From Sphingomonas changbaiensis NBRC 104936 (GTDB lineage: Bacteria > Pseudomonadota > Alphaproteobacteria > Sphingomonadales > Sphingomonadaceae): DNA of 64,000 nucleotides. The translations under genes were made by a program, and so were the position numbers. The stretch's first letter is position 1. Each line of letters begins with the position of its first letter. Positions 1 through 64,000 of the stretch are shown in pieces. The stretch is from contig NZ_BBWU01000045.1 in NCBI RefSeq assembly GCF_000974765.1, positions 1 to 64,000 on the forward strand, written 5' to 3'. Under the pieces are notes generated by a model, which was not told the origin of the DNA, did no database searches, and saw nothing but the letters and a program-made list of their open reading frames with translations.

Positions 1-9
1 GGACCGCCC

Positions 10-57
10 TCACCCGTCTCGCTTCGCTCGCCACCCTCTCCCGCAAGCGGGAGAGGG
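10..57. repeat. Dispersed hairpin repeat, copy 1
   Basis: An 11-base perfect inverted repeat (CCCTCTCCCGC at 34-44, GCGGGAGAGGG at 47-57) preceded by CTCGCTTCGCTCGCCAC at 18-34. The same preamble and stem recur at 53019-53059. It lies just past the 3' end of serC, so it could also act as a transcription stop on either strand, but there is no T-tract. Bases 1-65 hold no gene that I can see. Confidence 0.6.
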
Positions 58-65
58 GCTGCTTG

Positions 66-1250
66 TCAGGGTTGGATTGAGTGCCAGCCCCAGTCGAGCC
101 ACGGGCCGAGCGCTTCGATGTCCGCTGCGTCCACGGTCGCGCCGCACCAGACGCGCAGCCCGGCCGGGGCGTCGCGGTGGCCGGCGATATCGTAGGCGGC
201 GTCTTCCGCTTCGAGCCTGGCGGCGAGTTTCTTGACCAGCGCCAGCCGGCCCTCCTCGTCCACCCCTGCAACCGCGTCGTCGGCGAACTTCAGGCAGACG
301 CTGGTGGTCGAGCGGATCGCCGGATCGGCGACGAGATGATCCAGCCAGGGCAGCGCCTCGACGACGCGGTCCAATGCCTCGGCATTCGCAAGCGACCGCT
401 CGATCAGCGCCTCGAGGCCGCCCAATTCCTTCGCCCATTCGAGCGCGAAGATATAATCCTCGATCACCAGCATCGACGGCGTGTTGATCGTCTCGCCCTG
501 GAAGATGCCCTCGTTGAGCTTGCCGCTTTTGGTCATGCGGAAGATCTTGGGCAGCGGCCAGGCGGGCGTGTGGCTTTCCAGCCGCTCGACTGCGCGCGGG
601 CCCAGGATCAGCACGCCGTGCGCCGCTTCTCCGCCCAGCACCTTCTGGAAGCTGAAGGTGGTGACGTCCAATTTGTCGAACGGCAGCGGCATCGCGAAGG
701 CGGCGCTGGTCGCATCGGCGAAGGTCAGGCCTTCGCGGTCCGCCGGAATCCAGTCGCCGTCGGGCACGCGCACGCCGGAGGTGGTGCCGTTCCAGGTGAA
801 GATCACGTCGTTCGAGAAGTCGACCGCGGAGAGGTCCGGCAGCGCGCCATAGGGCGCCTTCATCACCGTGGGGTCGAGCTTCAGCTGCTTGACGGCATCG
901 GTGACCCAACCTTCACCAAAGCTTTCCCAGGCGAGCAACGTGACCGGGCGTGCGCCCAGCATCGACCACATCGCCATCTCGACCGCGCCGGTGTCCGATG
1001 CGGGGACGATGCCGATGCGGTGGGTGTCGGGCACCTGCAGCACTTCGCGGGTCAGGTCGATCGCGTGTTGCAGCCGGCTCTTGCCGAGCTTCGATCGGTG
1101 CGAGCGGCCGAGCGATCCGTGCGGCAGCCGTTCGAGCGCCCAGCCTGGGGGCTTGGCGCAGGGTCCGGATGAAAAATAGGGGCGCGCCGGCTTTTCGGCG
1201 GGGCGGTCCGGACGCAATTCGGGCGCCGGTTCAGTAAGCAGTCCACTCAT
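66..1250 (-). CDS. serC: Phosphoserine aminotransferase
   Basis: PLP enzyme of cytosolic serine synthesis: 3-phosphohydroxypyruvate plus glutamate gives 3-phosphoserine plus 2-oxoglutarate. The 394-residue product fits the subfamily found in alphaproteobacteria and some archaea. Visible landmarks are the PLP-ring aspartate D179 in FADATSAA, the Schiff-base lysine K203 in SFQKVLGG, and ETINTPS at about 253-259. The ATG at 1250 has AAGGAG six bases upstream, and a good promoter lies at 1306-1333. In related genomes serA usually follows; that would be to the left, outside the window. Nothing looks damaged. Confidence 0.95.
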   Translation of the reverse strand: MSGLLTEPAPELRPDRPAEKPARPYFSSGPCAKPPGWALERLPHGSLGRSHRSKLGKSRLQHAIDLTREVLQVPDTHRIGIVPASDTGAVEMAMWSMLGARPVTLLAWESFGEGWVTDAVKQLKLDPTVMKAPYGALPDLSAVDFSNDVIFTWNGTTSGVRVPDGDWIPADREGLTFADATSAAFAMPLPFDKLDVTTFSFQKVLGGEAAHGVLILGPRAVERLESHTPAWPLPKIFRMTKSGKLNEGIFQGETINTPSMLVIEDYIFALEWAKELGGLEALIERSLANAEALDRVVEALPWLDHLVADPAIRSTTSVCLKFADDAVAGVDEEGRLALVKKLAARLEAEDAAYDIAGHRDAPAGLRVWCGATVDAADIEALGPWLDWGWHSIQP

Positions 1251-1305
1251 CTAACTCTCCTTGCAGAGAGCACGCGCCGCGTTGGGACGGCGTGGCCCGC
1301 CGACG

Positions 1306-1333
1306 GAATTAGCGGCGGTGGGAGCGATGTCAA
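1306..1333 (-). promoter_or_regulatory. Candidate serC promoter
   Basis: On the minus strand TTGACA (1333-1328) is followed after 16 bases by TAATTC (1311-1306), a plausible housekeeping sigma -35/-10 pair. Transcription would start near 1299 and give a leader of about 50 bases before the serC ATG. That leader contains a short GC-rich inverted repeat (CACGCCG / CGGCGCGTG), so post-initiation control is possible but not shown. Confidence 0.5.
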
Positions 1334-1472
1334 TGCGGCCGAAGGACCGGACGACTCGCGAATCTGCTCCAGATTAATGTCATTTGAGTCCCCACGTCGG
1401 CCGATCATGTGTATGGTTAACGCAACAACAAAACAGGCACGGGAGTCGCGAACTCGAAGCAAGGGGGTTCCG

Positions 1473-2117
1473 ATGAAGAATGCTCTCCTCTACGGCGCCG
1501 TGGCACTCGCCACGTTCGCATCGGCCGGCGCGGCCAGAGCAGCCACGATCATCCACAACAATGGCGCGCCCTATACCTACAAGGTGCACGCCAACAGCGC
1601 GGGATCGGGCAATTCGCTGGTTCTGCACACAAAGCAGATCCAGAGCTTCGTGACCGTTTCATCGACCGACATGATCGATGTCGGCAACGGCGACGGCGAA
1701 GCGCAGGTGAACGGCGTGGGCAGGTTCGACTTCGCCGACGTGACGATCAATCCGGACCTCAATTTCTCGATTATGCAATTCAAGGTCGACGGCCCGAACG
1801 GCAACACGCCGGGCCATGATTTCGATATCCTCGTCACCTTTGTCGGTGGCGCGACGCAAACCTTCTCGAACGTCCTGCTTCCGGCGAACGACAAGCTCGA
1901 TATCGTCGCGGGGCTGGGCGAGGTGATGGACAAGATCACCTTCTCCGACATGCGGAGCGCTGCCGGGGCTTCGCAGGACTTCCGCGCGCTGAAGCAGATC
2001 TCATTCGAAGCGGCTCCCGCGGTGCCGGAGCCGGCGACATGGGCGATGATGCTGGGCGGCTTTGGCGTGCTTGGCGCCGCGGCGCGACGTCGGCGCATGG
2101 TGCGCACCCTCGCCTGA
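1473..2117 (+). CDS. PEPxxWA-CTERM sorted secreted protein
   Basis: Exported protein of 214 residues with no recognised enzymatic domain. It has an N-terminal signal peptide (MKNALLYGAVALATFASAG, cleavage probably after ARA). The C-terminus carries the exosortase-type tail: VPEPATWAMM, a hydrophobic glycine-rich helix, then an Arg cluster (AARRRR). Proteins with this tail are processed at the membrane by an exosortase, and no exosortase gene is in this window. I chose the ATG at 1473 because AAGGGGG sits just upstream and the signal peptide begins there; an upstream in-frame extension lacks both. A terminator follows at 2142. Confidence 0.85.
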   Translation: MKNALLYGAVALATFASAGAARAATIIHNNGAPYTYKVHANSAGSGNSLVLHTKQIQSFVTVSSTDMIDVGNGDGEAQVNGVGRFDFADVTINPDLNFSIMQFKVDGPNGNTPGHDFDILVTFVGGATQTFSNVLLPANDKLDIVAGLGEVMDKITFSDMRSAAGASQDFRALKQISFEAAPAVPEPATWAMMLGGFGVLGAAARRRRMVRTLA

Positions 2118-2141
2118 CCAATTCATCTGCCTGGGGGTGGG

Positions 2142-2168
2142 AAAGGGCGTCCGTCGGGCGCCCTTTTT
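2142..2168 (+). terminator. Rho-independent terminator after the 1473-2117 gene
   Basis: AAAGGGCG (2142-2149) pairs with CGCCCTTT (2159-2166), and the downstream arm runs into a T-tract. It lies 24 bases past the stop codon of the PEP-CTERM gene and separates it from the next one. Confidence 0.75.
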
Positions 2169-2297
2169 CATTACTGTCTAGAAACAAGACAGGTTTAACC
2201 GCGTTTCGCGCTCGTGGAGCTGCGAATAAGCTGGTAGACTCTCGGCAAGGCGAATGGTGCGGCGCTGCTGCCGCAGGAATTCGATTTGGGGGTATTC

Positions 2298-2915
2298 ATG
2301 GTTCGTCGTTTTGCATTTTCCGTCGCGGCCGTGACGTGCCTGGCCGCAATTGGCGCTCCCGCCGCTGCCAGGCGGCATCCGGCACCCGCGCCAAGCTCAT
2401 CGCCACCGCTCTGCAGCATGGCTGATATCGGGCTGACGACGGGATCGTGCAGCGGCTTCTTCCAGGGCAATCTGCTCGGCGGCGATTCGGCCAAGGTCAA
2501 CGCCCAGTTCACCGCGCTTAGCGCGTTCAATTACTCCTGGGACAAGATCTGGACCACGGTCGACGCGACCAAGGTCTCGCCCGGTGACATCAGAACGCTG
2601 ACGTATATGCAGCCGCTCTACGGCGAAACCGTGATCGGCATCCATTTCGGCGCGGCCGTGGGCGCCGGGGCGAACGGGATCGGCGTGCCCGGTGGCGGCA
2701 CCGCCTTCTACCGCTTCGACGCGGGCGTGGCGGGGATCCAGCAACTGGCGCTGAAATACCAAGGTCTGTCCTCTGCGGTCATCTACAAGACCGGTACCTT
2801 CACGCCGCCGCCTTCGGTGCCGGAGCCGGCGACCTGGGCGATGATGATCGGCGGCTTCGGCCTGCTCGGCACCGCCGTGCGCCGGCGGCGGCGGACGGGA
2901 GCGGCTGCGGCATAG
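2298..2915 (+). CDS. PEPxxWA-CTERM sorted secreted protein
   Basis: Second small exported protein, 205 residues. It has a signal peptide (VRRFAFSVAAVTCLAAIGAP), a Pro/Ser-rich linker after cleavage, a body of unknown fold containing a possible disulfide pair (CSMAD...GSCSG), and the C-terminal sorting tail VPEPATWAMMIGGFG followed by RRRRR. The ATG at 2298 has a run of five G upstream; a TTG four codons earlier is the alternative. Sequence outside the tail does not obviously match the 1473 gene, so this is not a simple duplicate. The function is unknown; surface or matrix association is inferred from the tail only. Confidence 0.85.
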   Translation: MVRRFAFSVAAVTCLAAIGAPAAARRHPAPAPSSSPPLCSMADIGLTTGSCSGFFQGNLLGGDSAKVNAQFTALSAFNYSWDKIWTTVDATKVSPGDIRTLTYMQPLYGETVIGIHFGAAVGAGANGIGVPGGGTAFYRFDAGVAGIQQLALKYQGLSSAVIYKTGTFTPPPSVPEPATWAMMIGGFGLLGTAVRRRRRTGAAAA

Positions 2916-3019
2916 TCTCGGCCTGAACCTGGTCCGGTCCGCCGCGTTTCGACTCGCGACCGCCACGGCTCGCCGCGAAGGCGATTCTCGCGAGAGCCGG
3001 CTTGCGCCATGCTTTCCCG

Positions 3020-3667
3020 ATGGGGCGGGAACGGGCAATCGTGGCGGCATGTTTGGGACTGGCCGCCTGCACCGGCGGCGTTCCCGAGCGGCGCGCGCCG
3101 GCACCCCAGCCGCCCAATCGGCTGACGATCGATTCGCCCCAAACGCGGGTCTGCCTCGCCAATCTCGGCCAGCTCGCGCGCTTCCAGACGTTGCCGGACC
3201 GGGATTACGGCGACGGCTGCTACATCTTCGCGAGCGTGAAGCTGAGCGACGCCGGCGTCCCTGTCGCGAATCTCGGGGCGATGACCTGTTCGCTCGCGGC
3301 AACCTTCACGGCCTGGGTGCGCAACGGCGTGATGCCGGCCGCGCGCCTGTATCTCGGCACGGAGCTGGCGCGGGTCGAGACGTTCGGCAGCTATTCGTGC
3401 CGCAACATCAACGGCCGGCAGAGCGGCAACCGGTCCGAGCACGCCACTGCCAATGCCGTGGACGTGAGCGGCTTCGTGCTGGCGGACGGCCGCCGGATCA
3501 CGATCAAGCAGGACTGGGATTCGTCCGACCCGGCGGTGAAGAGTTTCCTGGCGGCGATCCACACATCGGCCTGCCGCCGCTTCAAGACGGTGCTGAGCCC
3601 CGAATACAACGCGTTGCACGCCGATCACTTCCATCTCGATATGGGCCGCGGCCCGTTCTGCCGGTGA
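3020..3667 (+). CDS. Extensin-like lipoprotein (possible LAS-type peptidase fold)
   Basis: A 215-residue envelope protein. The start at 3020 gives a lipoprotein signal ending in a lipobox (LGLAAC), so lipidation and anchoring are likely. The C-terminal half matches the bacterial extensin-like C-terminal family: SEHATANAVDVSGF and the closing HADHFHLDMG supply the His/Asp residues that resemble the zinc site of LAS/M15 peptidoglycan peptidases, and paired cysteines flank it. Peptidoglycan binding or cleavage is an inference from that resemblance. A TTG at 3002 is an alternative start. Downstream is a LOG-family gene on the same strand, 38 bases away. Confidence 0.8.
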   Translation: MGRERAIVAACLGLAACTGGVPERRAPAPQPPNRLTIDSPQTRVCLANLGQLARFQTLPDRDYGDGCYIFASVKLSDAGVPVANLGAMTCSLAATFTAWVRNGVMPAARLYLGTELARVETFGSYSCRNINGRQSGNRSEHATANAVDVSGFVLADGRRITIKQDWDSSDPAVKSFLAAIHTSACRRFKTVLSPEYNALHADHFHLDMGRGPFCR

Positions 3668-3705
3668 TTGCTCGTTAAGTATGTTGGGCCTAAGCCCGGC
3701 CGCTT

Positions 3706-4578
3706 ATGACCGATACCCGAGTACCCGCCCGCGTCTTCCCCAATGCCCAGGACGAGGCCGAAGCCGCCAAGAACCTGACGCAGACGCCGCAGACCATGCA
3801 CCCGGCCTATCGGCTGGCGTTCCAGGACACCGACTTCCTGTTGCGCGAGGATTTGCGGCCGGTCCGCTTCCAGCTCGAGCTGCTGAAGCCCGAGCTGCTG
3901 CTGGACGAAGCGCAGATCGGATCGACGTTCGTCTTCTATGGCTCGGCGCGGATTCCGGAGCCCGCCAAGGCCGAGCTGCTGCGCGAAGCGGCGACCGACG
4001 ATTTCGGACGGCTGGTGGCCGAGCGGCTGATCGCGAAATCGCATTATTACGACGTCGCGCGCGAGCTCGCCCACCTGGCCAGCAATTGTCCGCGCGACCT
4101 GGAAGGGCAGCGGCATTTCGTCGTCTGCTCGGGCGGCGGTCCGTCGATCATGGAGGCGGCCAACCGCGGCGCGGAAGATGCGGGCGCGGAATCGATCGGC
4201 CTCAACATCATGCTGCCGCACGAACAGACGCCGAATCCGTACGTGACGCCGTCGCTCAGCATGCAATTCCACTATTTCGCACTCAGGAAGATGCACTTCC
4301 TGCTGCGCGCGCGGGCCGTCGCCGTGTTCCCCGGCGGCTTCGGCACGTTCGACGAGACATTCGAGCTGCTGACGCTGATCCAGACCGGCAAGGTCTCGCC
4401 GATCCCGGTGCTGATGTACGGCCGCGAATTCTGGGAGCGCGTCGTCAATTTCGAGGCGCTCGCGGAGGAAGGCGTGATCAGCCGCAAGGATCTCGGCCTG
4501 TTCCAGTTTGTGGAGACCGCCCAGGAAGGCTGGGATTATGTCCGCAAATGGTGGCGCGACCGGCCGCTCGCTGCGTAG
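3706..4578 (+). CDS. LOG family protein (TIGR00730 type Rossmann fold)
   Basis: A 290-residue member of the LOG/lysine-decarboxylase-like family. Characterised members release free base from nucleoside 5'-monophosphates (cytokinin phosphoribohydrolase or AMP nucleosidase activity). Seen here: GSAR at 79-82, SGGGPSIMEAANRGA at 142-156 and the diagnostic PGGFGTFDE at 209-217, with catalytic Arg and Glu present. It is longer than the 180-200 aa plant-type LOG proteins because of an N-terminal extension of about 70 residues, which is common in proteobacterial versions. The substrate cannot be told from sequence alone. Confidence 0.85.
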   Translation: MTDTRVPARVFPNAQDEAEAAKNLTQTPQTMHPAYRLAFQDTDFLLREDLRPVRFQLELLKPELLLDEAQIGSTFVFYGSARIPEPAKAELLREAATDDFGRLVAERLIAKSHYYDVARELAHLASNCPRDLEGQRHFVVCSGGGPSIMEAANRGAEDAGAESIGLNIMLPHEQTPNPYVTPSLSMQFHYFALRKMHFLLRARAVAVFPGGFGTFDETFELLTLIQTGKVSPIPVLMYGREFWERVVNFEALAEEGVISRKDLGLFQFVETAQEGWDYVRKWWRDRPLAA

Positions 4579-4581
4579 GAC

Positions 4582-4842
4582 TCAACGCTTGGGCGGCTGA
4601 TCGTCGCGCGTATCGGCGGCGCTGTTGTCCGGATTTCGAACCGGCGGATTGTTCGCGTGCTGCAGTTCAGTGATCGTGGCCGGATCGGGTGCCGGCGGCC
4701 GCGCCGAAGGGGTCGGCGTGGCGCTGGGCGAAGGTGACACGGACGGTGTGGGCGTTGGAGTAGGCGTCGGAGACGGCGTGGTCTGACAGGCGGCGCTGCC
4801 GGCCAGCGCAATCACTATGATGCCGAAAACAGGCGTGCGCAT
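4582..4842 (-). CDS. Small Pro/Thr-rich lipoprotein
   Basis: An 86-residue predicted lipoprotein. The first 19 residues form a signal ending in SAAC (lipobox), followed by a low-complexity tract of alternating PT and PS pairs to about residue 52, then a short charged tail. The tract is encoded by an imperfect hexamer-like repeat near 4690-4790, which could change length by slippage. Similar Pro/Thr-rich lipoproteins act as spacers in the periplasm, but no function can be assigned. It converges with the LOG gene, with three bases between the two stop codons. Confidence 0.65.
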   Translation of the reverse strand: MRTPVFGIIVIALAGSAACQTTPSPTPTPTPTPSVSPSPSATPTPSARPPAPDPATITELQHANNPPVRNPDNSAADTRDDQPPKR

Positions 4843-4890
4843 GCGTCTGCTCCTTTGGTCAAGGAACGTGCGGCGCCGCGAATCTCTCCG

Positions 4891-5958
4891 TCAGCCGCAC
4901 TGCGCGCGGTGGAGCAGCTTCTGGTCAGCCAGGACGAGCGCCATCATCGCTTCGACCACCGGCGCGCCGCGAATGCCGACGCAGGGGTCGTGGCGGCCCT
5001 TGGTCGCGATCTCAGCCGTCTCGCCTGAGCGCGTGATCGTCTCGACCGGGGTCAGAATGGAACTGGTCGGCTTGAACGCGACGCGCAGCCGCACCGGCTG
5101 GCCAGTGGAGATGCCGCCGGCAATCCCGCCCGCGTGGTTCGACAGAAAATGGGGACTGTCCCTATTTTCGGAGGGGCGCATCCGGTCGGCATTCTCTTCG
5201 CCCCGCAGCCGGGCCGCTGCGAAGCCGTCGCCGATCTCGACGCCTTTGACGGCGTTGATCGACATCGCCGCGGCGGCGAGTTCGCTGTCCAGCTTCGCAT
5301 AAAGCGGTGCGCCCCAGCCCGCGGGCACGCCGTTCGCTTCGCAGGTGACGATCGCGCCCAGCGACGAGCCCGCCTTGCGCGCATTGTCGATCAGCTTTTC
5401 CCACCGCTCGGCGGCGGCGGCATCGGGGCAGAAGAACGGGTTGCGATCGATCTCGGCCGCATCGAGCGCCTCGGCCGCGTCCCCGCCGACTTCGCTCACC
5501 CACGCCCGGATCGAGACTTCCGGGATCACCAGCCGCGCGACCGCGCCCGCCGCGACCCGCGCCGCTGTCTCGCGTGCCGAGGATCGCCCGCCCCCGCGAT
5601 AGTCGCGAAACCCGTACTTAGCGTCATAGGCGTAATCGGCGTGGCCCGGCCGATATGCCTGCGCGACCTCCGAATAGTCCTTCGATCGCTGGTCGACATT
5701 GTCGATGACCAGGCTGATCGGCGTGCCGGTCGTCCGCCCCTCGAACACGCCGGACAGGATGCGGACCTGGTCCGGTTCCTGCCGCTGCGTCGTAAAGCGG
5801 GACTGGCCCGGTCGCCGCTTGTCGAGCCAGGGCTGGATATCGGCTTCGCTTAAGCTCAGCCCCGGCGGGCAGCCGTCGATCACCGCCCCGATCGCCGGCC
5901 CATGGCTTTCCCCCCAGGTGGTGAACCGGAAAACGCGGCCGAAGCTGTTCCAGCTCAT
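4891..5958 (-). CDS. aroC: Chorismate synthase
   Basis: Last shikimate-pathway enzyme: EPSP is converted to chorismate with reduced FMN. The 355-residue length is normal. Motifs seen: [18 protein letters not shown] at residues 16-33, [17 protein letters not shown] near 125, and [18 protein letters not shown] near 275. The ATG at 5958 overlaps the fabI stop by one base (TGATG), so translation is probably coupled. Unusual: residues about 264-272 (ENRDSPHF), just before the conserved SNHAGG segment, are encoded by a 25-base palindrome that looks like an inserted REP element (see 5145-5169). The reading frame is intact and conserved residues flank it, so activity is probably kept. Confidence 0.95.
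5145..5169. repeat. REP-like palindrome inside aroC
   Basis: A 25-base inverted repeat centred on 5157: 12-base arms GAAAATGGGGAC / GTCCCTATTTTC with a single G/T mismatch (5151 versus 5163). The A/T-rich outer arms stand out from the local GC-rich coding sequence. The AAAATrGGGACnGTCCCyATTTT pattern resembles elements I associate with REP/RAYT transposase systems; that link is from memory and unverified. It is read in frame within aroC. Confidence 0.6.
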
Positions 5959-6761
5959 CAGACCAGCGCGATGTCGGGCGCGTCGATCTGCTTCATGCCG
6001 ACAAGGTGATAGCCGGCGTCGACGTGGTGCGTTTCGCCCGTGACGCCGGCGGCCAGGTCGCTCAGCAAGTAGAGCGCGGAGCCGCCGACATCCTCGATCG
6101 TGACGTTTCGGCGCAGCGGCGAATTCAACTCGTTCCATTTCAGGATGTAGCGGAAATCGCCGATGCCGGAGGCGGCGAGCGTCTTGATCGGGCCGGCGGA
6201 GATACCGTTCACGCGGATGCCGTCCGGGCCGAAATCGTTCGCCAGATATTTGACGCTCGTTTCCAGCGCCGATTTGGCGATGCCCATGACATTGTAATGC
6301 GGGACGACCTTTTCGGCGCCGTAATAGGACAATGTCAGCAACGCGCCGCCGCGCGACATCATCTTCGCCGCCCGCTGCGCGACCGCGGTGAAGCTGTAGA
6401 CGCTGATGTTCATCGTCATCAGGAAGTCGTCGAGGCCGACATCGCAATAGCGGCCGCGGAGCGCTTCCTTGTTGGTGTAGCCGATGGCATGGACGACGAA
6501 GTCGATCGTCGGCCAGCGTGCCGCCAGCGCCTCGAACGTGCGGTCCAGCGCCGCCATGTCCGACACGTCGCAATCGAGCAGGAAGTCGGAGCCGAGCTCG
6601 GCCGCCAGCGGGCGTACGCGTTTCTCGAGCGCCTCGCCCTGGTAGCTGAAGGCGAGCTCGGCGCCGGATTCGCGCAGCTTTTTCGAAATGCCCCAGGCGA
6701 GGGACCGCTCGTTGGCGAGGCCCATGATCAGGCCGCGCTTGCCCTTCATCAATTCGTTCAC
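5958..6761 (-). CDS. fabI: Enoyl-ACP reductase (NADH), FabI type
   Basis: Reduces trans-2-enoyl-ACP to acyl-ACP in type II fatty-acid synthesis and is the target class of triclosan and isoniazid-type inhibitors. The 267 residues show the variant nucleotide motif [12 protein letters not shown] near residues 14-25 and the active-site pair Y-x6-K in HYNVMGIAK. Start: GTG at 6761 has GGAGGAAGGGG just upstream and overlaps the preceding gene's stop (GTGA); an ATG four codons in (6749) is possible. It sits between the BrkB-like gene and aroC in one leftward operon. Confidence 0.95.
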
Positions 6762-7750
6762 GTGACCCCTTCCTCCGGGCTTGGATCGCGCCCCTTTAGC
6801 GCGCTCTCAGGAACCACCGCTAGTGCGGCGTTCAGATGCGCTCCAAAGACCAGGCCGAGACCGATCGTGAAAAAGTAGATGAGCGTGATCGTCACGCCGG
6901 CAAGACCGCCATAGGTCAGGTCGTAATTGCTGAACAGGCTGAGCACCGGCGGCAGCAGCGAGGTGACGACCAGCCACCAGACCGCGACGAACAGCGGCCC
7001 CGGCCACTTCCGGCAGTCGGTCCCGCGATAGCGGCGCGGGGTCATCACCAGGAACAGCAGATACAACGCGCCGAAAATGAACAGGCCGGGAATCAGTTTC
7101 GACGCGTTGATGATCAGCAGCAGCGTTTCGTCCGCGAACGGGAACAGCCGCGTGATGCCCTGCTCCAGTGCGGTCAGCAACGCCTGCAGCACGAACGAGA
7201 ACAGCACCAGCACGACCGACCCGATCACGGTCGCGGTGTAGCGCAGCCGGGCGCGCCAGAACGGCGCCTGGCTGCGCACGCCATAGGCGCGGTAGATGAT
7301 GTCCTTGATCGTGGCGATGAAGCCGCCCGCGCTCCACAATCCGCCGAGCGCGCCCAGCCACAACAGCGTGCCGGACCGCGCGAGCAGCACGTCGTTGATC
7401 GGCTTTTGCAGCACGTCGGCGACATTGCGGGGCACCTGCGACAGGAACTCGGAGACGGCGCGCGCGGTGGTCGCGCCTTGCCCGAACGCATGGGCGAGCG
7501 CGGCGACGACGATGAAGAATGGAAAAAGGGTCAGCAGCGTCAGATAGGCGATATTCCCGGCGTGGCTGAAGCCGTCGTTCCACACGCCCGACAGGGCACG
7601 GTGCAGGATTTCCCGAAAGCGCGAGCCCGGCCCGAGGCGCTTCAGCGTCTCGTCCACCTTCGCATGGGCCTTGATCAGCCGCCGCCGCCGCGCCTCCGGA
7701 CTTTGCGGAGCCGGGCCCTCGACCTGGAATTCTGTTTCGGCGTCGACCAC
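6758..7750 (-). CDS. YihY/BrkB family inner-membrane protein
   Basis: A 330-residue polytopic membrane protein of the YihY/virulence factor BrkB family, formerly misannotated as ribonuclease BN. About six hydrophobic segments are visible, starting near [20 protein letters not shown], with the family motif [21 protein letters not shown] in the middle. The N-terminal 50 residues are charged and cytoplasmic. Its 3' end overlaps the fabI start by four bases, so expression is linked to lipid synthesis; that fits a membrane role but does not define it. The true activity of this family is not established. Confidence 0.85.
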
Positions 7751-7755
7751 CGGGC

Positions 7756-8688
7756 CTAGACGCCCAGCCCCGCGCGTGGGTTGCGCTCACCCGGGGTCCA
7801 GCTTTCGACGAAGGAGCGCAGCGCCGCATCGTCTGCGGGCACGTCGATCATCAGCGTGACGAGCTGATCGCCGCGCTCGCCGGCCTTGCGGTGAAAGCCC
7901 TTGCCCTTCAGGCGCAGCACCCGGCCGGAGCTGGAACCCGCGGGCACGTTCAGCATCACCGGCCCGTCGACCGTCGGCACCTTGACCTTGCCGCCCTGGA
8001 CCGCCTCCGTCAGCGTCACCGGCAGGTCGAGCAGCACATTGTCGCCGTCGCGCTTGAAGAAGCGGTGTGGCTGGATGTCGATGGTGACGATCGCGTCGCC
8101 GGGCCCGCCGGGCCCCGGCTCGCCCTTGCCGGCCAGCCGCATCTGGGTGCCGGTTTCGGTGCCCGCGCGCAACTTAAGGTCAATCGTCTTGCCGTCTGCC
8201 AGCGTGATTCGCTGCGGCTTCAGAGTGGCCGCATCCTCGAACGACACGCGCAGCCGATAGGCGGCGTCGGCGCCGCGCGGCGGGGGCGCGGAGCGACGGC
8301 CGAAGCCGGACGTGAAGCCGCCGCCCGAGCGCCCGAACAGCCCTTCGAAAATATCGCCGAAATCGGACGCTTCGGTGCCGAAATCGAAGCCGGAGGCGCC
8401 GCCCGCGGTGCGGTAGGTCCCGCCCGCGCCGCGTCCGGCGCCAAAGCCGAATGGCGCCGTCGGATTGCCGTCGGCGTCGATCTCGCCCCGGTCGAACTGC
8501 GCGCGCTTGTCCTTATCGGTCAGCAGGTCATAGGCGGCCGTGACTTGCGAAAAACGCTCGGCCGCCTTGGGATTGTCCTGGTTGCGATCGGGGTGCAGTT
8601 CCTTGGCGAGCTTGCGATATGCCTTCTTGATATCGGCCTCGCTCGCGCCGCGAGCTACGCCCAGCACGGAATACGGATCGGCGGCCAT
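7756..8688 (-). CDS. J-domain co-chaperone (CbpA/DnaJ C-terminal type)
   Basis: A 310-residue Hsp40. It has an N-terminal J domain (DPYSVLGVARGASEADIKKAYRK onward, with HPD at about 33-35) that stimulates DnaK ATPase, a Gly/Phe-rich linker (residues about 80-140), and C-terminal beta-sandwich peptide-binding domains. The four CxxCxGxG zinc repeats of true DnaJ are absent, so this is a class B, CbpA-like protein. It begins at the ATG at 8688 and ends six bases before the BrkB-like gene start, so co-transcription is likely. Confidence 0.9.
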   Translation of the reverse strand: MAADPYSVLGVARGASEADIKKAYRKLAKELHPDRNQDNPKAAERFSQVTAAYDLLTDKDKRAQFDRGEIDADGNPTAPFGFGAGRGAGGTYRTAGGASGFDFGTEASDFGDIFEGLFGRSGGGFTSGFGRRSAPPPRGADAAYRLRVSFEDAATLKPQRITLADGKTIDLKLRAGTETGTQMRLAGKGEPGPGGPGDAIVTIDIQPHRFFKRDGDNVLLDLPVTLTEAVQGGKVKVPTVDGPVMLNVPAGSSSGRVLRLKGKGFHRKAGERGDQLVTLMIDVPADDAALRSFVESWTPGERNPRAGLGV

Positions 8689-8824
8689 CGAAATTCCTGT
8701 TTGCCTTCGTCGTTCTGCATAGTCCGATGTTGCATTCCTGCAACACGGGATTTGGGGAATCGGCCGGCAAGGTGCAAGGTGACCGCATATCCGCCCACGC
8801 GGTGGACCAGGAGAGGAGTGTCAT

Positions 8825-9229
8825 GTGCCGACGATCCGCAATGCGATGCTGCTGGGGGCCGCCTTTGCCATGACCGGCGCCGCCAGCCCGCCGGCATCCC
8901 TGTCCGGCGTCTGGGGTGCGCGAGGCGCGATCCTGACGGTTGGCGTTGACGGCGCGCGCCTCGAACAGGACTGCGCCAGCGGCAGCTTCGGCCCGGTGCG
9001 CGTCGACGCGCATGGCCGGTTCAAGGCGACGGGTCGGTTCGAAACCTTTCAGCCGGGTCCCCAGCGCGCCGACATGGATGAAGCGCCGGGCGGAGGCGGC
9101 GGTAATGCGCGCTTCGACGGCGTCGTCGAGGGGAACACGATGCGGCTGACCGTGCATCCGGCCGGCGCCCCGGCGCAGGATCTGACGCTAACCAGGGGCA
9201 TGCGCGTCAAGCTGATCCGCTGCTACTGA
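8825..9229 (+). CDS. Small exported hypothetical protein
   Basis: A 134-residue protein with a signal-like N-terminus (MLLGAAFAMTGAASPPAS) and a glycine-rich middle (GGGGG). I do not recognise the family; the body reads as a small beta-rich secreted domain (LSGVWGARGAILTVG...). The start is the GTG at 8825, favoured by the AGGAGAGGAG ribosome-binding site at 8810-8819; an overlapping ATG two bases earlier is in another frame and soon stops. It is transcribed away from the J-domain gene, and a strong hairpin follows. Confidence 0.65.
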   Translation: MPTIRNAMLLGAAFAMTGAASPPASLSGVWGARGAILTVGVDGARLEQDCASGSFGPVRVDAHGRFKATGRFETFQPGPQRADMDEAPGGGGGNARFDGVVEGNTMRLTVHPAGAPAQDLTLTRGMRVKLIRCY

Positions 9230-9230
9230 C

Positions 9231-9258
9231 AAAAAAAGGGCGGGGCCGCAGCCCCGCC
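9231..9258 (-). terminator. Rho-independent terminator for the 9279-10916 gene
   Basis: GGCGGGGC (9239-9246) and GCCCCGCC (9251-9258) form an 8-base stem with a CGCA loop. Read leftward, the stem is followed by seven T (A-run at 9231-9237). It lies 20 bases past the stop of the leftward PEP-CTERM gene and may partly stop the rightward gene too. Confidence 0.8.
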
Positions 9259-9278
9259 AAACGTGTCGTCCGAAAAGA

Positions 9279-10916
9279 TCAGGCGTAGCTGATCGTCGGC
9301 CTGCGCGTGCGGCGCATGCCGAACCCGACGAAGCCGAAGCCCAGCATCATCATCGCCCAGGTTGCCGGTTCCGGCACCGAGATCTGGGAAATGACCGTGT
9401 TCCACCGGCCCGAATTCGGCGGCGCATTGCCGCCCCTCAGCCCGGGATATTCCTGGAACAGCCAGAATGTGCCGGTCAGCTGGTCCCACTGGACATCCGA
9501 ATAGTCGCCCCAGCGATTGCGGTCGCCCCCCAGGGTCAGGACATAGCCCGGATCAAGGCCCTCCATGACCGTCAGTCGATTGCCGCAATGGGTCGACAGT
9601 GCCACCGAATCGAACGTGCAGACATTCGCATAGGCCGTGATCGCGTGGTCCGGGCCCGAGCCCGTATAGGCCAATGCGAAATATTTGCCGGTCGAATCGG
9701 GCGTGATCGACGAGTGGGTGAAATCCATGTTCGGGTCTTCGATATTGCCCTGCGCCACCACCAGGTTCGTCGTCGCATCGATGATCTCGTACGCGATCCC
9801 GTTGAAGTGTGTCGGCGCCCCGAACTGGCCGTCGCCATAGGTGTGGGTGACGTAGATATAATTCCCCACCTGGTGGACGTCGTTCGAAATGCGGTCACCG
9901 CCGCCGTCGAGCGGTGGTGAGACCAGCACCGGCTGCCGGCTGCCCCGCGTGTCGCCATCGTAAAGAATCGCCGTCGCGCCCTCGGGAGTCAGGCCGACGA
10001 CGCGGCCGTTGCCGTTGAAGGCGAGTTGCGAAATATTCTCCTGATTGTAGGCGACGGCGGAAATGGCGACCAGCTTTTGCGTGCCGTTGGACGGACCGTC
10101 ATTGTTGACGCCCTGGACCGCAAATCCGAACAGCGCCGGGTCGAGCCCCTCGAGCCGGGTCATGTTGGCGAGCGACGGCGCATTCTGCAGCAGGTCCGCC
10201 TTCGGAATCGAGAAGATCGAGACGCTCTGCAGACTATGATCGTCGAAGTCGTTGGTCGTGATCGTCAGCGCGTCACGCGTCAGGCCCAGCGTCGGGAAAT
10301 CGCCGAACAGGCTCTGGCTGGTGTTGAACTTCACCGCGTTGAAGCCGTCCAGCGGATTGCTGGTCTTCGACACGAACACATAGATCGGATTGTTCGGCGT
10401 GCTGCTCACGCCTTGCTGACCGGGAACCGGATTGCCGTCGGGGCCGAGCAGGACGTTGTGAAGCTCGGCGCCTTCCGACTCGCCATCCTCACCTAGCTTG
10501 GGGAAATCGCGCCCATTGGAAGGAGCCATCGTTCCTCCCGGCGGTCCGACGGATTCCATCACGCCGAAGAAGCGCTTGCTGTTGGGATCATATTTCAGGC
10601 GAGGATCGAACGGGCTGTTCTGGAAACTGACGGGAACGCCCGCGGCCGAAATAAACTGGTCGGTTCGCTGGTAGCTCAGTCGATTCCCCGAGCGATCGAA
10701 AATCGCGACACCGCCATTCACGACCTGCATCACGTGCGTGTTCGAGACGGCGCCGGCCATGTCGGGCGGCGTGGTCCCGAATCCGTTTGAGGCGGTGATG
10801 AAATCGCGCAAGCTGACGCCGTCGAACTTCTGGAGGATCGTGGCGGCGGCCGAAGGCGAAGCGCCGAGGACAGAAACCGCGGCAGCCGAAAGCAATGCTG
10901 TTCCGAACTTGACCAT
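9279..10916 (-). CDS. Large PEPxxWA-CTERM secreted protein, paralogue A
   Basis: A 545-residue exported protein. It has a signal peptide (MVKFGTALLSAAAVSVLGAS, cleavage near SAAA), a large beta-rich body, and the C-terminal sorting tail VPEPATWAMMMLGFGFVGFGMRR. The body begins with a PPDMAGAVSNTHVMQVVNGGVAIFD segment also found in the two genes to its right (PPDTMGAVG...), and it ends RNRWGDYSDVQWD before the tail, matching RWGDYSQV in the others. It is therefore the most diverged of three tandem paralogues. Function unknown; probably a surface-anchored or matrix protein. Leader GGAAGGGGGTT precedes the ATG. Confidence 0.85.
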   Translation of the reverse strand: MVKFGTALLSAAAVSVLGASPSAAATILQKFDGVSLRDFITASNGFGTTPPDMAGAVSNTHVMQVVNGGVAIFDRSGNRLSYQRTDQFISAAGVPVSFQNSPFDPRLKYDPNSKRFFGVMESVGPPGGTMAPSNGRDFPKLGEDGESEGAELHNVLLGPDGNPVPGQQGVSSTPNNPIYVFVSKTSNPLDGFNAVKFNTSQSLFGDFPTLGLTRDALTITTNDFDDHSLQSVSIFSIPKADLLQNAPSLANMTRLEGLDPALFGFAVQGVNNDGPSNGTQKLVAISAVAYNQENISQLAFNGNGRVVGLTPEGATAILYDGDTRGSRQPVLVSPPLDGGGDRISNDVHQVGNYIYVTHTYGDGQFGAPTHFNGIAYEIIDATTNLVVAQGNIEDPNMDFTHSSITPDSTGKYFALAYTGSGPDHAITAYANVCTFDSVALSTHCGNRLTVMEGLDPGYVLTLGGDRNRWGDYSDVQWDQLTGTFWLFQEYPGLRGGNAPPNSGRWNTVISQISVPEPATWAMMMLGFGFVGFGMRRTRRPTISYA

Positions 10917-11105
10917 GATTGAACCCCCTTCCGGCAGGCAAGCAGCAACGGAGAGGGCGTTTGGTTGTCAGCTGAAGGAAGCCCCCCTTCCGCTACGCAA
11001 ACCCACATCGACTCGGGACGAGCCGAGCAACGAGTTCATACCTTGGCGCGAAACGAGTCAATCCGGCCTGTGCCGGAGCGGGATGACGCGTCTTGATTCG
11101 GGACG

Positions 11106-11140
11106 AAAAAGGGGCGGGCGAAGCATCGCTCCACCCGCCC
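11106..11140 (-). terminator. Rho-independent terminator for paralogue B
   Basis: GGGCGGG (11112-11118) pairs with CCCGCCC (11134-11140); read leftward it is followed by five T. The arms and loop (GAAGCATCGCTCCA) are nearly identical to the terminator at 13053-13085, showing that the repeat unit includes the terminator. Confidence 0.75.
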
Positions 11141-11164
11141 GACGGACTTTTCAGAGGAGCGCGA

Positions 11165-12859
11165 TCAGACGAAGCTGACCCGGGCCTTCTGCGAACGGCG
11201 CATGGCGAAACCGACCATGCCAAAGCCCGCGATCATCATCGCCCAGGTCGCCGGTTCCGGAACCGGGGCGAGCGCCGCGTTCAGGAAGCTGACTTCCGCG
11301 ATCCAGGTGCCCCAGCGCGAGAAGCCGCTGCCGCCCGGATGTCCGTTCGCCGGCGTGTTGGCCTCGCGCGCGAACTGGCCGATCAGCCAGAATTTGTCCG
11401 GATCGGTCGGGTCGAGCGTGACCTGGCTGTAATCGCCCCAACGCTGCCGGCCGGCCGGCACCCCGGACGCTTCCGGATTGCCGTTCAGATAGCGATCGGT
11501 CAGGCTCTGCTTGATCAGCAGCTCGTTGCCCATCTGCTGCAGGTGGCCGGTCGCCGTCGTCTTGAACGTCCGCGCCATCACGCTGACCTTGCCGTCGCTG
11601 CCTTTGGCGGGGCCGCCGGACCGATTGTAGCTGATCACCACCTGGCCCTGGCTGTTGACCGCCAGCGATCCCTGGAAATAATCGAAGCCGCCGCCGGTGA
11701 TCTCGCCCTGGTCGAGGATCGCATTGGTCGCGGAATCGATCACATAGTAGCGGATCTGGTCGAGATCGGTGCCCGCCTTCATCACCTCCTGCAGGCCATA
11801 GATCTTGCCGTTCACCTCGTAGACGCTGCTGCTCACGCGATCATCGAGCGCATCGATGTTGCGCAGCCCGCTTGGCTGGTGCGCCGGGCAGATATTGCCG
11901 CCGCACAGGCCGGTGTAGCTGCCGGTGGCAAGGTCGGTGATCGCGGACCTTGTATCGGCTCCGGTGCCGGCGTTCAGGATGTCGTACCGCTGCACGCCAT
12001 AGTCGGTCGCCGACACGGTGAAGATGTGTCCGGTGCTCGAGCCATCATTCTTGCTGACGCCCTGGATCGCGAAGCCGGCGAACGAATCCGGTTGGCCGGC
12101 CGTGTTGAAGAAGTTCTGGAATTTGACGCGGTTTGTCGCATCCGGCCCGGTTGCGGCGAACACATCCGCGAGCGGAATGACGTTCAACGTCGTGCCGCGG
12201 AACGTCTGCGGGCCCGCCGCGGTGGACGCGGCAAAGTTGTTGGTGCCGATATAGACCGCGTTGTTGTCGAACCCGAGCGTCGGATAGTCGGCCACCGGCC
12301 TGAACAGCCCGGCCTGGCTATAGCCTTCGAACACGGTCGATTTCCAGCTTCCAGTCGCGTCCGCAGTGTCGGACACGCCGATCTGGATGTCCTTGCCGTT
12401 GGCACCGAAGCCGGTCGCGATCCAGCGTCCCATCTGCGCGTTGAAGCGGATGCGCGGATCGCCGCCGGTCGCCTGGCCGCCGGCCTTGGTGATCCAAAAA
12501 TTGCTGTCGAGCATCGATTGCACCTTGGTGCCGGTCGCCTTGTCGTAGACCGCGAAGCCGCCGTTGATCAGTTCGACGAATTGGGTCGGGCCGACGGCGC
12601 CCATCGTGTCCGGCGGGATCAGGCCGACGCCGAATTGCCGCACGTCGTAATCGCTCAGGCCCTCGAAGCTCAGCAACACCGGAGCGCCCGGCGAGAATGT
12701 GGGCCCGGCAGCGGTGCCGGAGTTCAGATTGCTGTCGATAAAGGTGCCGGCGTCATCCTCCAGTTCCTGGTACCAGGGCTTCAAAGTCTGGGCGGAAACG
12801 GACGCGGCGGAACACAGCAGCAGCGCAGAGGCTGCTAGCGCAGCAGAGCGTATTGTCAT
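11165..12859 (-). CDS. Large PEPxxWA-CTERM secreted protein, paralogue B
   Basis: A 564-residue exported protein: signal peptide to about residue 22 (SVSA-QT), a body with LIPPDTMGAVGPTQFVELI near residue 85, several RxxGDP/IRFNAQMGRW-type repeats typical of beta-propeller-like folds, RWGDYSQVTLDP, and the sorting tail VPEPATWAMMIAGFGMVGFAMRR. Start chosen at the ATG at 12859 (GAAGGGGGTT upstream); the frame stays open 64 codons further but that part looks like untranslated leader. Very similar to the next gene, including the 3' end and terminator, which implies a fairly recent tandem duplication. Enzymatic function not evident. Confidence 0.85.
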   Translation of the reverse strand: MTIRSAALAASALLLCSAASVSAQTLKPWYQELEDDAGTFIDSNLNSGTAAGPTFSPGAPVLLSFEGLSDYDVRQFGVGLIPPDTMGAVGPTQFVELINGGFAVYDKATGTKVQSMLDSNFWITKAGGQATGGDPRIRFNAQMGRWIATGFGANGKDIQIGVSDTADATGSWKSTVFEGYSQAGLFRPVADYPTLGFDNNAVYIGTNNFAASTAAGPQTFRGTTLNVIPLADVFAATGPDATNRVKFQNFFNTAGQPDSFAGFAIQGVSKNDGSSTGHIFTVSATDYGVQRYDILNAGTGADTRSAITDLATGSYTGLCGGNICPAHQPSGLRNIDALDDRVSSSVYEVNGKIYGLQEVMKAGTDLDQIRYYVIDSATNAILDQGEITGGGFDYFQGSLAVNSQGQVVISYNRSGGPAKGSDGKVSVMARTFKTTATGHLQQMGNELLIKQSLTDRYLNGNPEASGVPAGRQRWGDYSQVTLDPTDPDKFWLIGQFAREANTPANGHPGGSGFSRWGTWIAEVSFLNAALAPVPEPATWAMMIAGFGMVGFAMRRSQKARVSFV

Positions 12860-13052
12860 GACAAAACCCCCTTCCCCTTCACAGCGAAGCTGTGGCGGAT
12901 GGGGGCGGACCGTAAACCGAAGGGTGCCCCCTTCCGTTACGCAACCTCGTTTCGACTCGAAATGAGCCGAACCCCGAATTCGAACCTTATCCGAAACGGA
13001 GTCAATTGATCTGTGTGGGAAAGACCGACGTGTTTTTCGGACACGGGACATG

Positions 13053-13085
13053 AAAAGGGCGGGTGAAGCATCGCTCCACCCGCCC
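13053..13085 (-). terminator. Rho-independent terminator for paralogue C
   Basis: Nine-base stem GGGCGGGTG (13057-13065) with CACCCGCCC (13077-13085); read leftward it is followed by four T. It is a near copy of the terminator at 11106-11140. Confidence 0.75.
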
Positions 13086-13108
13086 CAGAGCTTTTCAGAG
13101 GATCGCGA

Positions 13109-14809
13109 TCAGGCGAAGCTGAGCTTCACATTCTGCGAACGGCGCATGGCGAAGCCGACCATGCCGAAGCCCGCGATCATCATCGCCCAGGTCGCCGGTT
13201 CCGGAACCGCGGTGGTGTCGATCCCCGCAATCCAGGTGCTCCAGCGCGAGCCGCCGGTGCCGCCCGGGTGACCGAACTGCGTCAGATTGTACTCGCGGGC
13301 GAACTCACCGATCAGCCAGAACTTGGTCGGATCGTTCGGGTCGAGCGAGACCTGCGAATAATCGCCCCAACGCTGACGACCGGCCGCCGCCTGGCCGTAC
13401 AGGCTGCCATTATGGTAGTCGTTGGTCAGGCTTTCCTTCAGCATCAGCTCGCCGCTGGCCTGGTACAGATGGCCATTGCCGTCCGTGCGGAACACGCGTC
13501 CCATGAACGCAATCTTGCCGTCCGTGCCCGAACCGGACCGGTTGTAGCCGATCACGACTTCGCCGTTCGCGTTGACCGCCAGCGAGCCCTGGTAATAGTC
13601 GTGGCTGCTGTCACCGATGTTGATTTCATCGATGGTGGCATTGGTCGCCGCGTCCGTCACCAGGATACGCACATGGGCGTGGTCCGTGGTCGTCAGGACA
13701 TTGCCCTGGGCGTCGAAGGTGGCCGGATCGACGGTGTACAGCGAGTAGATCTTGCCGTTCGATTCGTAGACGCTGCTGCTGACGCGTTCATCGAGCGTGT
13801 CGATGATCCGCCCGTTGGCCGCGATGTCCGTCGGCTGACGGCCCGGACCCGCATTCACGAAGCCGCTCTCGTTGAAATAGGTGACAGCGCTCCGGCTGGA
13901 GCCGGTGGCGTCGGTCGAGCTCAGCCCGGTCACGTCATACGTCATGGTGTTGTAGTAATAGAGCGACGTGCTGACGACCTTGCCGGTGCTGCCGGCCGAG
14001 CTGCTGTTGACGCCCTGGATCGCGTAGCCGCGGTCCTCACCCGATGCCAACGTCGTCGTGAACTGCTTCATGTTGGCGGTGGTGGGCCCGGTCGCATTGA
14101 ACAGGCTATCCAGCGGGATCACGTTGAGCGTGGTGCCGCGGAAGCTGTTCGAGCCGGTCGCCGAGGCCTTCGCGAAGTTGTTCGTGCCGATATAGACCGC
14201 GTTCTTGTCGAGCGCGAGCGTCGGATAGTCGGCAGTCGCGCCGAAGCCGAACCCGGCATAGCCTTCGAACTTGGTCGACTTCCAACCGCCGAGCGCGTTG
14301 TCGGTATCCGACACCGCGATCTGCAGATCCTTGGTGTTCGCGCCGAACGCGACCATGATGTAGCGATGGGCGTCCGCGTTATACATGATGCGGGTGTCGC
14401 CATTCGCACCGGTCTGGCCGGCGCCCGCCCAGAAAGCGGTGTCCGACATGATCCCCAGCCGGTTGCCGGTGGCCTTGTCATAGACGCTGTACGAGCCGTT
14501 GGTCGTCACCACATATTGCGATCCGCCGACGGTGCCCATCGTGTCGGGCGGAATGAAGTTGCGGGCCAGCGTCGCATTGTCGAACTGCGTGCTGCCTTCG
14601 AAGCCGATGAACACGGCGGAGCCCGGCGCGTTCAGCTGCGGGCTCAGCCGCGTGCCGCTATCGGTCAGATCGCCCGGAATCTGAATTGTCGGGCCCTGGA
14701 CGCCCTTGGTCGCCCACCAGGCGTGCTTGATTTCCTGCGCCGAAGCAGCAGTTCCGCAGAGCAGCGCGACAGCAGCCGCACTGAGTGCGGTTACACCCAT
14801 TTTTGACAT
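13109..14809 (-). CDS. Large PEPxxWA-CTERM secreted protein, paralogue C
   Basis: A 566-residue exported protein and the closest relative of paralogue B. Signal peptide ends near AASA-QE; then FIPPDTMGTVGGSQYVVTT at about residue 85, a TRIMYNADAHRYIMVAFGAN segment, RWGDYSQVSLDP near the end, and the sorting tail VPEPATWAMMIAGFGMVGFAMRR. The start at 14809 (MSKMG) follows GGGAAGGGGAAG; 19 upstream codons are open but lack a signal. The conserved PPDTMGxVG motif and RWGDYSQV are shared by all three tandem copies and may mark folding or ligand sites of this uncharacterised family. Confidence 0.85.
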   Translation of the reverse strand: MSKMGVTALSAAAVALLCGTAASAQEIKHAWWATKGVQGPTIQIPGDLTDSGTRLSPQLNAPGSAVFIGFEGSTQFDNATLARNFIPPDTMGTVGGSQYVVTTNGSYSVYDKATGNRLGIMSDTAFWAGAGQTGANGDTRIMYNADAHRYIMVAFGANTKDLQIAVSDTDNALGGWKSTKFEGYAGFGFGATADYPTLALDKNAVYIGTNNFAKASATGSNSFRGTTLNVIPLDSLFNATGPTTANMKQFTTTLASGEDRGYAIQGVNSSSAGSTGKVVSTSLYYYNTMTYDVTGLSSTDATGSSRSAVTYFNESGFVNAGPGRQPTDIAANGRIIDTLDERVSSSVYESNGKIYSLYTVDPATFDAQGNVLTTTDHAHVRILVTDAATNATIDEINIGDSSHDYYQGSLAVNANGEVVIGYNRSGSGTDGKIAFMGRVFRTDGNGHLYQASGELMLKESLTNDYHNGSLYGQAAAGRQRWGDYSQVSLDPNDPTKFWLIGEFAREYNLTQFGHPGGTGGSRWSTWIAGIDTTAVPEPATWAMMIAGFGMVGFAMRRSQNVKLSFA

Positions 14810-15025
14810 GACTTCCCCTTCCCAATCGGGGAGCGATACGCACGGCGAACGGCCGAACCCCCTCACCCCCTGAAGCGACTCATGACGAGCCGCCCCGCAG
14901 TTCAGACGCGCCGATTGAGCTTGTCAATTGAGGTTGTTGAAATATTAACCAAATTACGGCCCGTTTCGAGACACTTACTAAGCAGGTTAAGAATGGGCGT
15001 CTCGGATTCGGACGCTTAAGGCGCG

Positions 15026-15928
15026 TCACGCCGCGGCGCGCTCTCCCGCGGTCGTGAACAGGGCGGTCAGCCAGTCACGGAACAGCCGCACTGCCCTGCT
15101 TTCCAGCGCGCGGGGCCGGCAGGCGAACCAATAGCTGTAGGGGCTGTCGACCTGCACATCGAACAGCCGCACCAGCCGGTCGTCATGGGCATTCTCGAAG
15201 TGGCTCTCGTGCATGAACGCGACGCCCAGCCCCTGCGCCGCCGCTTCGAGGATCAGCTGGCCCGAATCGAAGTGATCGATCGCCAGCGGCTCCAGTCCCG
15301 CGATCCCCAGCGCCTGGCAAAAGGCCTCGAAGGTTTCCGGCATATCGCGGTGCAGGAACACCGTCGTTCGCGCCAGGTCGGCCGGCCGGGTGATCGCGCC
15401 GGGACCTTTCGCCAGGCTTTTCGCGGCAATCGCGAGCACCCGGTTGCGATCGAGCCGGCAGGCATAGAGCGCCGGATCGATGTCGCGCGCCAGCACGATC
15501 GCCGCGTCCAGCCCGTCGCCGAGCCGCGCGAGCGCGTGGCCGCCGGTGTCGATATCCAGGTGCAGCTCCGGATGCAGCGCGCGCAGCTCGGCGAGATGCG
15601 GAAAGATCTGTTGCGACGCGAACAGCGGCAGCACGCCCAGCCGCAGGCGCAGCACATTGCCTTCGGTGGTCAGGTCCTCGATCGCATCGGTCAGGCCGTT
15701 GATGTGCGGCGCAATCGCGTCCAGCAGCTTCTCGCCATCGCCATTCAGCCGCATCGCTCCCGGCGCGCGGTCGAACAGCGCGCGTCCCAGGAACCGCTCC
15801 AGCGCCTGGATGCGCCGGCTCAGCGCAGGGGAGGACAGCGCGAGTTCTTCGGCCGCGATCTTGATCGAGCCCAGACGGGCAACCTGCACAAAAGCCTCGA
15901 TGGCGGTCAGCGGCGGCAAGCGGCGCAA
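15026..15928 (-). CDS. LysR family transcriptional regulator
   Basis: A 300-residue LysR-type regulator. The N-terminal winged helix-turn-helix spans residues 5-65 (AIEAFVQVARLGSIKIAAEELALSS region, then SRRIQALERFLGRALF), followed by a periplasmic-binding-like effector domain from about residue 92. It resembles the GcvA group in domain order and in the FLHRDMPETF to FMHESHF stretch. The target is unknown: it lies alone, divergent from the AAA ATPase gene across 283 bases, so it could regulate itself, that gene, or the putative RNA between them. Confidence 0.85.
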   Translation of the reverse strand: MRRLPPLTAIEAFVQVARLGSIKIAAEELALSSPALSRRIQALERFLGRALFDRAPGAMRLNGDGEKLLDAIAPHINGLTDAIEDLTTEGNVLRLRLGVLPLFASQQIFPHLAELRALHPELHLDIDTGGHALARLGDGLDAAIVLARDIDPALYACRLDRNRVLAIAAKSLAKGPGAITRPADLARTTVFLHRDMPETFEAFCQALGIAGLEPLAIDHFDSGQLILEAAAQGLGVAFMHESHFENAHDDRLVRLFDVQVDSPYSYWFACRPRALESRAVRLFRDWLTALFTTAGERAAA

Positions 15929-16117
15929 GGTTTCAGCTCCTCATTGTGCATTGCAGCAGCTTCTTATGAGCCGATCGGCAACGCAGTTCCTGAAAGCACT
16001 TAGAGCAGATCGGTTGCGTTTCGTGCAACAACCCTTTTGCCGTTCGCACTTGCAACATAATCTGCTGCGCTGCACATGGGGCGGGCCTTTCAGGCATCCT
16101 CTCCTATAAACTTTGCA

Positions 16118-16149
16118 GGGCCGGCCTTTCGGGGTCGGCCCATTTTTTT
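16118..16149 (+). terminator. Rho-independent terminator in the gap before the AAA ATPase gene
   Basis: GGGCCG (16118-16123) pairs with CGGCCC (16136-16141), with extra inner pairs GCC/GGT, then ATTTTTTT to 16149. It reads rightward, yet no rightward protein gene lies upstream (15929-16117 is non-coding), so it should end either a small RNA or an attenuated leader of the ATPase gene. Confidence 0.7.
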
Positions 16150-16211
16150 GTGCCCGCCCTCGCAACGATCGGACCCGCCACCTAGTTAAACGCCTCAACC
16201 GGAGGTGAGCG

Positions 16212-18509
16212 ATGGCGGACAGCGAAGATCAGGTGCGGCGGGTGCAGGTCGCCAATGCCCGGCCGGAAGACAGCGGTCGCGGCCTGGCGCGAATCCCGCG
16301 CGCGCTGATGACGGCGCTGGGCCTGCAGGAAGGCGATGTCGTCGAGATCACCGGCAAGCGCGTGACCCCGGCGCGTGCGGTGCTGCCCTATTCCGAAGAC
16401 GAAGGGCTGGAGATCATCCGCCTCGACGGCCTGCAGCGGGCCAATGCCGGCGTCGGATCGGGCGATTTCGTCGAGCTGCGCAAGGTCGAATCGCGCCCGG
16501 CGACGCGGGTGGTCTTTGCGCCGGCGCAGCAGAATCTGCGCCTTCAGGGCAGCAGCGCGGCGCTGAAGCGGAGCTTTTACGGCCGGCCGCTGACCGCCGG
16601 CGACGTGGTTGCGACCGCAGGGCAGCAGCGCGTGCAGCAGGGCGACATGCCGCCCCAGCTCCGGCAGATGCTGGCCGCGCCTGCTTATGCGCTGCAGGAA
16701 ATTCGCCTCGTGGTCGTGTCGTCGACCCCGAAGGGCGTCGTGCACATCGACGAGAATACCGAGGTGGAGCTGCGTCCCGAATATGAGGAGCCGCAGAACC
16801 GTCGCGCCGACGTCACCTATGACGACATCGGCGGACTCGCCGGCGCGATCGACCAACTGCGCGAGATGGTCGAGCTTCCCTTGCGCTATCCCGAGCTGTT
16901 CCAGCGCCTCGGCGTCGATCCGCCCAAGGGGGTGCTGCTCCATGGCCCGCCCGGCACTGGCAAGACGCGGCTGGCGCGCGCGGTCGCGAACGAGAGCGAT
17001 GCCGAATTCTTCCTGATCAACGGCCCCGAGATCATGGGCTCTGCCTATGGCGAAAGCGAAAAGGCGCTGAGGGAAATCTTCGAGCAGGCAACCCAAAACG
17101 CCCCCTCGATCATCTTCATCGACGAGATCGACTCGATCGCGCCGAAGCGCGGGCAAGTGACCGGCGAGGCTGAAAAGCGGCTGGTGGCGCAGCTGCTGAC
17201 GCTGATGGACGGGCTGGAGCCGCGCGCGAACCTGGTCGTGATCGCGGCGACCAACCGGCCTGAGGCGATCGATGAGGCGCTGCGCCGGCCGGGGCGCTTC
17301 GACCGTGAGATCGTCATCGGCGTGCCCGACGAACGCGGGCGGCGGGAAATCCTTGCGATCCACACGCGCGGCATGCCGCTCGACAGCGGCGTCGACCTCG
17401 ATGAGCTGGCGCGCACGACCTACGGCTTCGTCGGCGCCGACCTCGGTGCGCTCGCTCGCGAGGCGGCGATCGAGGCTGTGCGGCGGATCATGCCCCGGTT
17501 GAACCTGGAAGAGCGGACGATCCCGCCGGAGGTGCTCGACACCCTGTCCGTAGTGCGGGACGATTTCCTGGAAGCGCTGAAGCGCGTCCAGCCGTCGGCG
17601 ATGCGCGAAGTGATGGTCCAGAAGCCGAATGTGCGCTGGGAGGATGTCGGCGGGCTGGACGAGGCGCGCGAGCGTCTGCGCGAAGGCGTCGAGCTTCCCC
17701 TGAAAAATCCCGACGCGTTCCGCCGGCTTGGTATCCGCCCGGCCAAGGGATTCCTACTCTATGGCCCGCCCGGCACCGGCAAGACCTTGCTGGCAAAAGC
17801 GGTCGCGCGCGAGGCGGAGGCGAACTTCATCGCCACCAAATCGTCGGACCTGCTCAGCAAATGGTACGGCGAGAGCGAGCAGCAGATCGCGCGGCTGTTC
17901 GCCCGGGCCCGGCAGGTGGCGCCGACGGTCATCTTCTTCGATGAGCTCGACAGCCTCGTCCCCATGCGCGGCGGCGGGCTGGGCGAGCCGCAGGTGACGG
18001 AGCGGGTCGTCAACACGATTCTCGCGGAGATGGACGGGCTGGAGGAGCTGCAATCCGTCGTCGTGATCGGCGCGACCAACCGGCCGAACCTTATCGACCC
18101 GGCGCTGCTGCGGCCCGGTCGGTTCGACGAGCTGGTCTATGTCTCGGTGCCCGATCAGGCCGGGCGCGAGCGCATCCTGGAAGTGCACACGGCGAAGATG
18201 CCGCTCGCGAGCGATGTCGATCTCGGCTCAATCGCGGCGCGGACCGAGCGCTTCACCGGGGCCGATCTCGAGGACCTGGTCCGGCGCGCGGGCCTGTCGG
18301 CGCTGCGCGAATCGCTCGGCAACGAGAGCGTGACGATGGCGCATTTCGAAAAGGCGCTGGGCGATACCCGCGCGTCCGTCACGCCCGAGATGGAGCGCGA
18401 CTACGAACAGATCGCGGCGAACATTAAACAGGATGCGCTGTCGCTGCAGCCGATCGGCTTCATCGCGCCCGGCATGCTCACGCCGCGCGGGCCGAAGGGC
18501 GGGGACTGA
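16212..18509 (+). CDS. CDC48/VAT-type AAA ATPase with two ATPase domains
   Basis: A 765-residue unfoldase of the CDC48/p97/VAT family. It has an N-terminal double-psi barrel and beta-clam domain (residues 1-190, with [20 protein letters not shown] at the start), then D1 with Walker A GPPGTGKT at about 245-252 and Walker B IIFIDEID, and D2 with Walker A at about 518-525 and Walker B VIFFDELD. Sensor and arginine-finger regions (ATNRP, RPGRFD) are present twice. Such proteins extract and unfold substrates, passing them to proteases in archaea; the bacterial role is poorly known. Start: ATG at 16212 after GGAGG. It stands as a single gene. Confidence 0.93.
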
Positions 18510-18528
18510 GATCCCCGCCCGCTCGGGG

Positions 18529-18678
18529 CTAGACGGAACGGCGGCCGGTGAAGAGCTGGATCAGCCCGACGATGATCGCGAGCACCAGCAGGATGTGAAT
18601 GAGCCCGCCGGCGATGTGAAAGGCGAAAAACCCGAGCAGCCACAGCACGAGCAGGATGATGGCGATCGTCCAAAGCAT
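18529..18678 (-). CDS. Mini membrane protein, lmo0937 type
   Basis: A 49-residue protein that is almost entirely two transmembrane helices (MLWTIAIILLVLWLLG and IHILLVLAIIVGLIQLF) with a short basic tail GRRSV. This matches the small lmo0937-type membrane protein family, often found near stress genes. The ATG at 18678 follows GGGAG at a good distance. An EcfG-type promoter candidate lies 47-72 bases upstream, so induction in general stress is likely. The molecular role is unknown. Confidence 0.8.
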   Translation of the reverse strand: MLWTIAIILLVLWLLGFFAFHIAGGLIHILLVLAIIVGLIQLFTGRRSV

Positions 18679-18724
18679 GTCTTTTCTCCCGAACGGCCGC
18701 CCCAGCGCGGCGCTCGGGCGCAAG

Positions 18725-18750
18725 AACGCTCGCGAAACGAATCGCGTTCC
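18725..18750 (-). promoter_or_regulatory. Candidate EcfG general-stress promoter
   Basis: On the minus strand GGAAC (18750-18746) and CGTT (18728-18725) are separated by 17 bases, matching the alphaproteobacterial EcfG consensus GGAAC-N16/17-CGTT. It would start transcription about 40 bases before the 49-aa membrane-protein gene. Confidence 0.6.
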
Positions 18751-18833
18751 GGTCGCGATTTGCCGCGCCTGCTCAAACTCGATAGCATTCGACAAAACGA
18801 GGGTCGCGTTCACCCATTGACGGGAGTTCGCAA

Positions 18834-19220
18834 ATGTCTCGCCATTCCCTGCTCCAGGCTGCGCTGATCCTGTTCGGCGTGGTGTTCTGCCTGGTTTATC
18901 CGCTCGCGATGGTCTGGCCGTCGGGCTGGGCCTGGCACGAAGGGCCACCCGCGAGCTCGCAATATTTCATGATGATCGTCGGCATTTACGCGACCTTGGG
19001 CGTGTTCCTGATCCGCGCCGCGCGCGACCCGGCCGCGCATCGTTCGCTGATCGAGTTCACGATCTGGTCGAGCCTGGTCCACGCGCTGATCATGACTGCC
19101 CAGTCGTTCGGCGCGCCCGGCCATATGGGGCACATGCTGGGAGACGTGCCCGCGTTGTTGCTGGTCACCCTCGTCCTCGGCGTGCTGCTATACGGAGATC
19201 GCCGCGCGGCCATGGCCTGA
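18834..19220 (+). CDS. Small four-helix membrane protein (DUF6632-like)
   Basis: A 128-residue protein with about four hydrophobic helices: LQAALILFGVVFCLVYPL, YFMMIVGIYATLGVFLI, WSSLVHALIMTAQ and ALLLVTLVLGVLLYG. The WPSGWAWH, IYATLGVFL, WSSLVHALIM and GHMLGDVPAL motifs agree with the DUF6632 family as I recall it. No enzymatic motif is seen; the two His-rich loops (VHALIM, GHMGHMLGD) could bind a metal. The ATG at 18834 starts 155 bases from the divergent mini-membrane-protein gene. Confidence 0.7.
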   Translation: MSRHSLLQAALILFGVVFCLVYPLAMVWPSGWAWHEGPPASSQYFMMIVGIYATLGVFLIRAARDPAAHRSLIEFTIWSSLVHALIMTAQSFGAPGHMGHMLGDVPALLLVTLVLGVLLYGDRRAAMA

Positions 19221-19262
19221 GCCGGGTCAGCGGTCGAACGCTGCTCGCATCGGGCGGGATCC

Positions 19263-19715
19263 TTACTCTCGCCTCAGCAGGTCCAGCGTCATCCGGTCGC
19301 GCATGCCCTGGTAAAAGCCATCCAGCACGGCCGCGAAGGCAGCCGGGTCGTCGGCGACTGCTTCGAACAGGGTCATCGACGATCTGAGCTTCAGCGCGTC
19401 GATGCTGCCCAGGATTGCCTCGGCAGCGGCGCCGCGGTGACGCAGCAGCGCCGCGCAGCACGCACGCAGCCTGGGGCCGAGCAGCGGATGCGCGAGATAG
19501 GCCCGCGCCTCGTCTGCCGATCGGATGCCGAAGAACCGCGCGGTCTCGCTGCGGCCAAGCCCGGCGAGCTGGGGAAAGATGAACCACATCCAGTGCCTCC
19601 GCTTCCGTCCCGCCTCAAGCTCCGCCAGCGCATCGGTGTAGCTGGCGGCCTGCGCCACAACGAAGCGCTCGAGGTCGAAGGGATCGGACGCGCCGGGCAT
19701 CGGCCCGTCCTTCAC
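19263..19715 (-). CDS. DUF1810 family protein
   Basis: A 150-residue cytosolic protein of the DUF1810 family. Recognisable features are DPFDLERFVVAQ near the start, the central HWMWFIFPQLAGLGRS segment and the repeated helical EARAYLAHPLLGPRLR. Members are small alpha-helical proteins of unknown activity, found singly in many bacteria. The start could be the second Met (MPGASD, 19703); neither has a strong ribosome-binding site. It precedes nothing on its strand and lies 60 bases past the rpmG stop. Confidence 0.8.
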   Translation of the reverse strand: MKDGPMPGASDPFDLERFVVAQAASYTDALAELEAGRKRRHWMWFIFPQLAGLGRSETARFFGIRSADEARAYLAHPLLGPRLRACCAALLRHRGAAAEAILGSIDALKLRSSMTLFEAVADDPAAFAAVLDGFYQGMRDRMTLDLLRRE

Positions 19716-19775
19716 GCAAAACGCGCGCCCGGCAAGGGCCGGACGCGCGGGAAAACCAACGGGCCTTGCGGCGCG

Positions 19776-19943
19776 TTACTTGATCTTGGCTTCCTTGAAC
19801 TCGACGTGCTTGCGCGCGACCGGGTCGTATTTGCGGAACGACAGCTTTTCGGTCTGGGTGCGCGGGTTCTTCTTGGTCACGTAGAAAAAGCCCGTGTCGG
19901 CGGAGCTGACGAGCTTGATCTTGACGGTGGTCGGCTTGGCCAT
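19776..19943 (-). CDS. rpmG: 50S ribosomal protein L33
   Basis: A 55-residue ribosomal protein, beginning [20 protein letters not shown] and ending KEAKIK. The [21 protein letters not shown] body is typical of L33. It lacks the CxxC zinc pairs, so it is the zinc-independent (C-minus) form. It is read from the ATG at 19943. A GC-rich hairpin with a T-rich tail (19971-19996) lies in its leader. Confidence 0.95.
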
Positions 19944-19970
19944 GGCGGGGCTCTCTTCGAATGTCGCTAA

Positions 19971-19996
19971 ACAAGAAAAGCGGCGTCGCCGCCGCT
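19971..19996 (-). terminator. Hairpin with T-rich tail upstream of rpmG
   Basis: AGCGGCG (19979-19985) and CGCCGCT (19990-19996) form a 7-base stem; read leftward it continues TTTTCTTGTTT. It is either the end of a leftward transcript from the gene-less patch to the right or an attenuator in the rpmG leader. A possible -35 (CTTGACT, about 20041 to 20035) lies further upstream, which favours the leader reading. Confidence 0.5.
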
Positions 19997-20410
19997 CTGT
20001 CAGCCGCGCCCCATGCGCGCTCCAACTTCATGAGTCAAGGCGGATGGCTTAACGGTGGTGCGACTTTGATGACGGAAGAACGCCATTCCGCGATGCTGGT
20101 ATTGGATTTCACAGTAATTTGGCATCCAGCTTGCCGAGAGAGCCTCAAAGCCCCTGTTCCTAATCGAAGCCACGGACGCGTAGTGGTCCTATTGGGATCG
20201 ACTCATGGCCCGTCACGGGATCAGGTTCGCGGTGGAAGAAATACGCTGGGCCTGGCTGAATCCAAGCAGCGCATCGCCTCTCGTGAAGAGGTTCTGGCAT
20301 CCTTCCCGCCTCGTTTCATACGAGGGTGGACCTGTCTCGAGTTCGCCGTTGCAATTAGGCTCCAAATGCCGAACGTTCTTCGCCTTGGGGAATAGGGGGT
20401 CGTTATATAG
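19997..20410. other. Gene-poor stretch, left edge of accessory patch
   Basis: I see no convincing gene in these 414 bases. Open frames exist on both strands but lack ribosome-binding sites and family resemblance. Base composition falls towards the right, marking entry into a less GC-rich segment. No tRNA, direct repeat or integrase is visible at this edge. Confidence 0.5.
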
Positions 20411-21154
20411 ATGCGTAGGTTAAGCTTCGTAGCTGCCGTTCTCGCGGTTGTTCTTTCATCCTGTAACAAGAGCGGCGGCGATGCTGCCTCCCTGTTTACC
20501 GGGATTGGACAGAAATCCGTTGGGCAACTGCTAAGAGACGGTGACGCCAAAGCTTGCGCTGACGCAGCGGTCCAGTCCCAATTGCGGGAAGCGATACAAG
20601 CACCGTTCGAAGCAAACCAGTCGATGTCCGCAGAGGAAATCCGTGCCGCTGTCTCGCAAGCCCCTCAAGTTAAATTCACTGACTTTCAGGCCACCGAGGT
20701 AAAGAAATCGATTGGGGAGGCTCACTGCGAGGTGAATGCCGCAGTGGCGGATAGCTCTGTCACAGTGCCGTTTGTTCTGAGGCAATCATTAGAAGACAAT
20801 AGCGCGTTTTTGCTCAACGGCGACTTCGATCAAGCGATCTTAATGTGGCGCAACGTCGCCTTCGCCTCACTCGCGCGCCTCACGGAACAGCGCAATTTGC
20901 AGCGGGCACAAGCAGAAGGGAGTGAAGCCGCCGCACGGCGGCAAGCCGAAGAAGAACAGTGGGCGGCGAAAGATCCTGCGCGATGGGCATGTTGGCAGAG
21001 AGTCAAAGACTCCAATGATCAGAATGAGAAGAATGCCTGCCTGACTAAGACCGTGCAAAGTGCTTCCCCATACGACTATCCGGGTGCAGATCGACCGCCA
21101 CAGGACGCGCCTAATCCGTCGCTCTTGCCCGCTAACGCTACGCAGCCTCGCTAA
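20411..21154 (+). CDS. Lipoprotein of unknown function
   Basis: A 247-residue predicted lipoprotein: signal MRRLSFVAAVLAVVLSSC with the lipobox cysteine at 18. The first domain (about 35-150) is a mixed alpha/beta region with two cysteines (ACADAA, AHCEVN). It is followed by a Gln/Arg/Ala-rich helix likely to be a coiled coil (TEQRNLQRAQAEGSEAAARR, about 158-180) and a Trp/Cys motif (WACWQRV...NACLTK), ending in a Pro-rich tail. I do not recognise the family. Codon use is less GC-rich than its neighbours (the 60-base line at 20701 is 57% GC by count), which suggests later acquisition. Confidence 0.65.
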   Translation: MRRLSFVAAVLAVVLSSCNKSGGDAASLFTGIGQKSVGQLLRDGDAKACADAAVQSQLREAIQAPFEANQSMSAEEIRAAVSQAPQVKFTDFQATEVKKSIGEAHCEVNAAVADSSVTVPFVLRQSLEDNSAFLLNGDFDQAILMWRNVAFASLARLTEQRNLQRAQAEGSEAAARRQAEEEQWAAKDPARWACWQRVKDSNDQNEKNACLTKTVQSASPYDYPGADRPPQDAPNPSLLPANATQPR

Positions 21155-21198
21155 GGACACGCCGCCGATCAGCGCGAGTGAGGAGCGGGAGCTAAGCG

Positions 21199-22029
21199 AT
21201 GGGACCATTCGAAACGGAGTTGCGGCGCTTCCACGCTTTGGATTGGCGGAGTTGCGTTCGGGCCTTGGATACTTCTCTCGCCATCGATCGCAGACATTCC
21301 TCCGGGCTAGAAATGTCACCGCCGTCAATAATTACCGGCGATCCATTCGCGCTCGAGCCGGGCAGGTGTATCCTAGTCGTCGGCATCAACCCTGGCTGGC
21401 CCAATGCCGAGATGCAAAAGACTGACTGCGTTCCTGCTCATCAAGCGTGGGAAAGCGGATTCGACGGATACAGGACTCATCGCAGGGTCTACTTCCAAGA
21501 GATGACGGGAGAGCCGGGCCGGACCAAGAACGCCGACCCTCGCTACAATGGGCGCCACTTCTCGCGGCTGGGGAACACGCTTGCGAGGGCGCTGGGTGTG
21601 GCACATGAGCATTGGGACGCCGGCGCGAACGCCCGCCAGTTTTTCCGACAGCGCGCGGCAATACTCGATTTAATCCCTTATTGGTCGCGCAACACTAAGA
21701 ACCTTAACCTAGCGGCTGCGCTGCAAAAAGATTGCATTCGTCAATGGTGCGAAGTCGTTTCAGCCTTCATTCGAGAGAAGCGCCCCCAAATCATTGTCGT
21801 AAATAATCGGGGCGAGCCTGTCGTGATCAACGGGATGCTCGGGTGCGAGATTGCCCCGGTCGCCGGTGTCGGCTTGTTGGGTGGGCGTACTGGCGCTGAC
21901 AATCTTGCTACTCCGGTGTTGGCGCATCCCTTCTTGAGCCGATGGCGAATTACGAGGCAGACCTACATCGAGCAGTTCACAGAAGCCTTGCGTATCCTCG
22001 GCGTGCCCCGTCCCATACTCGGGCCATGA
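21199..22029 (+). CDS. Uracil-DNA-glycosylase-like protein (tentative)
   Basis: A 276-residue soluble protein. The central ILVVGINPGWPN (about residues 58-69) resembles motif A of the uracil-DNA glycosylase superfamily (GxNPG), and the late AHPFLSRW (near 241-248) resembles its catalytic HP[S/F]xLS motif. Between them, RHFSRLGNTLARAL and ILDLIPYW occupy places where family members carry substrate-pocket segments. The family name is an inference from motif spacing. The ATG at 21199 follows GGGAG, 44 bases after the lipoprotein gene, and composition is again less GC-rich than the rest. It could be a defence or repair gene of the accessory patch. Confidence 0.5.
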   Translation: MGPFETELRRFHALDWRSCVRALDTSLAIDRRHSSGLEMSPPSIITGDPFALEPGRCILVVGINPGWPNAEMQKTDCVPAHQAWESGFDGYRTHRRVYFQEMTGEPGRTKNADPRYNGRHFSRLGNTLARALGVAHEHWDAGANARQFFRQRAAILDLIPYWSRNTKNLNLAAALQKDCIRQWCEVVSAFIREKRPQIIVVNNRGEPVVINGMLGCEIAPVAGVGLLGGRTGADNLATPVLAHPFLSRWRITRQTYIEQFTEALRILGVPRPILGP

Positions 22030-22383
22030 TCAACAGTTATGTGGCATGGTGACACTATCCGCCCCTGCGCCAATGTTCGACGGTGAGCAGGACGGCAGTC
22101 TGATGGAATCTGGTCGTCAGGCGTCGCTCTACTTGCTTGGCGCTGATGGCTGCGGGCGGTCGATCATGGCCGGCACGTCGCGAGAACAGGTCGGAAATGC
22201 CAGCTTTTGTGCACGATCGCGGTTGCTCATAGCGTGGCTTTTTCAGGCCGAGGTGCCCGGCCAACTCGAAACGGGCCGATGGCAGTTTCCAAAACCCGTG
22301 ATTTCAAACTGAGGCACCACCGCCTTAACCCGGCCTTCACGGACCATGAATAGCGTGCCTGTAAAGGTCTGGAAGGGGCAGGC
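22030..22383. other. Gene-poor stretch, right edge of accessory patch
   Basis: No convincing gene in these 354 bases. Short frames on both strands give low-quality proteins without recognisable domains; they may be remnants. Composition returns to the GC-rich norm near 22330, where the ribosome-binding site of the next gene appears. Confidence 0.45.
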
Positions 22384-22698
22384 ATGCAGCAGGACGGGAT
22401 GCTCAAGGCGCGCGCGGAGCTGTGCGAGCGAATCGACGGGCTCAGGGCGGCAATCGCCAATGGCCCGATCGCGGGCCTGTGCGACAAGGCCTCGGACGTG
22501 CGCCACCTCGCCCAGCGCTATCAGCTGCGGCCGGTCGCCGATCTCGCCTGGAAGCTGGAGGGCCGGCTCGCGCGTGGCGAGCGGGGACCGAGCGTGATCG
22601 ACATGCTGTCGCTGATGCGCGAGGCGAGCGAGAACGGCCGCGCAGCCCCGCACGCGGCGAGCCCTTCGGTCGCGGCCGCATCGGCCCGGGTGATGTAG
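22384..22698 (+). CDS. Small helical hypothetical protein
   Basis: A 104-residue cytosolic protein. The first 75 residues form two or three amphipathic helices (ARAELCERIDGLRAAIAN, SDVRHLAQRYQLRPVADLAWKLEGRLA) reminiscent of short helical regulatory proteins seen in sphingomonads; the C-terminal 25 residues are Ala/Ser-rich. GGAAGGGG lies just before the ATG at 22384, and codon use is GC-rich again. It precedes dps on the same strand by 96 bases. Function unknown. Confidence 0.55.
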   Translation: MQQDGMLKARAELCERIDGLRAAIANGPIAGLCDKASDVRHLAQRYQLRPVADLAWKLEGRLARGERGPSVIDMLSLMREASENGRAAPHAASPSVAAASARVM

Positions 22699-22794
22699 GC
22701 CGCCGATCAGAGCGATCGCTATTATTGCAGGAGCCCGTCTCTTGCCGATCCGTTGTGAAGGGCTCATTTCCCCATCGCAACGAAGGAGGCAGGC

Positions 22795-23292
22795 ATGGCG
22801 ACGACGCCCACCGAGCTCAAGACCCCGACCGATCTGTCCGGCAATCGGACCAAGAGCGCAGCCGACGCGCTGAACGGCGTGCTCGCCGATGCCTTCGCGC
22901 TGTATCTGAAGACCAAGAATTTCCACTGGCACGTCTCGGGTCCGCATTTCCGCGATTATCATCTGATGCTCGACGAACAGGCGACGGAGATCATCACGGT
23001 CACCGACGACATCGCCGAGCGCGTGCGCAAGACCGGCAACACGACGCTCCGCTCGATCGGCGACGTCGCGCGCCGGCAGACCATCGCCGACAATGATCGC
23101 GATTATGTGCCGCCTGCCGAGATGCTGGCGGAGCTGCGCGAGGACAATCTGAAGCTGGTTCACCGCATCCGCGAAGCGCGCGAGGCGGCAGAAGCGGCCG
23201 GCGACACCGCAACCAGCTCCATGGCCGACGACTGGATCGACCAGGCCGAAAAACGTGCCTGGTTCCTGTTCGAAGCGAGCCGGAACGCCTGA
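22795..23292 (+). CDS. dps: Dps-family DNA-protecting ferritin-like protein
   Basis: Forms dodecamers that oxidise Fe(II) with peroxide, store iron and can bind DNA under stress. The 165 residues contain the inter-subunit ferroxidase signature [21 protein letters not shown] (residues about 42-62, with His, His, Asp and Glu ligands). The short N-terminal tail is polar with two lysines, so DNA binding is possible. GAAGGAGG precedes the ATG at 22795. No OxyR- or EcfG-like promoter was found in the 96-base gap. Confidence 0.92.
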
Positions 23293-23338
23293 CGCGGCCT
23301 CTGGCTTAGACCGCCGGCCATCTTTAGGACCGGCGGCC

Positions 23339-25000
23339 ATGCAGCCTTCCGATCTCGAGATCGCGCGCGCGACGCCGCTTCAGCCCATTGCCGCCATCGC
23401 CGCGAAGATCGGCATTCCGGAGGACGCGGTCGAGCCTTATGGCCGGCACAAGGCGAAGCTCGATATCGCCCGGCTGTCCCACGTCCCGCGCGGCAAGCTG
23501 ATCCTGGTCACGGCGATCAACCCGACGCCGGCCGGCGAGGGCAAGACGACGACCTCGGTCGGGCTCGCCGACGCACTGAACCGATCCGGCCGCACGACAA
23601 TGCTCTGCGTGCGCGAACCGTCGCTGGGCCCCTGTTTCGGCATGAAGGGCGGCGCGACCGGCGGCGGGCGCGCCCAGGTCGGGCCGATGGAGGATATCAA
23701 CCTCCACTTCACCGGCGATTTTCACGCCGTCACCAGCGCGCACAATCTGCTCGCGGCGATGATCGACAATCACATTTATTGGGGAAACGTGCTCGGCATC
23801 GACGTGCGGCGGGTGGTCTGGCGGCGGGTGCTCGATATGAACGACCGCGCGCTGCGCGACATCGTGCAGTCGTTGGGCGGCACCGCGAACGGCTTTCCGC
23901 GCCAGTCCGGCTTCGACATCACCGTCGCGTCCGAAGTGATGGCGATCCTCTGCCTCGCGCGCGACGTCGACGACATGCGGGCGCGGCTCGGGCGCATCAT
24001 CGTCGGCTACACGCGCGACCAGCAGCCGGTCACAGCCCACGACCTGAAGGCAGACGGCGCGATGGCGGCGTTGCTCGCAGAGGCGATCAAGCCCAATCTG
24101 GTGCAGACGCTCGAGGGCAATCCGGCGCTGCTGCACGGCGGCCCGTTCGCCAACATCGCCCATGGCTGCAACTCGGTGATCGCCACGACGACGGCACTTG
24201 CGCTCGCTGACTATGTGGTGACGGAGGCCGGCTTCGGGGCCGATCTGGGCGCCGAAAAATTCATGAACATCAAATGCCGCCAGGCCGGGCTCGCGCCCGA
24301 CGCGGCCGTGATCGTCGCCACCGTCCGCGCGCTGAAGATGAACGGCGGCGTCGCCAAGGCAGAACTGGCCGCCGAGAACGTGGAGGCCGTGCGCGCCGGG
24401 GCGGTGAATCTCGTTCGTCACATCGAGAACGTCCATCAGTTCGGCGTGCCGGCCGTGGTCGCGATCAATCACTTCGGCACCGACACCGACGCGGAGATCG
24501 AGGTCGTTCGCGAGGCCGCGGCCGCGCATGGCGTGCGCGCGATCCTCTGCCGGCATTGGGCCGAAGGCAGCGCCGGCACGGCCGAGCTGGCCGAAGCGGT
24601 CGCCGACCTTGCCGACAAGGGCGCGCAGTTCGCGCCCTTGTACGACGACAGCCTGTCGCTCTTTGACAAGATCGACACGATCGCGACGCGCATCTACCGC
24701 GCCAAGCAGGCCGTCGCCGAACCGTCGGTGCTGGCGCAGCTGAAGCGGTTCGAAGAGATGGGCTTCGGCCATCTTCCGGTCTGCATCGCCAAGACCGCCT
24801 ACAGCTTTTCCGCCGATCCGCATCTGCTCGGCGCGCCCACCGGGCACGTGCTGCCGGTGCGCGAAGTCCGGCTCGCCGCCGGCGCCGGCTTCGTGGTCGC
24901 AATCTGCGGTGAGATCATGACCATGCCCGGCCTGCCGCGCCATCCGGCCGCCGAGCATATCCATGTCGATGCGGCCGGGAACATCGAGGGCCTGTTCTGA
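23339..25000 (+). CDS. fhs: Formate-tetrahydrofolate ligase
   Basis: ATP-dependent ligation of formate to tetrahydrofolate, feeding 10-formyl-THF into one-carbon metabolism. The 553-residue length is standard. The nucleotide loop [18 protein letters not shown] lies near residues 63-80, followed by [18 protein letters not shown], the usual family signature. The start at 23339 gives [11 protein letters not shown]; in-frame sequence further upstream overlaps the dps end and is unlikely to be translated. The stop overlaps the next start by one base (TGATG). Confidence 0.95.
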
Positions 25001-25938
25001 TGGCATCGGGGCTGTTCGCCCTGCTCGACGACGTCGCCGCGATCGCCAAGCTCGCGGCGGCGTCGCTGGACGATGTCGGTGCCGCGGCCGGCAAGGCGGG
25101 CGCCAAGGCCGCCGGCGTCGTGGTCGACGATACCGCCGTCACGCCGCGCTATGTGAGCGGCGTCACGCCCGACCGCGAGCTGCCGATCATCGCCCGGATC
25201 GCGCGCGGGTCGCTGTTCAACAAGCTCGTGATCCTGCTGCCGGCGGCGCTACTGCTGACCGCGCTTCTGCCCTGGGCGATTACGCCGTTGCTGATGCTGG
25301 GCGGCGCCTATCTGTGCTTCGAAGGCGTGGAGAAGCTGATCGAGGCGATCGGCGGCCACGACGCGCCGGACGAGCCCAATGAGACTGCGCAAGGATCGGC
25401 CGAAGTCGAGAAGGCGATGGTCAGCGGCGCGGTTCGCACCGACTTCATTCTGTCGGCCGAGATCATGGCAATCGCCCTCGGCGAGGTCGCCGGCCGACCG
25501 CTGCTGGTGCAGCTCGGCGCGCTTGCCATCGTCGCGCTGGCGATCACGATCGCAGTCTATGGCGTGGTCGGGCTGATCGTGAAGATGGACGATATCGGCC
25601 TGCACCTGGCGCAGCGGCGCGCGCGCGGTGTGCGGGCGGTGGGGCGCGGGCTGGTGCTCGCGATGCCGCGGGTGATGAGCGCGCTCGGGGCGATCGGCGT
25701 CGCCGCGATGATCTGGGTCGGCGGCGGCATCCTCGTGCACGGGCTGGAGGTGTTCCGGCTCGATGCGGTCCCGCACACGCTGCACGGCTGGAGCGAACGC
25801 GCGGCCGAAGCCTTTCCAATCGCGGCCGGGCTCGTCGGCTGGCTGGTCACCGCGCTCGGTTCCGGCGTGGTCGGGCTGGTGGCGGGGGGCGCGATCGCCG
25901 GCGCGCTGCACCTGATCCCGCCCAAGGGACACGCCTAA
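25000..25938 (+). CDS. DUF808 family inner-membrane protein (YedI type)
   Basis: A 312-residue membrane protein of the DUF808 family. The family opening LFALLDDVAAIAKLAAASLDDVGAAAGKAGAKAAGVVVDDTAVTP-like region is seen in residues 4-47 (as GLFALLDDVAAIAKLAAAS and on), then LPIIARIARGS and about six hydrophobic segments. Transport or membrane homeostasis is often suggested but not established. The ATG shares one base with the fhs stop, so both are probably translated from one message. Confidence 0.85.
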   Translation: MASGLFALLDDVAAIAKLAAASLDDVGAAAGKAGAKAAGVVVDDTAVTPRYVSGVTPDRELPIIARIARGSLFNKLVILLPAALLLTALLPWAITPLLMLGGAYLCFEGVEKLIEAIGGHDAPDEPNETAQGSAEVEKAMVSGAVRTDFILSAEIMAIALGEVAGRPLLVQLGALAIVALAITIAVYGVVGLIVKMDDIGLHLAQRRARGVRAVGRGLVLAMPRVMSALGAIGVAAMIWVGGGILVHGLEVFRLDAVPHTLHGWSERAAEAFPIAAGLVGWLVTALGSGVVGLVAGGAIAGALHLIPPKGHA

Positions 25939-25996
25939 AGGCAGCGTTTAGCTTTTCTCGTTTGCGGGCGGCACATCGCGCGCCGAAGCTCGCGCC

Positions 25997-26839
25997 ATGC
26001 TCCCACCTATGCTTCTCGCCCTCGCCGCTTCAGCCCCGCTTTCGGCAGAGGAGGCTCGCTGGAATGCGCCGGTCGCGCCGTTCCGGATCGCCGGGAACCT
26101 CTATTATGTCGGGACCGCCGAGCTCGCCTCGTATCTCGTGGTCGATCCGCAAGGCATGATCCTGCTCGACGGCGGACTGGAGGCGAGCGCACCCCTGATC
26201 CTCGACAATATCCGCGCGCTCGGTTTCGATCCGAAGCGCGTGCGCTACCTGATCAACAGCCAGGCACATTACGATCACGCCGGCGGGCTCGCCGCGCTGA
26301 AGGAGGCGACCGGTGCCGAGCTGCTCGCTTCGCCAGCCGATGCCGAATTGCTGGAACGTGGCGGCAGCGGCGATTTTCAATGGGGCGACCGGTTCATCTA
26401 TCCGCCAGTCCAGGTCGATGGCCGGCTGCGCGATGGTGCGGAGCTGAAGCTCGGCGCGATCCGGATGACCGCGTACCTGACGCCCGGCCATACGCGCGGC
26501 TGCACGAGCTGGACGATGCCGGTGCAGGTCGACGGCCGCGCGCGCCAAGCCCTGTTCGTTTGCGGGGCCAGTGCGCCCGGCTACACGCTGGTCGGCAACG
26601 CGGCCTATCCATGGATCATGGACGATTTCCGCCGTTCCTTCGCGACCTGGCGCAAGCTGCCGTGCGACCTCTTCCTCGGCGCGCATGGCAGCTATTTCGG
26701 TCTGGCGGAGAAGCGGGCGCGGATGGCGCCGGGGCGGCCCAACCCGTTCGTGGATCCGAAAGGCTGCCGCGCCTTCCTGCAGGGTGCCGAGCAAAGGATC
26801 GAGGCGCAGGCCGCAAAGGGCGCTATGCAGGGCGGATGA
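25997..26839 (+). CDS. Subclass B3 metallo-beta-lactamase, Gln variant of the first zinc ligand
   Basis: A 280-residue periplasmic beta-lactam hydrolase of subclass B3. A signal peptide covers about residues 1-17. The zinc motif is Q89-A-H91-Y-D93-H94 (usually HxHxDH), with H165 in TPGHTRGCTSW and H230 in LGAHGSYF; LVGNAAYPWIMDDFRRSF matches B3 enzymes. The Gln at 89 replaces standard-numbering His116, as in GOB-type enzymes, which remain active; hydrolysis of carbapenems is therefore plausible but not shown. Its stop overlaps the start of an AmpR-like regulator (ATGA). It starts 58 bases after the DUF808 gene. Confidence 0.9.
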   Translation: MLPPMLLALAASAPLSAEEARWNAPVAPFRIAGNLYYVGTAELASYLVVDPQGMILLDGGLEASAPLILDNIRALGFDPKRVRYLINSQAHYDHAGGLAALKEATGAELLASPADAELLERGGSGDFQWGDRFIYPPVQVDGRLRDGAELKLGAIRMTAYLTPGHTRGCTSWTMPVQVDGRARQALFVCGASAPGYTLVGNAAYPWIMDDFRRSFATWRKLPCDLFLGAHGSYFGLAEKRARMAPGRPNPFVDPKGCRAFLQGAEQRIEAQAAKGAMQGG

Positions 26840-27708
26840 TCCGGCCCTACCTGCCGCTCAACAATCTGCGCGCATTCGAAGTGGCGGCGCGCCATTTGAG
26901 CTTCACCAATGCGGCCATCGAGCTACGCGTCACGCCGGCCGCGCTCAGTCATCAGGTGAAGGCCCTGGAGGACAGGCTGGGCCTGCCGCTGTTCCACCGC
27001 CTCCCGCGCGGCCTTGCGCTGACCGATGAAGGCCAGGCGATGCTGCCGGCGCTCAGCCGCTCGCTCGACGAGATCGCGGTGACGCTGGAGCAGTTGACCG
27101 GTAGCAGCCAGGCCGTGCTGAGCGTCGGCGCGGTGGGCACCTTCGCCGTCGCCTGGCTGCTGCCGCGGCTCGACCGGTTTCGCGCGGCGCACCCGGACAT
27201 CGACCTTCGGCTTTCGACCAACAACAACCGCGTCGACATCGCGGAGGAAGGCCTGGATTTCGCGATCCGCTTCGGCGACGGCGCGTGGCACGGAACGGAC
27301 GCGGAGCGGCTGCTTGATGCGCCCGTGACCCCGCTTTGCGCGCCTGAGATCGCGGCGAAGCTGTCGCGGCCGGAAGACCTGCCGGGCCAGACGCTGCTCC
27401 GCTCGTACCGCGTCGACGATTGGGTGCAGTGGTTCGCGGCGGCGGGCCTGAAGGCGCCGGTCTTGCGCGGGCCGATGTTCGATTCGTCCCGGCTGATGGC
27501 CGATGCCGCAATCGAGGGCCTGGGCGTCGCGCTCGCACCGCACGCGCTGCTCCAGCGTGAACTGGGGGATGGCCGGCTGGTGCGGCCGTTCGCGATCGAG
27601 GCCGATATTGGCGCCTATTGGCTGACCCGGCTCAAGTCCAAGCCGCTGTCGCGCGAGATGGAGGCGTTCCGCGCCTGGCTGTTCAGCGAGGCCGCTCCCT
27701 GTCCGTGA
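26836..27708 (+). CDS. AmpR-like LysR regulator
   Basis: A 290-residue LysR regulator very like AmpR: YLPLNNLRAFEVAARHLSFTNAAIEL at the start, then HQVKALEDRLGLPLFHR, VGTFAVAWLLPRL near 95-107, STNNNRVDIAEEGLDFAIRFGDGAWHG, LLRSYR, and YWLTRLKSKP near the end. AmpR senses cell-wall muropeptides and controls a beta-lactamase gene that is normally divergent. Here it is downstream of the metallo-beta-lactamase with a four-base overlap, so the two are one operon, and the operator must lie elsewhere, perhaps before 25997. Converges with alkB-like (26-base overlap). Confidence 0.88.
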   Translation: MIRPYLPLNNLRAFEVAARHLSFTNAAIELRVTPAALSHQVKALEDRLGLPLFHRLPRGLALTDEGQAMLPALSRSLDEIAVTLEQLTGSSQAVLSVGAVGTFAVAWLLPRLDRFRAAHPDIDLRLSTNNNRVDIAEEGLDFAIRFGDGAWHGTDAERLLDAPVTPLCAPEIAAKLSRPEDLPGQTLLRSYRVDDWVQWFAAAGLKAPVLRGPMFDSSRLMADAAIEGLGVALAPHALLQRELGDGRLVRPFAIEADIGAYWLTRLKSKPLSREMEAFRAWLFSEAAPCP

Positions 27709-28255
27709 AACTGCGGAAGGTGATCGACCAGCGCGTCTCTTCGATCGGTGCGATGCTGTGTTCCCAGCCGTGCCGGGCCTCGTCCGACAAATGATAGGCG
27801 CCGCATGGGGGAAGCGGCAGCGAGCGGCGTTCGAATCCGCGCTCGATCCGCCGCCGCAAGCGCATCACCGCCGGCGCGCCGAGCGAGATGCCGACCACAT
27901 GCTCGAACACCGGCCGGTCGCGATGCCAGCCGATGCCCGCGCCGGGATCGTAGCGGATCAGCAGAGCCTGAACGAGATCGTCCCGGCCCAGCCCCGCAAA
28001 GGCTGCGGCGCGCGCCTTGAGCGGCGTGAGCCAGTCCGGCATCGGATCGGTCTCGCCCAATCGTGCCGTGTCGAAATCATAGCGCCAGCCATAGGACGCG
28101 GTCAGCCGCTTGCCGGTCCAGCCCTGGAATCGGAATGGCGAGAGCGGAGCGGAGTCGATCGCCGCGATCAGGGCCGCTTCTTCGTCGGGGGCGATCAGAT
28201 CGTCGACTGTCGCGAGGCCCGGCAGAACGGGCGTCCCGAACAGGTCGGCGGGCAT
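27683..28255 (-). CDS. AlkB-like Fe(II)/2-oxoglutarate dioxygenase
   Basis: A 190-residue dioxygenase of the AlkB family, whose members remove alkyl lesions from nucleic acids. Iron ligands H111 and D113 (GWHRDRPVF) and H166 (GWEHSIAP) are present, as is the R175-x5-R181 pair (RWSITFR) that binds 2-oxoglutarate and substrate. The length is that of the short bacterial AlkB-like group rather than E. coli AlkB (216). A 52-aa membrane-protein gene ends three bases upstream, so the two are co-transcribed. The 3' end overlaps the AmpR-like gene on the other strand. Confidence 0.88.
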   Translation of the reverse strand: MPADLFGTPVLPGLATVDDLIAPDEEAALIAAIDSAPLSPFRFQGWTGKRLTASYGWRYDFDTARLGETDPMPDWLTPLKARAAAFAGLGRDDLVQALLIRYDPGAGIGWHRDRPVFEHVVGISLGAPAVMRLRRRIERGFERRSLPLPPCGAYHLSDEARHGWEHSIAPIEETRWSITFRSFTDRERPR

Positions 28256-28258
28256 GGT

Positions 28259-28417
28259 CTAGAGGCGGAACTCGACGCCTTCGCGGATTCGCCGTTCCAG
28301 CGCCTTCTTCATCGGGGCAACGTCGGGGGCAGGAACCGGGCTCGTCCGGGTCAGCAGCAGCGCGCAGAACACCGCGACGGCCGTGAAGACGATCAGAAAA
28401 ACCGAGATCCAGATCAT
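28259..28417 (-). CDS. Mini membrane protein upstream of the AlkB-like gene
   Basis: A 52-residue single-pass protein: an N-terminal hydrophobic helix MIWISVFLIVFTAVAVFCALLL (residues 1-22), a Pro-rich hinge (SPVPAPDVAP), then an amphipathic basic helix (MKKALERRIREGVEF). GGGAG lies six bases before the ATG at 28417, and the stop is three bases from the AlkB-like start, so the reading frame is probably real. I do not recognise a family. Confidence 0.6.
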   Translation of the reverse strand: MIWISVFLIVFTAVAVFCALLLTRTSPVPAPDVAPMKKALERRIREGVEFRL

Positions 28418-28592
28418 GTGCTACTCCCGGTCGCACCATCGCATGGTACGCGCGTTGGTTCCGTGCCGCTGTGCTGGACGGCACAGGGTCAGGACAAGGC
28501 TAATAGGTGGTTAATCGGGCGGCGGCGCCACATTGCCCGCGGCCGCCCCCGCGGTTAAGGGGCGGAAGCCCTGTCCGAGCGAGCGCGAATTG

Positions 28593-29144
28593 ATGGTGGC
28601 CGATTCAGGGCTCAAACAGCTGCTGTTCGAGATGCGGGCGCCGCTCATGCGGATGCTGGCGGCGCGCGGCGCGACGTCCGACGAAGCCGAGGATCTGTTG
28701 CAGGAGCTGTTCGTCCGCCTAGAGACGCAAGCGATCGGGCCGGTCGGCGAGCCGCGCGCCTATCTCTACCGGATGGCGGACAATCTGTTCCTCGACCGGC
28801 GGCGCGCGGAAACGCGGCGTTCGGCGCGCGAGCAGCGCTGGGGCGAACAGGAGAGCGAGCCGCGGCCGACGCCTGAGCGCGAGCTGCAGGGACGTGAGCG
28901 GCTGGCGATGGTCTCGGCAGCACTTGCCGCCCTGCCCGAACGGACGGTCGATATCTTCCGCCGCTTCCGCCTCGACGGCGACTCGCAGCGGCTGATCGCC
29001 GGCGACCTCGGCATCAGCCTCAGCGCCGTCGAAAAGCATCTCCAGCGCGCCTACCGGACCGTGACCGACATTCGCGCCCGGCTGGATGCGGAAATCGAGG
29101 CGCCGCGGCGTCCTTCGTGCGATGACGGCCAGGATGACAGCTGA
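28593..29144 (+). CDS. FecI-type ECF sigma factor
   Basis: A 183-residue extracytoplasmic-function sigma factor of the FecI kind. Region 2 is at about 20-80 (DEAEDLLQELFVRLETQ, YLYRMADNLFLDRRRA) and region 4 near 115-165 (LAALPERTVDIFRRFRLDG, GDLGISLSAVEKHLQRAYR, a clear helix-turn-helix). It is followed immediately by a FecR anti-sigma and an STN-TonB receptor, so it should drive that receptor operon when ligand is sensed. I take the ATG at 28593; a start 20 codons earlier (28533) is open but has a poor N-terminus. Confidence 0.88.
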   Translation: MVADSGLKQLLFEMRAPLMRMLAARGATSDEAEDLLQELFVRLETQAIGPVGEPRAYLYRMADNLFLDRRRAETRRSAREQRWGEQESEPRPTPERELQGRERLAMVSAALAALPERTVDIFRRFRLDGDSQRLIAGDLGISLSAVEKHLQRAYRTVTDIRARLDAEIEAPRRPSCDDGQDDS

Positions 29145-30078
29145 GGAGAGCATCAGGGCGCAGGCAATCGCCTGGCGCGTCCGGCTGGCCGATGGCGACG
29201 CCGCGGCCTGGGAGAGCTTTGTCGCCTGGCTTGAGCTCTCGCCCGATCACGCGCACGCCTACGACCTCGTTGCGCTCGGCGAAGGCGATGCGGTGCGCGC
29301 GCTTGCGGTGCCCGCGACGGTTCCTGTGGCCGCCAATGACGAGGGACCGCGGCCGGCGCGCCGGCTGTGGATGGGGATCGGCGGGGCTGCTGCGGCCGTC
29401 ATGCTTGCGATCGTCGGCGCGCCGATGCTCCAGTCCGGCGCCTATGCGGTCGAGACCGGTCCGGGCGAGCAGCGGCAGATAGCGCTGGCGGACGGCACCC
29501 GCATCACCCTGAACGGCGGCACTCGGATCGAGCTCGACCGCTCCCGCCCGCGGCTGGCCCGACTGGATTCCGGCGAGGCCCATTTCGCAGTGGTCCATGA
29601 CGCCGGGTCGCCGTTCCGCGTGAAGCTCGGCGACGCGGTGGTGCAGGATGTGGGCACGACGTTCGACCTCGTGCGCGACGATGCCGGAAACCGGGTCGAG
29701 GTTGCCGAAGGCGCCGTTCGCTATAATCCGGATCGCGAGAATGTCTCGCTGACCGCGGGCCAGACATTGGTCGATCCCGCCGGTGACGATCCTTTGCGCG
29801 TGGGCCAGCGCCGCCCGTCCGCCATCGGCAGCTGGACCAGCGGCCGGCTCAGCTACGACCAGGAGCCGCTGGAGCGCGTCGCGGCCGAGCTGTCGCGCAC
29901 GATCGGTGTTTCGATCGCTGTCGCCCCCGAAGTCGCGGCGCGCAGCTTCTCCGGAACGATCCGGATCGGTCATGACCGCGCCCGGGTCGTGGAGCGTGCG
30001 GCGGCCTTGCTCGGCCTGGCGGCGCGGCGCACAGCGACAGGATGGATATTCGAATCCCGTCTGCGTGAGACTCGCTGA
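29122..30078 (+). CDS. FecR-type anti-sigma factor
   Basis: A 318-residue inner-membrane regulator. The N-terminal domain (about 1-70, with WESFVAWLELSPDHAHAYD) binds the sigma factor, one transmembrane helix lies near residues 85-110 (LWMGIGGAAAAVMLAIVGAPML), and the periplasmic part holds the FecR domain (TGPGEQRQIALADGTRITLNGGTRIELD, GEAHFAV, PFRVKLGDAVVQDVGTTFDL) and a C-terminal STN-like region. It contacts the receptor's signalling domain. The start is uncertain (29122 or 29134); either overlaps the sigma gene. The stop overlaps the receptor gene by 14 bases. Confidence 0.88.
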   Translation: MTARMTAEESIRAQAIAWRVRLADGDAAAWESFVAWLELSPDHAHAYDLVALGEGDAVRALAVPATVPVAANDEGPRPARRLWMGIGGAAAAVMLAIVGAPMLQSGAYAVETGPGEQRQIALADGTRITLNGGTRIELDRSRPRLARLDSGEAHFAVVHDAGSPFRVKLGDAVVQDVGTTFDLVRDDAGNRVEVAEGAVRYNPDRENVSLTAGQTLVDPAGDDPLRVGQRRPSAIGSWTSGRLSYDQEPLERVAAELSRTIGVSIAVAPEVAARSFSGTIRIGHDRARVVERAAALLGLAARRTATGWIFESRLRETR

Positions 30079-32404
30079 CCTGCTCTTGTTGACGGCGGGC
30101 ACATGCGTCTGCGCCGGTGCTGCGAACGCGGCCGAGCCGCGTGCGTTCGATATCGACTCGGGGCGGCTGAGCGGCGCGCTCGTTCATTTCGGCGAGCAGG
30201 CGGGCGTGTCGGTGGGCCTGACCGACGCCCGGCTGGCGCGCCGGCATACGCGCGGCGTCCAGGGCCGGATGAGCAGCGAAGTCGCGCTCCAGCATCTCCT
30301 TGCCGGCACCGGCGCGACCTATCGGTTCGTCGATGCAGAAACGGTGCGCATCGTCGCTGCGCCGTCCCGGCACGCAACGGCCTTCCGGACCTCCGTGCCA
30401 GCTTCGTCCGACGATGCGCCGGAACCCGACATCGTCGTCGCCGCGAGCAAGCAGGCGCTTCCGCTGGCGCAATTCCCCGGCTCAGTCGTCCGCATCGCGC
30501 TGGATCTGGACCAGGCCGGACGCGCCACGTCTGCCGGCACGCAGGTGCTGGTCGACGGCCTGCCGACACTCGCCTCGACCCATCTTGGTCCGGGCCGGGA
30601 CAAATTATTCGTGCGGGGGATTGCCGACAGCAGCTTCAACGGGCCGACGCCGGCGACCGTCGCGCAATATTTCGGCGATGTGCGCCTCAATTACGCGGCG
30701 CCCGATCCCGATCTCAATCTGTACGATATGGCCAGCGCCGAAGTGCTCGAAGGCCCGCAGGGGACGCTCTACGGCAGCGCCGCCCTGGGCGGCATCGTGC
30801 GCCTGGTGCCCAATGTTCCAAAGCTTGGGCAGGCGCAAGGCTCGGCGGTGGTCGGGCTCTCCGATACCGCGCATGGCGAGTCCGGTGGAGATGCCGCCGC
30901 GATGCTCAACCTGCCGTTGAGCTCGGACCTGGCGATGCGGGTCGTCGGCTATGGCGCGCGCGATCCCGGCTATATCGACGATATCGGCCGCGGGTTGAAC
31001 GACGTGAACCGGACGACCAGCTATGGCGGGCGGATCGCGTTCCGCTTTGCACCCCATGATGGCCTGACGATCGATGCTGGTGCAGTGCTTCAGAATCTGG
31101 CCAGTCGCGACGGCCAATATGCCGAACGCGGCCTGCCGCCGCTCACCCGCCGATCCGCCATCGCGCAGCCGTTCGATAATGACTATCGCCTTGGATATCT
31201 GAGCATCTCGACGGACGTCCGCGGGGCTTCGCTGACGTCTTCGACCGGAATCGTCCGGCACGACCTCGAAACCGTGTTCGATGCCACGCCGCGGTTCGGA
31301 ACGCCGGCCGCCTATACCGAGGATCTGCGGATCACCCTCCTGACCCACGAGACCCGGATATCGGGCGGCGACGCGCGCGGCTTCAACTGGCTCGCGGGCC
31401 TGAGCGCACTTCACAACGAGACGCGGTCGGCGCGCAAGATCGGTCCCGATGACACAGCCGTTCCGCTGCTCGGCGTTCGCAACGACAATAATGAAATCGC
31501 GCTGTTCGGGCAGGCCTCGATCCCGCTGCTCGATGACGTCATCCTGACCGCCGGCGCGCGCGTCAATTATGATGAAGCGAGCGGGCAGGTGATCGGCGAA
31601 ACTGTTCCCAAGCGGTCGGAGCCCAAGCGCCGCAATCTGCGCTGGCTGCCGATGGCGGCGATCGCGTGGCGGCCGAGCGCGCGCTGGCTGGTCTTTGCCC
31701 ATTATCAGGAAGGCTTCCGCCCCGGTGGACTGTCGATCACCGGGCGGATGACCGCGGACAAATTCGTGTCCGACTCGATCTCCACGATCGAGGCGGGCTT
31801 CCGGTTCGGCGACAGCGGCATCGATCGCTTCGCCGCCGCAGTCACTGTGTCGGGTGCCCGCTGGGACAGCATCCAGGCCGACCTGATCCGTCCCAACGGC
31901 CTGCCCTTCACCAGCAACATCGGCGACGGGCATGTGCTTGGCCTGGAAGGGCAGGTCGACTGGCGGCCCACCGACGCGCTCGGCCTTCAGGCCGGGTTGT
32001 TTCTCAACACCTCGTCGCTCGATGATCCCGCCCCGCCCTTTGTCGCCGCGGACGAGCGGGAGTTGCCGAATGTCGCCGAAGCCGGCGGCCGCATCGGCAT
32101 TTCCTATCGCCGCCAGCTCCGGCGTGGCCTCGCGCTTAATGCGGGAGGATCGCTCCGCTATGTCGGCCGCTCCTCGCTCGGCATCGGCGCGCCGATCGAC
32201 GTGCGCCAGGGCGGCTATGCGGAAGCGGCGTTGAACGCGCGGGTCGGCAGCGACCGGGTGGGCGTGTCACTCTCCGTCACCAATCTAACCGACGTGCGCG
32301 GCAACCGCTTTGCCTTTGGTGATCCGTTCGCGATCGCGGCGCGCAACCAGATCACGCCGCTTCGCCCCCGCACCATCAGGATCGCAGTCGATGGCCGGTT
32401 CTGA
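30065..32404 (+). CDS. TonB-dependent receptor with N-terminal STN signalling domain
   Basis: A 779-residue outer-membrane transducer. Signal peptide (LADLLLLTAGTCVCAGAANA), STN domain at about residues 26-100 (FDIDSGRLSGALVHFGEQAGVSV), TonB box EPDIVVAASK near 122-131, a plug domain (VLVDGLPTL, LEGPQGTLYGSAALGGIVRLV near 230-250), then a 22-strand barrel ending LRPRTIRIAVDGRF. With the sigma factor and FecR before it this is a FecIRA-like surface-signalling set. The ligand is unknown: iron chelates are usual, but the downstream genes suggest a glycan or lipid-linked substrate. GTG start at 30065 inside the FecR end. Confidence 0.9.
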   Translation: MRLADLLLLTAGTCVCAGAANAAEPRAFDIDSGRLSGALVHFGEQAGVSVGLTDARLARRHTRGVQGRMSSEVALQHLLAGTGATYRFVDAETVRIVAAPSRHATAFRTSVPASSDDAPEPDIVVAASKQALPLAQFPGSVVRIALDLDQAGRATSAGTQVLVDGLPTLASTHLGPGRDKLFVRGIADSSFNGPTPATVAQYFGDVRLNYAAPDPDLNLYDMASAEVLEGPQGTLYGSAALGGIVRLVPNVPKLGQAQGSAVVGLSDTAHGESGGDAAAMLNLPLSSDLAMRVVGYGARDPGYIDDIGRGLNDVNRTTSYGGRIAFRFAPHDGLTIDAGAVLQNLASRDGQYAERGLPPLTRRSAIAQPFDNDYRLGYLSISTDVRGASLTSSTGIVRHDLETVFDATPRFGTPAAYTEDLRITLLTHETRISGGDARGFNWLAGLSALHNETRSARKIGPDDTAVPLLGVRNDNNEIALFGQASIPLLDDVILTAGARVNYDEASGQVIGETVPKRSEPKRRNLRWLPMAAIAWRPSARWLVFAHYQEGFRPGGLSITGRMTADKFVSDSISTIEAGFRFGDSGIDRFAAAVTVSGARWDSIQADLIRPNGLPFTSNIGDGHVLGLEGQVDWRPTDALGLQAGLFLNTSSLDDPAPPFVAADERELPNVAEAGGRIGISYRRQLRRGLALNAGGSLRYVGRSSLGIGAPIDVRQGGYAEAALNARVGSDRVGVSLSVTNLTDVRGNRFAFGDPFAIAARNQITPLRPRTIRIAVDGRF

Positions 32405-33143
32405 CAGGCTGCTGCTCGCCTCGATCCACGACGTCGGGCCGCGCTTCGAGCGCGAGGTGGACACGCTCGCAGCCGCGATCGAGCGGGCGACCGGCAGCAC
32501 GCGCTTTGCAATGCTGGTCGTGCCGGATCACTGGGATTCGGCGCCGATCGCGCGTGACCCGGCCTTTCAACGGCGCCTTCGGGGCTGGTCCGATGCGGGG
32601 ATCGAGATGTTCCTTCATGGGTGGCGCCACCGCGACGACCAGCCGACCGGCTTCAAGGCGCGCCACCTGACTGCAGGCGAGGGCGAGTTCCTGCACCTGG
32701 ACGAGGCCGAGGCCGCGCGCCGCATGGTCGAAGGCCGCAAGCTGGTTGAGGACGTGATCGGTCGGCCGGTTGCCGGCTTCGTCGCCCCGGCCTGGCTCTA
32801 CGGCCCCGGCGCCCGTGCAGCCCTAAACGAGCTGCGTTTTCTCTTGGCGGAAGACCATTTTCGTGTGTGGCAACCCACCGACGGCGCGGTTCTCGCGCGC
32901 GGCCCGGTGATCAGCTGGGCCAGCCGCAGCCGGGCGCGAATCGCCAGCTCGCTGCTGTTCGCCGGCGTCGCGCGCAGCGTGCTCGCCCCGCAGCGGGTGG
33001 TCCGTATCGCCCTGCACCCCGGCGACACCGGCGTCCCCTCGCTGATGGCGAGCATCGATCGCACGCTCCGCCACTTCGCGCGCACGCACCGGCCGGCCGG
33101 CTATGCCGATCTGGTGCGGGAAAGAGACATGGGCGCCGTCTAG
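32391..33143 (+). CDS. DUF2334-type polysaccharide deacetylase-like protein
   Basis: A 250-residue protein of the DUF2334 branch of the polysaccharide deacetylase (NodB) fold. Seen: LLLASIHDVGPRFEREV at the start with the metal Asp (HD), MLVVPDHWDSAPI, FLHGWRHRDD with the paired His, and FVAPAWLYG. Such proteins probably deacetylate envelope carbohydrate, though few have been tested. There is no signal peptide. It overlaps the receptor gene by 14 bases and so belongs to its transcript. Confidence 0.82.
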   Translation: MAGSDRLLLASIHDVGPRFEREVDTLAAAIERATGSTRFAMLVVPDHWDSAPIARDPAFQRRLRGWSDAGIEMFLHGWRHRDDQPTGFKARHLTAGEGEFLHLDEAEAARRMVEGRKLVEDVIGRPVAGFVAPAWLYGPGARAALNELRFLLAEDHFRVWQPTDGAVLARGPVISWASRSRARIASSLLFAGVARSVLAPQRVVRIALHPGDTGVPSLMASIDRTLRHFARTHRPAGYADLVRERDMGAV

Positions 33144-33209
33144 CATGCCGCGCAGTGCGGGTCCTGGACGTCCGCGGCGTCTTAGGCCTGACAACAAGCG
33201 AGGGCCTGC

Positions 33210-34151
33210 GTGTATTTCCCCGAAGCGACAGTTCCAGCCCCGGCCCAGTTCATCGAATTGGGCGGGGCGGAACGCTCCGGTCCGCTCGATCGGCTCAAGG
33301 CCAGCGGCCCGATCGCCTGGATCGGCGCCGCGATCACCCTGGGCGTGCTTTGTGCCGTTCTGTGGCAATTGCGGACGCTGCACATCCGGCAAATCCTCGA
33401 GGACATTCCGAGGACGCCTGTCTTCTGGATGCTGTTCGGCGCTTATTACGTCACCGCGCCGCTGGCGGATTGGATCATCTTCCGCAGGCTCTGGCGCATC
33501 CCCGCGGCCGGCTTCGCGGCACTGACCCGCAAGCTGATCGGCAACGAGCTGCTGCTCGGCTATTCGGGCGAGCTGCATTTCTATAGCTGGGCGCGGTCGC
33601 GGACCGACCTGCCGGGCGCCCCGTTCGGCGCGATCAAGGACGTCGCGATCCTTTCCGCCGTCGTCGGCAACGTGACGACGCTTGCGATGCTGGCCTTCGC
33701 CTATCCTGCGTTCGTGTCGCTCAATCTGGGCATGCGGGGCGGCACCTTCGCCTTGTCCGTCGGCATCATCCTGTTGTCGTCGCTCGCCCCGATGCTGTTC
33801 CGGCGCAGGCTGTTCGGCCTCGCCAGAGCCGACCTGCTGTTCATCTCTGCCGTCCATTTCGCCCGGATCGTCACGATGACCACGCTCGCCGCATTGATGT
33901 GGCATGTGGTGCTGCCCGGCCAGCCGGTAGGGCTCTGGCTGCTGCTGGCGACGATGCGGCTGCTGATCTCGCGCCTGCCGCTGCTGCCGAACAAGGACCT
34001 GGTCTTTGCCGGCATCGCCGTCCTGATGATGGGCCATGATGTCGAGATCGGCACCATGATGACGATGATCGCGACCCTGATTTTGACCACGCATTTGACC
34101 GTCGGCGCGGCGCTGGTCGGGTCGGAAATCGCGAGCTGGGGTCGGCGGTGA
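33210..34151 (+). CDS. Polytopic membrane protein of unknown function
   Basis: A 313-residue inner-membrane protein with about seven hydrophobic segments (WIGAAITLGVLCAVLW, FWMLFGAYYVTAPLADWIIF, AILSAVVGNVTTLAMLAFAY, LSVGIILLSSLAPMLF, VGLWLLLATMRLLI, LVFAGIAVLMMG and MTMIATLILTTHLTVGAAL). It has the general shape of the lysylphosphatidylglycerol-synthase TM or flippase-like families, but I cannot place it. GTG start at 33210; its stop overlaps the DUF2141 gene (GTGA). Position between the deacetylase and glycosyltransferase hints at lipid-linked glycan transport. Confidence 0.75.
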   Translation: MYFPEATVPAPAQFIELGGAERSGPLDRLKASGPIAWIGAAITLGVLCAVLWQLRTLHIRQILEDIPRTPVFWMLFGAYYVTAPLADWIIFRRLWRIPAAGFAALTRKLIGNELLLGYSGELHFYSWARSRTDLPGAPFGAIKDVAILSAVVGNVTTLAMLAFAYPAFVSLNLGMRGGTFALSVGIILLSSLAPMLFRRRLFGLARADLLFISAVHFARIVTMTTLAALMWHVVLPGQPVGLWLLLATMRLLISRLPLLPNKDLVFAGIAVLMMGHDVEIGTMMTMIATLILTTHLTVGAALVGSEIASWGRR

Positions 34152-34663
34152 TTGCCGCTGTCGCACTCGCTGTCGCTGCGCTGCCGTCATCGCGACCGGA
34201 TCTCGGCGTCGCGGAGGGACACTGCCGGCACGACGAACCCGGCCCTGCATTCCTGGTCGATGTGGTTGGGCTGAAGGACCGCAAGGGCCTGATCCGGCTC
34301 GAGCTCTATCCGGCAAATGACGAGGACTTCCTGGCCGACGACAATGCGCTGGTCGCGGCCGGGAAGACGTTCCGCCGCGTCGAGCGGCTGGTGCCGCAAA
34401 CCGGGCCGGTCGAGTTGTGCATTCGCGCGCCCGCCCCCGGCGTCTACGCGCTGTCGCTGCTCCACGATCGCGACGGCAACCGCAAATTCAGCTTCCTGAG
34501 CGACGGAGTCGGTTTTCCCGGCGATCCGCAGCTTGGCTTCCGCAAGCCGCACGCGGCCGCGGCCAGCGCCGAAGTCGGCACCGGCGTCCGCCGCCTCAGC
34601 GTGCGGATGAACTATCGCCGCGGCCTGTTCTCGTTCGGCCCGATCACGGGCGTCCGGCGATGA
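34148..34663 (+). CDS. DUF2141 domain exported protein
   Basis: A 171-residue protein with a short signal-like N-terminus (IAAVALAVAALPSSRP) and one DUF2141 domain: GLIRLELYPANDEDF, ELCIRAPAPGVYALSLLHDRDGNRKF, then DGVGFPGDP. DUF2141 proteins are small periplasmic or extracellular beta-sandwiches of unknown role, often beside sugar-related genes. GTG start at 34148 overlaps the previous stop by four bases; the stop overlaps the glycosyltransferase start (ATGA). Confidence 0.82.
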   Translation: MIAAVALAVAALPSSRPDLGVAEGHCRHDEPGPAFLVDVVGLKDRKGLIRLELYPANDEDFLADDNALVAAGKTFRRVERLVPQTGPVELCIRAPAPGVYALSLLHDRDGNRKFSFLSDGVGFPGDPQLGFRKPHAAAASAEVGTGVRRLSVRMNYRRGLFSFGPITGVRR

Positions 34664-35814
34664 AGATCGTCGACGTCTGCGCCTTCTACGCGCCCAAGGG
34701 CGGCGGCGTGCGGACCTATATCGACCGCAAGCTCGCCGCCGCACCCTCCTTCGGCCATGAGCTCACGGTGATCGCGCCGGGCCCGTGTGACCGGGTCGAG
34801 CAGCGCGGCCCCGGTGCGTCGATCCGCTGGATCGCGGCACCCGCTTTTCCGCTCGACCGCAACTATCGCTATTTCGGCCATCCGGTTGCGCTGCACGACG
34901 CGCTCGATGCGGAGCGGCCCGACATGGTCGAGGTCTCCTCGCCCTGGCGCAGCGCCGCTACCGTTGCCGGATGGCGCGGGCGGGCGCCGCGTTCGCTGGT
35001 CATGCATGCCGATCCGCTGTCGGCCTATGCCTATCGCTGGTTCGAGCCGGTCGCTTCGCGCGCGACGATCGACCGCCACTTCGGCTGGTTCTGGCGCCAT
35101 CTGCGGCGGCTCGACGAAAGCTATGCCCAGGTGGTCAGCGCGAGCGGGGAGCTGTCGCGGCGGTTGCGCGACGGCGGCCTTCAGAATGTCGTGACGATCC
35201 CGATGGGCGTAGATCCGGGGATTTTCTCGCCCGGCCTGCGCGATGAAGGGCTGCGTGCCTCGCTGCTTGCCGATTGCGGTCTTGGCGCCGATGGGCTGCT
35301 GCTGCTCGGCGTCGGACGGCTGGCGCCCGAGAAGCGCTGGCCGATGATCGTCGAAGCGGCGGCCGCGGCCGGCAGCCATGCCCCGGTGGCGCTGTTGCTG
35401 GTCGGCGCGGGGCGGGAGCGCGCGCGTATCGTCCGGCAGATCGGCGGCAATCCGCATATCCGGCTTGCCGGCCCGGTCGGTGATCGCGCGGCGCTGGCGC
35501 GGCTGATGGCGAGCGCCGACGCGCTGGTGCATGGCTGCGAGGCGGAAACCTTCTGCATGGTGGCCGCCGAAGCGAAGGCGTCGGGCCTGAACTTAATCGT
35601 CCCCGATCAGGGCGGCGCATCGGATCAGGCGTGCGGTCCCGGCGACGTCCGCTTCCGCGCCGGCTCCGCCGCGGACGCCGCCGCCGCAATCGTGCGCTTT
35701 GCCCTCAGCCCGCCGGCCGCGGCGTTGACGCACCGCCCGCGCGAGATGGACGATCATTTCCGGGAACTGTTCGACAGCTATCGCGCCATCGTTGCCGAAA
35801 GGTGTGCGGCGTGA
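34660..35814 (+). CDS. Glycosyltransferase, GT4-like
   Basis: A 384-residue GT-B fold glycosyltransferase. N-terminal acceptor domain starts KIVDVCAFYAPKGGGVRTYIDRK (the glycine loop), and the C-terminal donor domain shows LLLGVGRLAPEKRWPMIVEAA near 215-235, VALLLVGAGRER, IRLAGPVGDRAALARLMASADALVHGCEAETFCMVAAEA with the E-x7-E motif (E297 region). It probably adds a sugar to a lipid carrier or envelope glycan; the donor and acceptor are unknown. Last large gene of the overlapping run that starts with the sigma factor at 28593. Confidence 0.85.
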   Translation: MKIVDVCAFYAPKGGGVRTYIDRKLAAAPSFGHELTVIAPGPCDRVEQRGPGASIRWIAAPAFPLDRNYRYFGHPVALHDALDAERPDMVEVSSPWRSAATVAGWRGRAPRSLVMHADPLSAYAYRWFEPVASRATIDRHFGWFWRHLRRLDESYAQVVSASGELSRRLRDGGLQNVVTIPMGVDPGIFSPGLRDEGLRASLLADCGLGADGLLLLGVGRLAPEKRWPMIVEAAAAAGSHAPVALLLVGAGRERARIVRQIGGNPHIRLAGPVGDRAALARLMASADALVHGCEAETFCMVAAEAKASGLNLIVPDQGGASDQACGPGDVRFRAGSAADAAAAIVRFALSPPAAALTHRPREMDDHFRELFDSYRAIVAERCAA

Positions 35815-35969
35815 TCCTCGAAGAACTGAGCAAGCCCCTGGCTCCCGTCGCCGAACCGCCGGCTTTGCGCCGGCTCCGCCCTGCCAGGCGACGCAACCAG
35901 CTCGATTGCGGCTGCCTCGCCGCGATTGCGCGCCTGATGATCTGGGCCACCCGCGGCAACGGCCGCTGA
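35811..35969 (+). CDS. Possible 52-aa coupled small protein
   Basis: A GTG at 35811 overlaps the glycosyltransferase stop (GTGA) and opens 52 codons: MILEELSKPLAPVAEPPALR, then an Arg-rich stretch, a Cys-Gly-Cys (LDCGCLAAIARLMIWA) hydrophobic segment and a short end. No ribosome-binding site of its own; translation would rely on coupling. The hydrophobic piece could be a membrane anchor. No family is recognised and it may be fortuitous. Confidence 0.35.
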   Translation: MILEELSKPLAPVAEPPALRRLRPARRRNQLDCGCLAAIARLMIWATRGNGR

Positions 35970-36015
35970 TTGCACTCTAGGTTTTTGGGGCGGCGCACAC
36001 CATCTATGCGCCTTC

Positions 36016-37704
36016 ATGCCTTTTCCAGACCTTCCCCCCTCGCTCGCCGAAGCGCTTGTCGCGCGCGGCTATCAGACGCCAACCCCGGTCCAGGCCGCCG
36101 TTCTTGAAGAAAGTGCGCGCGGACGTGACCTGATAGTCTCCGCCCAGACCGGCTCGGGCAAGACGGTCGCGTTCGGCCTCGCCATGGCGCCCGAGCTGCT
36201 GGACGACGGCGGGAGCCCCGGCCGGCCGGATGTGCCGCGTGCGCTGGTGATCGCGCCGACGCGCGAGCTGGCGCTGCAGGTCAGCCGCGAGCTGATCTGG
36301 CTCTATGGCAAGGCCGGCGCGCGGATCGCCACCTGCGTCGGCGGCATGGACGCGTCGAAGGAGCGGCGTGCGCTGTCGCATGGCGCGCACATCGTGGTCG
36401 GAACGCCGGGCCGGCTGCGCGACCACCTCGAACGCGGCGCGCTGGAGCTGTCCGGTTTGCGTGTCGCGGTGCTCGACGAAGCGGACGAGATGCTCGACAT
36501 GGGTTTTCGCGAGGATCTAGAAGAAATCCTCGACGCGACCCCGAGCGAGCGCCGCACCCTGCTGTTCTCGGCGACGATGCCCAAGCCGATCGTTGCGCTC
36601 GCCAAGCGCTACCAGCGGGATGCGCTGCGCATCTCGACCGTGGGCGAGGATCGCGGCCATGGCGACATCGAATATCAGGCGCTCGCCGTCGCGCCGTCCG
36701 ACGTCGAGCATGCCGTGGTGAACCTGCTGCGCCTGCACGAGGCGGAGACGGCGATGCTGTTCTGTGCGACGCGCGAGAATGTCCGGCACCTGCACGCAAC
36801 CCTGGTCGAACGCGGTTTCGCCGCCGTCGCGCTGTCGGGCGAGCACAGCCAGAACGAACGCAATGCGGCGCTCCAGGCGCTTCGCGACCGGCGCGCCCGC
36901 GTCTGTGTCGCAACCGATGTCGCCGCCCGCGGCATCGACTTGCCGTCGCTGAGCCTCGTCATCCATGTCGAGCTGCCGCGCGATGCCGAGACACTGCAGC
37001 ACCGTTCGGGCCGCACCGGCCGCGCGGGCAAGAAGGGCACTGCCGTGCTGGTGGTGCCGTTCCAGCGTCGCCGCCGGGTCGAGATGATGCTGCGCGGCGC
37101 CCGCATCCCGGCGCGCTGGATCGACCCGCCGACGCCCGAGGCGATCCGGCTTCAGGACCGCGAGCGCCTTGTCGCGGCCTTGCTCGAACCGGTCGAAATC
37201 GATGAAGAGGACCGGGCGATCGCGGCGCGGCTGATTGCCGAGCGCAGCCCGGAGGACATTGCGGCCGCCCTCGTCCGCGCCCATCGCGCCGCGCTGCCCG
37301 AGCCGGAGGAATTGCTCGGTCACAGCGCGCCGGCCGAGCGCCGCGACGAGCGCGGGTATCGTGGCGGATTCGAGGATACGGTCTGGTTCCGGATCGATAT
37401 CGGCCGGCGCCACAACGCGGATCCGCGCTGGATCCTGCCTTTGCTCTGCCGGCGCGGGCACATCACCAAGGCGGAAGTCGGCGCGATCCGGATCGCGCCT
37501 TCGGAAACCCAGTTCGATGTGCCGCGCGCCGTCGCCGATCGCTTCATCGCGTCATGGAAGCGCACCGCGGACAAGGGCGACGACGAAAGCGGCATCGCCC
37601 TCGCCCTGGTGCAGGGTGGGCCGATGAAGCACGAGCCGCGCAAATCCTACAAGCCAAAGCCCTTCGCGCATGGCAGGAAGCCTCAGCGGAAGGGGAGAGC
37701 ATGA
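36016..37704 (+). CDS. DEAD-box RNA helicase (DeaD/DbpA-like)
   Basis: A 562-residue ATP-dependent RNA helicase. Q motif GYQTPTPVQAAVL (about 19-31), motif I SAQTGSGKT, motif II DEADEM (not the plain DEAD-box end, but DEAD is intact), motif III SAT, then motif V/VI (ATDVAARGID, HRSGRTGRAGK). The C-terminal part beyond about 440 contains a DbpA-type RNA-binding domain (VWFRIDIGRRHNADPRWILPLL), then a basic tail (KPKPFAHGRKPQRKGRA). Roles in ribosome assembly or cold adaptation are likely for this family. A 59-aa gene overlaps its stop. Confidence 0.9.
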   Translation: MPFPDLPPSLAEALVARGYQTPTPVQAAVLEESARGRDLIVSAQTGSGKTVAFGLAMAPELLDDGGSPGRPDVPRALVIAPTRELALQVSRELIWLYGKAGARIATCVGGMDASKERRALSHGAHIVVGTPGRLRDHLERGALELSGLRVAVLDEADEMLDMGFREDLEEILDATPSERRTLLFSATMPKPIVALAKRYQRDALRISTVGEDRGHGDIEYQALAVAPSDVEHAVVNLLRLHEAETAMLFCATRENVRHLHATLVERGFAAVALSGEHSQNERNAALQALRDRRARVCVATDVAARGIDLPSLSLVIHVELPRDAETLQHRSGRTGRAGKKGTAVLVVPFQRRRRVEMMLRGARIPARWIDPPTPEAIRLQDRERLVAALLEPVEIDEEDRAIAARLIAERSPEDIAAALVRAHRAALPEPEELLGHSAPAERRDERGYRGGFEDTVWFRIDIGRRHNADPRWILPLLCRRGHITKAEVGAIRIAPSETQFDVPRAVADRFIASWKRTADKGDDESGIALALVQGGPMKHEPRKSYKPKPFAHGRKPQRKGRA

Positions 37705-37880
37705 GCGAGAAATTCGAACGGCACCGGCAGCCGTGGCGGCCGGACGAAGTCCAGAAGCTTCACACGCTGGCGAAGAAGGGCATGGCGCTGAAGGCGATCG
37801 CCAAGGCGCTCACCCGCAGCGAGGAGTCGGTCAAGGACCGCGCCAAGCTCGACGGCCTGTCGATCGCGAAGCTCCGCTAA
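37701..37880 (+). CDS. 59-aa SANT/Myb-like small protein coupled to the helicase
   Basis: A 59-residue basic protein: RHRQPWRPDEVQKLHTLAKK, then MALKAIAKALTRSEESVKDRA and a short end. The W..DE..KL..LA...G...IA..L.RS..SVK.RA pattern is that of a SANT/Myb-type three-helix domain, so nucleic-acid binding is plausible. The ATG at 37701 overlaps the helicase stop (ATGA) with GGGGAG seven bases before it. Its 3' end overlaps the next leftward gene by four bases. Confidence 0.7.
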   Translation: MSEKFERHRQPWRPDEVQKLHTLAKKGMALKAIAKALTRSEESVKDRAKLDGLSIAKLR

Positions 37881-38077
37881 TCGAGCAGCTTGCGGACGCG
37901 GTCCCGCACCGCGCGGATGCGGCTCGCGGCTTCCTCGAAGGTCTGCACGTCGGCCCGGTTGCTGTTGGCGCGCGCGTCCTTGGCGGAATCCATATAGCCT
38001 TCAAGATCCGCGTCGAGCGCATCCACGATGATCTCCGCTTCGTCTTCGGTGAGCTTCAGCTGGATCGACTTCGTCAT
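37877..38077 (-). CDS. 66-aa helical hypothetical protein
   Basis: A 66-residue acidic protein, MTKSIQLKLTEDEAEIIVDA then a second helix (FEEAASRIRAVRDRVRKLL). It reads as a two-helix cytosolic protein. I know no family. Convergent with the small SANT-like gene: their stops overlap by four bases, an arrangement that argues for both being real. Confidence 0.6.
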   Translation of the reverse strand: MTKSIQLKLTEDEAEIIVDALDADLEGYMDSAKDARANSNRADVQTFEEAASRIRAVRDRVRKLLD

Positions 38078-38161
38078 CTTTGTCCTCGGTCTGACAGGTT
38101 TCCGCCGCCCATAACGCATGGGCTTGGGCCTGTGACCCCCCGATGCTAGGGACGCGCCTTC

Positions 38162-40033
38162 ATGCTCAACCTGTCCGACATCACCGTTCGCCTGGGCGGA
38201 CGCACGATCCTCGACGGCGCCACCGCGGCGCTGCCGCCCAAAAGCCGCGTCGGCCTGATCGGCCGCAACGGTGCCGGCAAGACGACCCTGGTGCGGGTGA
38301 TTGCGGGCATGCTGGAGCCAGACATGGGCGCCGCTGAGATGCCGCGCGGCACGCGGCTCGGCTATATCGCGCAGGAAGCACCCGCCGGCACTGCGACGCC
38401 GCTGGAGACGGTGCTCGCCGCCGATACCGAACGCGCGGAGCTGCTGGCAGAAGCGGAAACCAGCCATGATCCCGATCGGCTCGGCGAAGTCCATGAGCGG
38501 CTGAACGCGATTGCGGCGCACTCCGCGCCGGCGCGCGCGGCCCGCATCCTGGTCGGCCTCGGCTTCGACGAAGAGGCGCAGGGGCGGCCGCTCGACAGCT
38601 TCTCGGGCGGCTGGCGCATGCGCGTGGCGCTGGCGTCGCTGCTGTTCTCCGCGCCCGACGTGCTGCTGCTCGACGAGCCGTCGAACCATCTCGACCTGGA
38701 GGCGGTGCTCTGGCTCGAGGATTTCCTGCAATCCTACCCGGCGACGATCCTGATCGTCAGCCACGAGCGCGATTTCCTGAACAAGGTCGTCGACCATATC
38801 CTGCACCTCGATCGCGGCAAGCTGACGCTCTATCCGGGCGGCTATGACGCGTTCGAGCGGCAGCGTGCCGAACGTCAGGCGCAGCTCGCATCGGCGCGCG
38901 CGAAGCAGCAGGCGGAACGCGAGAAATTGCAGGACTATATCGCCCGCAACAGCGCCCGCGCCTCCACCGCCAAGCAGGCGCAGTCGCGCGTGAAGGCGCT
39001 CGCGCGGATGCAGCCGATCGCGGAACTGCTCGACGATCCGAGCCTGAGCTTCGACTTTCCGAGCCCCGGCGCGCTGCGGCCGCCGCTGATCACGCTCGAC
39101 ATGGCCGACGTCGGCTATGGCGACACGCCGGTGCTGAAGCGGCTCAATCTGCGCATCGACCCGGACGACCGGGTCGCGCTGCTCGGGCGCAACGGCAACG
39201 GTAAGACCACGCTCGCGCGGTTGCTGGCCGCCCAGCTCGCGCCGATGGCGGGCGCGATGGCCGCGTCGGGCAAGATGCGGGTCGGCTATTTCACGCAGTA
39301 TCAGGTCGAGGAGCTCGATCCCGCCGATACGCCGCTTGAGCACATGACTCGCGTGATGGGCGGCGCGACTCCGTCGGCAGTACGCGCCCAGCTCGGCCGC
39401 TTCGGCTTTTCGGGACCCAAGGCCACGACCGAGGTCGGCCGGCTGTCCGGCGGCGAGCGGGCGCGGCTGGCGCTGGCGCTGATCACGCGCGACGCGCCGC
39501 ATTTGCTGATCCTGGACGAGCCGACCAACCATCTGGACGTCGACGCGCGCGAGGCGCTGATCCAGGCGCTGAACGGCTATTCGGGCGCAGTGCTTATCGT
39601 CAGCCACGATCGTCATATGCTGGAGATGACGGCGGACCGGCTGGTGTTGGTCGACCAGGGCAGCGCGCGGGAGTTCGACGGCTCGCTCGACGATTATGTC
39701 GCGCTGATCCTCGCCGGCGATGCGGAGGCGAGCGACAAGGCCGAGGCGAAGGCGAACCGCAAGGACGCGCGCCGTGCCGCCGCCGAAGCGCGCGAGCAGA
39801 CCAAGGCCTTGCGCAGCCGCGTCAAGCAGACCGAAGCCGAGCTCGCCCGCCTCACGGCCGAGCGGAGCGCGATCGATCTCGCGATGTTCGATCCCAAGGC
39901 CGCCGACCCGAAGCTCGCCAACCGATCGATGACCGAGCTGATGAAGCTGCGCGCCCGGATCGAGACGCAGATCGAGGAGACGGAAGCCAGCTGGCTGGAG
40001 GCCAGCGGATCGCTGGAGGACCTGGCTGCCTAG
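38162..40033 (+). CDS. ABC-F family ATPase
   Basis: A 623-residue cytosolic protein with two ABC domains and no membrane segments, as in the ribosome-binding ABC-F proteins (EttA, Uup, YheS). N-terminal Walker A GRNGAGKT near 37-44 and signature SFSGGWRMRVALA; second Walker A GRNGNGKT near 344 and signature LSGGERARLAL; Walker B LLLDEPSNHLD and LILDEPTNHLD. A coiled C-terminal tail (KADEAKANRKDARRAAAEAREQT region) resembles the Uup/YheS extensions. Specific paralogue is not certain. The stop overlaps the leftward DUF3857 gene by four bases. Confidence 0.92.
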   Translation: MLNLSDITVRLGGRTILDGATAALPPKSRVGLIGRNGAGKTTLVRVIAGMLEPDMGAAEMPRGTRLGYIAQEAPAGTATPLETVLAADTERAELLAEAETSHDPDRLGEVHERLNAIAAHSAPARAARILVGLGFDEEAQGRPLDSFSGGWRMRVALASLLFSAPDVLLLDEPSNHLDLEAVLWLEDFLQSYPATILIVSHERDFLNKVVDHILHLDRGKLTLYPGGYDAFERQRAERQAQLASARAKQQAEREKLQDYIARNSARASTAKQAQSRVKALARMQPIAELLDDPSLSFDFPSPGALRPPLITLDMADVGYGDTPVLKRLNLRIDPDDRVALLGRNGNGKTTLARLLAAQLAPMAGAMAASGKMRVGYFTQYQVEELDPADTPLEHMTRVMGGATPSAVRAQLGRFGFSGPKATTEVGRLSGGERARLALALITRDAPHLLILDEPTNHLDVDAREALIQALNGYSGAVLIVSHDRHMLEMTADRLVLVDQGSAREFDGSLDDYVALILAGDAEASDKAEAKANRKDARRAAAEAREQTKALRSRVKQTEAELARLTAERSAIDLAMFDPKAADPKLANRSMTELMKLRARIETQIEETEASWLEASGSLEDLAA

Positions 40034-43000
40034 AGTTTGACGCCGAATTCGTCGAAGCGCTGTTCGACCTTGGGGTCGATCTTCACCGCCAAGTCATGAT
40101 CCTTCAGCGCCCGGGCCCGGTCGCCCTTGCGGCTCCACGCCACCGCGCGACCATAGAGTGAGGTCGGCATCTGCGCATTCGCCGCCAGAACCTTGTCATA
40201 ATCGCTGATCGCGTCATCGAGCTTGCCCAGTCGCAGCAGCACGAGGCCACGGCTGTCCAGATAGGCGGGCGAGTCCGGCACTTTCTCCAGCGCCGCGTTG
40301 CAATCGAGCAAGGCCGATTCGAGCCCGATCCCCGCCGTCGCCTTGCGCCAGCACATATTGTTCAGCGCGGTCGCGTCCTTCGCCGCCGCGCGCGCCGCCG
40401 CGAAATCCTTGTCGGCCAGCACCGGCTGGTTCGACTTGGAGTAGAGAATTCCGCGCGCGGTGAGCAGGCCGGCATCGGACGGGCTCTCCTTCACCGCTGC
40501 CGTATAGGAAGCGATCGCTGCCGGGAGGTCGCCAGTTTCTGCCTGCAGGTCTCCTCGGGCCGCGAGCGCATCGAACCTTTTTGGATCGAGCTTGAGAGCC
40601 GCGTCCAGATCGGCCGAGCGGCCGGTAATGTCAGCCTTGGGCCGGCTAAGCGCGCGATTGAGATAGATATACGCTTCGGGCTGGATCGCCAGTGCCCGGT
40701 CAAATTCCGCGAGAGCTTCTGCATCTTTGCCGAAGGAACTGAGAATCCGGGCGGCGGCGACGTGGGCATAGGCCATATCGGGATTGGCCTTAATCAGCAG
40801 GCCAGCCTGGGCTTCCGCTTCCTTCGGCTTGCCGAGGCGGCGGTAGAGGTTCGCGCGGAGCACATAGCTTTGGACTGCGCTCGGGAACAACGCGATATAC
40901 GCGTCGGCATCAGCCAGGGCGCGTTCGTAATCGCCCGATTCCCACAGGGCGCTTGAGCGCAGCTCCAGCGAATACAGGTCCTTGGGATCGAGTGCGATCG
41001 CTTCGTTGAGCGCAGCCATCGCAGCCGCGCGATCATTGGTCCGGCTGGCCAGAAACGCGCGACCGTGCAGCATCACGAAATTTTTCGGATCAATCGCCGC
41101 CGCGGCATCGAGATCGGCCTTTGCAGCGGTCGTCTCCCCCTTCCAAGTGCGCGCGATGCCACGATTGGCAAGCGCCCAGGCATTCTTTGGCTCCAAAGTT
41201 GCTGCTTTGGTGAGTGCCTCGATCGCTGCATCGTAGCGCCCATCATCCATTAGCAGCACGCCGCGGTCGACGAGACCGGTGGCGGTGGTCGGCGTTTCCT
41301 TCAGCACTGCGTCGCGCTCGGCCCGAGTGCGGACATAGCCGGCGGGCTCCATCAGATAGACCGCCTCCTTGCCGAGCGCGCGCAGCCGCGCCTGCGCCGC
41401 TGCAGCTTCGGTGGCCGCGAACTCTGGCGCGGCGCTGCGTTCCGTCTTCTCGATCGTGAAGACATTGCCCTTCAGGCTCGCTTTGCGCCGATAGGCAATG
41501 CCGGCGATCGTCTCGTCCAGATCGGCATTGGTGCCCACCTGGAAACCTGTGTTGCCGGGGGGCAGCACAATCGTTTCGATCGTCCGCGAAAAATAGGGAT
41601 AGGCCACGGCGAACGGCGCATCGTGGAAGGCGCCGGGCTCGCGCGTGAAATCCGCCGTATAGCCGACACTAGTGCGGTCGGTTTCGTAGCGGTTGTCCGA
41701 CCAGTCCATCTTCGCCGTGCCATCCATCGTAATCCGCATCTCCCCGGTCTTCGGATCGAACGCGGAATTTGTGGTCTTCACCTCGACGAAATCGAAATTC
41801 TTCTTCCAGAAGTCCTTCAGGCTCCGGTCCCGGACCTCTGGCGTGAGGTTCGACAGCGCAAGATTCAGGCCCATCGCAGCGTCGCCGCGATAGACCCAGT
41901 CGATGTGGGTCGGCGCCGGCAGCGACAGTCCGGCCGACGCATCGATGCGGATCGCGAGGTCCTCTTGCGGTGCCGTCAGGGGTGTCGGGACAAGGCGCGT
42001 CAGCGTCGCCAGGCTCTCCTGCACCGGCAATGCCCAGCCGAACGCCGGAGTCGGGATGCGATCCAGGTCGCTATCACCCAGGCGCGTGCCGTCCAGCCAA
42101 TAGGTCCGGCCCGCAATCGTCGCGCGCACGATCACATGGTCGAACAACCCGACGATCGGCAGCCGCTCGTCCAGCCCGTCGCCGAGGACGGTACTGACCA
42201 GCACCGGCTCCGCCTCGATATCGAGCCCGTGCAGCAGCGCGACCAGTAGCGCGGACTTCCCCTTGCAGTCGCCGAACCGGCGCGACCAGGTCGTATCGGC
42301 GTCGGCCGGAACATAGTTGCCCGTGCCGAGCTGCAGCGCGACGTAACGCACGCGCTCCTGCACCAGCGCCAATGCAGCCTCCGCACGGGCCTTGGGTGAT
42401 GGCGAGGCTTGCTTGATCCGGGCCAGCTCCGCCGCGAGCGGGCCGGCGGGCGCGATCTGCGCGGCCTTGATGTACAGCGGCGCCATCAGCGCCGAAATCT
42501 GCGACCAATCCTTGAAATCGGTGGCCTCGATCAGCCGCCCCACCGCAAACCGCGTCGGCGCGCCCTTGGGCGGCTGGAAGGGCTTGGTCTGCTCCAGCGT
42601 CAGCTCGGCGCTTGCGACCGCGCCCGACTTGACCGTCTTCAACGCCGGCAGGATCTGCGTTTGCCGCAGCCGGATCGGCATGGTGCTCGGCCATTGCATG
42701 CGCAGATGCGCGACGCCGACCGGAACCTGGTTCCACGCGCCGGCGACCTGCTCGGCATGGCCCTTCAGCGTCGGGTCGCTGGAGGTGATCGAGGCTGAAA
42801 ATTCCAGCACGTCGCCGACCTGCAGCCCTTCCGGCTGGATATTCGCGGTGAGCACGCCATCCAGCGTCGCGCTGTCCAGATTGGGCTCGCGGCGCACCAC
42901 CGTGAAGGTCTGGCCGCTACCAAGCACGTCGATCACCTTGTCGCCGCGCCGGATCAGCAGCGAATGGATCTTCAGCGTGTCGGTGTCGGGGCGCCACGGA

Positions 43001-43272
43001 AGCGAGATATTGCCGGCGGCCAGGCCCTGCGGCGTCTGGATCTTGATCGCGCTGGCGAAATAGCTGGTCTGCCGGTCGGGCTCGAACAGGACCTGCTGGT
43101 CCGCGAGCAGCATGCTGACCGCCGCACCTTCGTTGCCGGTAACGGAGGCTGCCGGGCTCACCGGCTTCACCCAATCGGGGCGGGGCGCGATGATCGGCTT
43201 GTCCTCGGCGCCGGCCGGGGCGGCAAGCGCCAGCAGCGAAAAGCCGACGAGCAGCGATAGACGAATGGCCAT
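40030..43272 (-). CDS. DUF3857/transglutaminase-like protein with TPR domain
   Basis: A 1080-residue exported protein. After a signal peptide (LSLLVGFSLLALAAPAGA), a DUF3857 domain covers about residues 40-220, a transglutaminase-like region follows with Cys in RRFGDCKGKSALLVALLHGL (C at about 336) and its His/Asp partners (LFDHVIV, WLDGTRLGD), then from about 690 a long set of tetratricopeptide repeats to the C-terminus. Substrate unknown; periplasmic protein processing or complex assembly are both possible. An inverted repeat over its ribosome-binding site (43277-43297) could limit translation. Confidence 0.85.
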   Translation of the reverse strand: MAIRLSLLVGFSLLALAAPAGAEDKPIIAPRPDWVKPVSPAASVTGNEGAAVSMLLADQQVLFEPDRQTSYFASAIKIQTPQGLAAGNISLPWRPDTDTLKIHSLLIRRGDKVIDVLGSGQTFTVVRREPNLDSATLDGVLTANIQPEGLQVGDVLEFSASITSSDPTLKGHAEQVAGAWNQVPVGVAHLRMQWPSTMPIRLRQTQILPALKTVKSGAVASAELTLEQTKPFQPPKGAPTRFAVGRLIEATDFKDWSQISALMAPLYIKAAQIAPAGPLAAELARIKQASPSPKARAEAALALVQERVRYVALQLGTGNYVPADADTTWSRRFGDCKGKSALLVALLHGLDIEAEPVLVSTVLGDGLDERLPIVGLFDHVIVRATIAGRTYWLDGTRLGDSDLDRIPTPAFGWALPVQESLATLTRLVPTPLTAPQEDLAIRIDASAGLSLPAPTHIDWVYRGDAAMGLNLALSNLTPEVRDRSLKDFWKKNFDFVEVKTTNSAFDPKTGEMRITMDGTAKMDWSDNRYETDRTSVGYTADFTREPGAFHDAPFAVAYPYFSRTIETIVLPPGNTGFQVGTNADLDETIAGIAYRRKASLKGNVFTIEKTERSAAPEFAATEAAAAQARLRALGKEAVYLMEPAGYVRTRAERDAVLKETPTTATGLVDRGVLLMDDGRYDAAIEALTKAATLEPKNAWALANRGIARTWKGETTAAKADLDAAAAIDPKNFVMLHGRAFLASRTNDRAAAMAALNEAIALDPKDLYSLELRSSALWESGDYERALADADAYIALFPSAVQSYVLRANLYRRLGKPKEAEAQAGLLIKANPDMAYAHVAAARILSSFGKDAEALAEFDRALAIQPEAYIYLNRALSRPKADITGRSADLDAALKLDPKRFDALAARGDLQAETGDLPAAIASYTAAVKESPSDAGLLTARGILYSKSNQPVLADKDFAAARAAAKDATALNNMCWRKATAGIGLESALLDCNAALEKVPDSPAYLDSRGLVLLRLGKLDDAISDYDKVLAANAQMPTSLYGRAVAWSRKGDRARALKDHDLAVKIDPKVEQRFDEFGVKL

Positions 43273-43276
43273 GTCG

Positions 43277-43297
43277 AACCCCCTGTGAGCGGGGGTT
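43277..43297 (-). promoter_or_regulatory. Hairpin over the ribosome-binding site of the DUF3857 gene
   Basis: AACCCCC (43277-43283) and GGGGGTT (43291-43297) form a 7-base stem around a 7-base loop. On the minus strand the Shine-Dalgarno-like GGGGGTT (43283-43277) lies just before the ATG at 43272, so pairing would hide it. Confidence 0.45.
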
Positions 43298-43382
43298 GTA
43301 ACGGGCAGGCGTTGCCCACGGCTAGAGGAATTCCGTCGCGAGCCGACGGTTAACTGTCTCTCAGCTTACGAGAAAACCTGTC

Positions 43383-43469
43383 TGGTGCGGTCGAGAAGAC
43401 TCGAACTTCCACGTCCTTTCGGACACAACGACCTCAACGTTGCGCGTCTACCAGTTCCGCCACGACCGC
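43383..43469 (-). tRNA. tRNA-Leu (anticodon GAG)
   Basis: The cloverleaf reads leftward from 43469. Acceptor stem GCGGTCG (43469-43463) pairs with CGACCGC (43393-43387), followed by discriminator A and an encoded CCA (43385-43383). The anticodon stem is CAACG/CGTTG around TTGAGGT, so the anticodon is GAG (43435-43433) and it decodes CUC and CUU. The long variable arm GTCC-GAAA-GGAC marks a class II leucine tRNA, and GAAG TTCGAGT CTTC is the T arm. Length 87. Confidence 0.95.
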
Positions 43470-43550
43470 ACTCGAGACACTTCACCGGACGGGTCCGGCG
43501 CTGGCAAGGCGGTGCCCCTAGCAGAGGGTTCAGGCCCTCGCAACCGCCCT

Positions 43551-44246
43551 TTAGGATGCCTCGCCGACGAAGCTCAGCTTCAGCTCGCGCGCGCCTTTGG
43601 GGACGTCATACACGGCGGCGTCGAACTGGGCCGAGGCGCCGGGGGCCAGTGTGCGCGAAGGCGGCGTGATGATCCAGTTGTAGACGACGCGCCCCTGCGC
43701 ATCCTGCAGCTCGGCCTGGATATCGGGCACGCTCTGCCGCTCCCGGGTCGGGTTCACGATCCGGCCGGTCAGCGCGAACAGCTCGTTGCCGCTGGCGAGC
43801 GCGCGCCGCTCGGGCTTGCGCGGCACTTCGAGCAGCAGCGCAGCCGACGATCCACGCTGCGTCATGCCGAGCTGGGCGCGAACGCGGTCGAACCCGACGA
43901 ATTGCAGCGACGCCACCCCGACAAGCAGCAGCAAACCGATGACCACGGCGACAATCGTCCAGCGCACCGCCGGATTGCGGCGGCGGGGCGTGTCGTCCTC
44001 GTCATCGTCCTGATAGACGGGTCGGTCCGGTTCGGCGGACATGTCGGTGCCCTGCGGCGGAGCGGCGAGGTCCGCTTCGTCCGCGTCCGACATCTGGCCG
44101 CTCGGCACCGCCTCCGGCTCATGCCCGGCCGGCCATTGATGCCAGCTATGCCCGCATTTGGCGCATCGGACCGCGCGGCCGTTGACGCCGACCGCGTCGT
44201 CCGGGACGGTATAGCGCGTGCGGCACGCTGGACATTCGAGGATCAT
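43551..44246 (-). CDS. Zinc-ribbon membrane protein (MJ0042/DUF3426 type)
   Basis: A 231-residue protein. The first 35 residues form a zinc ribbon (C5-x2-C8 and C28-x2-C31, MJ0042 type), then an acidic Pro-rich stretch (DDDEDDTPRRR), one transmembrane helix (WTIVAVVIGLLLLVGVASLQFVGF near 94-117) and a C-terminal DUF3426-like beta domain (ELFALTGRIVNPTRERQSVPDIQAEL). The combination is common in alphaproteobacteria, next to ftsE. The role is not known. The start at 44246 is divergent from ftsE. Confidence 0.85.
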   Translation of the reverse strand: MILECPACRTRYTVPDDAVGVNGRAVRCAKCGHSWHQWPAGHEPEAVPSGQMSDADEADLAAPPQGTDMSAEPDRPVYQDDDEDDTPRRRNPAVRWTIVAVVIGLLLLVGVASLQFVGFDRVRAQLGMTQRGSSAALLLEVPRKPERRALASGNELFALTGRIVNPTRERQSVPDIQAELQDAQGRVVYNWIITPPSRTLAPGASAQFDAAVYDVPKGARELKLSFVGEAS

Positions 44247-44366
44247 CTGGCGCGGCCCCTTCTCCGACGCCTTCTAAACGCCCCGCGACTCGCCACGCAA
44301 GCACGGTGCTTTACCTGGGCGGCGGGGCCGTGCGATGGCGTCATGAAAGGGCCGAAGGCGAGGGCG

Positions 44367-45071
44367 TTGGCGAGCATCGTGCAGTTCGAGAATGTGGGTC
44401 TGCGTTACGGAATGGGCGCGGAAACCCTTTCGGACATCAGCTTCACGCTCGCGCCGGGCGCGTTCTACTTCCTCACCGGGGCGTCGGGTGCGGGCAAGAC
44501 GTCGCTGCTGAAATTGCTCTACCTCGCCCAGCGGCCCAGCCGCGGCCTCATCCGCCTGTTCAACGAAGACGTCGTGACGATGCCGCGCGAGCGGCTGCCC
44601 GTGCTGCGCCGCCGGATCGGCGTGGTGTTCCAGGATTTCCGGCTGGTGCCGCACCTGTCCGCCTTCGACAATGTCGCGCTGCCGCTGCGCGTGGCCGGCG
44701 TCGATGAAGGCGAGATTGCCGACCGGGTGGGCGAGATGATCGCCTGGGTCGGCCTCGGCGGCCGGGCGAGCGCGCGGCCGGCGACGCTGTCGGGCGGCGA
44801 GCAGCAGCGGGTCGCGATCGCGCGCGCGGTGATCGGCCAGCCGGAAATGCTGGTCGCCGACGAGCCGACCGGCAACGTCGATCCGGACATGGCCGCACGG
44901 CTGCTCCACCTGTTCGACGCGCTGAACAAATTCGGCACCACGATCGTCGTCGCAACTCACGACATGCACCTGGTCTCGCGCGTGCCGAGCGCGGCGATCA
45001 TGCGGCTGGAACGCGGACGGCTCGAAGACCCGACCGGCGCGCTGCGCTATCCGCCGCGCGTGCCGGCATGA
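44367..45071 (+). CDS. ftsE: Cell-division ATPase FtsE
   Basis: ATP-binding half of the FtsEX complex, which recruits and activates peptidoglycan hydrolases at the septum. About 234 residues: Walker A GASGAGKT near 39-46, signature LSGGEQQR near 143-150, Walker B MLVADEPTGN, switch His in ATHDMH. The start is unsettled: TTG at 44367 (MASIVQFENVGLRYG, the usual FtsE opening, with GAAGG at a fair distance) or ATG at 44343 without a ribosome-binding site. Overlaps ftsX by four bases. Confidence 0.93.
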   Translation: MASIVQFENVGLRYGMGAETLSDISFTLAPGAFYFLTGASGAGKTSLLKLLYLAQRPSRGLIRLFNEDVVTMPRERLPVLRRRIGVVFQDFRLVPHLSAFDNVALPLRVAGVDEGEIADRVGEMIAWVGLGGRASARPATLSGGEQQRVAIARAVIGQPEMLVADEPTGNVDPDMAARLLHLFDALNKFGTTIVVATHDMHLVSRVPSAAIMRLERGRLEDPTGALRYPPRVPA

Positions 45072-45949
45072 ACCTCCCGTTCGCCTTCACGGCCGCCGAC
45101 CGGCGCCTGCTGCCGGAGGGACGCGCCGCCGGCCCGATGCCGTGGGTGATCGCGATCATGGTGTTCCTAACCGTGCTCGCCGCCGCTGCGGGACTGGCGC
45201 TGGCCGGGTCGGCCCGCGCGCTGGGCGACCAGATCGCCGGCCGCGTGACGATCCAGATCGTCGAGGCGGACCGCGTCGCGCGAAACGCGCAGGCCGAAGC
45301 GGCGGTCAGGGCCGCGCGCGCGCTGCCCGGCGTCGCGACCGTGCACCGCATCGGCGACGATGAAATCGCCCGTTTGCTCGAACCTTGGCTCGGACCGGGC
45401 GGTCTCGAGCTGCCCGTGCCGGCTCTGGTCGACATCGACCTCGGCGATCCCGCAGCGCTGCCCAGGTTGAAGGCGGCGGTCGCGGCCGTTGCCCCGGCGG
45501 CGCGGATCGATGCGCATGCACAGGCGCTTGCGCCGTTGCGCGACCTGGTCGGGAGCTTGCGCTGGCTTGCAGGTCTGCTGGTGCTGCTGATGGCGATCGC
45601 AACCGCGGCGTGCGTGGTGCTGGCCGCGCGCGCGGCGCTCAACACGCACCGAGAAACGATCGACGTTCTGCACCTTCTGGGGGCCACCGATATCCAGATT
45701 GCGCGCCTGTTTCAGCGCCGGATTGCGCTCGACGCGCTGTTCGGCGGCGGGCTGGGCTTCGCGGCCGGCGCGCTGGTGCTGATTTTGCTCGCGGGCCGTA
45801 TCGGTGCGGTCGGGTCGGAACTGGTCGGATCGGTCCGGCTCGAGCCCGCCGGCTGGCTGGCACTGGCTGCGGTGCCGATGGCCGGCGCGCTGCTCGCGAC
45901 GGCGGCGGCGCGGCTGACGCTCGAACGTGCATTGAGGCGCATTCTGTGA
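45068..45949 (+). CDS. ftsX: Cell-division permease FtsX
   Basis: Membrane partner of FtsE. A 293-residue protein with four transmembrane segments: one near 25-45 (WVIAIMVFLTVLAAAAGLALAG), a periplasmic loop of about 120 residues, then LAGLLVLLMAIATAACVVLA near 160-180, and two more at the C-terminus (FGGGLGFAAGALVLILLAG, LALAAVPMAGALLATAAA). Conserved HRETIDVLHLLGATDIQIARLFQRR links TM2 and TM3. It is shorter than E. coli FtsX in its N-terminal cytoplasmic part. Start ATG overlaps the ftsE stop. Confidence 0.92.
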   Translation: MNLPFAFTAADRRLLPEGRAAGPMPWVIAIMVFLTVLAAAAGLALAGSARALGDQIAGRVTIQIVEADRVARNAQAEAAVRAARALPGVATVHRIGDDEIARLLEPWLGPGGLELPVPALVDIDLGDPAALPRLKAAVAAVAPAARIDAHAQALAPLRDLVGSLRWLAGLLVLLMAIATAACVVLAARAALNTHRETIDVLHLLGATDIQIARLFQRRIALDALFGGGLGFAAGALVLILLAGRIGAVGSELVGSVRLEPAGWLALAAVPMAGALLATAAARLTLERALRRIL

Positions 45950-46476
45950 TCCGGCGTATCGTGTCCGCATTGGTGCTGATCTGGGTGATCGGCTTCGTCT
46001 TCTTCGTCGGCCTGCTGCCGCGCCCGGCGGGCGACCAGCGCACTGACGGCATCATCGTGCTAACCGGGGGCCCCAACCGCATCGAGCACGGCCTGATGCT
46101 GATGCGCGAAGGCAAGGCGAAGCGGATGCTCGTGTCGGGCGTCAACATGGAGGTCGCACGGCGTGACTTCCTGAAGCTGTTCCGTCCGCCGCTGCCGCTG
46201 TTCGATTGCTGCATCGACCTGGGTCACGAGGCGGTCGACACCCGCTCGAATGCCGCCGAGTCGGCCGACTGGATCGAAAAACACCATTATCGCAGCATCC
46301 GGCTGGTCACGACCGACTGGCACATGCGCCGTGCGCGGTTCGAGCTGCGCCAGGCGCTGCCGGAGCATGTGACGATCGTCACCGACGCAGTGCACAGCGA
46401 ACCGGACCTGAAGGTGCTGCTGACCGAATATCACAAATATCTGCTGCGCCGCGCTGCCGCGCTGGCCGGATATTGA
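45946..46476 (+). CDS. YdcF family protein (DUF218)
   Basis: A 176-residue membrane-anchored protein of the YdcF/SanA family: an N-terminal transmembrane helix (IVSALVLIWVIGFVFFVGLL), then the DUF218 domain with GIIVLTGGPNRIEHGLMLMREGKA, RMLVSG and a TRSNAAESADWI loop followed by RLVTTDWHMRRARFELR. Related proteins influence envelope permeability, possibly by acting on lipid-linked intermediates, but no activity is proven. The GTG at 45946 overlaps the ftsX stop, so it belongs to the ftsEX operon. Confidence 0.85.
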   Translation: MIRRIVSALVLIWVIGFVFFVGLLPRPAGDQRTDGIIVLTGGPNRIEHGLMLMREGKAKRMLVSGVNMEVARRDFLKLFRPPLPLFDCCIDLGHEAVDTRSNAAESADWIEKHHYRSIRLVTTDWHMRRARFELRQALPEHVTIVTDAVHSEPDLKVLLTEYHKYLLRRAAALAGY

Positions 46477-46481
46477 GCGGC

Positions 46482-47156
46482 ATGCGCGCGCTCTTGTTCA
46501 AGGCGATCTTCTATCCGGGCAGCGCGATCTTCGTGATTCTTGCGCCGCTGGTCGCGCTCGCCGGGCGCGGGCCGCTGATCCGCCACGTCCAGGGCTGGGC
46601 CGTGTTTCACGACTGGTGCGCACGCACGTTGCTCGGCATCCGCTGGCGCCTGCAAGGAACGGTACCACAGGGCCCGGTGCTGATCGCGATGAAGCACGAG
46701 GCGATGTATGAAACCATCAACGCCCTCCTGTTTCTCGATCGGCCCGCTCCGGTGTTCAAGCGCGAGTTGATGGATATCCCGCTCTGGGGCCGCGCCTGTC
46801 AGCGCTATGGCGGCATCGTCGTCGAGCGCGATGCCGGCGCCAAGTCGCTGCGCGCGATGCTTTCCGAAGCCAAGGCGCTGATTGCCGAAGGCCGCCCGAT
46901 CCTGATCTTTCCGGAAGGCACGCGCGTGCCGCACGGCGAAGCGCCGCCGCTCAAATCGGGCATGTCCGGCCTGTATCGGCTGCTAAACCTGCCGGTTGTT
47001 CCGATCGCCTGCGACAGCGGTCTTCTGCTGCCGAAAAATGGGCCCAAGCACCCCGGCACCATCACATTCCGGGTTGGCGAGACGATCCCGCCCGGCCTGC
47101 CGCGCGAAGAGGTCGAGGCGCGCGTCCACGCCGCGATCAATGCGTTGAACGACTGA
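46482..47156 (+). CDS. plsC: 1-acyl-sn-glycerol-3-phosphate acyltransferase
   Basis: Adds the second acyl chain to make phosphatidic acid. The 224-residue protein carries an N-terminal membrane segment (SAIFVILAPLVALAG), the catalytic block KHEAMYE (an H-x4-E version of the usual H-x4-D), VFKRELMDIPLWG and the substrate motif IFPEGTR. The Glu in place of Asp is frequent in alphaproteobacterial PlsC. ATG at 46482 chosen; a TTG three codons earlier would overlap the YdcF stop. Fourth gene of the ftsE operon, linking division and phospholipid synthesis. Confidence 0.9.
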   Translation: MRALLFKAIFYPGSAIFVILAPLVALAGRGPLIRHVQGWAVFHDWCARTLLGIRWRLQGTVPQGPVLIAMKHEAMYETINALLFLDRPAPVFKRELMDIPLWGRACQRYGGIVVERDAGAKSLRAMLSEAKALIAEGRPILIFPEGTRVPHGEAPPLKSGMSGLYRLLNLPVVPIACDSGLLLPKNGPKHPGTITFRVGETIPPGLPREEVEARVHAAINALND

Positions 47157-47166
47157 TCTTCAAAAG

Positions 47167-47198
47167 AAAACGGCCGGCTCGAAGGAGCCGGCCGTTTT
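47167..47198. terminator. Bidirectional terminator between plsC and the Gln/Ser-rich gene
   Basis: A 14-base perfect stem AAAACGGCCGGCTC (47167-47180) with GAGCCGGCCGTTTT (47185-47198) and a GAAG loop. T-runs exist on both strands, so it can end plsC (rightward) and the small gene at 47216 (leftward). Confidence 0.85.
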
Positions 47199-47215
47199 GT
47201 TCAGGTGGTCCGCTG

Positions 47216-47374
47216 TCAGCGGCTGCTGCGGTCCGATCCACCCTTGTGGCTGCCGCTGCTGCTGCCGCTGTGTTGACGGCTGCTGTCGCTGCCTTGCTGC
47301 GACTGCTGGCGGTTGCGGTCGCTGCTCGATCCGCTCTGCTGCTTCTTGTCGCGGTCGTGGTTCTTGTTCTGCAT
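47216..47374 (-). CDS. 52-aa low-complexity Gln/Ser/Gly/Arg-rich protein
   Basis: A 52-residue hydrophilic protein rich in Gln, Ser, Gly, Lys and Arg (MQNKNHDRDKKQQSGSSSD and so on), likely disordered. A well-spaced AAGGAG lies eight bases before the ATG at 47374, and a strong terminator follows, so it is probably expressed. It resembles stress-linked disordered small proteins, but lacks the KGG repeats of the YciG type. No function can be given. Confidence 0.65.
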   Translation of the reverse strand: MQNKNHDRDKKQQSGSSSDRNRQQSQQGSDSSRQHSGSSSGSHKGGSDRSSR

Positions 47375-47421
47375 GGTCAGGCTCCTTACGCCTTGCTCTG
47401 CGCCTTGGGGACGCGGCTGTA

Positions 47422-47446
47422 GGAACGCTTGCCTGCCAGCGCGGTT
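47422..47446 (+). promoter_or_regulatory. Possible EcfG-type promoter before the Anbu gene
   Basis: GGAAC (47422-47426) followed after 16 bases by GGTT (47443-47446), one base off the CGTT consensus. It would give a leader of about 47 bases to the Anbu start at 47500. The match is weaker than the one at 18725-18750. Confidence 0.35.
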
Positions 47447-47499
47447 TCGAGAAATCGGGCGGAGCCGGGGCGAAAGCGGCCAGTCGAGGAGTATGGCGG

Positions 47500-48246
47500 A
47501 TGACCTATTGCCTGGGGATGCTGCTCGAATCCGGGCTGATCCTGATGGCCGACACCCGCACCAATGCCGGCGTGGACAATTTCTCGACCTTCCGGAAGCT
47601 GCACGTTCTGGCCGACGGCCCGGATCGTCAGATCTATGCGGCGACGGCCGGCAGCCTGTCGGTCAGCCAGTCCGTGATCAGTTCGCTGCAGGAAGATCAG
47701 CTCGCCTCCGAGACCAGGGAGCATGGCCGGTCCCTGAGCGAGGCGCCGACGATGTTCCGCGTTGCGCAGCTGGTCGGTGAGGCGGTGGAGCGGGTCGGCG
47801 CGACCGTCGGCGCGGCGCTCGAGCGCTCGCATATCGACGCCAGCACCGAGCTGCTGGTCGGCGGCCGGATCGGGGACGGGCCGCTGAAGCTCTACCTCGT
47901 CTACAGCATCGGCAATTTCATCGAGTGCACGCCCGACGTGCCGTTCCTGCAGATCGGCGAGACCAAATATGGCCGGCCGATCCTCGATCGCGCGCTCCGC
48001 TACGAGACGCCGTTGGCGCCGGCGGTGAAGATGGGCTGCCTGTCGTTCGACAGCACGATGAAATCGAATCTGGGCGTCGCCATGCCGATCGACCTGCTGG
48101 TGCTGCCCGCCGATCGCGCGCAGCCGGGCATCAGCCGGCGGATCGAGCGGGGCGACCGCTATTTCGAGGCGCTCGCCGACCGCTGGGCCGAGCTGATCTA
48201 CGAAGCTGCAACCGGCCTGCCGAGCCCGCCCTGGATGGACGACTGA
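47500..48246 (+). CDS. Anbu-type proteasome-like peptidase
   Basis: A 248-residue Ntn-hydrolase of the Anbu group, the bacterial relative of proteasome beta subunits and HslV. The opening MTYCLGMLLESGLILMADTRTNAG puts Thr2 as the expected N-terminal nucleophile after Met removal, with D18 and the later KYGRPILDRALRYETPL segment typical of Anbu. Many Anbu loci include a transglutaminase-like, an alpha-E and an ATP-grasp gene; none is adjacent here. GAGGAG lies eight bases before the ATG. Converges with tyrA, with no base between stops. Confidence 0.88.
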   Translation: MTYCLGMLLESGLILMADTRTNAGVDNFSTFRKLHVLADGPDRQIYAATAGSLSVSQSVISSLQEDQLASETREHGRSLSEAPTMFRVAQLVGEAVERVGATVGAALERSHIDASTELLVGGRIGDGPLKLYLVYSIGNFIECTPDVPFLQIGETKYGRPILDRALRYETPLAPAVKMGCLSFDSTMKSNLGVAMPIDLLVLPADRAQPGISRRIERGDRYFEALADRWAELIYEAATGLPSPPWMDD

Positions 48247-49155
48247 CTATTCGTGCGAGCGTCCGAAATCGGGGCGGGCTTCGTCCTGACCCTGTTCGAT
48301 GATGGATCGCCGGATCGCGCGGGTGCGGGTGAACAGGTCGAACAGCGCGTCGCCGTCGCCCCAGCGGATCGCGCGCTGAAGGGCGGTCAGGTCCTCGCTG
48401 AAGCGCTGCAGCATCTCCAGCACCGCATCCTTGTTGGCCAGGAACACGTCGCGCCACATCGTCGGGTCGGACGCGGCGATGCGGGTGAAATCGCGAAACC
48501 CGCCGGCCGAATATTTGATCACTTCGGAGCACGTGACCTGCTCCAGATCGGATGCGGTGCCGACGATCGTATAGGCGATCAGGTGGGGCAAATGGCTGGT
48601 GACTGCCAGCACCAGGTCGTGATGCTCGGGCGTCATCGTCTCGACATTGGCGCCGAGCGCCTGCCAGAACGCCTCGACGCGCGCCACCGCGGCGGGATTG
48701 GTGCCCTCGACTGGGGTCAGGATGCACCAGCGGCCGTGGAACAGGCTTGCGAAACCGGCTTCCGGCCCGCTGTTTTCCGTGCCCGCGACCGGGTGCGCGG
48801 GAACGATCTGCGCGTCGGGAAGCGCGGCGCGCAACGCAGCGGCGACGCCCGCTTTGGACGATCCGACATCGCTGACGATCGCGTCCGCCGGCAGGTCCGC
48901 CGCGAATTCGGCCGCGGCCGCGCCCATCGCGCCGACCGGCACGCAGAGCAGGACGAGGTCGGCATCGGTGACCGCCGCGCCGGCAGTGTCGGCGATATCA
49001 TCGCACAGCTGAAGCCGCTCGGCGGTCGCGCGGACGGTCGGGTCGGCATCGTGGCCCGTTAGCCTTACGGTCGGCATATGCTGCCGGACCGCGCGGGCGA
49101 CCGAGGAACCGATCAGGCCCAGGCCGATGACAGAGACGCGCGCGAAGGGCAGCAT
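48247..49155 (-). CDS. tyrA: Prephenate/arogenate dehydrogenase
   Basis: Oxidative decarboxylation of prephenate or arogenate towards tyrosine, using NAD(P). The 302-residue protein has the Rossmann motif GLGLIGSS at 11-18, then CVPVGAMG near 71, SDVGSSKAG near 94, and HPVAGTENSGPEAG near 120, all typical of TyrA-dehydrogenases; there is no fused chorismate mutase. Substrate choice cannot be read. Its ATG shares one base with the hisC stop (TGATG), so hisC and tyrA are translated together, a pairing that fits HisC enzymes that also transaminate aromatic acids. Confidence 0.92.
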   Translation of the reverse strand: MLPFARVSVIGLGLIGSSVARAVRQHMPTVRLTGHDADPTVRATAERLQLCDDIADTAGAAVTDADLVLLCVPVGAMGAAAAEFAADLPADAIVSDVGSSKAGVAAALRAALPDAQIVPAHPVAGTENSGPEAGFASLFHGRWCILTPVEGTNPAAVARVEAFWQALGANVETMTPEHHDLVLAVTSHLPHLIAYTIVGTASDLEQVTCSEVIKYSAGGFRDFTRIAASDPTMWRDVFLANKDAVLEMLQRFSEDLTALQRAIRWGDGDALFDLFTRTRAIRRSIIEQGQDEARPDFGRSHE

Positions 49156-50255
49156 CAGCCCGCGTCCGCCACGAGCCGGCGCAGCGCCTCGGTCAGGCCG
49201 CGCATATCGTCTTCGGTGCCGATCGTGATCCGCAGGCCATGGCCGAGCTTCTGGCCCGGCAGCCAGCGCGTGATGTAGCCCGCGTCCATCAGTCCCTTAT
49301 AGGCTGCTTCCGCGGTCAGCCGGCCTTCGAATAGCACCAGCAGGAAATTGGCCTTGCTCGGCACCGGGCGAAGGCCGGCATTGCCCATGCTCGCGATCTG
49401 CTCGGCGAACCAGGCGCGCCACCTGGCATTGTGTGCGCGTGAGTGCGCGACGAAACCGCTGTCATGAAGCGCGGCGACGGCTGCGCGCTGTCCGGCGATC
49501 GTCATGTTGAACGGCAGGCGGATGCGGTGCAGCGCCTCGACGATGTCGGCCGACGCATAGCCCCAGCCGATTCGCTCTGCAGCAAGCCCGTAGATTTTGG
49601 AAAAGGTGCGGGTGACCAGCACGTTCTGCGCGGTCCTGGCCAGCGCCAGCCCGCCATCGTCTTCGCTTGGGTCCAGATATTCGGAATAGGCGTGGTCGAG
49701 CACCAGCAGCACATTGCCGGGAAGACCCGCGTGCAGCCGGGCGATCTCCTCGCGCGACGTATAAGTGCCGGTCGGGTTGTTCGGATTGGCAATGTAGACG
49801 ATTCGCGTCCGCTCGTTCACGTGGCCGAGGATTGCGTCGGTGTCGGTCGCATAGTCCTTGTCCGGCGCGACAACGGGCACCGCGCCGACCCGGCGTGCGG
49901 CGATTTCGTAGACGGAAAAGCCATAGCGGACGAAGATCACTTCGTCGCCCGGCCCCGCGAACGCGCCGGCGGCGAGATGCAGGATCTCGTCCGATCCGTT
50001 GCCGTAGATCACCCGCGCCGGATCGAGGTCGTACATCTCCGCGATCGCCTCGCGCACGATCGTGCCGCTTGCGTCCGGATAGCGTTCAAGGCTGTCCGCG
50101 GCGGAGCGGAAGGCCTCCTTGGCCTCCGCGCTGGTGCCGAGCGGATTCTCGTTCGACGAAAGTTTCGCGACCTTGCGCCCGTCGTCAGTCGTCGCGCGGC
50201 CCGGCACATAGGGCGCGATCTCCATGATCCAGGGCTTGGGCGCGGGGGCGAGCAT
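49155..50255 (-). CDS. hisC: Histidinol-phosphate aminotransferase
   Basis: PLP aminotransferase of histidine synthesis; some members also work on aromatic keto acids. 366 residues. PLP-lysine K220 in [16 protein letters not shown], Asn in [10 protein letters not shown] (about 157-166), Asp/Tyr in [17 protein letters not shown] near 33-40 and the C-terminal [10 protein letters not shown] are also normal. I chose the ATG at 50255; the frame remains open upstream but lies in the region divergent from the DSD1-like gene. Operon with tyrA, which suggests a tyrosine/phenylalanine transaminase role as well. Confidence 0.9.
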
Positions 50256-50312
50256 GGGCCGCGCGTCTAAAGGAGATTGCCGCCGACGCAAGCGCACCGA
50301 TAAGGGCGTGTC

Positions 50313-51428
50313 ATGCGCCTTGCCGATCTGGAAACGCCCGCCCTGCTGCTCGATGCGCCCCGGATGCGCGCGAACATCGCGCGGATGGACGCGGCGATCG
50401 CGCGCCATGGCGTCACGCTGCGGCCGCATCTGAAGACGGCGAAGTCGGTCGAGGTCGCCCGCGCGATGACGAACGGCTGGGCGGGCGGCGTGACCGTCTC
50501 GACCCTGAAGGAAGCGGACCAGTTCTTCGCGGCCGGCTTTCGCGATCTTCTCTATGCGGTCGGGATCGCGCCCAACAAGCTGCCGCATGCTGCCGACCTG
50601 ATCCGCCGCGGCGCCGACCTGACGCTGATCCTCGACAGCGTCGCGGCGGCGGACGCGGTCTCGGCGTTCGGGCGAGCGGAAGGACTCACGCTGCCGGTGT
50701 TGATCGAGATCGACAGCGACGGCCACCGCGCGGGCGTCGCGCCGGACGACAGCGCAACACTCGCGGCGATCGCATCGAGCCTCGCGGAGGGAGCCGAACT
50801 GCGCGGCGTGATGACGCATGGCGGCGGCTCCTATGACGCGCGGGGCGCGGAACAGCTCGCCGCCCATGCGGAGCTGGAGCGGTCAGGCGCGGTCCGCGCG
50901 GCCGAGGCCTTGCGCGCCGCCGGGTTTCTCTGTCCCGTCGTCAGCGTCGGCTCGACGCCGACCGCGCTGTTCGCACGCGACCTGGGCGGCGTCACCGAAG
51001 TCCGCACCGGCGTCTATGCGTTCCAGGATCTGGTCATGGCGGGCCTCGGCGTCTGCGCGGTCGAGGATATTGCGATTTCGGTCGCGACGACAGTCATCGG
51101 GCATCAGGCGGAACGGGGCTGGCTGATCGTCGATGCCGGCTGGATGGCGCTGTCTCGCGATCGCGGCACACAGGCGCAGGACGTCGATCAGGGATACGGC
51201 CTTGTCGCCGGGCACGATGACCTGATCGTGATTTCCGCCAACCAGGAGCATGGCATCGTCGCCGATCGCCACGGCCGGCCGCTCGACCTTGCGCGCTTTC
51301 CGATCGGCACGCTGCTCCGCATCCTGCCGAACCATGCGTGCGCCACCGCCGCACAGCACGACCGCTATCATGTGATGGACGAAGCGGGGGAGGTCCTTCA
51401 CGTCTGGCCGCGGTTTGGAGGCTGGTGA
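50313..51428 (+). CDS. DSD1-family PLP-dependent amino-acid dehydratase/aldolase
   Basis: A 371-residue fold-type III PLP enzyme (alanine-racemase-like N-terminal barrel) of the D-serine dehydratase/D-threonine aldolase family. PLP-lysine K41 in [10 protein letters not shown], Gly-rich phosphate loop (VGSTPTALF near 210), and the C-terminal NHACAT that in eukaryote-type DSD1 and bacterial relatives binds zinc via His and Cys. Possible substrates are D-serine, D-threonine or 3-hydroxyaspartate. Its 3' end carries the ribosome-binding site for the RidA gene. Confidence 0.87.
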
Positions 51429-51429
51429 C

Positions 51430-51816
51430 TTGGACGATCGCATCGAACTGATCCAATCACCAGAGATGCCCCCCCCGGGCGGCCATTATTCGGCGGCAAC
51501 GGCGTTCGGCGATCTCGTCTTCGTCTCCGGCCAATTGCCGGTGCTGGCCGACGGCACGCATGATCCGACGGCTCCCTTCGACGACCAGGCGCGCCGCGCC
51601 GTCGGCAACTTGCTCGCGGTGCTGCGGGCGGCAGGGTCTTCGCCGGAGCGGGTGCTGAAAGTCACGGCCTATGTGGCGGGCATCGACCATTGGCCCGCCT
51701 TCAATCGCGTCTTCGCCGAGCTGTTCGGCGACGCCCGCCCCGCCAGGGCAATCGTGCCCGTCCCGCCGCTTCATCACGGCTATCTGGTCGAAGTGGAGGC
51801 GATCGCGACGCGATGA
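51430..51816 (+). CDS. RidA family enamine/imine deaminase
   Basis: A 128-residue trimeric RidA/YjgF-type protein that clears reactive enamines such as 2-aminoacrylate made by PLP dehydratases. Family landmarks: [19 protein letters not shown] and the late [22 protein letters not shown]; the Arg expected in the active site falls in [10 protein letters not shown]. The TTG at 51430 is the start because GGAGG lies at 51417-51421, inside the end of the DSD1-like gene. The stop overlaps the metX start (ATGA). Confidence 0.85.
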
Positions 51817-52925
51817 CGGACACGCGCTTCGGGCTCAACCGGCAGGCCCGCCTGACCGGCTCGCTGATGCTCGACGGCGGCGCTTCGCTGCCGGAGGTCG
51901 AGATCGCGTATGAAACCTATGGCGTGCTCGATGCCGATGCCTCGAACGCGATCCTGATCTGCCACGCGCTGACCGGCGACCAGCATGTCGCGTCGCCGCA
52001 CCCACGCACTGGCAAGCCCGGCTGGTGGCAGCGCGTTGTCGGACCGGGCAAGCCGATCGACACCGACACGCATCTGGTCATTTGCGCCAACGTGCTCGGC
52101 AGCTGCATGGGGTCGAGCGGACCGGCCAGCCTCGATCCGGCGACGGGGAGGCCGTTCGCCATGCGCTTTCCCGTCATCACGATCCGCGACATGGTGCGCG
52201 CGCAGGCGGCATTGCTCGATCATCTCGGCATCCAGCGGCTCAAGGCCGTGGTCGGCGGCTCGATGGGCGGCATGCAAGCGCTTCAGTGGGCGGCGACCTA
52301 TCCGGATCGGGTCGCGGCGGCGCTGGTGATCGCCTCGTCCGCCCGTCATTCCGCCCAGAACATCGCGTTCCATGAAGTCGGGCGGCAGGCGATCATGGCC
52401 GATCCGAACTGGCGCGGCGGCGAATATTACGACGCCGCACCGCCCGCCGCCGGGCTCGCGGTCGCGCGCATGGCCGCGCACATCACCTATCTGTCGGAAG
52501 CGGGGCTGACCGAGAAATTCGGCCGCCGGCTGCAAGCGCGCGACGCGAAGAGCTTCGGCTTCGACGCCGATTTCCAGGTCGAGAGCTACCTGCGCCACCA
52601 GGGGATCAGCTTCACCGACCGGTTCGACGCAAACTCTTACCTCTATATCACCCGCGCGATGGACTATCTCGACATCGCCGAGGAGCATGGTGGCAGCCTG
52701 GCGGCGGCATTCCGCGGCACGAGCACGCGGTTCTGCCTGATCAGCTTCGACAGCGACTGGCTGTACCCGACCGCCGAATCCCGCGCGATCGTCCACGCCC
52801 TGAACGCCGCCGGCGCACCGGTCAGCTTTGTCGAGCTGTCGAGCCCGTTCGGCCACGATGCGTTCCTGCTGGAACAGCCCGAGATGGACCGGGTGATCGC
52901 GGGGTTTTTGGGGGTGGGAGCGTGA
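51813..52925 (+). CDS. metX: Homoserine O-acetyltransferase
   Basis: Activates homoserine for methionine synthesis, transferring an acyl group from acetyl- or succinyl-CoA. 370 residues, alpha/beta hydrolase fold: oxyanion and entry segment [13 protein letters not shown] near 49-61, nucleophile S150 in [10 protein letters not shown], Asp in SFDSDWLYP and His in PFGHDAFLL near the end. The acyl donor cannot be told from sequence. MetW follows, but a 136-base repeat lies between, where most relatives have direct adjacency. Confidence 0.92.
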
Positions 52926-52940
52926 AGCGATCCATCTCAG

Positions 52941-53059
52941 CCCTCTCCCCACCGGGGAGAGGGAAGGTCGCGAAGGGACCAGGGAGAGGGGCAGAGTCCC
53001 GCACAGCCACTCTCCCGGCCTCGCTTCGCTCAGCCACCCTCTCCCCATTGGGGAGAGGG
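52941..53059. repeat. Dispersed hairpin repeat, copy 2 (between metX and metW)
   Basis: Two perfect inverted repeats: CCCTCTCCCC (52941-52950) with GGGGAGAGGG (52954-52963), and the same arms at 53037-53046 and 53050-53059, with CTCGCTTCGCTC at 53020-53031 as in the copy at 10-57. The whole 52926-53061 gap carries no gene. The right-hand arm doubles as the probable ribosome-binding site of metW. Confidence 0.7.
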
Positions 53060-53061
53060 TT

Positions 53062-53649
53062 ATGAATCTAAGACCCGACCTCGCGATCATCGCTGCCAAC
53101 GTCGCGCCGGGCGCTCGGGTCCTGGACGTGGGCTGCGGCGACGGCGCGCTGATGGCGGCGCTCCGGGCCGAGCGTCAGGTCGATGCGCGCGGGCTGGAAA
53201 TCGATCCTGCCAATGTGGCCGCGGCTGTCGCGCGCGGATTGTCGGTGATCCAGGGCGATGCCGATACCGACCTTGCCGACTATCCGGCGGACGCGTTTGA
53301 CTATGCAATCCTCAGCCAGACGCTGCAGACCACGCGCCGGCCCGACCAGGTGCTCGATCAGTTGCTCCGGATCGGGCGCAAGGCGTTCGTGTCCTTCCCG
53401 AACTTCGCACATTGGCGGGTGCGGCTGTCGCTTTTATGGGGCGGGCGGATGCCGGTCACGCGCCTGCTGCCGCTCAAATGGTACGAGACGCCCAACATCC
53501 ACCATACGACCATCGACGACTTCCGCGCGTACGTCCGTGAGCGGGGGCTGACGGTCGACGGCGCCTGGTTCCTGTCGGGCGACAAATTGACCAGCGCGGC
53601 CGCAGCCAATTTCCGCGCCGAACACGCCGTCTTCCTACTTCGGCGCTAA
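53062..53649 (+). CDS. metW: Methionine biosynthesis protein MetW
   Basis: A 195-residue SAM-methyltransferase-like protein that works with MetX in homoserine acylation. VLDVGCGDGALM near 19-30 is the nucleotide motif; ILSQTLQTTRRPDQVL near 84-99 and FPNFAHWRVRLSLLWGGRMPVTRLLP near 113-138 are typical of MetW. The ATG at 53062 follows the GGGGAGAGGG arm of the repeat by two bases. The 3' end overlaps the TetR gene on the other strand by 15 bases. Confidence 0.9.
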   Translation: MNLRPDLAIIAANVAPGARVLDVGCGDGALMAALRAERQVDARGLEIDPANVAAAVARGLSVIQGDADTDLADYPADAFDYAILSQTLQTTRRPDQVLDQLLRIGRKAFVSFPNFAHWRVRLSLLWGGRMPVTRLLPLKWYETPNIHHTTIDDFRAYVRERGLTVDGAWFLSGDKLTSAAAANFRAEHAVFLLRR

Positions 53650-54261
53650 GCCTTTCGCGAGGAAATCGTTGGCGATCCTCGCGACTTCCGACAAATCGCC
53701 GTCGTCGCTCCACACGCCGTAGCGCAAGCCCAGGAACACGTTCATCCCGCCGATCGCCCAGGCGTGAATCTCGCCGACATCGGCGCGCACCTCGCCACGC
53801 TCGGCCGCGGCCTCCAGCCGCTTGCGGATGCGCGCGACCGTGGTTTCATAGTGGAAGCGGAAACTGTCTTGGTCGACGAATTCGGCCTGGTCGATGATCC
53901 GGTAGATTTCCCTGTGCTCGCGGGCGAAGTGCAGGAACCAGTCGAGCCCGCGCCGTTCCGCATCGATCTGATCCGTCGCGTCGGCGATGGCGCGGCCGGC
54001 GCCCTCGCGCACCTTGTCCGAAAAGTCGCGGACCAGCGCCTGGAACACGTCCTCCTTGGAATCGAAATAGGTGTAGAAGGTGCCGAGCGCGACGCCGGCG
54101 CGCTGGGTGATCTGGATGATCCCGGTCTCATGGAATCCGCGATCGCCGAACTCGGCGGCCGCGGCGTCGAGGATCGCGCGCAGCGTCCGCCGGCCGCGCT
54201 CGGTGCGAGGCACCTTGCTCCCGGGTGTTGCAGCGTCGCTACGCTCGCTCGTCTTTTTCAC
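53635..54261 (-). CDS. TetR/AcrR family regulator
   Basis: A 208-residue repressor-like protein. N-terminal helix-turn-helix at about residues 22-68 (RRTLRAILDAAAAEFGDRGF, then QRAGVALGTFYTYFDSKEDVF) and a C-terminal ligand domain. It is transcribed away from the TonB receptor gene at 54362; the 100-base gap contains a palindrome (54280-54300) that is the likely operator, so it should control the receptor and itself. Ligand unknown. Confidence 0.87.
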   Translation of the reverse strand: MKKTSERSDAATPGSKVPRTERGRRTLRAILDAAAAEFGDRGFHETGIIQITQRAGVALGTFYTYFDSKEDVFQALVRDFSDKVREGAGRAIADATDQIDAERRGLDWFLHFAREHREIYRIIDQAEFVDQDSFRFHYETTVARIRKRLEAAAERGEVRADVGEIHAWAIGGMNVFLGLRYGVWSDDGDLSEVARIANDFLAKGLAPK

Positions 54262-54279
54262 CTTGCCCCGCCGAGAAGT

Positions 54280-54300
54280 TGAAACCCGGTTCAGGTTTCA
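54280..54300. promoter_or_regulatory. Likely TetR operator
   Basis: TGAAACC (54280-54286) and GGTTTCA (54294-54300) form a perfect 7-base inverted repeat around CGGTTCA. The left arm together with the spacer forms a second, overlapping near-palindrome (TGAAACC-CGGTTCA). It is 19 bases from the regulator's ATG and 61 from the receptor's, on the face expected for dual control. Confidence 0.6.
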
Positions 54301-54361
54301 GTATAGCCGCCGCGACGACGGGCACAAGCCGCAGGGAGGCGGCCCGCTGGGAGGGGATAGC

Positions 54362-56731
54362 ATGATGAAGATTTCGACGCGTGCGCTGTTCAATCTGGGC
54401 GTCGCAGCCGCCGCGCTGACCGCGACGCCGGCCTTCGCGCAGCAGTCGACCGCCGACACCGCGCCGCAGGTCGCAGACAGCGCCGGGAACGATCTGAGCG
54501 GCGAAATCGTCGTCACCGCTCGGCGGCGCGAGGAAAGCCTGCTCGAAGTGCCGATCGCGATCACCGCCTTTTCGGGCGCGACGCTGGAAAAGCAGGGCGC
54601 GCTGGATATTACCGATGTGGGCAACACCACGCCGAACGTGACACTTGAAGTGTCGCGCGGCAGCAACTCGACCCTGTCCGCCTTCATCCGCGGCGTCGGC
54701 CAGCAGGACCCGGTCGCCGGCTTCGAGCAGGGCGTCGGCATCTATCTCGACGACGTCTATCTGAACCGTCCGCAGGCCGCCGTTCTCGACATCTACGACG
54801 TCGAGCGGATCGAGGTGCTGCGCGGTCCGCAGGGCACGCTTTACGGCCGCAACACGATCGGCGGCGCGGTGAAATATGTGACGCGGCGCCTGAGCGCCGA
54901 CCCGACCGTCTCGCTGCGCGCCAATCTCGGCACCTATCAGCAGGCCGATGTGATCGCCAGCGCCAGCACCGGCGTCGGATCGGGCCTGCTGCGGTTCGGC
55001 GGCTCGGTCGCGCGGCTGAGCCGCGGCGGCTTCGGCAAGAATCTGACGACGGGCCTTGAGAACTATAACAAGGACATCTGGGCCGGCCGCTTGAGCGCCG
55101 AGATCAACAACGAGAGCACGATCTTCGTGCGCCTGTCCGCCGACTATACCGACGATCAGAGCGCGCCGCGCGGCGGCCATCGGCTGATTCCGAGCTTCGT
55201 CAGCAATACGCCGGTGCTCAGCAACGTGTTCGATTCGCAAGGCGGGCTGCTCGTGCCCGACCAGTCGGTGCGGGCCGGCGGCATTTCGCTCTATGCCGAG
55301 GTCAAGCCCCAGGACTGGCTGACGCTGCGCAGCATCAGCGCCTATCGCAAGGACAAGACCCGCACGCCGATCGACTTCGACGCCCTGCCCGCGGCGGATC
55401 TCGACGTGCCCGGCATCTACAACAACCGCCAATTCAGCCAGGAATTGCAGGCGTTGGTCGATACCGGCAGCTTCCACGGGCTGGTCGGCGGCTACTTCCT
55501 CGATGCCGATGCCGTGACCGCGTTCGACGTGCGGCTGTTCACGACGGTGCCGGGGCTCGCCGCCTTCACCGATGCGAAGGTCCACACCGAGACCTACGCC
55601 ATATTCGGCGACTTCACCTATGATTTCACCGACCAGTTCAGCCTGTCGGCCGGCGGGCGCTACACGCGCGACCGGCGCCAGGCGTCGATCCTGCGGCAGA
55701 ATTATCTGGGCGGCGGCGCGGCGATCTTCGGCGGAGCAGCGATTCCGTTCGGCGCGCCCAGCACGAATTTCACCGGGGCGCGCGTGTTCAACAAGTTCAC
55801 GCCGCGCGCGTCGCTGAGCTTCAGGCCGACGCCTGACCACAATCTGTACGTCAGCTATTCGAAGGGCTTCAAGGGCGGCGGCTTCGATCCGCGCGGCGTC
55901 GGCGCCAACGCGCCCGACACCAACGGCAACGGCATCCGCGATCAGCAGGAAGTCGCGACGTTCCTGAGCTTCCTGCCCGAAACGGTCGACAGCTATGAAG
56001 CAGGCTACAAGGGCTCGCTGCTCGACCACCGGCTGAACGTCGCGCTGGCGGTGTTCCGCGCCGACTATAAGAACGAGCAGATTCCGGGCTCGGCCGGGTG
56101 CGTCGTCAACGGCATCCAGACCTTCTGCGGCGTCACGACCAACGCCGGCAAGGTGCGATTCCAGGGCGTCGAGTTCGAAGGCAGCGCGAAGCTGGCCAAC
56201 GACTTCGCGGTCGGCGGCGACGCGCTGACGTTGTCCGGCTCGCTTGGCTATATCGATCCGAAGTTCAAGCAGTACGACACGTTCGTGGCCGGCCGCGGCA
56301 CCGTCGACGTGACCGCCTTCCGGCATGTGCAGAACACGCCGAAATGGACCGCGAGCGGCACGCTCGACTATACCGCGCCCGTCTGGACCGGCACGATCGA
56401 CTTGAACACCACGGTTTCGTACCGCAGCAAGACCTATCAGTTCGAAATCGCCAATCCGTTCATCGACCAGCCCGGCTTCGCGCTCTGGGACGCGAACCTG
56501 GTTTATCGGGCCGAAGGCGATCGCTGGTCGATCGGCGTGCATGCCAAGAACCTGACGAACAAGAAGTACAAGACGTCGGGCTATACGTTCCTGGCCGCCG
56601 ATCCGGTGACCGGCGCGTTGCTGACCGATAAGAACGGCAAGTTCATTTCCGCGCTCGGCAAGGAAGGCACGCTGACCGCCTTTTACGGCAATCCGCGGCA
56701 GGTGTTCGTCACCCTTGGCGTGAAGTTCTGA
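54362..56731 (+). CDS. TonB-dependent receptor
   Basis: A 789-residue outer-membrane receptor. Signal peptide MMKISTRALFNLGVAAAALT with AFA-QQ cleavage, TonB box GEIVVTARRREE near 47-58, plug with LLEVPIAITAF, AFIRGVGQQDP, VEVLRGPQGTLYGRNTIGGAV near 156-175, then a beta barrel with the closing NPRQVFVTLGVKF. This is the common sphingomonad type for siderophores, sugars, or aromatic compounds; the substrate is not visible. GGGAGGGG precedes the ATG. Probably repressed by the divergent TetR-type gene. Confidence 0.9.
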   Translation: MMKISTRALFNLGVAAAALTATPAFAQQSTADTAPQVADSAGNDLSGEIVVTARRREESLLEVPIAITAFSGATLEKQGALDITDVGNTTPNVTLEVSRGSNSTLSAFIRGVGQQDPVAGFEQGVGIYLDDVYLNRPQAAVLDIYDVERIEVLRGPQGTLYGRNTIGGAVKYVTRRLSADPTVSLRANLGTYQQADVIASASTGVGSGLLRFGGSVARLSRGGFGKNLTTGLENYNKDIWAGRLSAEINNESTIFVRLSADYTDDQSAPRGGHRLIPSFVSNTPVLSNVFDSQGGLLVPDQSVRAGGISLYAEVKPQDWLTLRSISAYRKDKTRTPIDFDALPAADLDVPGIYNNRQFSQELQALVDTGSFHGLVGGYFLDADAVTAFDVRLFTTVPGLAAFTDAKVHTETYAIFGDFTYDFTDQFSLSAGGRYTRDRRQASILRQNYLGGGAAIFGGAAIPFGAPSTNFTGARVFNKFTPRASLSFRPTPDHNLYVSYSKGFKGGGFDPRGVGANAPDTNGNGIRDQQEVATFLSFLPETVDSYEAGYKGSLLDHRLNVALAVFRADYKNEQIPGSAGCVVNGIQTFCGVTTNAGKVRFQGVEFEGSAKLANDFAVGGDALTLSGSLGYIDPKFKQYDTFVAGRGTVDVTAFRHVQNTPKWTASGTLDYTAPVWTGTIDLNTTVSYRSKTYQFEIANPFIDQPGFALWDANLVYRAEGDRWSIGVHAKNLTNKKYKTSGYTFLAADPVTGALLTDKNGKFISALGKEGTLTAFYGNPRQVFVTLGVKF

Positions 56732-56738
56732 TCCCTTT

Positions 56739-56814
56739 CCCCTCCCGCCCCTTCCGCGGGAGGGGCGGGTGGGCCCTTTCTCGATACTCCCCCTTCTGAC
56801 GGAGGGGCCCACCC
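56739..56814. repeat. Dispersed hairpin repeat, copy 3
   Basis: CCCCTCCCGC (56739-56748) pairs with GCGGGAGGGG (56756-56765), and a second perfect 10-base pair GGGTGGGCCC (56767-56776) / GGGCCCACCC (56805-56814) follows. It occupies the gap between the convergent TonB-receptor and DUF1622 genes and could serve as a bidirectional stop, although it has no T-run. Confidence 0.6.
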
Positions 56815-56816
56815 AT

Positions 56817-57197
56817 CTACCGGCTCTTGTCGGTCTCGCCCTGCGCTCTCATCGCGGCGCGCTGCCAGGGCCAGCAGCCTTCGATCTCCGTCTCCAGCGA
56901 GAAGCTGAGGAAGGTCCGGATCATCACGATGATCGCCAGCAGGCCGACGCTTTCAAAGCTCAGCGGCGCGGTGATCGTGCCGATAATGTCGGCACCCACC
57001 AGCAACTCCAGCCCCAGCAGGATTCCGCGGCCCAGATTGGCGCGATACTGTTCGTAGCTGTGACGCCAATCGCGCGTGCCGGCGCCGGCGCGAAAGAACA
57101 GGATCGTCGCGACCAGCACGCCGATCAGGATGATCGCGACGCCGGCCATTTCCAGCAGCTTGGCGAGGAGTTCGATATAGGCGTGCGCTTGTTCCAC
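56817..57197 (-). CDS. DUF1622 family membrane protein
   Basis: A 126-residue inner-membrane protein with three hydrophobic segments (LLEMAGVAIILIGVLVATILFF, GILLGLELLVGADIIGTI, VGLLAIIVMIRTFLSFSL), matching DUF1622. The YRANLGRGILLGLELLVGADIIGTIT stretch is the family core. GTG start at 57197 without a ribosome-binding site; together with the promoter candidate at 57206-57230 this would make it nearly leaderless. Divergent from an MscS-type channel, which suggests a role in envelope or osmotic stress. Confidence 0.8.
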   Translation of the reverse strand: MEQAHAYIELLAKLLEMAGVAIILIGVLVATILFFRAGAGTRDWRHSYEQYRANLGRGILLGLELLVGADIIGTITAPLSFESVGLLAIIVMIRTFLSFSLETEIEGCWPWQRAAMRAQGETDKSR

Positions 57198-57205
57198 GGC
57201 CGATG

Positions 57206-57256
57206 AACCGCGTTTCGCCGGCAGGGTTCCGGAACCCGATTCCTATCCGGCCTGTT
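57206..57256. promoter_or_regulatory. Symmetric divergent EcfG-like promoter pair
   Basis: A palindrome GGGTTCCGGAACCC (57224-57237) holds two back-to-back GGAAC boxes. Rightward: GGAAC (57231-57235), 17 bases, TGTT (57253-57256), nine bases before the MscS ATG. Leftward: GGAAC (57230-57226), 16 bases, GGTT (57209-57206), nine bases before the DUF1622 GTG. Each would give an almost leaderless message. Confidence 0.4.
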
Positions 57257-57264
57257 TGCGCGGC

Positions 57265-58218
57265 ATGAACCTGTTCGGCGTTCATTTGATCGGGGCCGAT
57301 GCGGCAACCGGCCACAAGCTGCTGCTGACGCTCATCTTCGTGCTCGGCATTTGGGCGATTGGGGCATTCTTGCGCGCGCTGCTCGGCTGGATCGGCCGCT
57401 CGGTCGATAGCCCGCGCTTCCGATTCTGGAGCCGGCAGGGCGTGGCCCTGCTGCTCACCGTGGCGCTGCTGCTCGGCCTCATGTCGATCTGGTTCGACAA
57501 TCCCGCGCACCTGAGCACCGTGTTCGGACTTGTGACCGCAGGTGTCGCCTTCGCGCTGCAGCGCGTGATCACCGCGGTGGCCGGCTATTTCGTGATCCTG
57601 CGCGGCAAGACCTTTAACGTCGGCGACCGGATCGTGATGGGCGGCGTGCGCGGCGACGTGATCGCCTTGAGCTTCATGCAAACGAAGATCATGGAAATGG
57701 GCGAGCCGCCGCCGGTGCAGAGCGCGGCGCCGGCCGTCTGGGTGCACAGCCGCCAGTTCACCGGCCGCATTGTCACCGTCACCAACGACAAGATCTTCGA
57801 CGAGCCGGTCTATAACTACACGCACCATTTCCCCTACATCTGGGACGAAATCCGGCTGCCGGTGCGTTATCCCGACGACCGCGCAAAGGCGGAGGATATC
57901 CTGCTCACCGCGGCCAAGGCCCATGCTCTCGTGCCCGAACGTTTGGGGCAGCAGCAGCTCGAGGAGCTGGAACAACGCTACAGTCTGAAGGGCGTGGACG
58001 TGACGCCGCGGGTCTATTGGCGGCTCACCGACAATTGGCTGGAAATGACGGTGCGCTTCCTGGCACCCGACCATGGGGTCCGCGGGATCAAGGACGCGAT
58101 GAGCCGCGACATTCTCGCTGCGCTTGATGCCGCCGGCATCGGTATTGCGTCCGCGACCTATGAGATCACCGCAGCCCCGCCGCTCAAGCTCGAGCCGGCG
58201 AGTCCGGCCCATGGCTGA
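57265..58218 (+). CDS. MscS-family mechanosensitive channel
   Basis: A 317-residue channel of the small-conductance family. Transmembrane segments near 18-36 (LLLTLIFVLGIWAIGAFL), 58-75 (GVALLLTVALLLGLMSI) and the pore helix (VFGLVTAGVAFALQRVITAVAGYFVILRG, about 85-113), then the beta domain with FNVGDRIVMGGVRGDVIALSFMQTKI and TVTNDKIFDEPVYNYT. ATG at 57265; a TTG three codons before is the alternative. The last eight bases overlap the FNT-type gene. Confidence 0.85.
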   Translation: MNLFGVHLIGADAATGHKLLLTLIFVLGIWAIGAFLRALLGWIGRSVDSPRFRFWSRQGVALLLTVALLLGLMSIWFDNPAHLSTVFGLVTAGVAFALQRVITAVAGYFVILRGKTFNVGDRIVMGGVRGDVIALSFMQTKIMEMGEPPPVQSAAPAVWVHSRQFTGRIVTVTNDKIFDEPVYNYTHHFPYIWDEIRLPVRYPDDRAKAEDILLTAAKAHALVPERLGQQQLEELEQRYSLKGVDVTPRVYWRLTDNWLEMTVRFLAPDHGVRGIKDAMSRDILAALDAAGIGIASATYEITAAPPLKLEPASPAHG

Positions 58219-59026
58219 CCCCGCCCAGAATCTGTCGCCCAAGGAACGCGAGCAGGTCGAGGAAAACAGCCCGGCTCCCGCCAAGGTCGTCCACGCCTCG
58301 ATCTCAAAGCAGGGCGAGGAAGAGCTGGAGCGGCCGACATCGTCGCTGTTCTGGTCGGCGGTGGCGGCCGGCATCGCGATCATGGCGTCGGTGTCGGTTA
58401 GCGGCGCCTTGCATCGCTACCTGCCCGATGCGCCCTGGCGCGAGGCGGTGGTCGCATTCGGCTATCCCGTCGGCTTCCTGATCGTCGTGCTGGGCCGAAT
58501 GCAATTGTTCACCGAACAGACGGTGGTCGCGATCCTGCCGTTCGCGCGGGAAACGACGTGGCATAATGCAGGCCGCGTCGCGCGGCTCTGGGGCATCGTG
58601 TTCGCCGGCAATCTGGTCGGAACGGCCGCCGTAACGGCGTTAGCGGCACAGGGACATGTCCAATCGCCCGCGATGCTGGACGGGATGGTCGCGGTCGCCT
58701 CCAGGCTGCAGGAGCGCGACGCGTTCGATACGATGATGCAGGCGATCCCCGCCGGCTTCATCATGGCGTCGGTGGCGTGGATCCGCTCTGCGAATAATGA
58801 GACCGGCTTTTCGGTGGTGCTGGTTCTGACGCTCGCGATCAGCCTGTGCGGCTTTGCCCATGTGATAGCCGGTGCGGCCGAGGCCTTCCTGCTGATGTGG
58901 GCCGGCCGCGCGGACCTGGGCTGGGTGTTCGGCAGCTTCCTGCTGCCGGCGCTGGCGGGCAACATCATCGGCGGCACCGGCCTGTTCGCCGTGCTCGCCC
59001 ACGCCCAGGTCAGTCAGGAAATCTGA
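58211..59026 (+). CDS. Formate/nitrite transporter family protein (YfdC-like)
   Basis: A 271-residue pentameric-channel-type protein with a charged N-terminal 40 residues and about six hydrophobic helices: LFWSAVAAGIAIMASVSVSGAL, AVVAFGYPVGFLIVVLGRMQLFTEQTVVAILPF, WGIVFAGNLVGTAAVTALAA, AIPAGFIMASVAWI, FAHVIAGAAEAFLLMWAG, LPALAGNIIGGTGLFAVL. The ARLWG..FAGNLVGT and AGNIIGGTGLF motifs match FNT proteins. The substrate may be formate, nitrite or an unrelated small anion. The ATG overlaps the MscS stop by eight bases. Confidence 0.82.
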   Translation: MADPAQNLSPKEREQVEENSPAPAKVVHASISKQGEEELERPTSSLFWSAVAAGIAIMASVSVSGALHRYLPDAPWREAVVAFGYPVGFLIVVLGRMQLFTEQTVVAILPFARETTWHNAGRVARLWGIVFAGNLVGTAAVTALAAQGHVQSPAMLDGMVAVASRLQERDAFDTMMQAIPAGFIMASVAWIRSANNETGFSVVLVLTLAISLCGFAHVIAGAAEAFLLMWAGRADLGWVFGSFLLPALAGNIIGGTGLFAVLAHAQVSQEI

Positions 59027-60144
59027 CGCTCCAGCAGCGCACGATAGGCCTGGAGCACGCTTTCGGATGCCGCGTCCCAGCTATAGGCCTCGCTTGCGGC
59101 GCGTGCGGCATCGCCCATGCGTCTGCGCCGGTCCGGATCGCCGACCAGCATCGCGACCGCATCGGCATAGGCTCCGGGATCGCGCGGTGGGCAGAGCAGG
59201 CCGGTGCGGCCATTGTCGAGCAGCGCGCGTGCGCTCGGCGCATCGGCGCTGACGACCGGCAGGCCCGAAGCCATCGCCTCCAGCACGACATTGCCGAACG
59301 TCTCGGTCGTGCTCGGCGTCAGCATCAGGTCGGCGCTCGCGACCGCGCGGGCCAGCGCTTCGTTCTGCAAATGGCCGGTCAGCACCGCGCCCGGCAGGGC
59401 GGCTAGCACATGCTCGGCAGGGCCCGCGCCCACCACGAGCGGCCGAACGTCCAGTCCGCGATCCTGCAGCGCGCGCAGCGCCGACGCATAGATCTCGACG
59501 CCCTTTTCCAGCACCACTCGGCCGAAGAACAGCACCGCTACTTGCCCGTCGCCGATACCGTGCTTGCGCCGCCAGTCCCGGCTGCGCTGCCGGGGATGGA
59601 ACAGGTCGCTATCGATGCCACGGCTCCAGACGCTGGCGCGACCGTCGCCACGGACGCGCTTCATGTCGTCGACCAACCCCGGCGTCGGCGCCAGCACATG
59701 ATCGCTGCGGCGATAGAAACGGCGCAGATGTGCCTCGACCAGCGGCCGCGCCCAGCCGAGGCGGTAGTAATCGAGATACGTCTCGAACAAGGTGTGCAGG
59801 CTGGCGACGACCGGCACGCCCAGCCGCTTCGCGAAGGTCTGCGCGCGCGTATCGAGAATGTCGGGCGTCGAGACGTGGACGATATCGGGCGCGAATCGCT
59901 CGATATCGGCCCGGATGTGGCGCGGCAGGCCAAGCGCCAGACGAAACTCGCCGCGCACCGGCAGCCGGATCGACGGCACCGGCACCAACGTTCCCGCGGG
60001 TTCGAACGCCGGCGTGTCCGTCACCGGCGAATAGACCCGAACCGCCTGCCCTTGCGTCTCCAGATAGCGCACCAGCTGGTTCAGCGCCTGGTTCGCGCCT
60101 TCCTTCAGATAGTTGTAGTTGCCGGAAAACAGCGCGATCCGCAT
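59014..60144 (-). CDS. Glycosyltransferase, GT4-like (MgtA/PimB type)
   Basis: A 376-residue GT-B enzyme: RIALFSGNYNYLKEGANQALNQLVRYLE opening, donor domain with LFFGRVVLEKGVEIYASAL near 220-240, LVVGAGPAEHVLAALPGAVLTG, and E-x7-E in STTETFGNVVLEAMASGLPVVSAD near 300-322. Such enzymes often add mannose or glucuronate to diacylglycerol or phosphatidylinositol. The upstream GtrA-type gene overlaps by one base (TGATG). Converges with the FNT gene, overlapping its 3' end by 13 bases. Confidence 0.87.
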   Translation of the reverse strand: MRIALFSGNYNYLKEGANQALNQLVRYLETQGQAVRVYSPVTDTPAFEPAGTLVPVPSIRLPVRGEFRLALGLPRHIRADIERFAPDIVHVSTPDILDTRAQTFAKRLGVPVVASLHTLFETYLDYYRLGWARPLVEAHLRRFYRRSDHVLAPTPGLVDDMKRVRGDGRASVWSRGIDSDLFHPRQRSRDWRRKHGIGDGQVAVLFFGRVVLEKGVEIYASALRALQDRGLDVRPLVVGAGPAEHVLAALPGAVLTGHLQNEALARAVASADLMLTPSTTETFGNVVLEAMASGLPVVSADAPSARALLDNGRTGLLCPPRDPGAYADAVAMLVGDPDRRRRMGDAARAASEAYSWDAASESVLQAYRALLERQIS

Positions 60145-60578
60145 CACAGCCGGCGAAAGTTCAGCACCGCGTTCAGCACGAACACGGCAAGACCGGCGAA
60201 CACCGAGACGATGACCCGCGCCACCAGATAGTTGATGGTCGTGAACCGAAGGAACGCGGCATACAGCGCCATCGTGATCGCCAGCCCGATCGCGGCATTG
60301 ACCAGGAAATAGACATAGCCGCTCGCGACCCCGCGGTCGGTGCCGCGGAAAATCCAGCTCCTCCCCAGCGCATAATGAAGCGTGTTGGCGGCGATAAAGC
60401 CGATCGCGGCCGCCAGGAGCTTGTCCATGCCCGCCCATTGCACCAGCGCCCAGAGCAGCCCCAGGTCGAAGGCGAACGCAACACAGCTGACGACGGTGTT
60501 GCGCACCAGCATCGCGCCCGCCTTGCGCGACAGCAGGCGCGCGGCGAGGCTTGCCGGCGGGGCGATCGATCGTTGCAT
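60144..60578 (-). CDS. GtrA family membrane protein
   Basis: A 144-residue protein with four hydrophobic segments (VRNTVVSCVAFAFDLGLLWAL, LLAAAIGFIAANTLHYALGR, GYVYFLVNAAIGLAITMALYAAF, RVIVSVFAGLAVFVLNAVLNF), matching GtrA. The FDLGLLWAL and NTLHYALGRSWIF motifs are standard. GtrA proteins flip lipid-linked sugars such as undecaprenyl-phosphate-glucose. Between the diiron-type protein and a glycosyltransferase, it supports a glycolipid pathway. Confidence 0.88.
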   Translation of the reverse strand: MQRSIAPPASLAARLLSRKAGAMLVRNTVVSCVAFAFDLGLLWALVQWAGMDKLLAAAIGFIAANTLHYALGRSWIFRGTDRGVASGYVYFLVNAAIGLAITMALYAAFLRFTTINYLVARVIVSVFAGLAVFVLNAVLNFRRL

Positions 60579-60580
60579 CG

Positions 60581-61264
60581 TCAGTGGCCGACCGCCAGCG
60601 TCATCGACGGCACCGGCCGCGGATCATGCGCGTCGGCCCAATCGGTGCGGCGCCTGAGCCTGGGTGTCAGGAACAGGATCGGCAGCTTCAGGAACAGCAG
60701 CTCCGAATGGATGAAGCTGTCCACCGCGCGTTCCCACCAGCGCGGCGCGCGCTTGCCATGAGCGCGCAGCCAGCCCTCATAAGGCGCCCAATGGCTCGGT
60801 TCGTCCCGCTCGATGACCTTGAAGATCTTCATCAGCGTCTTGTCGCCGCGGACCAGCGGGTGATCCAGCAGGACCTCGACCTGACGGTAACCGCGCTGCT
60901 CGGTCAGCGAGATCACGCGGCACAGACGCTCGAACAGCGCATCGCTCGCGATCACCGCCTTCGTGTCGAGCCCGTCGATGGTCGTGCGGAACATGATCTC
61001 GACGAAGCGATCGATGTGCCCGATCGTGCGGTCGACGGCGAACGGCATCACGCCGCGCAGTTCGAACCAGCGGCGGAACATCACGTAATGCTTGCGCTCG
61101 TCGGCGCGGTGCTTCTCGATCGCCGCGATCAGCGCATGATCGTCGGGGGCGCGGGCCTTCACCGCCTCAAGCACACGGTCGATCGCGGTATAGCCGCGAT
61201 GTTCGTTGTAGATGTAGATCGATCCGAGCAGGTCCAGGTAGCGGCGACGAAACCAGGCGAACAT
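60581..61264 (-). CDS. Ferritin-like diiron protein of unknown function
   Basis: A 227-residue protein with a helical core that contains the complete set of diiron ligands: E21 (YNEHRGY), E56-x2-H59 (ADERKHY), E122 (TEQRGY) and E155-x2-H158 (ERDEPSHW), in the order of ferritin-like oxidases and hydroxylases. C-terminal residues about 180-200 are hydrophobic (LLFLKLPILFLTP), suggesting membrane attachment. It may hydroxylate or desaturate a lipid, but the family is unknown to me. First gene of an operon with GtrA and glycosyltransferase genes (two-base gap). Confidence 0.75.
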   Translation of the reverse strand: MFAWFRRRYLDLLGSIYIYNEHRGYTAIDRVLEAVKARAPDDHALIAAIEKHRADERKHYVMFRRWFELRGVMPFAVDRTIGHIDRFVEIMFRTTIDGLDTKAVIASDALFERLCRVISLTEQRGYRQVEVLLDHPLVRGDKTLMKIFKVIERDEPSHWAPYEGWLRAHGKRAPRWWERAVDSFIHSELLFLKLPILFLTPRLRRRTDWADAHDPRPVPSMTLAVGH

Positions 61265-61325
61265 CGATAAGCCTCACGGGCGAAATGCCCGCCGCCTCAA
61301 TCGTTTCGCATGCGATTCCGTTCCC

Positions 61326-62756
61326 TCAGAACAGGCCCGGCACTTCGCGCTGGGCCGTCGTCGCGCGAGCGGGGGTCAGCAGCTGGCGCTTCGCCGCCAG
61401 CGCCTGGCCGGTCTGGCCGGTCGGGATCGGCGTGCAGCTCTTGCCCTCGATGAAGTCGAGCGCCTGCCGCGTCGAGGCTTCCTGCGGATCGCCGAGCGGG
61501 TGGCTGAAGTCGTCGCCCGCCTGGCAGGTGACCGGAACCGTGCCCGCCAGCCCCGTGAAGTAATCGCCGCCACCCGACGCGTTCCTTGTCGCGAAGGCGA
61601 TCACGCGCAGCCGGTCGTCGCACTCGCTGCGATCGATCGCGACCTGGCCGACGGGCTTGCCGTACGTATTGGCGCCGACCAGGGCCATGTTCTGCTGGTA
61701 ATAGGGAATCTGCGAGTTGATCGTGAGCTCGCTCGCCGACGCGGTCGCGCCGGTGCCGATGAAGGCGATCCGCATCGGCGCGACTGATTGGCCTTGCGGC
61801 TGGAAGTAGCGCGTCTCGTTGTTCGATGATTTCTCGGGGCGGAACGTCGTGCGGTTCTGCACCTCGGACGCGAAGCGGGCGCGGCCGAGCAGGTCGCCGA
61901 GCAATTGCGCGGTCGCGACCAGGCCGCCGCCATTGTAGCGCAGGTCGACGATCACGTCGGTGACGCCGGCCGCCTGGAATTGCCCGAACGCGGTCTTCAG
62001 CTGAGAGTCCGCGGTGGTGATGAAGGTGCGCAGGTTGACGTAGCCGATCTTGCGGCCGCCTTCGTCGATGATCTTGGCGCCGTAGCGGCTGGAGACCGGC
62101 TGCAGCGCATAATCGGCCTTGCTGATCGTGACTTCGCGCGTGCCGGATGGGCCGCTGAGACGCAGCGTCCGCGTGAGGCCCGGTGTGGAGGGGCCGAGCG
62201 CGTCCGACACGCCGCCGGTGCCCTGGGCGGCGATGATGTCCGACACCGCTCGCAGGCTGCCCGGTGTCTCGCCGATCGCGAGGATCTCGTCGCCGCGGTC
62301 CATTCCGGCTGCTGAGGCGGGCGCACCTTCGAAGCTTTCCGCAACGAACGCCCGCTTCTGCGCGGCATCGGTCGACAGGCGGAAGCCGAAGCCGGCGGTC
62401 GAGCCGCTGTTGTAATAAGCGTCCTCTTCCTTGATCGACGTCAGGTAGGTGAAGAACCGGTCTTTGCCCTGAGACCGCGCGGTGGCGGTCAGCGCATCGA
62501 TATAGTCGCCGACCGTGGCGTAAGGGCTGGGATCGAGAGTCGCCGGCAGCGTCTCGGGGAAAAGATACCATTCGTTGAGCACGCCGAACGCCCAGTCCTG
62601 TCGCGCCCGCAGCGAGCAGGTCGCGGCGGGCGAGGGCGTCGGTGTCGGGGAGGAGGACGCAATCGTCCCGCCGGACGAGCCACCGCCGCCGCCACAGCCC
62701 GCCAGGGTCGCTGCCAGGGCCAGCAGCGCGCCGAAATCACGCCAGCGCCGAATCAC
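61326..62756 (-). CDS. S41 family peptidase, lipoprotein type
   Basis: A 476-residue C-terminal-processing-type peptidase. Lipobox LAGC after a signal (FGALLALAATLAGC) followed by a Gly run and a Ser/Thr/Pro linker; a PDZ domain near 130-210 (FVAESFEGAPASAAGMDRGD); then the S41 domain with VDLRYNGGG near 280, nucleophile Ser in GTGATASASELTINS near 345 and Lys in TYGKPVGQ about 25 residues later. GTG start at 62756 with GGGAG six bases upstream. Possible work in periplasmic quality control. Confidence 0.88.
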   Translation of the reverse strand: MIRRWRDFGALLALAATLAGCGGGGGSSGGTIASSSPTPTPSPAATCSLRARQDWAFGVLNEWYLFPETLPATLDPSPYATVGDYIDALTATARSQGKDRFFTYLTSIKEEDAYYNSGSTAGFGFRLSTDAAQKRAFVAESFEGAPASAAGMDRGDEILAIGETPGSLRAVSDIIAAQGTGGVSDALGPSTPGLTRTLRLSGPSGTREVTISKADYALQPVSSRYGAKIIDEGGRKIGYVNLRTFITTADSQLKTAFGQFQAAGVTDVIVDLRYNGGGLVATAQLLGDLLGRARFASEVQNRTTFRPEKSSNNETRYFQPQGQSVAPMRIAFIGTGATASASELTINSQIPYYQQNMALVGANTYGKPVGQVAIDRSECDDRLRVIAFATRNASGGGDYFTGLAGTVPVTCQAGDDFSHPLGDPQEASTRQALDFIEGKSCTPIPTGQTGQALAAKRQLLTPARATTAQREVPGLF

Positions 62757-62814
62757 ACGAAAACTCCCGCAGATCAGCGGGTTATAGCAAATCCACGGCG
62801 CCTGACCAGTTGGA

Positions 62815-64000
62815 TCAGCCGCGCAGGCTCGCGCCGAACTTTCCGGCCGCCGCGACGATCTTGGCCGACACCGCCGCCAGATCCTCATCGGTCAGCGTCC
62901 TGTCGGTCGGCTGCAGCGTGACCTCGATCGCGAGCGACTTCTGTCTCTCCGGCACGCCGGTCCCGGTGAAGACGTCGAACAGCCGCGCCGCCGCGATCAG
63001 CGCCTTGTCCGCGCCGCGCACGGCCCGGACCAGGTCGCCCGCGGCCAGAGTCTCCGGCACCAGGAATGCGAAATCGCGGGTGACCGGCTGGAGCGCGGGC
63101 GGCGTGTAGGCGGGGCGGATACGCCCGCTCGCCCGCTTTGTCGGGATCGCATCGAGGAAGATCTCGCCCGCGACGACGCTGCCGTCCAGGCCGAACGCCT
63201 TCACCAGCGACGGATGGAGCGCGCCGAATTCGGCCAGCACGGCCTTGGGCCCGAGCCTGAGCGTCGCCGACTGGCCCGGATGATAAGCCGCCGAGGCGTC
63301 GCCCGTGACCTGCAGATTCTCGACCGGTGCTCCGGCCGCATCGAGCAGCGCCAGCGCTTCCGCCTTGCCGTCGAACGCGCCGAACGGCTGCGCCTTGCCG
63401 CTCTGCCAGTCGCGCGGATTCCGGTCCCCCGCGAGCACGAAGCCGACCGTCGGCCGCTCTCCGTCGGCGAGATAGCGACGCCCAAGCTCGAACAGTCGCA
63501 CCGATTTGGCGCCGCGGTCCATGTTGCGCTGCGCGGCGGCGAGGAGCCCGGCGAGCAGCGACGGCCGCATCACCTTCATGTCCTCGCTGATCGGGTTGGC
63601 GAGCGTCCAGGCGCCGCCGCCTAGGGCGGCCGCTTCCTTTTCGGAAATGAAGCTCCAGGTCACGGCTTCGTTCAGCCCGCGCGCCGCCGCGGTTCGGCGT
63701 ACGCGCCGCTCGACCAGCTGCTCCGCGGTCGCGGTCGGGCGGGCGACGCCGTCGGCGCGCGGCAGCGGCGTCGAAGGGACATTGTCGATCCCGACCATGC
63801 GCACGACTTCCTCGACCAGGTCCGCCGGCCCGTCGACGTCACGGCGCCACGTGGGCACGGTCACGGCCCAACCGCCAGAGACTTCGAAGCCGAGCCGCTC
63901 CAGGATGGCGCGCTGCTCGTCCCCGGGCACATCGAGGCCGCCGAGGCGCAGGCACAGGCCGGGATCGTAGCTCAGCGTCTTGCGCTCGAGCGGCGGCCGT
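62815..64000 (-). CDS. pheT: Phenylalanine-tRNA ligase beta subunit, 3' part
   Basis: C-terminal part of the beta subunit of PheRS, which charges tRNA-Phe; the 5' part lies beyond the right edge. Seen in reading leftward: the end of the B5 domain (YDPGLCLRLGGLDVPGD, QRAILERLGFEV, VPTWRRDVDGPADLVEEVVRMVG), the catalytic-like core (NPISEDMKVMRPSLLAGLLAAAQRNMDRG, then VRLFELGR) and the C-terminal anticodon-binding domain (YTPPALQPVTRDFAFLVPE, QPTDRTLTDEDL). The frame runs open to base 64000. 58 bases separate it from the S41 gene. Confidence 0.93.
   Translation of the reverse strand, partial: RPPLERKTLSYDPGLCLRLGGLDVPGDEQRAILERLGFEVSGGWAVTVPTWRRDVDGPADLVEEVVRMVGIDNVPSTPLPRADGVARPTATAEQLVERRVRRTAAARGLNEAVTWSFISEKEAAALGGGAWTLANPISEDMKVMRPSLLAGLLAAAQRNMDRGAKSVRLFELGRRYLADGERPTVGFVLAGDRNPRDWQSGKAQPFGAFDGKAEALALLDAAGAPVENLQVTGDASAAYHPGQSATLRLGPKAVLAEFGALHPSLVKAFGLDGSVVAGEIFLDAIPTKRASGRIRPAYTPPALQPVTRDFAFLVPETLAAGDLVRAVRGADKALIAAARLFDVFTGTGVPERQKSLAIEVTLQPTDRTLTDEDLAAVSAKIVAAAGKFGASLRG

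Follow-up and report, generated by a model that had tools for sequence, protein, structure and literature searches.

A FecIRA-type signaling gene set adjoins a putative amino-glycolipid module in Sphingomonas changbaiensis

We found that the genes of a FecIRA-type cell-surface signaling set and of a putative lipid-modifying module form a single string in the window, the 64,000-nucleotide stretch of the Sphingomonas changbaiensis NBRC 104936 genome analyzed here. I read this module, on the grounds of sequence and predicted structure, as a lipid amination system similar to GpgSDF and HexSDF with a diverged flippase, and we lean towards the view that the FecIRA-type signaling controls (induces) it. 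The two parts are linked in other sphingomonads as well, with the genes arranged in various orders; the link is unlikely to be a chance neighborhood and it is not obligatory.

Organization of the gene string

All seven genes that the first-pass annotation had placed in one direction lie on the plus strand, with the named domains present. The FecI-type ECF sigma factor (28593-29144, 183 aa; an in-frame TTG at 28590 or farther upstream is also a possible start) scores above the cut-offs of Sigma70_r2 (33.8 bits) and Sigma70_r4_2 (36.4 bits), and the FecR regulator (29122-30078, 318 aa) scores above those of FecR (71.6 bits) and DUF4880 (27.6 bits). The TonB-dependent outer-membrane receptor (30065-32404, 779 aa, GTG start) exceeds the cut-offs of the TonB barrel (85.8 bits) and plug (29.0 bits) models and has a probable N-terminal STN domain. 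The lipid module consists of a GpgD-like DUF2334 deacetylase (32391-33143, 250 aa, 66.5 bits), a polytopic membrane protein predicted to have an MprF-type flippase fold (33210-34151, 313 aa, GTG start), a DUF2141 protein (34148-34663, GTG start, 60.1 bits), and a GpgS-like GT4 glycosyltransferase (34660-35814, 384 aa), which matches Glycos_transf_1 (52.1 bits) and Glyco_transf_4 (51.0 bits) above cut-off. Beyond the GT4 gene, the segment that had been taken as the end of the string, 35811-35969, is an open reading frame of its own on the same strand; it encodes 52 aa of no Pfam family, with a C-x-C ... W-A-T-R-like motif at its end; a search of 85 loci found this motif again, shortly 3' of GT4, in about nine relatives, the weakest match having E 0.75.

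The overlaps between consecutive genes are 23 (sigma and FecR), 14, 14, 4, 4, and 4 bases, in agreement with the earlier range of 4-23 bases, and the 14-base overlap of the deacetylase gene with the receptor gene follows from its most likely start, the ATG at 32391. These overlaps suggest one transcript. Promoter and terminator patterns matched 1 and 4 sites, respectively, versus 0.8 and 3.8 in shuffled sequences, and no promoter was found; nor do we claim a shared motif for the 14 upstream stretches, out of 33 collected, that were inspected by eye.

The single larger gap, 66 bases at 33144-33209 on the plus strand, is a probable deletion scar, since relatives carry a second glycosyltransferase gene (GT-B) at this position, between the DUF2334 and flippase genes in 36 of 80 loci, and the gap aligns locally to the GT-B 3' tail of a related locus (L032) with a score of 65.5, compared with 49.5 for the best of 1000 shuffles. 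Only partial matches to GT-B, of at most 36%, were found elsewhere in the window genome. Most likely, the second glycosyltransferase of the close relatives' set has been lost here, with part of its 3' tail remaining.

Similarity of the GT4 and DUF2334 proteins to GpgS and GpgD

The best-scoring NCBIfam models for the GT4 and DUF2334 proteins are those of GpgS (NF053787, 143.5 bits) and GpgD (NF053788, 134 bits), and neither score reaches the curated cut-off (480 and 280, respectively). The DUF2334 protein keeps the HD, HGxxH, EGEF, GFxAPAWL, WxxRSxxR, and HPxD motifs common to three GpgD-type proteins. The GT4 protein is 25-31% identical (tblastn) to six loci above the GpgS cut-off, and it does not group with GpgS in a glycosyltransferase tree, which is used solely for this point because six of its rows ("mid" and "para") lie on long branches and are probably translated in wrong reading frames. 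At the sub-cut-off level, the GpgS model is non-specific, since it also matches another glycosyltransferase of the same genome (window positions 59032-59997, 173.4 bits, above the GT4 score) as well as the control genomes of Caulobacter and Synechococcus. No close sequence relatives of either protein were found in the PDB. Judged by sequence, GT4 and DUF2334 are distantly related to GpgS and GpgD. Of the 29 family genomes that bear DUF2334, 28 have it no more than 4 kb from GT4, and in the window the synthase, deacetylase, and flippase-fold genes stand together.

The first-pass annotation knew of no described system with this content, a claim that fails for the lipid part. In Pseudomonas aeruginosa gpgSDF, GpgS and GpgD make glucosaminyl-phosphatidylglycerol, which its authors expect to render the membrane less negative (PMC12713373). 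As in the window, a GT4 glycosyltransferase, a deacetylase, and a predicted flippase adjoin there, and the GpgD residue set is kept; unlike in gpgSDF, the window GT4 and DUF2334 fall below the curated cut-offs and the flippase lies outside PF03706 by sequence. In addition, the DUF2141 and FecIRA genes of the window and the GT-B gene of its relatives are not mentioned for gpgSDF in the available part of that report (PMC12713373). The Clostridioides difficile hexSDF set, controlled by the two-component system HexRK, likewise combines a glycosyltransferase, a deacetylase, and an MprF-like flippase with a dedicated sensor, a likeness drawn from its description, whereas its sensor is a two-component system, its host is Gram-positive, and its product is a diradylglycerol glycolipid (PMC10128005). 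The proposal that the module holds glycan-modifying enzymes for an envelope glycolipid gains from these reports, as far as their accessible parts go, since the deacetylase and GT4 resemble a pair shown to amino-glycosylate a phospholipid. Plain orthology to GpgS, GpgD, and GpgF was rejected, given the missed cut-offs, the position of GT4 apart from GpgS in the tree, and the lack of a PF03706 match. For the combination of FecIRA with a lipid module, no title or abstract opening describing it was found in an open-access collection lacking most subscription journals.

Predicted structures of the membrane protein and the DUF2141 protein

By sequence, the membrane protein does not fall into the LPG_synthase_TM/COG0392 family: it matches no Pfam family, PF03706 included, whereas four GpgF-type proteins do match PF03706; among 41 members of its family only single stray Pfam matches occur (best E 0.023), and profile comparison (hhalign) detected no relation to GpgF. 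Its AlphaFold2 model (pLDDT 85.7) gave no significant match in Foldseek alone (best E 0.31). In VIA-align, the top six rows are all MprF structures (9goe, 7duw, 6lvf, 7f47, 9j8s, and 9j8q), with Z scores of 14.8-16.5, rmsd values of 3.8-4.2 over 235-249 residues, and 11-13% identity; helical proteins can score high in this comparison, but the six MprF rows are far above the rest, the seventh having a Z score of 5.2. According to the model, the protein has the fold of the N-terminal flippase domain of MprF, and it differs from MprF in having no synthase domain and no Pfam LPG_synthase_TM match. What was previously called a possible flippase is thus supported by a predicted structure.

The DUF2141 protein has, by eye, a signal-peptide-like N-terminus and is modeled as a β-sandwich (pLDDT 88.0). 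Its fold matches are weak and of mixed β-sandwich type (Z at most 7.1), and we draw no function from them. DUF2141 proteins have been described beside crtG in Sphingomonadales, according to the available part of that report (PMC5989583).

Linkage of FecIRA to the lipid module in other genomes

Among 80 named loci, taken by GT4 similarity from 308 confirmed relatives, a full sigma-FecR-TonB receptor set adjoins the module in 32. The eight gene strings listed for these 32 amount to about six basic orders, including FecIRA upstream in line, FecIRA downstream of GT4, and a divergent arrangement in which the flippase gene stands behind that of the receptor. The linked order occurs, for example, in Sphingomonas horti, which carries GT-B, and in a Sphingosinicella, and the divergent order in S. 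mali and S. pruni. In the other 48 loci the fetched stretch, which reaches less than 9 kb upstream in 10 of the 80, holds no full FecIRA set; half of these 48 (24) carry a receptor match, mostly partial, with neither sigma nor FecR. At the first upstream open reading frame of eight hand-picked unlinked loci, no common regulator was found, and one of these frames encodes a TonB receptor. Speaking against FecIRA control of the module, related FecIRA sets also adjoin autotransporters and other genes.

Sigma and FecR genes stand beside the module in 12 of 50 GT4-positive genomes of the family (45 examined; window genome included). Random placement expects 0.7-1.2 linked genomes, and the largest value in 200,000 simulations was 7, in a model that ignores shared ancestry, sets unlisted genomes to zero, and takes DUF4880 matches alone as input, with counts being at least the values used and some FecR possibly missed. 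For these reasons we place more weight on the variety of gene orders than on the simulated number. Both argue against a chance neighborhood, which we judge unlikely.

An unlinked distribution of the later genes, which the first-pass annotation had named as evidence against its view, is seen in part: the tie between FecIRA and the glycan genes does recur in different orders, but the later genes occur without a full set in the 48 loci and in one (locus L035) of the four genomes of the window's genus that bear the module. In two further genomes (L201 and L204), FecIRA stands with GT-B, flippase, and DUF2141 genes at a second locus. A FecR gene within about 7 kb of a flippase homologue was found in three (G515, G516, and G510) of 10 genomes hand-picked from those of the 48 unlinked loci and was absent in seven. 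G515 holds L124 and L204, and G516 holds L127 and L201, which leaves G510 as the one additional second-locus case.

Sensing genes

The adjoining ECF sigma factor and DUF4880-bearing FecR both score above cut-off, and the window copy is the only DUF4880-type FecR found in the genome (search at E 0.001). The Pfam STN model gives the receptor 13.4 bits against a cut-off of 28.4; the assignment of an N-terminal signaling domain is based on residues 8-101, which match the FecA model with E 5.8e-8. The top-scoring NCBIfam model of the receptor is TIGR01783, a siderophore-receptor subfamily (84.6 bits, cut-off 223.5). In a receptor tree, the FecIRA-linked receptors fall in two deep clades. Among the 80 loci, receptors of the full sets share 33-79% identity with the closest of three query receptors, compared with 55-79% for GT4, in loci that were picked by GT4 similarity, a bias favoring GT4. 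In locus L208, FecIRA is followed by a protein with GINT1_N (glucosamine inositolphosphorylceramide transferase).

Discussion

In the ferric citrate FecIRA system of Escherichia coli, the N-terminal domain of the receptor signals to FecR, and the sigma factor is released or activated. The window has sigma, FecR, and receptor genes in order, the receptor with a match to the FecA model at its N-terminus; unlike in E. coli, what comes after them in the string is a lipid module and not a transporter gene. By analogy, an external ligand would bind the TonB receptor, the N-terminal domain of which would pass the signal to FecR, and FecR would release or activate the sigma factor, which may transcribe the string, starting upstream of the sigma gene itself. 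GT4 would then add an N-acetyl-hexosamine to a membrane lipid, presumably phosphatidylglycerol by analogy with GpgS, although sugar and acceptor are our reading and the lipid may be a different one. Deacetylation by the DUF2334 enzyme would follow, and the MprF-fold protein would carry the amino-charged lipid across the inner membrane, with the DUF2141 protein and the product of the small open reading frame presumably acting in the envelope. The expected outcome is a less negative membrane. Sphingomonads with the linked set may in this way sense an external cue and then alter their membrane charge.

Two other explanations concern the parts of this proposal separately. The module might make another glycan or glycolipid, such as a polysaccharide or a sphingolipid-glycan decoration, on which the deacetylase would act; this is compatible with FecIRA control, and we consider it somewhat unlikely. 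It would suit the distance of GT4 from GpgS in both tree and score, the second glycosyltransferase between the DUF2334 and flippase genes of many relatives, and the GINT1_N protein in L208, but the retained GpgD residue set and the combination of GT4, GpgD-type DUF2334, and MprF-fold protein, as described in the accessible parts of the GpgSDF and HexSDF reports, favor lipid amination. Alternatively, FecIRA may be an ordinary uptake system for an iron chelate or other nutrient, with the lipid genes riding on its transcript and having no functional tie to it. The modules that lack a full FecIRA nearby and the siderophore-receptor model, its cut-off missed, speak for such a transcript-only link. 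We hold it to be unlikely, as the link persists through about six basic orders and in two deep receptor clades and exceeds random placement; where the order is divergent, transcription reading through from the sigma promoter could not arrive at GT4.

As to the ligand, if FecIRA does control lipid amination, TonB signaling could serve as an early warning, in which quickly diverging, exchanged receptors detect foreign molecules (for example peptides of competitors, sideromycins, or compounds from plants) and the sigma factor starts amino-sugar lipid synthesis and flipping before these reach the inner membrane; we offer this tentatively and regard it as rather unlikely. Sensing by the receptor of the cell's own or a neighbor's lipid or lipid-like glycan, as feedback on envelope composition, appears very unlikely: the receptor does stay with envelope-lipid genes in many loci, but, in this sample chosen by GT4 similarity, receptors vary more widely than GT4, and fast-changing receptors would better fit changing foreign ligands.

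If FecIRA control of the amino-glycolipid module is true, the known reach of TonB signaling would widen, and the sensor of lipid head-group modification, a two-component system in hexSDF, the nearest regulated counterpart as far as described, would here be placed in the outer membrane. It would also give a function to the DUF2334/DUF2141 gene sets present in many sphingomonads and extend the MprF-type flippases by a family that has diverged in sequence and that sequence searches miss.

Gene string and sensor genes

Eight ORFs run in the same direction at 28593-35969 (+), in the order sigma factor, FecR, TonB receptor, DUF2334 deacetylase, membrane protein, DUF2141, GT4 glycosyltransferase, and a 52-residue ORF. 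The ORFs overlap by 23, 14, 14, 4, 4, and 4 bases, the third value taking the ATG at 32391 as the start, and a single gap of 66 bases separates DUF2334 from the membrane protein gene. The same-strand run with small overlaps and one larger gap, as described in the first-pass annotation, thus stands. The flanking genes, an AlkB-like ORF before the string (minus strand) and a DEAD-box helicase after it (labels by ORF reading), look unrelated to it. The small ORF at 35811-35969 (+) is possibly an unannotated small protein; about nine relatives have its C-terminal motif again a short way 3' of GT4 (e.g., loci L034, L119, L125, L139, and L141).

The sensor part of the string is a FecIRA set. The sigma factor and FecR score above their model cut-offs, and the receptor shows barrel and plug matches and a FecA-like N-terminus, with Pfam STN under its cut-off. 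DUF4880 was found once in the window genome, which is 3.2 Mb in size and has sphingomonads as its relatives.

A second glycosyltransferase gene of relatives at the position of the gap

In L032/L119 (Sphingomonas horti, the nearest relative) and in L033-L037, the position of the gap is occupied by GT-B, which encodes a second glycosyltransferase and is about 1.15 kb long. The local alignment score of the gap was 65.5 against the last bases of the L032 GT-B (the best of 1000 shuffles reached 49.5) and just 18.5 against its start. In the global alignment, only the second half of the gap, 33170-33196 (21/27 identical), falls on the GT-B tail, and the remainder is scattered. Because the gap aligns to this tail and the window genome has no more than a partial match to GT-B elsewhere (best at 36% identity, E 9e-10), the GT-B gene was most likely deleted in the lineage of the window, with the gap as its probable scar. 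Of 80 loci, 36 have GT-B in this place, flanked by DUF2334 and the membrane protein gene; GT-B is therefore not a constant member of the module.

Resemblance of the lipid module to GpgSDF and HexSDF

The top NCBIfam models were the GlcNAc-PG synthase GpgS for GT4 (143.5 bits, under the curated cut-off of 480) and the GlcNAc-PG deacetylase GpgD for DUF2334 (134 bits, under the curated cut-off of 280). In P. aeruginosa, GlcN-PG is described as being made by gpgS and gpgD, with gpgF as a predicted flippase, and the authors liken gpgSDF to hexSDF of C. difficile (PMC12713373). Expression of HexSDF is reported to be under the control of HexRK, a two-component system, and its loss to lower daptomycin and bacitracin resistance (PMC10128005).

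The GpgS cut-off was passed in 6 of 299 genomes of the phylum, whose loci we fetched for comparison. The window GT4 shares 25-31% identity with these six loci (tblastn), and a DUF2334 relative (33-35% identity) adjoins GpgS in five of them. In full-length alignment with three of the GpgD-type proteins, DUF2334 shows 27-29% identity; the motifs HD, HGxxH, EGEF, GFxAPAWL, WxxRSxxR, and HPxD are common to nine sphingomonad DUF2334 proteins and these three. In the tree, GT4 falls outside the GpgS group. Another GT4-type glycosyltransferase, at 59032-59997 (-) in the window, with similar genes in other genomes of the family, scores 173.4 bits against the GpgS model, above the GT4 of the string, and two control genomes also match this model below the cut-off; the GpgS label is therefore only a lead. 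We read the lipid part of the string as a variant of GpgSDF/HexSDF.

No Pfam family matched the membrane protein of the window, and its 40 relatives have stray single matches only, whereas four GpgF-type proteins match LPG_synthase_TM; profile-profile comparison with the GpgF-type proteins revealed no relation. Its AlphaFold2 model (41-row alignment) has a mean pLDDT of 85.7 and a pTM of 0.82. Foldseek gave no significant match against the PDB; after realignment of the top 1000 chains, six MprF structures ranked first (Z 14.8-16.5, 235-249 residues), followed by a row at Z 5.2; on the MprF side, the aligned part spans residues about 55-345. From this predicted fold, we read the membrane protein as a putative MprF-type flippase whose sequence has diverged, filling the role proposed for gpgF and hexF. 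Eight of ten genomes (G507-G516) encode two or three homologues of this protein, and the family is therefore wider than this cluster.

Linkage of FecIRA to the module

GT4 (E 1e-60) was found in 50 and DUF2334 (E 1e-20) in 29 of 199 genomes of the family, and DUF2334 neighbors GT4 in all but one (genome G356) of these 29. Surroundings were covered for 45 of the 50 GT4-positive genomes, the window included (G306, G408, G410, G467, and G471 were left out, and some contigs are short). Sigma factor and FecR adjoin the module in 12 of the 45, again with the window. Random placement with DUF4880 counts predicts 0.7 such genomes for a span of 24 kb and 1.2 for one of 40 kb, and reached a maximum of 7 in 200,000 draws. 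The receptor is also present in 11 of the 12. At L114 229-2664, DUF2334 directly follows sigma factor and FecR, with no receptor gene between FecR and DUF2334. Within the genus, the module occurs in four of six genomes and has FecIRA beside it in three; G005 (locus L035) is the congener with the module alone. FecIRA was not seen at five loci from other families (L038-L040, L043) or order mates.

A scan of named genomes confirmed 308 relatives, of which 80 were kept (upstream stretch <9 kb in 10). Conservation in other sphingomonads is partial: the full FecIRA set lies beside the module in 32 of the 80 loci, but more than half (48) have none. Of these 48, 24 have a receptor match, partial in most cases, but neither sigma factor nor FecR; we draw no conclusion from this because sphingomonads are rich in TonB receptors. 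The 32 linked loci form eight gene strings: DUF2141< TM< DUF2334> GT4> sigma> fecR> tonB> (TM, membrane protein; 13 loci), a window-like order with GT-B (10), TM< tonB< fecR< sigma< GT4> (3), sigma> fecR> tonB> TM> DUF2141> GT4> DUF2334> (2), and four singletons. Since the singletons L163 and L184 merely extend the first and third strings, respectively, there are about six basic orders. In L172, L197, and L198, counted as window-like, 1.4-2 kb separates the receptor from DUF2334.

The hypothesis that ligand sensing through FecIRA switches on envelope glycolipid genes holds in outline and is better supported than at first reading, although the 48 modules lacking a full set weigh against it; the sigma factor may exert surface-signalling control over the amino-glycolipid genes. 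No shared regulator was found at eight hand-picked loci without full FecIRA (one upstream ORF per locus; that of L162 is a TonB receptor), and neither inspection of upstream stretches by eye nor a pattern scan found a promoter motif. The first-pass annotation knew of no described system with this content; for the combination, we found no paper among open-access literature judged by titles and abstract openings, but the parts, GpgSDF/HexSDF-like and FecIRA, have described counterparts.

FecIRA sets away from the full module

In the receptor tree (39 linked and 21 unlinked rows), the linked/unlinked label must change 8 times, compared with 17.4 in shuffles. Linked receptors occupy two deep clades, making up 26 of the 27 rows of the first and 13 of the 33 rows of the second. 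In L201 and L204, drawn as unlinked, FecIRA precedes GT-B, flippase, and DUF2141, which makes these loci a split version of the module. FecR lies near a second flippase homologue in 3 of 10 hand-picked genomes whose module lacks full FecIRA, and two of the three are these split genomes.

At nine unlinked loci, a family scan covered ten proteins encoded near the receptor; two of these proteins had no family. An autotransporter of about 1,070-1,100 residues directly follows the receptor at L205 8334-11555 and L210 8504-11809; several other unlinked loci have ORFs of similar length in its place, known by length only. Near the other receptors are glycosyltransferases (L206, L211), a short-chain dehydrogenase (L202), a GGDEF regulator (L203), and an AraC regulator (L199). 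The FecIRA set of L208 is directly followed, at 8618-9529, by a protein with a match to GINT1_N (E 1.2e-38; glucosamine inositolphosphorylceramide transferase), a hint that lipid glycosylation may stand beside another such system.
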